Below are positions 1-20,430 of a stretch of 20,430 bases of DNA, one piece after another (the stretch's first letter is position 1; every line of letters starts with the position of its first letter). Under the pieces are notes generated by a model. The model had not been told where the DNA came from, ran no database searches, and saw nothing but the letters and a program-made list of their open reading frames with translations. Source of the stretch: a virus; the IMG/VR virus record IMGVR_UViG_3300042922_000280, positions 1-20,430 of that record. One strand, written 5' to 3'. The position numbers and the translations under genes are program-made.

Positions 1-2
1 TG

Positions 3-110
3 CGCGAGATCTCCGAGATCCAGGGCAACGGACAGGCGAAGGGGGTCACGCTTGCCGACCAACTCGCTGCAGCTCGAGAAGCGCGCGCTCAGAGGGCGGC
101 AGGAGCCTAG
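3..110 (+). CDS. C-terminal end of a probable terminase small subunit (5' partial)
   Basis: The frame beginning at base 3 is open to a TAG at 108-110 and gives 35 residues, beginning REISEIQG and ending in an Ala/Arg-rich tail (LAAAREARAQRAAGA). The start lies outside the window. The small terminase subunit normally recognises phage DNA and sits directly upstream of the large subunit, which is the case here. The charged, alanine-rich tail fits such proteins but is not diagnostic. The large terminase appears to start inside this gene, so the two overlap by about 59 bases. The identification rests mainly on position; another short upstream protein is possible. Confidence 0.5.
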   Translation, partial: REISEIQGNGQAKGVTLADQLAAAREARAQRAAGA

Positions 111-1572
111 GCTCCTCCGAATCCCGTCGACGCGGGTCGCGTCGAAGGGTGACGAGGCCCTCGACCTCGCGTATCTCGCCGGCATCCGGTCGGATCCGTG
201 GCAAGAGAACGAGATCGACGCGATCTTCTCCGTTGACGCGTTCGGCCGGTGGGTGTGCACCGAGTACGGGAAGCTCGTCGCCCGCCAGAACGGCAAGGGC
301 AACATCATCTTGCCGTTCGAGCTCGCGCACCTGTTCCTCTGGCCGAAGCCCGACGGCGAGCCGAAGACGATCGTGCACACCGCGCACGAGGTCAAGACGT
401 CGAACGAGGCGTTTCGGAAGCTCAAGCGGGTCGTCACGGCGTCCCCGATCCTCATGGGCGAGCTGCTCGGCGGCGAGCGAGGCATCAAGGACAACAACAA
501 CGAGCGTGGCATCGAGCTCGCGAACGGCAACCGTCTCCTGTTCCTCGCGCGATCGCGCAACTCGGGCATCGGGTTCTCGGTCGACGTGCTCGTCGTCGAC
601 GAGGCGCAGCAGACGCCGATGGCCGCGATGGATGCGTTGCTGCCGACGATGTCGGCCATGGACAACACGCAGGTGCTGTTCACCGGCACCGTGCCTGACG
701 AGCTGAACGACGCGGAGTACTGGGAGGGCGTCCGCGATCGCGGGCGGTCCGGCTCCGACCCGCGCACTGGCTGGTCCGAGCACACGCCGCCCGGATCCGA
801 CGACCCCGACCTGGCGCCGAAGATCGACGTGTTAAACGAGGAGAACTGGGAGTACTCCAACCCCGGCCTCGGTCACCGCGCTGGCCTCAATCGCGAAACG
901 ATCGAGGACGAGATCTCGCGGCTCGATCCCGCGGCGGTGCGGCGCCTGCGCTTCTCCGTCTGGCCGAACCGGCGCGTTGAGGAAGCGCCGCAGCTGTCCG
1001 AGCTCGACCTCAAGGTCTGGAAGCGCCACGCGCGTCCGGATGCCGGCGTGGTCGGCGACGGCGCTGTGATCTCGCTCGCTCTCGGCCGCGGCGCCGGCTT
1101 CGCGACCATCGGCAAGGCGGTGCGCGTGGACTCCGACAGCATCGCCGTCGAGCACCACAAGACCGAGCGCGGCACCATGTGGATCGCCGCCGAGCTGAAG
1201 GCGCTGAAGGCCGAGCTCGGCAACGCGCTGATCGTGCTCGACCCGAAGAACGCGGCGCCGGTGCTTTCGTCCCTCGAGAAAGCCAAGGTCAAGTTCCTGC
1301 CGATGAGCATGGACGAGATCGCCGCGGCGCACGCGCTGTTCATCGAGTACGTCAACGCCGGCCTGGTGCCGCACCGTGACCAGGCCGAGGTGACCAAGTC
1401 CCTCGAGTTCGCCACCACGCGCCCTCTCGGCCGCGCCGGCGACACCTGGGAGCAGTCCGATCCCACCAAGCCCGTCACGCACGCGCAGGCCGTCACGTGG
1501 GCGCTGTGGGGCGTCCTCAAGTCCGAATCAGCGCCGAAGAAAGAACCGGCCGAAGTGAAGGGGTACGCCTGA
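52..1572 (+). CDS. Terminase large subunit (packaging ATPase and nuclease)
   Basis: 506 residues. It is the motor that cuts concatemeric DNA and pumps it through the portal into the prohead. Motifs seen: a Walker A-like loop near residues 77-84 (ARQNGKGN), a Walker B strand ending in Asp183-Glu184 (DVLVVDEAQ), and a coupling-type TGT at 211-213. The C-terminal half should be the RNase H-like nuclease. Asp397 in IVLDPKN matches its second acidic motif, but the first strand (residues 338-347, AVISLALGRG) lacks the usual Asp. I chose TTG at 52 because GAAGGGGGT (38-46) is well placed before it; no ATG or GTG start lies between it and the conserved region. Length is normal for the family. The stop is one base from the portal start. 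Confidence 0.93.
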   Translation: MPTNSLQLEKRALRGRQEPRLLRIPSTRVASKGDEALDLAYLAGIRSDPWQENEIDAIFSVDAFGRWVCTEYGKLVARQNGKGNIILPFELAHLFLWPKPDGEPKTIVHTAHEVKTSNEAFRKLKRVVTASPILMGELLGGERGIKDNNNERGIELANGNRLLFLARSRNSGIGFSVDVLVVDEAQQTPMAAMDALLPTMSAMDNTQVLFTGTVPDELNDAEYWEGVRDRGRSGSDPRTGWSEHTPPGSDDPDLAPKIDVLNEENWEYSNPGLGHRAGLNRETIEDEISRLDPAAVRRLRFSVWPNRRVEEAPQLSELDLKVWKRHARPDAGVVGDGAVISLALGRGAGFATIGKAVRVDSDSIAVEHHKTERGTMWIAAELKALKAELGNALIVLDPKNAAPVLSSLEKAKVKFLPMSMDEIAAAHALFIEYVNAGLVPHRDQAEVTKSLEFATTRPLGRAGDTWEQSDPTKPVTHAQAVTWALWGVLKSESAPKKEPAEVKGYA

Positions 1573-1573
1573 T

Positions 1574-2872
1574 ATGACGATGACTCCGGCCGAGCTCGGC
1601 GCGACGATCGAGAAGCTGCTTAAGGACGCCAACGTCGAGTGGGCGCGTCTCCGCACCCTGCAGAAGAAGCTCGAGGGCAAGCTCACCCGTACATGGATGC
1701 CAGCGAACGCCGACCAGGAGTACAAGGATCTGTTCCGCAAGTCCTCGTCGCCCTGGCCCGAGTTCGCGCAGGACGTCAACGCGCAGGGCTGCAGCGTCGA
1801 CGGCTACTCTGACGCCGAGCTATTCGAGACCGCGTGGCTCGGATCCGGGATGGAGGGCCGCCAGGCCCTCATCAACCGCGAGGCGGTCGGGCTCGGTTAC
1901 AGCTACATCGCGACTCTGCCGCATGACGACCCCGACCGCGTCGTCATGCGGCCGATGTCCGCACACAAGACCTACGCAGTGTTCGCGAACCCGTGGGACG
2001 AGCACCCCTCTATGGTTCTGCACCTGGTGTCCGGGAGCACGCAGAAGCCCGACACGCAGCGGTGGATGTTCATCGATGAGACCGAGGTCTACGACTTCAG
2101 GGGTGCAGCGTCGACCCCGCGCGACGTGAAGGTGCAGGAGCACGGTCTTGACCACGCTCCTGTGTCTCGCATCGCGGCATCCTTCGACGACGAGCCCAAG
2201 TCGGTCATCGCGCCGGCGTTCCCGATCTACCACCGCATCGTCGACGCCACGTTCACCCTGCAGATGGTCCAGCGCTATGGGGCCTTCCCGCAGAAGTACA
2301 TGGGCGGCGGTCGCCTCGGTGACGTGCGGATCGCCGTCGACTCGATGATCCACGCCGAAGGTGAAGAGGGCGAGAACGTCCGGTTCGGAACCTTCGAGGC
2401 GGCGGACCTCGAGAAGGTCGTGAAGGCGCTGCAGGAGCACCTGATCGAGTTCTTCTCGTTCCTTCACATCCCGCCGATCTACGGCCCCGTCGCGACCATC
2501 GCGAACGTCTCGGCCGAGGCCACCGCCACCCTCGAGGCCGGCTACTTCCGCAACATCGGCGAGATCCGGAAGCCGCTCGCGGAGGGGTACGACCTCGCGT
2601 TCCGAGACGCGGCCGAAATGCTCGGCCGCGAGGTGCCGTCGCCGGGATCGAAGGTCTCTTTCTCTGACATCCAGACGCGCTCGCTCGCTCAGGCCGTCGA
2701 CGCCATCCAGAAGCTGCTCTCCGCTCCCGAGGGAAAGCAGCCGCCACTCGAGATGGTGTTCGCCCTCATCCCCGGATGGTCCGTCACCGACGCCATCCAG
2801 GCGGCGCAGTCTGCTCGAGCCATCGCGCCCGCGCCGGCGCCGGCCCCCACCCCTCCCGCGATCACCGCGTGA
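1574..2872 (+). CDS. Portal protein (SPP1 Gp6-like)
   Basis: 432 residues. Portal proteins form the dodecameric ring at one capsid vertex that docks the terminase and later the tail. The protein has a helical N-terminus, a mixed central region, and a conserved-looking segment at residues 293-324 (FFSFLHIPPIYG followed by an NVSAEA motif), which resembles the clip and stem part of SPP1 Gp6-type portals. It ends in a Pro-Ala tail (residues 419-428, PAPAPAPTPP). The ATG at 1574 follows the terminase stop by one base, with GAAGGGGT at 1557-1564 as ribosome binding site. Order terminase-portal-scaffold-capsid is standard. No MuF-type minor head protein follows it. Confidence 0.9.
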   Translation: MTMTPAELGATIEKLLKDANVEWARLRTLQKKLEGKLTRTWMPANADQEYKDLFRKSSSPWPEFAQDVNAQGCSVDGYSDAELFETAWLGSGMEGRQALINREAVGLGYSYIATLPHDDPDRVVMRPMSAHKTYAVFANPWDEHPSMVLHLVSGSTQKPDTQRWMFIDETEVYDFRGAASTPRDVKVQEHGLDHAPVSRIAASFDDEPKSVIAPAFPIYHRIVDATFTLQMVQRYGAFPQKYMGGGRLGDVRIAVDSMIHAEGEEGENVRFGTFEAADLEKVVKALQEHLIEFFSFLHIPPIYGPVATIANVSAEATATLEAGYFRNIGEIRKPLAEGYDLAFRDAAEMLGREVPSPGSKVSFSDIQTRSLAQAVDAIQKLLSAPEGKQPPLEMVFALIPGWSVTDAIQAAQSARAIAPAPAPAPTPPAITA

Positions 2873-2950
2873 GTCTCACCCGCGCACGCGGGGACGCAGG
2901 TACGACAGCTGCTCACCTGTCGGCATCGACGGATATACGGAGGATCCCCC

Positions 2951-3544
2951 ATGTCGGACAACGCACCATCGAACCCGCCCGCACCGCCCGCACCTTCGGG
3001 GGATACGACGCCGCCGGCGCCGCCCGCACCCGAGTTCAAGGCGCCCGCGGACCAGGCGGAGCTCGATCGCATCGTCGAGGCCCGTCTCGCTCGAGAGCGG
3101 GAGAAGTACAAGGGCCACGACGAGCTGAAGACCAAGGCCGCGAAGTGGGACGAGTACGAGTCGAGCAACAAGACGCCGGATCAGAAGGCGGTCGACGACG
3201 CGAAGGCACAGGCCGAAGCGGAGACGACGCAGCGCTTCCTCCGCCGTCTCGTCACGACCGAGACGAAGTCCATCGCAACGGCGCTCGGTTTCAACGACCC
3301 GAGCGACGCGCTGAGCGTCATCAACGCCGAGCAGCTCCCCGTGAAGGACGAGGAGCCCGACTCGGAGGCGATCAAGAAGCTCGTCGAGAAGCTCGCGACC
3401 GACAAGCCGTACCTGGTCGCTTCGGGGCGCCGCCAGAGCTCCCCGAAGCAGAAGCCGCGTGAGGGACAGCCCCTCAGCGGCGACGAACCGCAGAAGGGCC
3501 GTGCCGCGGCCGCGCTGCGGCAGCTGCGCAAGCCGACGAAGTGA
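2951..3544 (+). CDS. Capsid scaffolding protein
   Basis: 197 residues. Scaffolds guide capsid assembly and are lost before DNA fills the head. Evidence is position, directly between portal and major capsid gene, and composition. The N-terminus is a Pro/Ala-rich disordered segment (residues 8-27), followed by a charged helical region with IVEARLAREREKY, common in actinophage scaffolds, then a long acidic/basic coiled-coil-like stretch and a basic C-terminus (AAAALRQLRKPTK). A basic C-terminal tail usually contacts the capsid protein. ATG 2951 has an ACGGAGG site about 8 bases upstream. No protease motif was seen, so this is a scaffold only, not a protease-scaffold fusion. Confidence 0.85.
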   Translation: MSDNAPSNPPAPPAPSGDTTPPAPPAPEFKAPADQAELDRIVEARLAREREKYKGHDELKTKAAKWDEYESSNKTPDQKAVDDAKAQAEAETTQRFLRRLVTTETKSIATALGFNDPSDALSVINAEQLPVKDEEPDSEAIKKLVEKLATDKPYLVASGRRQSSPKQKPREGQPLSGDEPQKGRAAAALRQLRKPTK

Positions 3545-3591
3545 TCCACGACTACCACTCATCCCATCGACCCTGAAGGGGGTAGCCAGAA

Positions 3592-4530
3592 ATGGCAGAC
3601 ATCGACCGCGACGACGTCGCGACACTCATCCAGGAGGAGTACAGCAATGTGTTCCTCGACACGGTCGGCGTGCAGTCGGCCGTGATCCAGGCATTCGGGA
3701 CCGTGCCGCTCGGCACCAAGGTCACGAACGCGCCCGTGCTCACGACCCTCCCCGAGGCGAAGTGGGTCTCGGAGTCCGCCACCGAAGCGTCCGGCAAGAA
3801 GCCGACGTCGAAGGCGGTCTGGGGCAACAAGAAGTTCATCGTCGAGGAAGTCGCCGTGATCATCCCGATCCACGAAGACACCCTCGAAGACATGACCGAG
3901 GACGGTCTCACCGCGATCACCAAGCTCGGCGGCACCGCGCTCGGCAAGAAGCTCGACGAGGCGGTGCTCTTCGGCGTCGACAAGCCCTCGACGTGGCTCG
4001 ACCTCGACCTGCTCGCGGCCGCGGTCTCGGCGGGCAACGTCATCACCCCGTCGAACACGCCGGGAGCGGACGACCTGGCAGGAGCGATCCTGCAGGCCGC
4101 CGGGCTCGTCGCCGACTCGGGCGCCGACCCGACCAACCTCCTGTCGGCCAACGGCCTGCGCTTCCGGCTCGCCAACCTCCGCAGCGCGGACGGTCAGGCG
4201 ATCTACCAGCGCACCCTCTCGGAGAGCGGAGCGGTCAGCGACAACATCGCAGGCCTCGACGCCAACTTCGTGCGGAACGGCGCGTGGGACAACAGCGAGG
4301 CCCTCTCGATCGTCGCCGACGGCAGCCGCGTGAAGATCGGGCAGCGCTCGGACATCCAGGTGAAGTTCCTCGACCAGGCCACGGTCGACGGGATCAACCT
4401 CGCCGAGCGAGACATGGTCGCGCTCCGGTTCAAGGCCCGCTACGCGTACGCGCTCGGCAACACGATCACCTCCTTCGGCACCCCGTCGAAGCCGGTGGGC
4501 GCCGTCCTCCCGTTCGCCGTCACCCCCTGA
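3592..4530 (+). CDS. Major capsid protein (HK97 fold)
   Basis: 312 residues. It forms the icosahedral shell. The segment around residues 45-100 (LTTLPEAKWVSESATEASGKK, then the WGNKKFIVEEVAVIIPIHEDTLED region) is typical of HK97-fold capsid proteins: the E-loop followed by the spine helix region. Length suits a capsid protein without a long N-terminal delta domain, consistent with a separate scaffold gene. The ATG at 3592 is preceded by GAAGGGGGT at 3575-3583. The next gene starts 14 bases after the stop. No internal frameshift or Ig-like C-terminal extension was seen. Confidence 0.92.
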   Translation: MADIDRDDVATLIQEEYSNVFLDTVGVQSAVIQAFGTVPLGTKVTNAPVLTTLPEAKWVSESATEASGKKPTSKAVWGNKKFIVEEVAVIIPIHEDTLEDMTEDGLTAITKLGGTALGKKLDEAVLFGVDKPSTWLDLDLLAAAVSAGNVITPSNTPGADDLAGAILQAAGLVADSGADPTNLLSANGLRFRLANLRSADGQAIYQRTLSESGAVSDNIAGLDANFVRNGAWDNSEALSIVADGSRVKIGQRSDIQVKFLDQATVDGINLAERDMVALRFKARYAYALGNTITSFGTPSKPVGAVLPFAVTP

Positions 4531-4544
4531 TCGGAGACCACCCG

Positions 4545-4844
4545 ATGAAGCTCAAGCACGAGAACGGACGCGTCATCGACGTGCCCGAGGCCAAGGTCGA
4601 GTACTTCACCTCGAAGGGCTGGACCGCAGGTGCCGACGAGAAGCCGGCATCCGCGCCCGTGGAGATCCCCGACGGCGATCCGTCGGACTCCTGGACGAAC
4701 GCGCAGCTCGACAAGCTCGCCGAGCGCGACGGGATCGATCTCGCCGGCGCGAAGAACAAGGGCGACCGTCTCACGGCGATCGCCACCCACCGCGAGGCCG
4801 CGGCCGCAGCAGCGGCTGCAGCCGGCACCGGCTCGAGCGACTGA
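4545..4844 (+). CDS. Small head-module protein with SAP/HeH-like domain
   Basis: 99 residues. ATG at 4545, 14 bases after the capsid stop. The N-terminus (KLKHENGRVIDVPEAKVEYFTSKGW) looks like a small beta-rich piece. Residues 39-85 hold a helical motif, WTNAQLDKLAERDGIDLAGAK then NKGDRLTAI, resembling the helix-extended-loop-helix (HeH/LEM/SAP) fold. A near-copy lies in the gene at 6871-7119: 27 of 47 aligned residues are identical, without gaps. The C-terminus is a poly-alanine run (residues 85-93) ending GTGSSD. Related small proteins follow capsid genes in many actinophages, usually without known function. A head-decoration or connector role is possible but not shown. The HeH assignment is from pattern only. 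Confidence 0.8.
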   Translation: MKLKHENGRVIDVPEAKVEYFTSKGWTAGADEKPASAPVEIPDGDPSDSWTNAQLDKLAERDGIDLAGAKNKGDRLTAIATHREAAAAAAAAAGTGSSD

Positions 4845-4859
4845 CGGGAAGGGGGAGGA

Positions 4860-5300
4860 ATGGCACTCGACCTCAAGCTGGAGGAGCTCAAGCCGTTCCT
4901 CCCCCCTCTCGACACCGACGAGGAGACCCGCGTCAAGGCATGGATCCCCGTGCTGACGCTGCTCCTTGACCAGCGGTACCGCGATCGCATCATCGAGGCC
5001 AACCGAGTCCTGTTCGTGTCCGCGGCCGCCGACGCCCTCGAGCGGCGCCTCGGCAAGCCCCGCGGCCTCATCGATCAGGAGGGAGCCGGCCCCTTCACCA
5101 CCCGGTACAACCCACGCGCAGCGCTGTCGCGCTGGTTCCTCCCCGAAGAGCTCGAGCAGCTCGACGACGCCACGGGCCTCGGCGGCAACATCCGATCGGT
5201 CCGCACGCCGGCGCCGGACGCGTTCCGCTTCGGGAACACGTCCCGCTCATTCGACGACGTCGACGAGTCCGATGAAGGCGACGAGGTGATTCTCCCGTGA
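4860..5300 (+). CDS. Head-tail connector (adaptor) protein
   Basis: 146 residues. Adaptor proteins form a ring under the portal that seals the DNA and receives the stopper. The protein is largely helical, with the segment RVKAWIPVLTLLLDQRYRDRI and a later ALERRLGKPRG region, a pattern seen in gp6/gp15-type adaptors of actinophages. The C-terminal quarter is acidic and probably flexible. ATG 4860 is preceded by GAAGGGGGAGG. The stop overlaps the GTG start of the next gene by four bases (GTGA at 5297-5300), which implies translational coupling. The assignment depends on gene order as well as fold-like pattern. Confidence 0.78.
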   Translation: MALDLKLEELKPFLPPLDTDEETRVKAWIPVLTLLLDQRYRDRIIEANRVLFVSAAADALERRLGKPRGLIDQEGAGPFTTRYNPRAALSRWFLPEELEQLDDATGLGGNIRSVRTPAPDAFRFGNTSRSFDDVDESDEGDEVILP

Positions 5301-5626
5301 GGGGCGAGGCAGTCATCGTCCAGCGGTCGACCGAAGTCGGTCGCAACTCGCGAAACGAGCCCCGCTATGAGTGGCAGGACGAGACCGTCCGCGACGTGCT
5401 CGTCGTGCCCGGACCGCTCGCCGACGTCGCCGACGCATCCCGGCCCGCCGGCGTCCGCGTCGAATGGGCCCTCTACTGGCCGAAGACCTACACCAAAAGC
5501 CTCGCCGGATGCCGCGTGCGGATCCGCGGCGGGGCCCCGCTCACCATCATCGGCGACCCGCAGGCGTACATCCCGGCACCTACCCGCTGGAACCGCCCCA
5601 GCGAGGCCGGCCGCACCGACGGATAG
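5297..5626 (+). CDS. Head-tail stopper-like protein
   Basis: 109 residues, GTG start overlapping the previous stop. The protein looks beta-rich (VLVVPGPLADV, VRVEWALYWPKTY, CRVRIRGGAPLTIIGDP), as expected for the small beta-barrel stopper that sits below the adaptor ring and blocks DNA leakage. The ending, with PTRWNRPSEAGRTDG, resembles actinophage proteins in this position. No catalytic motif is present. Identification is by position between adaptor and tail terminator, size and strand pattern; direct sequence recognition is only moderate. Confidence 0.7.
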   Translation: MRGEAVIVQRSTEVGRNSRNEPRYEWQDETVRDVLVVPGPLADVADASRPAGVRVEWALYWPKTYTKSLAGCRVRIRGGAPLTIIGDPQAYIPAPTRWNRPSEAGRTDG

Positions 5627-5635
5627 GAGATCGCC

Positions 5636-5887
5636 ATGGCCAACAGCAACGACGTCCAGCTGAACCTGGGAGCCATCAACGCGATCATGACCTCCGTCCC
5701 TGTGCAGGCCGCGGTGGATGCCGTCGGCCGTGAGATGGCTGCTGCTGCGGGGGAGGGCTTCGAGTACGCGAGCCGCCCGCACCGCTGGATGGCGCGCGGC
5801 TACGTGCAGACGATCTCCGCCCGCGCCCGCCGCCGCCAGATGAAGGACGCCGTGCTCGAGCGCGCGCTGGGCGCGGTGCGCCGGTGA
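5636..5887 (+). CDS. HK97 gp10-like head-tail joining protein (small)
   Basis: 83 residues. ATG 5636 follows the stopper stop by nine bases with an AGGAGAT site. The C-terminal half has the pattern RPHRWMARGYVQTISARAR then EREL-like helix (DAVLERALGAVRR), common to short neck proteins of actinophages that lie between stopper and tail terminator. It is shorter than HK97 gp10 and may be only its C-terminal core. The stop overlaps the next start by four bases. Function would be in joining head and tail. No other family was recognised. Confidence 0.65.
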   Translation: MANSNDVQLNLGAINAIMTSVPVQAAVDAVGREMAAAAGEGFEYASRPHRWMARGYVQTISARARRRQMKDAVLERALGAVRR

Positions 5888-6273
5888 GGTTCTCCGACGT
5901 CGAGGGCGACGCGATCGGATTCCTCATCGCCCGCTTCGACCTTCCCGCGTCGCTGCGCGTCCCGTCGCCGCGGCCGCCGGAGTTCTACCGCGTGTACGGC
6001 ACTGGCGGCGACACCGTGAACCGAGTGCTCGACGCGCCGCAACTCACCGTCGACGCGTGGGCGGAGGACGACGAGGTCGCCCGACGGATGGCCGACGACG
6101 CCCGCATGGCGTTCCTCGATCACCGCGGCGAACTGCCTCTCTGGCGCCGCGTGCGGGCGACCACCCCCTACTTCATCCCGGATCCGGAGACGGAGACACC
6201 CGTCTACCGGTTCAGCGTGCGGCCGCGCGTGCGCGCCACCCGCCAGACCCCTTCCGCGCCCGCGGGAGCCTAA
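5884..6273 (+). CDS. Tail terminator protein
   Basis: 129 residues, GTG start at 5884 within a GTGA overlap. Tail terminators cap the growing tail tube and bind the head connector. The sequence fits the family: an N-terminal helix (DAIGFLIARFDL), a strand region (VLDAPQLTVDAWAEDD), a helix (EVARRMADDARMAFLDH) and a C-terminal strand near TETPVYRFSVRPRVRA. Position just before the major tail protein is standard. A 40-base gap follows, with a purine-rich ribosome binding site (GAAAGAGAG) before the tail tube gene. Confidence 0.78.
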   Translation: MRFSDVEGDAIGFLIARFDLPASLRVPSPRPPEFYRVYGTGGDTVNRVLDAPQLTVDAWAEDDEVARRMADDARMAFLDHRGELPLWRRVRATTPYFIPDPETETPVYRFSVRPRVRATRQTPSAPAGA

Positions 6274-6313
6274 CCGCCGGTCATGCCCGGCTCCACACGA
6301 AAGAGAGACACAC

Positions 6314-6874
6314 ATGACCGTGAACGCTGGCCTGGCCCGCATCTTCGGGTCCGACAACGACGCGATCTACCTCGCCCCGTTCGGCACCACGCTGCCGACG
6401 ACGATCGGTGGCCCGCTCGACCCCGCATTCGAGGACGTCGGGTGGCTGCACTCCGACGGCCTCGGCGAGACGCTGACCGGCTCGGTGAACCGCATCCGCG
6501 GTCACCAGGGGCAGGGCGTCGTCCGCACCCGCATGACCGAGCCCGGAACGCAGATCAGCTTCCACGCGCTCGAGTCGAAGGCGCAGACGAACTCGCTCCG
6601 CTACCACGAGAAGAGCGTCGACACCACGACGCCCGGCGTCCGCAAGGCGACCCGCGGCCCCGGTCAGCGCATCCAGGTGCGCGCGGCCGTCATCGACCTG
6701 TTCGACGCGGACGACGATGAGGTGCAGGACCGCCTGCTGATCCCGCGGTTCGAGATCTCCCCGAACGGTGACCGCACCTTCGCGGGCGAGGACATCGCGG
6801 GATACCCGTTCCTCGGCGAGATCATCGGCGAGTACATCCACCTCGCCACCGACCTCGAAGAGGCGGGCGCGTGA
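6314..6874 (+). CDS. Major tail (tube) protein
   Basis: 186 residues. This protein stacks as hexameric rings to make the tail tube. The N-terminus (NAGLARIFGSDNDAIYLAPFGT) and the central pattern (GWLHSDGLGETL, then residues that include FHALESKAQTNSLRYHEKS) are typical of actinophage tail tube proteins, as is the end of the protein (RTFAGEDIAGYPFLGEI). Size is on the small side and no Ig-like C-terminal domain follows. It is followed at once by a small gene whose start overlaps its stop, and then by a strong hairpin at 7135-7171 that may limit read-through into the chaperone genes. Confidence 0.88.
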   Translation: MTVNAGLARIFGSDNDAIYLAPFGTTLPTTIGGPLDPAFEDVGWLHSDGLGETLTGSVNRIRGHQGQGVVRTRMTEPGTQISFHALESKAQTNSLRYHEKSVDTTTPGVRKATRGPGQRIQVRAAVIDLFDADDDEVQDRLLIPRFEISPNGDRTFAGEDIAGYPFLGEIIGEYIHLATDLEEAGA

Positions 6875-7119
6875 TGGCCGGGCAGACGTACACCGAGGAC
6901 CGATTCGGCCACCGCCGGCCGCTCGCCGTCCAGGGCGAGTCCGGACTCGTCGAGGTCCCGGCGGGCATCCCCGACGGCGCCTGGACGAACCGGCAGCTCG
7001 ACGCCTACGCGCAGCGCGCGGGCGTCGACGTCGGTACTGCGAAGAACAAGGCCGACCGCCTCGCCGCGATCGACGCGCACCGCGCGGCCACGCAGCCCGC
7101 GCTGCCGCCGGGCGAGTAA
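6871..7119 (+). CDS. Small tail-module protein with SAP/HeH-like domain
   Basis: 82 residues from GTG 6871; ATG at 6874 (81 residues) is an equally good start because it overlaps the upstream stop by one base. Residues 27-73 repeat the motif of the 4545-4844 product: GAWTNRQLDAYAQRAGVDVG, then AKNKADRLAAI, with 27 of 47 residues identical. The N-terminus (TYTEDRFGHRRPLAVQGESG) is unrelated to its paralogue. A Pro-rich tail ends the protein. A helix-extended-loop-helix fold is likely from the pattern; such folds bind DNA or protein in other settings. The role in the tail is unknown; it could decorate the tube or be a small assembly factor. Confidence 0.75.
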   Translation: MMAGQTYTEDRFGHRRPLAVQGESGLVEVPAGIPDGAWTNRQLDAYAQRAGVDVGTAKNKADRLAAIDAHRAATQPALPPGE

Positions 7120-7134
7120 GCCCGGCACTCAGAC

Positions 7135-7171
7135 CGGTGGGCGGAGTTTCCTCCGACGGCTCCGCCCACCG
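7135..7171 (+). terminator. Strong 12-bp hairpin after the tail tube genes
   Basis: Arms 7135-7146 and 7160-7171 (CGGTGGGCGGAG and its complement) pair perfectly over 12 bases with a 13-base loop. It lies 16 bases after the stop of the small tail protein and 38 bases before the chaperone start. No T-run follows, so it is not a classical intrinsic terminator. In GC-rich actinobacteria, hairpins without a T-tract can still terminate or attenuate, and may also protect the 3' end of the abundant tail tube message. I infer an attenuator or processing signal that lets tail tube exceed chaperone synthesis. Confidence 0.5.
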
Positions 7172-7180
7172 TCCCATCGT

Positions 7181-7200
7181 CAGTCGGAGACCAGTCGGAG
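7181..7200 (+). repeat. Direct repeat of the ribosome-binding region before the chaperone gene
   Basis: CAGTCGGAG occurs at 7181-7189 and again at 7192-7200, two bases apart, immediately before the ATG at 7209. The second copy runs into GGAGGAG, the likely ribosome binding site. It may be a small local duplication without function. Confidence 0.55.
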
Positions 7201-7208
7201 GAGACATC

Positions 7209-7616
7209 ATGCCCACCAAGCCCGCCGGCGCGAAGGCGCCCACGGACCACCAGCCCAAGACGATCAAGCCGAAGATCGAGAAGATCGAGATCGATCTGCC
7301 GGACGGCCTCGACGACGACGACGAGCCGAAGTTCCGCAAGGTGCCCGGCCGACGCGTCTCGATGCCGACCGCCCTCGGCAAGACCGTCGACGTCGACGTC
7401 GCTGACGAAGCGCTCGACGACTTCGAGGTGCTCGACGACATCCGCGCCGTGCAGGACCAGAACGACGCCTCGCGGCTCCCGTCGCTGCTGCGCCGCCTCG
7501 TCGGCGACCAGTACCGCACCGTCCTCGACGAGCTGCGCGGCGCCAACGGGCGAGTGTCGACGTCCGACGGTGCCCAGTTCGTCCTCGACCTGTTCCAGGC
7601 CCTCAACCCAAACTGA
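7209..7616 (+). CDS. Tail assembly chaperone, short form
   Basis: 135 residues. Tail assembly chaperones bind the tape-measure protein while the tube grows and are absent from the finished virion. The N-terminus is Lys/Pro rich and acidic (residues 1-40); the rest is helical, including DFEVLDDIRAVQDQND and LLRRLVGDQYRTVLDEL, a pattern common in actinophage chaperones just before the tape-measure gene. ATG 7209 has a GGAGGAG site. The last codons contain the slippery heptamer CCCAAAC at 7607-7613, followed by TGA at 7614-7616. Most ribosomes should stop here; a fraction should shift to make the long form. Confidence 0.88.
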   Translation: MPTKPAGAKAPTDHQPKTIKPKIEKIEIDLPDGLDDDDEPKFRKVPGRRVSMPTALGKTVDVDVADEALDDFEVLDDIRAVQDQNDASRLPSLLRRLVGDQYRTVLDELRGANGRVSTSDGAQFVLDLFQALNPN

Positions 7617-7662
7617 TCGTGCTCGCAGGGGCCCTCGAAAACCATGAGGGTCCCCTGCGGGC
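7607..7662 (+). promoter_or_regulatory. Programmed -1 ribosomal frameshift signal
   Basis: The heptamer C CCA AAC (7607-7613) is in the correct zero-frame phase for an X XXY YYZ slippery site. A stable hairpin follows: arms 7621-7636 and 7646-7662, with 16 pairs including one U-G wobble at 7623/7660, a single bulged T at 7651 and a 9-base loop (GAAAACCAT). The gap between heptamer and stem is 7 bases, the usual spacing for a stimulatory structure. The frame after the shift is exactly that of the downstream open frame. Confidence 0.9.
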
Positions 7663-8008
7663 ATCGCTCCAAGCCGAGTACGGCATCCGCGTTCTCCGCG
7701 ACGGCCGCACCGAGCCCGAGCGCACGCTGACCGAAGTCGCCGACTACGTCGCGGGCCTGCCCAACGGATGCGCTCTCTGGCGCGCCACGGGCGGCCCGAT
7801 CGCCCTGTCGGACGAAGGCCACTTCCTGCGCGAGGCGATCTACCGCCTCGAGGTCATCGACTGGCACGCGAATCAGTCGAAGGGGCAGGCGCCGACCCGC
7901 ATCGAGTTGCCGCGACCGGCGCACGAGGTGCGAGCGGAAGAGGCGAAGAACAGCGCGAAGGCGCAGAACTACGCCCGACGCCAAGCGCGGCGGAAGCGCG
8001 AGCAATAG
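7613..8008 (+). CDS. Tail assembly chaperone frameshift extension (long form is 7209-8008)
   Basis: This is the -1 frame continuation of the gene at 7209. After slipping on CCCAAAC the next codon is CTG at 7613, and the frame is open for 131 residues to TAG 8006-8008, giving a fused product of about 266 residues. The extension contains LRDGRTEPERTLTEVADYVAGLP, a helical region, and a basic tail (NYARRQARRKREQ). A separate start from GTG 7619 is possible but has no clear ribosome binding site and begins within the frameshift hairpin. The short/long chaperone arrangement is widespread in long-tailed phages. The tape-measure gene starts 12 bases downstream. Confidence 0.88.
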   Translation: MIVLAGALENHEGPLRASLQAEYGIRVLRDGRTEPERTLTEVADYVAGLPNGCALWRATGGPIALSDEGHFLREAIYRLEVIDWHANQSKGQAPTRIELPRPAHEVRAEEAKNSAKAQNYARRQARRKREQ

Positions 8009-8020
8009 ACGGGGGTTCAC

Positions 8021-11000
8021 ATGGCGACTGGCGTGGAGATCGCGAACGCGTACATCGCCCTCGGTGTGCGGATGCCCGGCGTCGGTCGCGAGATCAGCAC
8101 CGAACTGCGCAAGGCGGAGCCGCAGGTCGCGGCGGCCGGACGCGACGCCGGCTCGAAGTACGCCGACGGCGTCGAGAGCTCGTCGTCGCGCCTCGGCTCG
8201 TTCTTCGGTCGCATCGCGAAGGCGGGTCTCGCGACGCTCACCGCCGTGGGGATCGCAGCCGGCGGCGTTGGCGTCTCGACCGCGGCAGGCATGGAGACCG
8301 CGGACATCGCGTTCACGACCATGCTGCAGTCGGGCGAGAAGGCGAAGTCCTTCCTCTCCGATCTGTCGCAGTTCGCCGCCAAGACCCCGTTCGACCTGCC
8401 CGGGCTTCAGAAGTCCGCACAGTCGCTGATCTCGATCGGGATCGACGCCGACAAGGTCATCCCGATCATGACGACCCTCGGCAACGTGACGTCCGGCATG
8501 GGTACCGGCGCCGAGGGTGTGCAGCGCGCGACGGTCGCGATCCAGCAGATGAACGCTGCCGGCCGCATCACCGCGGAGGACCTCAACCAACTCCGCGACG
8601 CGGGCATCCCCGTGTTCGACCTGCTGACGGCCGCGACCGGCCGCTCGAAGGAAGAACTCGCCGGGATGGCCTCGAACGGCAAGCTTGGCCGCGTCGAGCT
8701 CGAGCAGCTCATGGCCGCGCTGGAGACCGGCAAGGGCCTCGATCGGTTCAACGGGATGATGGAGCAGCAGTCGGCCTCCATGTCCGGCCTGTGGTCCACG
8801 CTCAAGGACACGTTCGCCGTCGGCATGGCCGACGCGATCCAGCCGCTGATCCCGATGATCAAGGACGGGCTCGCGGGCGCGATCGAGCTCGTCGGCCTGG
8901 CGCTCCCGTACGTGCGCTCCGGCGTGCAGTGGCTCGTCGACGCGGGCCCGCAGATTGCGGCGTTCATTGCGAACCTGTGGACCGGCGTGCAGGGTCTCTA
9001 CGCCCTCATCGTGCAGGGCGACTTCACCGGAAAGCTCACCAGCGCATTCGGGTGGGCCGAGGACTCGCCGATGGTCGACTTCATCCTCGACGCCCGCGAC
9101 GCCGTCGCCGAATTCTTCACCCAGATCGGCAACCCCGGCACCGACGTCGGCGCGTCCTTCTCCGGCATCACCGACTCGGTCGCGACCCTCGCGCCCGTCA
9201 TCGGTGAAGCCGCGGCCGCGCTGCCCGGCCTCGACGACGTTCTCGCCGTGACCAACACCGTGCTCGGCTTCCTCGCCGACAACGCAGGGCTGCTCACCGC
9301 GGCGATGCCGCTGCTCGTCGCCGGCTTCCTCGCGGTGAAGGGCGCCGCGGTCCTGAACAACATCGTCGGCCGGGACTCGCTCGTCGGCATGGGCCTTCAG
9401 GTCACATCGACCTTCGCGCTCGCCGCCGCGAACCGGTCCCTGGCCGCGTCCAACCGGGCGAGCATGGGCAGCACGATCGCGGCGACGTCGGCGGAGAACA
9501 CGCAGACCGCAGCGCGCAGCCGCGGGGTGCTGGCGACCATCGCGCAGAAGACCGCCACCCTGGCGACCAGCGCGGCCATGAAGGTCGCGACGGGCGCGCA
9601 GTGGCTGTTCAACGCGGCGCTGTCGGCGAACCCCATCGGTCTCGTCATCGCGGCGATCGCGGCGCTCGTCGCGGGCCTGGTCTGGTTCTTCACTCAGACC
9701 GAGCTCGGCCAGCAGATCTGGTCGACCGTGATGGACGCCATCGGCACCGCGATCACCTGGCTGTGGGAGACGGTGCTTCAGCCGATCTTCGCCGGGATCG
9801 GCGCCGTGTTCACCTGGATCTGGGAGAACATCATCAGCCCCATCGGGACGCTGATCGTCAACTACTTCCGACTCTGGGGCGCGATCGCCGTCTGGCTCTG
9901 GCAGAACGTCCTCTCGCCCGTATTCGCCGCGATCGGGGAGGTGTTCTCCTGGATCTGGTCCACCATCATCGAGCCGATCGTCGGGTTCATCAGCCTCGCG
10001 CTGCAGGGCCTCGGCATCGTGTTCCAGTGGCTCTACGACAACGTCATCAAGCCGGTCTGGGACGGGATCTCGTCCACCATCAGCACCGTGTGGACGTGGA
10101 TCGATCAGCACGTCTTCACCCCGTTCAAGGTCGGCATCGACCTGATCGGACAGGCGTTCGAGCGGGTCGCTGACGGCATCGCTGTGGCGTGGGAGGGGAT
10201 CAAGCAGGCCGCGGCCGCGCCGATCAACTTCGTCCTCGACACCGTCTGGAACAACGGTCTTCGCTCGTTCTGGAACGACCTCGTGGGCACGCTCGGCCTC
10301 GGCGACATGAAGCTGCCGAAGGCCGACCTCGTGAAGTTCGCATCCGGCGGCGTCCTGCCCGGCTACACGCCCGGGCGCGATGTGCACCAGTTCTGGTCGC
10401 CCACTGCCGGCGGGCTCGCGCTCTCTGGCGGCGAAGCGATCATGCGGCCCGAGTTCACCCGCGCCGTCGGCGGTCCCGCCGGCGTCGCCGCGCTGAACGC
10501 CGCGGCCCGCAACGGTCGCGCGTTCGCCAACGGCGGTGTGCTCGACTTCGCCGGGGACGTCTGGGGCAACATCCAGAACGCCGCCGGCGTCGCGTGGGAG
10601 TTCCTGTCCGACCCGGGCGGGGCGATCCAGAAGCACGTCGTGGACGGCATCATCCGGCCGCTGCTCGGGGACCAGAACATCTTCGGGGAAACGGTCGGCG
10701 CGCTCGCCATCAACACGGTGAAGAGCATGGCCGGGATGTTCGCCAGCGCTACCCCCGCCGTCTCCGGAGGGCAGGGCATGGGCTGGGAGGCCATGTGGAA
10801 CAGCGTCCACGCCCGGTTCCCGGACGCGAACCTCAACTCCGCATACCGCCCGGGAAGCCCCGGCTATCACGGCAAGGGCCGAGCGATCGACCTAACCCCG
10901 CGGATGGACATCTTCAACTGGCTCAAGGGCGCGTTCCCTGACTCGCGAGAGCTGATCTACTCCCCGGCCGGGGGCCGGCAGCTCCTCAACGGTCAGGAGC

Positions 11001-11317
11001 ACTTCTGGGACGGCGCGGTGCGCGCGCAGCACTTCAATCACGTCCACTGGGCGATGGCGAACGGCGGCGTGGTCCCGAAGCTCTACGACCAGGGCGGATG
11101 GATTCCTCACGGCGGCATGGCAGTGAACCTGTCCGGCCGTCCGGAGGCGGTGCTCACCCCGGAAGAGTCCGACGCGTTCACCCGCGGCGGCGACGGCGCG
11201 GCCGTGGTCGTCCACGGCGACCTCGTCACGCAGGACGTCCCGGAGCTGTTCCGGGAGGCCGAGAAGCACCGGCGGCGCAAGTACGCCCGCACCGGAGGAC
11301 GAAGGGGGAAGCCGTGA
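8021..11317 (+). CDS. Tape-measure protein with embedded LAS-type peptidase domain
   Basis: 1098 residues. It sets tail length, fills the tube and is ejected at infection. Residues 90-225 form a typical tape-measure N-terminal domain (ETADIAFTTMLQSG; FAAKTPFDLPGLQ; MNAAGRITAEDLNQLRDAGI). Hydrophobic segments follow at about 410-440 and 535-557. Residues 578-701 hold six Trp-rich repeats of the form W-x-W/Y-x(5)-P. Residues about 918-1015 match the LAS/M15-like peptidase pattern: NSAYRPGSPGYHGKGRAIDL with His950 and Asp957, then HFNHVHW with His1007 and His1009 as probable zinc and catalytic histidines. That domain probably opens peptidoglycan during DNA entry. At about 1.5 angstrom per residue the tail would be about 150-165 nm (inference). 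The stop overlaps the next GTG. Confidence 0.93.
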   Translation: MATGVEIANAYIALGVRMPGVGREISTELRKAEPQVAAAGRDAGSKYADGVESSSSRLGSFFGRIAKAGLATLTAVGIAAGGVGVSTAAGMETADIAFTTMLQSGEKAKSFLSDLSQFAAKTPFDLPGLQKSAQSLISIGIDADKVIPIMTTLGNVTSGMGTGAEGVQRATVAIQQMNAAGRITAEDLNQLRDAGIPVFDLLTAATGRSKEELAGMASNGKLGRVELEQLMAALETGKGLDRFNGMMEQQSASMSGLWSTLKDTFAVGMADAIQPLIPMIKDGLAGAIELVGLALPYVRSGVQWLVDAGPQIAAFIANLWTGVQGLYALIVQGDFTGKLTSAFGWAEDSPMVDFILDARDAVAEFFTQIGNPGTDVGASFSGITDSVATLAPVIGEAAAALPGLDDVLAVTNTVLGFLADNAGLLTAAMPLLVAGFLAVKGAAVLNNIVGRDSLVGMGLQVTSTFALAAANRSLAASNRASMGSTIAATSAENTQTAARSRGVLATIAQKTATLATSAAMKVATGAQWLFNAALSANPIGLVIAAIAALVAGLVWFFTQTELGQQIWSTVMDAIGTAITWLWETVLQPIFAGIGAVFTWIWENIISPIGTLIVNYFRLWGAIAVWLWQNVLSPVFAAIGEVFSWIWSTIIEPIVGFISLALQGLGIVFQWLYDNVIKPVWDGISSTISTVWTWIDQHVFTPFKVGIDLIGQAFERVADGIAVAWEGIKQAAAAPINFVLDTVWNNGLRSFWNDLVGTLGLGDMKLPKADLVKFASGGVLPGYTPGRDVHQFWSPTAGGLALSGGEAIMRPEFTRAVGGPAGVAALNAAARNGRAFANGGVLDFAGDVWGNIQNAAGVAWEFLSDPGGAIQKHVVDGIIRPLLGDQNIFGETVGALAINTVKSMAGMFASATPAVSGGQGMGWEAMWNSVHARFPDANLNSAYRPGSPGYHGKGRAIDLTPRMDIFNWLKGAFPDSRELIYSPAGGRQLLNGQEHFWDGAVRAQHFNHVHWAMANGGVVPKLYDQGGWIPHGGMAVNLSGRPEAVLTPEESDAFTRGGDGAAVVVHGDLVTQDVPELFREAEKHRRRKYARTGGRRGKP

Positions 11318-12279
11318 GCCTGCCCGTCATCCTCGCCACTCCAATGTCCGCGCCTCCGGTGCCGACGTCACAGTGGCAGGGACTGACCCACGAGTGGGTC
11401 GCGCCCGATGGCCGGGTGTGGAATCTGAACGACTGGGAGTCGGGCCTCGTGCTCGACTCCCGCGGCGTCGAGGGCCTCCACAACCCGGTCATCACCCGCC
11501 ACACGTCGAAGGCCCGGCTGATCCCCGGACACCGTCGCCGTGGATGGCGCGCGGAAGCGCGGGAGGTGTTTTGGCCAGCGTTCCTCTACGCCGATCGGAC
11601 GGCCGACTGGCTGGCGTTGCACCGGGCCTTCTGGGGCAGCATCCACCCCGACGTCGAGGGCCGCTGGCGCGTGACGTGCGACGGGGAGACCCGCGAGCTC
11701 GCACTCACCGGCATCTTCGACGCAGGCCACGTCTACGACACCGACCCACTCGAGGATGGATGGGCGCAGTACGACGTCACTCTCGAAGCGGCGCAGCCGT
11801 ACTGGGCGGGTAAGACGATCCGTCGCGGCCCGTGGCGTGCCCCCGGCGCGCAGCCGTTCTTTCCCGGTCCGCCGCACACCATCTCGTCGTCGTCGGCGTT
11901 CGGCTCCGCGACTATCCCGAACCCGGGCGACGTCGAGGCTCATGGCATCTGGTGGGCGGACGGTCCGCTCGAGTCGATGGAGTTCGGCGTCGGGTCTGCG
12001 GTCATCGTGCCGCCGTTCCCGCTCGTGGCTGGGCAGACCCTCCGTATCGACACGGATCCCCGCAACCCGACCGCGCAGCTCGGCCCCACGCCGGACCCGC
12101 GGCCAGGCGAGAACCGTCCCAACCGGGCGGCGTTCGTCGGCGAGGACGCCACCGAGGCGCTCGGGCTTCAGGAGTACGCGGCCGTGCCGCCAGGCGCGTC
12201 CGTGCACCTGCATGTCATGGCCACCGGATCCGGCGCGATCGAGTTCGAGATCGTCCCGCTGTACTTCCGCGCGTTCTGA
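11314..12279 (+). CDS. Distal tail (Dit-like) minor tail protein
   Basis: 321 residues from GTG 11314, which overlaps the tape-measure stop and has GAAGGGGGA at 11301-11309. The gene directly after the tape measure usually encodes the distal tail protein that starts the baseplate. Features that fit: an N-terminal strand-rich region (LTHEWVAPDGRVWNLND, followed by a segment with GVEGLHNPVI), a central ADRTADWLALHRAFW motif, and a C-terminal galectin/carbohydrate-module-like beta region (residues about 190-321, with PNPGDVEAHGIWWADGP and a last strand ending LYFRAF). The pattern resembles actinophage minor tail proteins and siphovirus tail component family proteins. A role in host carbohydrate contact is possible but not shown. 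Confidence 0.8.
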   Translation: MSLPVILATPMSAPPVPTSQWQGLTHEWVAPDGRVWNLNDWESGLVLDSRGVEGLHNPVITRHTSKARLIPGHRRRGWRAEAREVFWPAFLYADRTADWLALHRAFWGSIHPDVEGRWRVTCDGETRELALTGIFDAGHVYDTDPLEDGWAQYDVTLEAAQPYWAGKTIRRGPWRAPGAQPFFPGPPHTISSSSAFGSATIPNPGDVEAHGIWWADGPLESMEFGVGSAVIVPPFPLVAGQTLRIDTDPRNPTAQLGPTPDPRPGENRPNRAAFVGEDATEALGLQEYAAVPPGASVHLHVMATGSGAIEFEIVPLYFRAF

Positions 12280-12288
12280 GGAGGCTCC

Positions 12289-13389
12289 ATGGACGGTCTG
12301 CGCTTCGTGCTCTACGACAAGGCGTCGACCTACCGTCGCCAGCTCTCTGGCGTCGAGGCGACGGCCGACTTCCTGCCGAACCAGATCCCCGTCGCATCGT
12401 TCACTGTCGACGACGATCACCCGGCCGCGGACGCGATGGCCGACGACGGCGCCCGGTGCGGCGTCTGGTTCCGCGGCGTCGAGCGCTTCAGAGGTGCGAT
12501 CGTCTCGACGCCCGGCGAGGGGCCTGAGGGCACGCTGACTGCGCACGTCGAGGGCGACGTCCGGAAGCTCTGGGACTGGCTCGGATGGCAGGTGCCTGGC
12601 GCTCCGCTGAACGCGCAGTCGGCCGAGTACCGGGTGTACACCGGCGCCCCCGAGACGGTGTTCAAGCAGGCGCTGGCGGAGAACTTCGCCCGCCTCGACG
12701 TGCCATGGACCGTCGCGCCCGACCTCGGCCGCGGCGGCGCTCCTGTCCGCGTCGAGTTCCGTATGCACCCGCTCGCCGACAATCTCATCCCCGTCCTCGA
12801 CGCCGCGGGGCTCGTCGTCGTGCTCTCGTACACGGACGAGGGCGTCACCGTCGACGTTCGCGAACCCGACACGGTCGCAGGGATCCTCACCCTCGAGAGC
12901 GGGGTGCCGGATGCGTACAAGTTCCAGCGCTCCGCGCCGACCGTCACGCGAGTCGTCGTCGGCGGCCGCGGCGAGGGCGTCGAGCGCGAGTTCGTAGAGG
13001 TTATCGACGCGGACCGCGAGGCCGCGTGGGGCGACATCATCGAGGGCTTCACCGACGCCCGCAACACCGAAGAGGGCAGCGACATCGCCATCGACGGGCA
13101 GCAGGCGCTCGCGGAGGGTGCACCTCGCGCCGGCGTGAGCACGACCCTGGTCGAGACGAAGCGCTTCCAGTACGGCACCACCTACATCGAGGGCGACCTC
13201 GTGCACGTCAAGGTCGGCCCGGTCGACATCGAACAGCGCCTCAGCGTGTCGGTCACCGAGACAGCAGAGGGCGGCGTCGACGTCGTCCCGCACATCGGCG
13301 AGCTCGAAGACAGCGAGGACGTCGACGTGCAGCTCGCACAACAGATCACGCGCCTGCAGCGCGCCGTACGCGACCAAGGGAGACGATGA
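12289..13389 (+). CDS. Minor tail protein, Gp37-like baseplate hub
   Basis: 366 residues, ATG 12289 after GAGGAGG at 12278-12284. It resembles the siphovirus ReqiPepy6 Gp37-like family of actinophages, which occupy the tail hub (Tal) position and follow the Dit-like gene. Support: an N-terminal strand region (LRFVLYDKASTYRRQLSGVE), a middle region with FKQALAENFARLDVPW, a later GGRGEGVEREFVEV segment, and a C-terminal strand/coil (VDVQLAQQITRLQRAVRDQ) ending in a short coiled coil. No peptidase motif was seen here; the peptidoglycan-cutting function appears to sit in the tape measure instead. The stop overlaps the next ATG (ATGATG at 13386-13391). Confidence 0.78.
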   Translation: MDGLRFVLYDKASTYRRQLSGVEATADFLPNQIPVASFTVDDDHPAADAMADDGARCGVWFRGVERFRGAIVSTPGEGPEGTLTAHVEGDVRKLWDWLGWQVPGAPLNAQSAEYRVYTGAPETVFKQALAENFARLDVPWTVAPDLGRGGAPVRVEFRMHPLADNLIPVLDAAGLVVVLSYTDEGVTVDVREPDTVAGILTLESGVPDAYKFQRSAPTVTRVVVGGRGEGVEREFVEVIDADREAAWGDIIEGFTDARNTEEGSDIAIDGQQALAEGAPRAGVSTTLVETKRFQYGTTYIEGDLVHVKVGPVDIEQRLSVSVTETAEGGVDVVPHIGELEDSEDVDVQLAQQITRLQRAVRDQGRR

Positions 13390-14306
13390 TGGCGATCACC
13401 AGCGCGGGCTACGAAGGCACCGTCAACGAGCCGGAATGGTCGGACCTGCTCGCCATGGCCGGCGGCCGCCAGTACGGCGTCGGCGGCCCGGGGGACTGGA
13501 AGGTCACTCCCGGCGTCGGAGCCGACCGGCAGATCCAGATCGCCGTCGGCCGCGGCTTCGGCTACGGCGTCCGCGACCTCTCCGACGCCGTCGCCACGCT
13601 GCAGCTTCCCGCGGGCGAGCGGTGGCACCTCATCACCGCACACCGGGACTGGCAGGCGAACCAGACCACGTTCGCCGCCATTTCGGGGGGTGTCGAGATG
13701 CAGCTCCCGCCCCGCGACACCACCCCCGGGACCGTCGACGATCAGCCTCTTGCGCTCGTGCGGGTCCGCGCTGCGTCCCAGATCGCCCTCGCGGACATCA
13801 TCGACCTTCGGATCTGGGGTGGCGACGGCGGGGCGCTCGCGATGCACGAGCTCGTCCTGCAGTTCGCCAACCGGCTCGGCACTCGGGTGCGCATCGGCAA
13901 CCGGGAGTGGTCGCGGGTCGTGGACTCCCTCGGCTCTCCCGCGTGGGCCGTTACCGGAACGGAGACCCGGCACAACGGGAACCCGGGGGCGACGCTCGCC
14001 GGCATCGACGTTCCCAGCGGCGCGCTCCTGCTGCCGGGGGCTCAGATCAAGACCGGCATGCTCACTTCCGGCACGACCGTGGCGTTCGGCAACGAATACA
14101 TGCCGGCGATCGTCTTCGAGCAGCCGTTCCCGAACGGCATCCTCTCGGTTTCGGTGCTGCCGGTCTTCGCCGGTATCGCATCGCCGCTCTCCCCACCCAT
14201 CGCACCCGGCGTTGACGGTGTGTCTCGCGGCGGGTTCCGAGTCATGTACCCGCGCAGTGGGGAGGCGTGGGTGCGTTCGTTCCTGTGGACAGCGATCGGC
14301 TACTGA
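13386..14306 (+). CDS. Minor tail protein, probable receptor-contacting
   Basis: 306 residues from ATG 13386; ATG 13389 is an alternative one codon later. The N-terminal third (SAGYEGTVNEPEWSDLLAMAG, then a segment with GRGFGYGVRDLSD) matches the baseplate upper-protein-like start found in many actinophage minor tail proteins. The C-terminal part is beta-rich and ends with FRVMYPRSGEAWVRSFLWTAIGY; the closing F-x-W-x-AIGY is typical of the C-terminal knob of tail fibres. It is therefore a likely host-contacting subunit of the baseplate. No catalytic residues were recognised. The next gene begins 10 bases downstream. Confidence 0.75.
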   Translation: MMAITSAGYEGTVNEPEWSDLLAMAGGRQYGVGGPGDWKVTPGVGADRQIQIAVGRGFGYGVRDLSDAVATLQLPAGERWHLITAHRDWQANQTTFAAISGGVEMQLPPRDTTPGTVDDQPLALVRVRAASQIALADIIDLRIWGGDGGALAMHELVLQFANRLGTRVRIGNREWSRVVDSLGSPAWAVTGTETRHNGNPGATLAGIDVPSGALLLPGAQIKTGMLTSGTTVAFGNEYMPAIVFEQPFPNGILSVSVLPVFAGIASPLSPPIAPGVDGVSRGGFRVMYPRSGEAWVRSFLWTAIGY

Positions 14307-14316
14307 GGAGGACCGC

Positions 14317-14457
14317 ATGAGCACCATCCCGAACCCCGAGCACGTGACCGTGAAGGACGACGGCCAGACCGAGAAGTACTGGGACCCCGCATGGGGCGAC
14401 CAGGGCGCCGCCCCGGAGGGCGTCAGCCGGCTCGATCCCGAGGGCGGCGAGGGCTGA
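14317..14457 (+). CDS. Small protein of unknown function (46 residues)
   Basis: ATG 14317 with a strong GAGGAGGA site (14305-14312). The product starts MSTIPNPEHVTVKDDGQTEKYW and is acidic, with WDPAWGDQG in the middle and a Gly/Glu-rich end (DPEGGEG). It has no membrane segment or Cys. Its stop overlaps the endolysin start by one base (TGATG at 14455-14459), so it is likely coupled to it. Short genes at this place are common in actinophages. I do not recognise the family. Confidence 0.7.
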   Translation: MSTIPNPEHVTVKDDGQTEKYWDPAWGDQGAAPEGVSRLDPEGGEG

Positions 14458-15302
14458 TGCCCGGTCCCTACCTCCGGCCCGTCGAGAACCGGATCTCGTC
14501 CGACTACAGAGACCACCGAAATCGCCGCCCCCCGTCGTCGAACCCTGGCACCGACTTCGCCTGCCCGAAGCGGACACCCGTCGTCGCGCCGATGGACTCC
14601 ACGGTCGTGCGCGTCTCGCAGGTGGCCGACCAGCCTCAGGGGCGCCACGTCTGGCTGCGCGGCCACGACGGCGCGGAGCTGCAGATGATGCACTTCGACG
14701 CCCCTCAGGTGTCCGCCGGTCAGCGCTTGAGCGCAGGCCAGCAGATCGGACTCTCCGGCAACACCGGCAACTCGACCGGACCGCACCTCCACGTCTCGCT
14801 CTGGTACCAGGGCCGGACGCTCGACTTCATGGACTACGTCACGACCGGTCGACCCGCAGCGGCGGCCGTAGAGAAAGGGTTCCTCATGGCACTCAGCGAT
14901 TTCCAGCAGGCGCAGATGTACGACGCGCTCGTTGCCCACTCACCCAGCGGCGACTACTACAAGACTGATGCCGCGATCAACGACAACCGAGCGCTGATGG
15001 GGAACGTCCTCACTGCCCTCGCGAGCATCGCGGCGGGCAACATCACGTTCCCGGGGGCGGGCTACAACGCGTTCGTCGCCGTCGTCAACACGATCCGGGA
15101 GGGCAACGGCCAGGCGCCGGTCGAAATCGACGAGGAAGCGCTCGCGAAGGGCCTCGCCCCGGCGCTCGCTCCCTTGCTCCTGACTCAGGGGTTCGGGGAC
15201 ATCGACGACGCCACTGTCGAGCGCCTGGCGAAGGCGGCAGCGGACGAGCGCGACCGCCGGGACCGCGAGCGCCTCGCGATCGGCACAGAGCCGTCGAGCT
15301 GA
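14457..15302 (+). CDS. Endolysin with M23 peptidase domain
   Basis: 281 residues, ATG 14457 overlapping the previous stop. The M23 (LytM-like) domain spans about residues 8-128: the segment NPGTDFACPKRTPVVAP, a catalytic-type His79 in MMHFDAPQVSAGQRL, GQQIGLSGNTGNSTGPHLHV with His110 and His112. It should cut peptide crosslinks in peptidoglycan. The usual first zinc ligand (HxxxD) is Asn29 here, with Asp33 kept. No signal peptide is present, so release by a holin is expected. Residues 144-281 form a separate helical domain of unknown fold that may bind the wall; it begins at an in-frame ATG (14886) with a purine-rich site in front. Its neighbours are three membrane proteins, as in a lysis cassette. 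Confidence 0.85.
   Translation: MPGPYLRPVENRISSDYRDHRNRRPPSSNPGTDFACPKRTPVVAPMDSTVVRVSQVADQPQGRHVWLRGHDGAELQMMHFDAPQVSAGQRLSAGQQIGLSGNTGNSTGPHLHVSLWYQGRTLDFMDYVTTGRPAAAAVEKGFLMALSDFQQAQMYDALVAHSPSGDYYKTDAAINDNRALMGNVLTALASIAAGNITFPGAGYNAFVAVVNTIREGNGQAPVEIDEEALAKGLAPALAPLLLTQGFGDIDDATVERLAKAAADERDRRDRERLAIGTEPSS
14871..14888 (+). promoter_or_regulatory. Possible internal translation start in the endolysin
   Basis: GAGAAAGGG at 14871-14879 sits six bases before an in-frame ATG at 14886-14888 (residue 144), exactly at the boundary between the M23 domain and the C-terminal region. Initiation here would give a separate 138-residue C-terminal protein. Some endolysins of other phages make a free binding-domain subunit this way. 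The placement is suggestive but unproven. Confidence 0.4.
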
Positions 15303-15778
15303 TGCCGTACCAGGCCGCGAACTTCCCGATCGGTGGCCGCGAGGCGTACAGCGGCCTGCTGTGGAAGTACTCGATCATGGCGGTGTATTCCGCGGCGTCC
15401 TCACTGCTCGGCGCGACGACAGTCGGGCGAGCAACCGACCCGTTCTATGCCCGCCTGTTCCCGGCGCTGCTGTTCCTCGCCTGCTGCGCCGCCCTGGTGG
15501 GCGTCGTGGTGTCCCGATGGACGGCGCGAGTCTGGGTCGAGTACGTCGGCACGGCCGCTCTGCTCGCCGGCATGGCCGGGTACGCGATCGCCATCGGGTA
15601 CGTGGGGATCGCGATCGATCACGACTGGTCCCGACTGCCGCCAGCGATCCTTCCAATCGCGTTGATGGTGTTCCCGGTCATGCGGCTGCGGAACATCCTG
15701 CGGACGGTGGCGGCATGGCGTGCGGCTCGAATCGCTCGAGCGTCGCGCGAGGAGGAAACGGGAGACGCAGATGCCTGA
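15302..15778 (+). CDS. Four-helix membrane protein of the lysis cassette
   Basis: 158 residues, ATG 15302 overlapping the endolysin stop by one base. Four hydrophobic segments are visible near residues 24-43, 52-71, 79-105 and 113-128, with a charged cytoplasm-like C-terminus (ASREEETGDADA). The N-terminus (MPYQAANFPIGGREAYSGLL) resembles membrane proteins found beside endolysin genes of Microbacterium-type phages, from memory of the pattern. It could be a holin, a holin partner or a lysis regulator; the four-helix form is larger than typical holins. The next start lies within its last codons (8-base overlap). Confidence 0.75.
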   Translation: MPYQAANFPIGGREAYSGLLWKYSIMAVYSAASSLLGATTVGRATDPFYARLFPALLFLACCAALVGVVVSRWTARVWVEYVGTAALLAGMAGYAIAIGYVGIAIDHDWSRLPPAILPIALMVFPVMRLRNILRTVAAWRAARIARASREEETGDADA

Positions 15779-16160
15779 CTGGCTCGCCGACAACATCGGC
15801 ACTGTCCTCACCGTCGGGGGCTCCGTGCTCGTCGCGATCATCGCCGGTGCGTTCGCACTCTGGGCCAAGCACCACACCCCGCGGCAGCCCGTCCCAATCC
15901 AGGACGTCTGGTCGGAGAACCGGTCCCTGCGCGCCGACTTGCTCGGCGTGGAACAGCGCCTCGAGGTCCTCGACGGAAACTACCGCAGCGTTCTCGACGG
16001 GATCAGCGTGCTCTGGCGGTACGTCGAGCGGATCAAGGTCGCGTGGGGCGTGCAGCCCGATATGCCGACGTTGACCGCCGCGGAGCACCGCACGCTCGCA
16101 CGCGTCATCGAAGACATCGACACACCCGCAGCCGGAACCCCGGCCGCCCCACAGACCTGA
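15771..16160 (+). CDS. Single-span membrane protein, possible holin accessory
   Basis: 129 residues, ATG 15771 with GGAG at 15761-15764. A single hydrophobic span lies at residues 11-32 (TVLTVGGSVLVAIIAGAFAL), followed by a helical, partly coiled region (VWSENRSLRADLLGVEQRLEVLD) and a Pro/Ala-rich tail. This is the layout of an anchored helix facing one side of the membrane, as in spanin-like or holin-accessory proteins, but no lipobox is present. Gene order, between two other membrane proteins and after the endolysin, supports a lysis role. The specific function is not recognised. Confidence 0.7.
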   Translation: MPDWLADNIGTVLTVGGSVLVAIIAGAFALWAKHHTPRQPVPIQDVWSENRSLRADLLGVEQRLEVLDGNYRSVLDGISVLWRYVERIKVAWGVQPDMPTLTAAEHRTLARVIEDIDTPAAGTPAAPQT

Positions 16161-16170
16161 GGAGGTCACT

Positions 16171-16557
16171 ATGAACGTTCCCGAGATCTGGTTCAAGACG
16201 CAGCGCGTGCTGCGCACCGCTTTCGCAGCCCTCATCGCCGGGGCAACGACCATCGCCGCCGGGATCCTCGCGGTCGCGGCCGTCGCGCCCCAGGTCCTCG
16301 CCGAGCTCGCGAAGATCCTGCCGGCGTCGTGGATCGCGTGGGCGACCGGCGCCCTCGCCTCGCTCGTCGCGATCGCGTCCGTCGTTACGCGCATCATGGC
16401 GATCCCGAAGGTGAACCGCTGGCTGACGAAGATCGGCCTCGGCTCCGTCCCGAAGGACAGTGTCCTCGAGGGCGAAGACGTCGTGCTGCCCGACCCGAAG
16501 GTCGTCGGCCGCGTCGTCTACCAGTCCGCAGTCGAGTCGCGCCGCGCGCTCGGCTGA
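16171..16557 (+). CDS. Putative holin, two membrane spans
   Basis: 128 residues, ATG 16171 with AGGAGGT 16160-16166. Two hydrophobic stretches are visible (residues 15-38 and 53-77), separated by a short loop with LAELAKILPAS, and followed by a charged C-terminal tail. Holins of this size with two spans commonly release endolysin in actinophages. It is the last of three membrane genes after the endolysin. No dual-start motif is obvious. Which of the three is the pore-forming holin cannot be decided from sequence alone, but this one has the most holin-like size and topology. Confidence 0.65.
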   Translation: MNVPEIWFKTQRVLRTAFAALIAGATTIAAGILAVAAVAPQVLAELAKILPASWIAWATGALASLVAIASVVTRIMAIPKVNRWLTKIGLGSVPKDSVLEGEDVVLPDPKVVGRVVYQSAVESRRALG

Positions 16558-16590
16558 CCCTCCCACCCCTTACTCGAGAGGAGCGCCGAC

Positions 16591-18354
16591 GTGGCGATCA
16601 TCGACTATTTCCCGGCGACGCTCGCCGCAGACGGTAACGGCAACACCGTGAAGAACGCGGCCGCTCAGGTGTACGCCCTGGCCGACACGGCCCTCTCCAC
16701 GCCGCTCGCCCTCACCGACTTGCAGGGCGTCCCGATGACCGAACTCCGGTCGTCGGACCTCGGCATCTTTCCGGCGTTCCGCGTCGTGAATCAGACCATG
16801 CAGATCGTCGTGGTGTCCGGCTCGCTCCGCACCCCGATGACGTCGCTGTCTGTCTACGCGAACGCTGCGGAGGCCGCGGCTGCGATGGCCTCGGGTAACG
16901 CGGGTGCCGCCGCTGCCAGCGCGCAGGCGGCAGAACTCGCTCGTCAGAACGCGACGGCGGCGCAGGCTGCCGCCGTCGAAGCTGCGGCGGCAGCGGCGGC
17001 GGTCGGGAGCACGAACGACACCATCACCGAGGGCCTGCTCAAGAACCCGGCCTCGAAGACGGCGACGGCACTAGATGGCGTCATCGATGAGGCCACCGCA
17101 AGTAAGGCGAACGCCGCAGATGTTTACTCCAAGACGGTCACAGACCGAGCCTTCTCGCCCAAGGGCCTGCCCGCCTACGCCTCGGCGCGCACGGGCGCGT
17201 ACGACCGGGACCGGTCTGTCTACAACGCGAAAGCTGAGCAGCTGCGCCTCGTGCGCGCGCAGCTCGCGAAGGTGAAAGCCGGGACCGGCGACCTCATAAT
17301 CGGCACGCTGGGCGACTCGACGTTCGCCGGGTCGCAGGCGGTCCCCGGTCAGTCGACGGCGCCCGATCAGTTGCGCCGCATCCTCGCCGACCGCGGCTAC
17401 CGCTCCAAAGGCGAATTCGTCGCGATCAACAAGAAGTTCAACGGGGCAACGCCTGACTTTGGCGATAACTCAGGGCGCATCGTGGCCGGGGCTGGCTGGG
17501 CACGCGTGTTCGACTACTCCAACATCGTGCAGGGTGCAGCGTCAGCAGGCGCACTCACGGTGACGCCGGGAGTCGCGGGCACCATCGCTCGGGTCTACTT
17601 CAACCGGAACGCGGGCTCGGCATTCACTGTGGAGATCGACGGCTCTGTCGTCGCTACTGTCACGCTGAGTTCCCCGTCGCCCGCGACCGCCACGATCACG
17701 AGCGGAACGGGAACACTGACCGCTTCGACGCAGATCAGCATGTACGAGATCACCGGCCTGTCGAACGCGATCCACGCCGTCAAGATCACCCCACTCAACG
17801 GTAACGTCGTGCAGCTCTACGCCGTGGAGGTGTCCGATGCTCTGCCCGGAGTGCGCCTGATCAACGTCGCGATCGGCGGCACCACCGCTTCGCAGCTCAC
17901 CGCCAACCAGTTCGCCCAGGTGAACATCCTCAACCAGTCGGTGATCCGGCCGCATCTGCTCTTGCTCTGCTCGCAGATCAACGGGCTCTCGCGGCCGACC
18001 GAGTCGGGCAACCCCGTCTCGGTCGCGAAGTACCAGACCGATGTCGTCGCGCCGTACAAGACGAAGGTGCTGGAGGCGCTCACGGCGTTCGAGACGCCGT
18101 CGCCAGCCCCGGCCCGTGTGATCGTGACTGCCAACCCGGTGCAGGGCCTCGACGCCGAGTCGGACACATATCCGCTCACCACCGATGCGCTCTATCAGGT
18201 CGCCGATGCGAAGGACATCCGGCTCATCGATCACCTCGCGCGGTGGTCGTGGACGGAATACAACAATGCGGGCTTGATGGGTGATCCGTCGCATCCGAAC
18301 CCCGCGGGGTATTACGAGAAGGCGCTGATGATGTACTTCGGTCTCGAGCTCTGA
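16591..18354 (+). CDS. Tail fibre/spike with SGNH esterase domain
   Basis: 587 residues, GTG 16591 with GAGAGGAG upstream. Layout: an N-terminal region (1-90) that probably attaches to the virion; an Ala-rich helical stalk (92-138); and an SGNH hydrolase domain from about 230. Catalytic blocks seen: GDS with Ser243 (IIGTLGDSTFAG), a Gly pair at 429-430 (AIGGTT), an Asn at 464 (QINGL) and DPSHPN with Asp565 and His568. A beta-sandwich insert (about 318-415) resembles carbohydrate-binding modules found next to such esterases. It probably removes acyl groups from cell-surface glycans during attachment. Placement after the lysis genes is unusual for a fibre but seen in some actinophages. Confidence 0.8.
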   Translation: MAIIDYFPATLAADGNGNTVKNAAAQVYALADTALSTPLALTDLQGVPMTELRSSDLGIFPAFRVVNQTMQIVVVSGSLRTPMTSLSVYANAAEAAAAMASGNAGAAAASAQAAELARQNATAAQAAAVEAAAAAAAVGSTNDTITEGLLKNPASKTATALDGVIDEATASKANAADVYSKTVTDRAFSPKGLPAYASARTGAYDRDRSVYNAKAEQLRLVRAQLAKVKAGTGDLIIGTLGDSTFAGSQAVPGQSTAPDQLRRILADRGYRSKGEFVAINKKFNGATPDFGDNSGRIVAGAGWARVFDYSNIVQGAASAGALTVTPGVAGTIARVYFNRNAGSAFTVEIDGSVVATVTLSSPSPATATITSGTGTLTASTQISMYEITGLSNAIHAVKITPLNGNVVQLYAVEVSDALPGVRLINVAIGGTTASQLTANQFAQVNILNQSVIRPHLLLLCSQINGLSRPTESGNPVSVAKYQTDVVAPYKTKVLEALTAFETPSPAPARVIVTANPVQGLDAESDTYPLTTDALYQVADAKDIRLIDHLARWSWTEYNNAGLMGDPSHPNPAGYYEKALMMYFGLEL

Positions 18355-18360
18355 CTCCCG

Positions 18361-18435
18361 CTGCGATCGCGGTGCCTCGCCTTCGATATGGTTCCCTCAT
18401 GGGGAAACGCTGGCGGTGGGTCATCGCGATCGCAG
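18361..18435. repeat. 11-bp inverted repeat flanking the putative moron promoter
   Basis: CTGCGATCGCG at 18361-18371 is the exact reverse complement of CGCGATCGCAG at 18425-18435. The copies flank the putative -10 box and the start codon of the next gene. The core GCGATCGC is itself palindromic and common in GC-rich DNA, so this may be chance. If real it could be an operator. Confidence 0.35.
18387..18392 (+). promoter_or_regulatory. Possible -10 box for a leaderless promoter
   Basis: TATGGT at 18387-18392 ends seven bases before the ATG at 18399, the spacing expected if transcription starts on the A of the start codon. Leaderless messages are common in actinobacteria. No TTGACA-like -35 box is seen 16-18 bases upstream and no ribosome binding site precedes the start, which fits leaderless initiation but keeps confidence low. 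Confidence 0.35.
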
Positions 18436-19124
18436 TGGTTGTCGGGATCATCGGTGTCGCCGGATTCTTCGGAGGACGGCACCTGATCCAACAGTCTCGG
18501 CTGGCGGAGTCCTGCACAAAGGTGCAGGAGTCGCTCGAGACGCAACGCGACGAGCGGGTCAGCATCGAGGCGGAGCCAGCACAGCTCGTCGTCATCGGCG
18601 ACTCCTACGCTCAGGCCATCGACACGCCTGTTGTTGAGTCCTTCCCGTACGTCGTAGCAGCAGGCCTGGACATGAACGCTTCGGTGGATGCCTACGGCGG
18701 CAGCGGCTACGTAAACCCGGGCCCGTGCGGAGACGGGAACAGCTTCGTCGACCGGGTCGAGCGCAACGGCATCCCGCCCACCGCAGAACTCGTGATTGTT
18801 CAAGGTGGCGTCAACGATGCCGACCTCTACGGGGACCGCCTCCGGACCGCAGCTTCGGACGTCTTGATGTCAGTTGCGGACGCTGCGCCAGCGGCTCGCG
18901 TCGTGGTTCTCGGCCCAGCATCAGTACCCGGCTCTACCGCGGAGAACGTCGCTCGCGCTGACGCGATCCTTCGGGATGCGGCGGAGGCCGCTGGTTCTGA
19001 GTATGTCTCGACGCTGGATTGGGAGTTCGATCTTGCTGCGGATCAGATCCACCCTTCGAGGCGGGGGCAGGCGGATTACGCCCGGCTACTTCTCGACGCG
19101 GTTGGGAACGGCTCGCTCAAATGA
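18399..19124 (+). CDS. Membrane-anchored SGNH hydrolase (moron gene)
   Basis: 241 residues from ATG 18399; GTG 18372 would add nine residues but has no ribosome site. A single membrane anchor lies at residues 7-23 after a basic start (MGKRWRW), so the rest should be outside the cell. SGNH blocks: VIGDSYAQ with Ser69, GGSGY with Gly101, QGGVND with Asn139, and DQIHPS with Asp215 and His218. Cys39 and Cys110 could form a disulfide. Substrate is unknown; esters on wall or surface glycans are likely for this fold. Base composition and codon choice differ from the virion genes, with more A and T. The stop overlaps the next ATG, so the two form one operon. Confidence 0.78.
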   Translation: MGKRWRWVIAIAVVVGIIGVAGFFGGRHLIQQSRLAESCTKVQESLETQRDERVSIEAEPAQLVVIGDSYAQAIDTPVVESFPYVVAAGLDMNASVDAYGGSGYVNPGPCGDGNSFVDRVERNGIPPTAELVIVQGGVNDADLYGDRLRTAASDVLMSVADAAPAARVVVLGPASVPGSTAENVARADAILRDAAEAAGSEYVSTLDWEFDLAADQIHPSRRGQADYARLLLDAVGNGSLK

Positions 19125-19804
19125 CAGATGAGGCAGCCGAGAGTCGACGCTTTGTCCAGGGCCGCGGAGTGATTCGAACAGGGGCGGAGCCCGGCGATGT
19201 CACTCTGCGCATGGAGATGGATGGCGAGCCCGTGCGCTCCATTGATATCACCGATGAGGCAGCTAGTCAGGTCGCTGATCTGCGATCTCTCATCATGGAT
19301 CTCGACTATTCTCGCCGGCTCGCGGAACTGCACCCGCGGCTGCCTCTCACGGTCGATGAGCCGGGTGCGACGGAAGTGTCATACGAGAACGCAGTCACTG
19401 ATGCCGATGACATCCGGGCAGCCGTAATGGAGTCGGCGGTAATCGCGTACGGCCGATGCTTCGCATCCGGGCGGTCCGCGCTCGTGAAGCAGCATCGACG
19501 TCGCATCGGCGAGTTCGTGGAACAGCTCGACCCCGACGATCGTGTCGCGCACGAGCGCGTCATCCAAGTCCGAGATCAACATGTCGCGCACCGTGTCGAC
19601 AGGCTCATGCACCCCGTGAAAGTGGCGCGCTTGACCACACAGGACGGGACTCACGTGGGTATCGGCGTACTTGCCGCGACCAAAGTGGGTGATGGCGTGA
19701 CGCTCCCGAGCATCGTGCGCCTCGCTGGCAAGCTCTTGCCAATCCTGCGAGATGTCCTGGACGAGGAGACTCACGCCCTGGACAGCATCTACCGCGGCTC
19801 GTAG
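19121..19804 (+). CDS. Helical protein of unknown function with HEPN-like R-x5-H motif
   Basis: 227 residues, ATG 19121 overlapping the SGNH stop (ATGA). No membrane span or signal is visible, so it should be cytoplasmic. Residues 94-160 are strongly helical and contain VIAYGRCFASGR, then VAHERVIQVRDQHVAHRVD. Arg151 and His157 give an R-x5-H pattern, which falls in the Rx4-6H range of HEPN ribonucleases, and the RDxHxAH context is typical of that four-helix fold. The N-terminal 90 residues look mixed and are unrecognised; a beta-rich stretch (THVGIGVLAATKV) comes before a C-terminal helix. A role in defence or exclusion is conceivable. The gene ends 24 bases before a strong terminator. Confidence 0.7.
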   Translation: MTDEAAESRRFVQGRGVIRTGAEPGDVTLRMEMDGEPVRSIDITDEAASQVADLRSLIMDLDYSRRLAELHPRLPLTVDEPGATEVSYENAVTDADDIRAAVMESAVIAYGRCFASGRSALVKQHRRRIGEFVEQLDPDDRVAHERVIQVRDQHVAHRVDRLMHPVKVARLTTQDGTHVGIGVLAATKVGDGVTLPSIVRLAGKLLPILRDVLDEETHALDSIYRGS

Positions 19805-19828
19805 CCCAGCAAAGCAGGAACTTAGTCC

Positions 19829-19864
19829 AGCCCCCGACGGCCTCTCAGGAGGCGGTCGGGGGCT
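19829..19864. terminator. Strong hairpin terminator between converging genes
   Basis: Arms 19829-19838 and 19855-19864 (AGCCCCCGAC and its complement) pair over ten bases; after a G-G mismatch, five more pairs (19840-19844 with 19849-19853) close a 4-base loop TCAG. The rightward side is followed by TGTTTCGG, a weak T-rich start, so it should end the moron transcript. It can also fold on the leftward transcript, whose last codons lie inside it. Confidence 0.85.
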
Positions 19865-20165
19865 GTTTCGGCGTTCGGACGGATGGCGTGCTGTGCGAGC
19901 CGCGGTCGCGTCGCTCCTGGCCCTCGCGGATGAACGGCACCGCACCGGGAAACGCATCGAGCAGGGCGGAGGTGAGCGCTGCGTTCTCGGGGATGCCGTG
20001 GTACCCGACCCACCGGCCGACCTCCGGGTAGAGGATGTCGGGGCGGCCGCCGGCGAGCTGCCGGACTTCGTCGATGATCGGCTGCACGTCTCGCGTGTAC
20101 TGGTTGCGGCCCATCGCGGCGCTGAGCGAGATGCTCAGCAGGACGTCGGGGTGCAGGACGCTCAT
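19845..20165 (-). CDS. Leftward protein of unknown function (106 residues)
   Basis: The start at 20165 (MSVLHPDVLLSISLSAAMG) overlaps the stop of the gene upstream by four bases (ATGA), so the pair is coupled. The conserved-looking core reads MGRNQYTRDVQPIIDEVRQL and EVGRWVGYHGIPENAALTSAL, with a basic, Ser/Pro-rich tail. It has no membrane span. The pattern resembles small uncharacterised actinophage or actinobacterial proteins; I do not know a function. The stop codon (19847-19845) lies in the loop of the terminator hairpin. Longer in-frame reading upstream to 20333 is possible but would overlap the other gene fully, so the shorter start is preferred. Confidence 0.65.
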   Translation of the reverse strand: MSVLHPDVLLSISLSAAMGRNQYTRDVQPIIDEVRQLAGGRPDILYPEVGRWVGYHGIPENAALTSALLDAFPGAVPFIREGQERRDRGSHSTPSVRTPKQPPTAS

Positions 20166-20430
20166 CGCTGGATGATGGCGAGCAGCTGGTGCCCCTCGGG
20201 GACCTTGCCCCGTAGGGTCTCGATGTCGTCGGCTTCGATCTCGGTCGGCTCGTCGCGGCGCGCGAACTGCCCGACCGTGAAGAACTCCGTCGTTCCCGGC
20301 TGGCGTCCCATGTGCGCCTGCGTCAGCTCCCACCCGGCGGGCGCCTCGAGCTGCTCGTGGATGGCCGCAATGCCCTCACCCCGCACCTCGCGGCTGCGGG
20401 TTTCGACGGGGCGGATCAGTCCGATGAACA
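20162..20430 (-). CDS. Leftward protein of unknown function (5' partial)
   Basis: The frame stays open to the right edge of the window, so the start is outside it; a GTG at 20386 is an internal alternative (74 residues). The visible product includes GLIRPVETRSREVRGEG, then AAIHEQLEAPAGWELTQAHM, FFTVGQFARRDEPTEIEADD and GHQLLAIIQR. The AGWELTQAH segment recalls small DUF4177-like proteins that contain a GWELV motif, but this is only a resemblance. It belongs to a leftward operon converging on the moron. No catalytic motif was recognised. Confidence 0.65.
   Translation of the reverse strand, partial: FIGLIRPVETRSREVRGEGIAAIHEQLEAPAGWELTQAHMGRQPGTTEFFTVGQFARRDEPTEIEADDIETLRGKVPEGHQLLAIIQR

Follow-up and report, generated by a model that had tools for sequence, protein, structure and literature searches.

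A membrane-anchored SGNH hydrolase recurrently paired with a virion SGNH gene in actinophages, a candidate receptor-editing exclusion gene

Actinophages carry small SGNH hydrolases, predicted to be anchored in the membrane of the host, whose genes lie in nearly every locus found beside the gene of a virion SGNH protein. Here we describe one such gene (gene 1) in a 20.4-kb fragment, from IMG/VR, of a phage of a soil actinobacterium (the window, by which we mean this whole stretch of DNA), together with gene 2, a HEPN-like gene that overlaps it, and the loci of its relatives. We propose, giving the reading about even weight, that gene 1 encodes a receptor-editing ecto-esterase for superinfection exclusion or lysogenic conversion, expressed from its own promoter, and that gene 2 encodes an independent HEPN defence. 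In the open-access literature searched, no description of the anchored and virion SGNH pair was found.

Gene order at the locus

The tape-measure gene of the window is related to those of Microbacterium and Curtobacterium phages. The features that bear on the gene pair are as follows.

14391-15302: M23 peptidase gene, after the tail genes
15302-15778: small gene with weak matches to unknown-function and membrane-protein families
16591-18354 (+): tail protein with an SGNH-hydrolase domain, the virion partner (Pfam; identity to Arthrobacter phage tail esterases)
18387-18392 (+): TATGGT, a TANNNT-type −10 element in leaderless geometry, 6 nt before the ATG
18399-19124 (+): gene 1, membrane-anchored SGNH hydrolase of 241 amino acids (Pfam, motifs, predicted structure)
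19121-19804 (+): gene 2, HEPN-like protein of 227 amino acids with R151-DQHVA-H157 (Rx5H motif)
19828-19865: hairpin flanked by convergent genes, probably a terminator in both directions (folding z −3.4; tail limited to TTT)

Gene 1 starts 44 bp past the tail gene, on the same strand as the late genes, and shares with gene 2 the four bases ATGA (19121-19124); the two reading frames and the four-base overlap described in an earlier note on this DNA are as it gave them. The hairpin forms the boundary between the gene pair and the leftward genes. The leftward gene past it (19845-20165, −) shares 44% identity with Footloose gp29, the immediate upstream neighbour of the anchored SGNH gene in Footloose, and the next (20162-20428, −) is 42% identical to a protein of unknown function from Microbacterium phage Min1. 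There is no integrase in the window, which is a 20-kb contig fragment.

Gene 1 is a predicted membrane-anchored SGNH hydrolase

Gene 1 matches PF13472 above the curated threshold (E 6e-11; 43.5 bits against a cut-off of 32.9) and has an N-terminal hydrophobic transmembrane helix at about residues 8-26. Ser69, Gly103, Asn139 and His218 are invariant across 14 aligned proteins, and Asp215 is present. The AlphaFold2 model, built from the 14-sequence alignment (pLDDT 87.6), consists of a long N-terminal helix and an SGNH domain, the latter superposing on 7bxd with the three-layer SGNH fold (Z 22.6, rmsd 2.2, 178 aligned); carbohydrate esterases and thioesterases are among its further structural neighbours, many at Z 18-22, a fold ranking that cannot separate the substrates of SGNH proteins. 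Helix, family match and model bear out the identity that the earlier note had given to gene 1. The nearest named family is that of the Rv0518 GDSL lipase (NF045548), the closest in NCBIfam (E 7e-15) and, like gene 1, a single-domain GDSL/SGNH protein, but gene 1 reaches 55 bits against an equivalog threshold of 300 and is not a member. PADLOC gave no match for gene 1 or gene 2.

SGNH domains also occur in transferases. In those of the OatA/PatB type, the block II glycine is replaced by serine or asparagine, and an AT3 or MBOAT protein is the partner (PMC12148441). Gene 1 retains Gly103, the probable block II glycine as assigned from the sequence pattern rather than by superposition, and has no AT3 gene nearby in the window. 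Because this residue is kept, as it is in SGNH hydrolases, where OatA and PatB replace it, a hydrolase is favoured over a transferase.

The neighbouring tail gene is SGNH esterase-like

The earlier note missed that the preceding tail gene itself encodes an SGNH esterase-like protein and that an anchored and a virion SGNH gene recur as a pair. The tail protein matches PF13472 (E 8.5e-6, below the Pfam cut-off) and PF00657 (E 7e-4), and is 33% identical over 384 amino acids to Arthrobacter phage tail esterases, a relative of which, Popper gp30, scores above the PF13472 cut-off and also contains an Mtd_N domain. Its SGNH residues are GDS241, GG429-430, N464 and DPSH565-568. A good model for this gene is provided by the SGNH tail fibres of the same fold, G7C gp63.1 and the Klebsiella prophage receptor-binding proteins 164_08 and 174_38; these are virion proteins only, in contrast to the gene 1 product, for which a membrane-bound, non-virion location is predicted. 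Esterase activity has been shown for SGNH tail proteins from temperate Klebsiella phages (PMC13123978), and the tail protein of the window probably trims the bacterial surface during attachment.

Anchored and virion SGNH genes recur as a pair

Gene 1 and its relatives served as queries in a search of phages and viral contigs that took no account of tail genes, and the neighbourhoods were then read. A small anchored SGNH protein was found in 29 loci, in 27 of which a virion SGNH gene lies at most 0.9 kb away; the 27 include near-identical loci (DirtyBoi, Eyes and Budski) and several related pairs, and so amount to about 22-24 groups, and the virion SGNH matches fall below the Pfam cut-off in the window, TripleJ, AbbyDaisy, L009 and L013. 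That so many loci are paired, although tail genes played no part in the search, supports the exclusion reading. The virion gene is within 60 bp of the anchored gene in 21 loci, sometimes overlapping it by 4-11 bp, and the paired genes are convergent, tail-to-tail on opposite strands, in 26 of 27, the window being the sole same-strand case. As for the two unpaired loci, L042 has a tail-like gene in which an SGNH domain is unrecognised, and in L055 no tail SGNH gene was found nearby. One locus (L009, 4806-6282, +) has tandem anchored SGNH genes, one transmembrane-anchored and one a lipoprotein, facing a single virion SGNH gene.

The anchored proteins match one another at 37-533 bits and show no detectable match to their own tail gene in any locus but Kukla (13.5 bits), so the pairing does not stem from recent duplication; for gene 1, an origin as a recent duplicate of its tail SGNH gene is ruled out in the same way. 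Judged by their sequences, the anchored SGNH proteins are a family of their own. The tail and anchored SGNH proteins are too diverged to show a common substrate.

In annotated phages, the anchored gene is often near, and on the same strand as, an integrase and/or repressor gene and opposite to the late genes. This lysogeny-proximal placement holds for most annotated relatives; the window is a fragment with no integrase, and the Gordonia phage Belphegor is an exception. The earlier note had named homologues found only as virion proteins, or strict co-transcription with the structural genes and no effect on superinfection, as outcomes that would count against it. The first is not borne out, the nearest relatives being small anchored proteins that mostly lie opposite to the late genes; strict co-transcription, like late lytic expression, is possible in the window, because only there does the anchored gene have the direction of the late genes.

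Variants of the slot and lifestyle of the relatives

Two Arthrobacter phages have further glycan genes at this position. Kukla gp31 (L022, 3645-4799, +) is an AT3 acyltransferase whose gene immediately precedes that of the anchored SGNH protein, the two together resembling a split OatA/OafA; among the loci searched, AT3 was found only in Kukla. Elesar gp31 (L030, 5928-7442, −) is a Wzy_C (O-antigen ligase-like) membrane protein in the position that the anchored SGNH gene has in Popper, it shares the leaderless GTAGAAT promoter element with the anchored SGNH genes, and the tail esterase of Elesar is related to those of Popper and the window. Anchored SGNH, AT3 and Wzy_C proteins are all expected to act on surface glycans, and the presence of such genes in the same slot supports exclusion.

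The Microbacterium phages Shocker and Jacko encode a virion esterase of the Footloose type but lack an anchored partner, and the stretches of them examined have neither integrase nor repressor annotated, which fits the exclusion reading. Belphegor (L020, 4797-6769) is a counter-example: the SGNH pair is inverted inside the head-tail operon, and neither an integrase nor a repressor is annotated in this phage. Lysogeny is therefore not required, the pair seems to be passed on as one unit, and exclusion may also operate in lytic infection. The reverse control with Shocker and Jacko, which starts from virion esterases, is small, other phages having been returned by one query only.

Promoter, terminator and base composition

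The TATGGT element at 18387-18392 lies exactly 6 nt before the gene 1 ATG, the sole such case among the 1,073 ATG and GTG codons of the window. Upstream of gene 1 there is no sigma-70 consensus and no Shine-Dalgarno sequence. In mycobacterial promoters, the common −10 motif is TANNNT, placed 7-12 bp before the start site, and leaderless transcripts are abundant in mycobacteria (PMC3898074). Across the DNA of the 27 loci (553 kb counting both strands), TANNNT stands 6-7 nt before the start codon in 9 of 27, gene 1 included, against a background of 0.64% of all ATG and GTG codons, and 10 of the 11 copies of GTAGAAT are on the strand of the slot gene and precede it by 14-72 bp, statistics that are inflated by related loci and for which some start codons were picked by hand (for example, in BrayBeast, L039, L043, L048 and L058). 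Gene 1 is thus probably expressed from its own leaderless promoter, a form in which the promoter suspected by the earlier note survives, although no sigma-70 consensus accompanies it. A sequence resembling GGnCTTATnGGCC, a possible operator, recurs in the upstream region of the anchored genes at L032, L025, L003, L020, L041 and L030.

The hairpin downstream of gene 2 is strong against shuffled sequences, as the earlier note's terminator would require, but its tail is TTT only, which is why a U-tract scan does not call it. The lower GC content that the earlier note reported also holds for the pair as a whole (63.6% against a mean of 68.5% in 1,406-bp windows, the seventh lowest of 381), although the 60-mers quoted there are extremes of the distribution. 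Third-position GC is 71-74% in the pair and mostly 80-93% in most structural genes.

Gene 2 is a divergent HEPN-like protein

The HEPN RNase signature is Rx4-6H, with a polar residue (Asn, Asp or His) after the arginine, at the end of the third helix (PMC3710099). In gene 2, R151DQHVAH157 lies at the end of a modelled helix (138-161), and the Rx5H motif is kept in all seven intact bacterial relatives, the residue after the arginine being Asn, Asp or His. The HEPN-like character that the earlier note assigned is upheld by this motif; by Pfam the assignment is weak, with HEPN_AbiU2 below its cut-off (PF18734; E 0.044, 13.7 bits against a gathering score of 26.8). The structural model is poor (pLDDT 55); its best structural neighbours, at Z 8.2-8.4, are the integron HEPN protein 3jrt (Z 8.4) and HEPN toxins, with 7ae6 at Z 8.2, which is suggestive only, as Z of about 8 is within reach of unrelated helical bundles by chance, and Foldseek gave no significant match. 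In its Rx4-6H motif, predicted helical bundle and phage location, gene 2 resembles HEPN_AbiU2 and solo HEPN defence RNases such as Tha; it differs from HEPN_AbiU2 in scoring below the Pfam cut-off and in having an RNase role that is predicted only. We consider it probably a divergent HEPN-type protein and a predicted RNase-type effector. No inhibitor or antitoxin gene was seen with it.

Single-sequence searches of phages, viral contigs and genomes returned no close relatives of gene 2. A plasmid search found one Rhodococcus copy, with an in-frame stop, and profile and alignment searches found distant relatives in Chloroflexi and in Acetobacter and other genomes of its phylum. A HEPN profile run over all collected loci matched in the window only. 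The earlier note had put gene 1 and gene 2 forward as a pair to be sought in other genomes; no SGNH and HEPN pair besides that of the window was found in phage contigs, and the recurring partner is the virion SGNH tail gene. The HEPN gene is therefore probably a separate, locus-specific add-on, predicted to be an abortive-infection RNase. In other loci (L008, 8037-8546, −; L036, 3627-4475, +), the gene directly before the anchored SGNH gene belongs to a shared family of about 170 amino acids that has no family match and carries an Rx4H-like motif, which in Popper gp33 reads MRCSFLHQG. Popper gp33, which adjoins the anchored gene, was considered as a second HEPN-like neighbour and rejected, being recognised by no library.

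Proposed function

On the basis of these observations, we suggest how the pair might act. The N-terminal helix would anchor the gene 1 product in the host membrane with the SGNH domain facing the cell wall, where the enzyme would strip ester groups, probably O-acetyl, from a wall or surface glycan. The SGNH tail protein of the phage would recognise this same glycan and deacylate it at adsorption. Such editing, whether in a lysogen (the window phage may itself be temperate) or during infection, would keep later phages of that receptor class from adsorbing; it is because receptor editing would stop such adsorption that we regard gene 1 as a candidate exclusion or conversion gene. Gene 2, whose translation the ATGA overlap couples to that of gene 1, would probably supply an independent second defence by abortive infection. 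The earlier note's two-layer exclusion or defence cassette thus stands as a surface enzyme with a coupled cytoplasmic HEPN-like gene, and falls as a recurring unit; the exclusion idea plausibly holds for a different reason, the pairing with a tail gene.

Phage-driven O-acetylation of the surface blocks superinfection in other phages (PMC13123978). As cited in the same paper, conversion of the D3/Sf6 type is like our proposal in that a temperate phage alters the ester decoration of a receptor glycan and so prevents superinfection. It differs in that an acetyltransferase adds to the O-antigen of lipopolysaccharide, whereas here a predicted hydrolase would act on an actinobacterial envelope and has a virion partner of the same fold.

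Alternative explanations

The position of gene 1 on the late-gene strand, close behind the tail gene, together with the Belphegor pair in a phage with no annotated integrase or repressor, would also suit an anchored SGNH enzyme made late in lytic infection that strips the receptor from the dying cell and spares the progeny re-adsorption to debris and infected cells, a receptor-destroying enzyme comparable to viral neuraminidase. We think this unlikely, if worth keeping in mind: in 26 of 27 loci the anchored gene runs counter to the late genes, many with their own promoter-like element, and phages with no annotated lysogeny genes have Footloose-type virion esterases that lack the partner. That gene 1 is instead a virion or lysis component would accord with the 'head decoration' and 'minor tail protein' annotations of relatives in phages; such labels were probably taken over from larger fusion proteins (phrog_9703 has 502 amino acids), and an N-terminal transmembrane helix or lipobox, small size and relatives opposite to the late genes make this reading very improbable. 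Gene 1 could also serve lysogenic conversion with no bearing on phage exclusion, as a secreted Rv0518-type lipase that helps the host to use or remodel lipids. The closest NCBIfam family points that way, at a score far below its cut-off, but a lipase of this kind would not explain why a virion SGNH gene is almost always next to it, in the Belphegor structural operon too, and we regard it as highly unlikely.

Were gene 1 the SGNH half of an acyltransferase, it would, with an AT3 or MBOAT membrane protein of the host or phage, add acyl groups to a glycan rather than remove them. The AT3 gene adjoining the Kukla SGNH gene and weak matches to PF19040, 'SGNH fused to AT3' (E 0.01 and 0.03), are consistent with this; set against the confinement of AT3 to one searched locus and the probable block II glycine in 14 of 14 aligned proteins, which OatA and PatB replace, they leave it quite improbable. 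It is rather doubtful, too, that the two genes form one sensor-effector system, in which the membrane protein would sense adsorption and the cytoplasmic HEPN RNase would kill the cell. The 4-bp overlap, the division into one membrane and one cytoplasmic product, and the triggering of the HEPN system Tha by tail proteins (PMC11087260) are all compatible with it. So are the known two-gene prophage defences of that layout (PMC7542560, PMC6426606): the lysogen-expressed actinophage pairs Sbash gp30/31, CarolAnn gp43/44 and Butters gp30/31 each have one membrane and one cytoplasmic product. Those pairs are, however, described there as RexAB-like with a four-pass membrane protein, no SGNH or HEPN domain is mentioned there, and the HEPN family of gene 2 stands beside an SGNH gene in no other locus and has its relatives in bacterial genomes.

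Implications

We return to gene 1 as a receptor-editing esterase. The anchored and tail genes are paired in about 26 other phages as well, which suggests that the surface is edited against further phages by the infected or lysogenic cell itself. With somewhat less than even confidence, we suggest that actinophages hold a matched pair: a virion esterase for entry and, tail-to-tail with it, a non-virion, membrane-anchored esterase of the same fold that has its own conserved promoter and edits the same receptor from inside the host. This would be a general exclusion module whose anchored member can be swapped (for Wzy_C) or joined (by AT3), and which in the window has been turned round and placed in an operon with a HEPN effector.

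To our knowledge, few Microbacterium, Arthrobacter or Gordonia phages have a known receptor, and the mechanisms by which receptors are altered for exclusion consist mainly of acylation, glucosylation and receptor-blocking proteins. Should the anchored enzyme edit the target of the tail enzyme, each pair would name the chemistry of a receptor, an ester on a wall glycan, and would give a simple adsorption test, and surface deacylation would join the receptor-altering mechanisms of exclusion.
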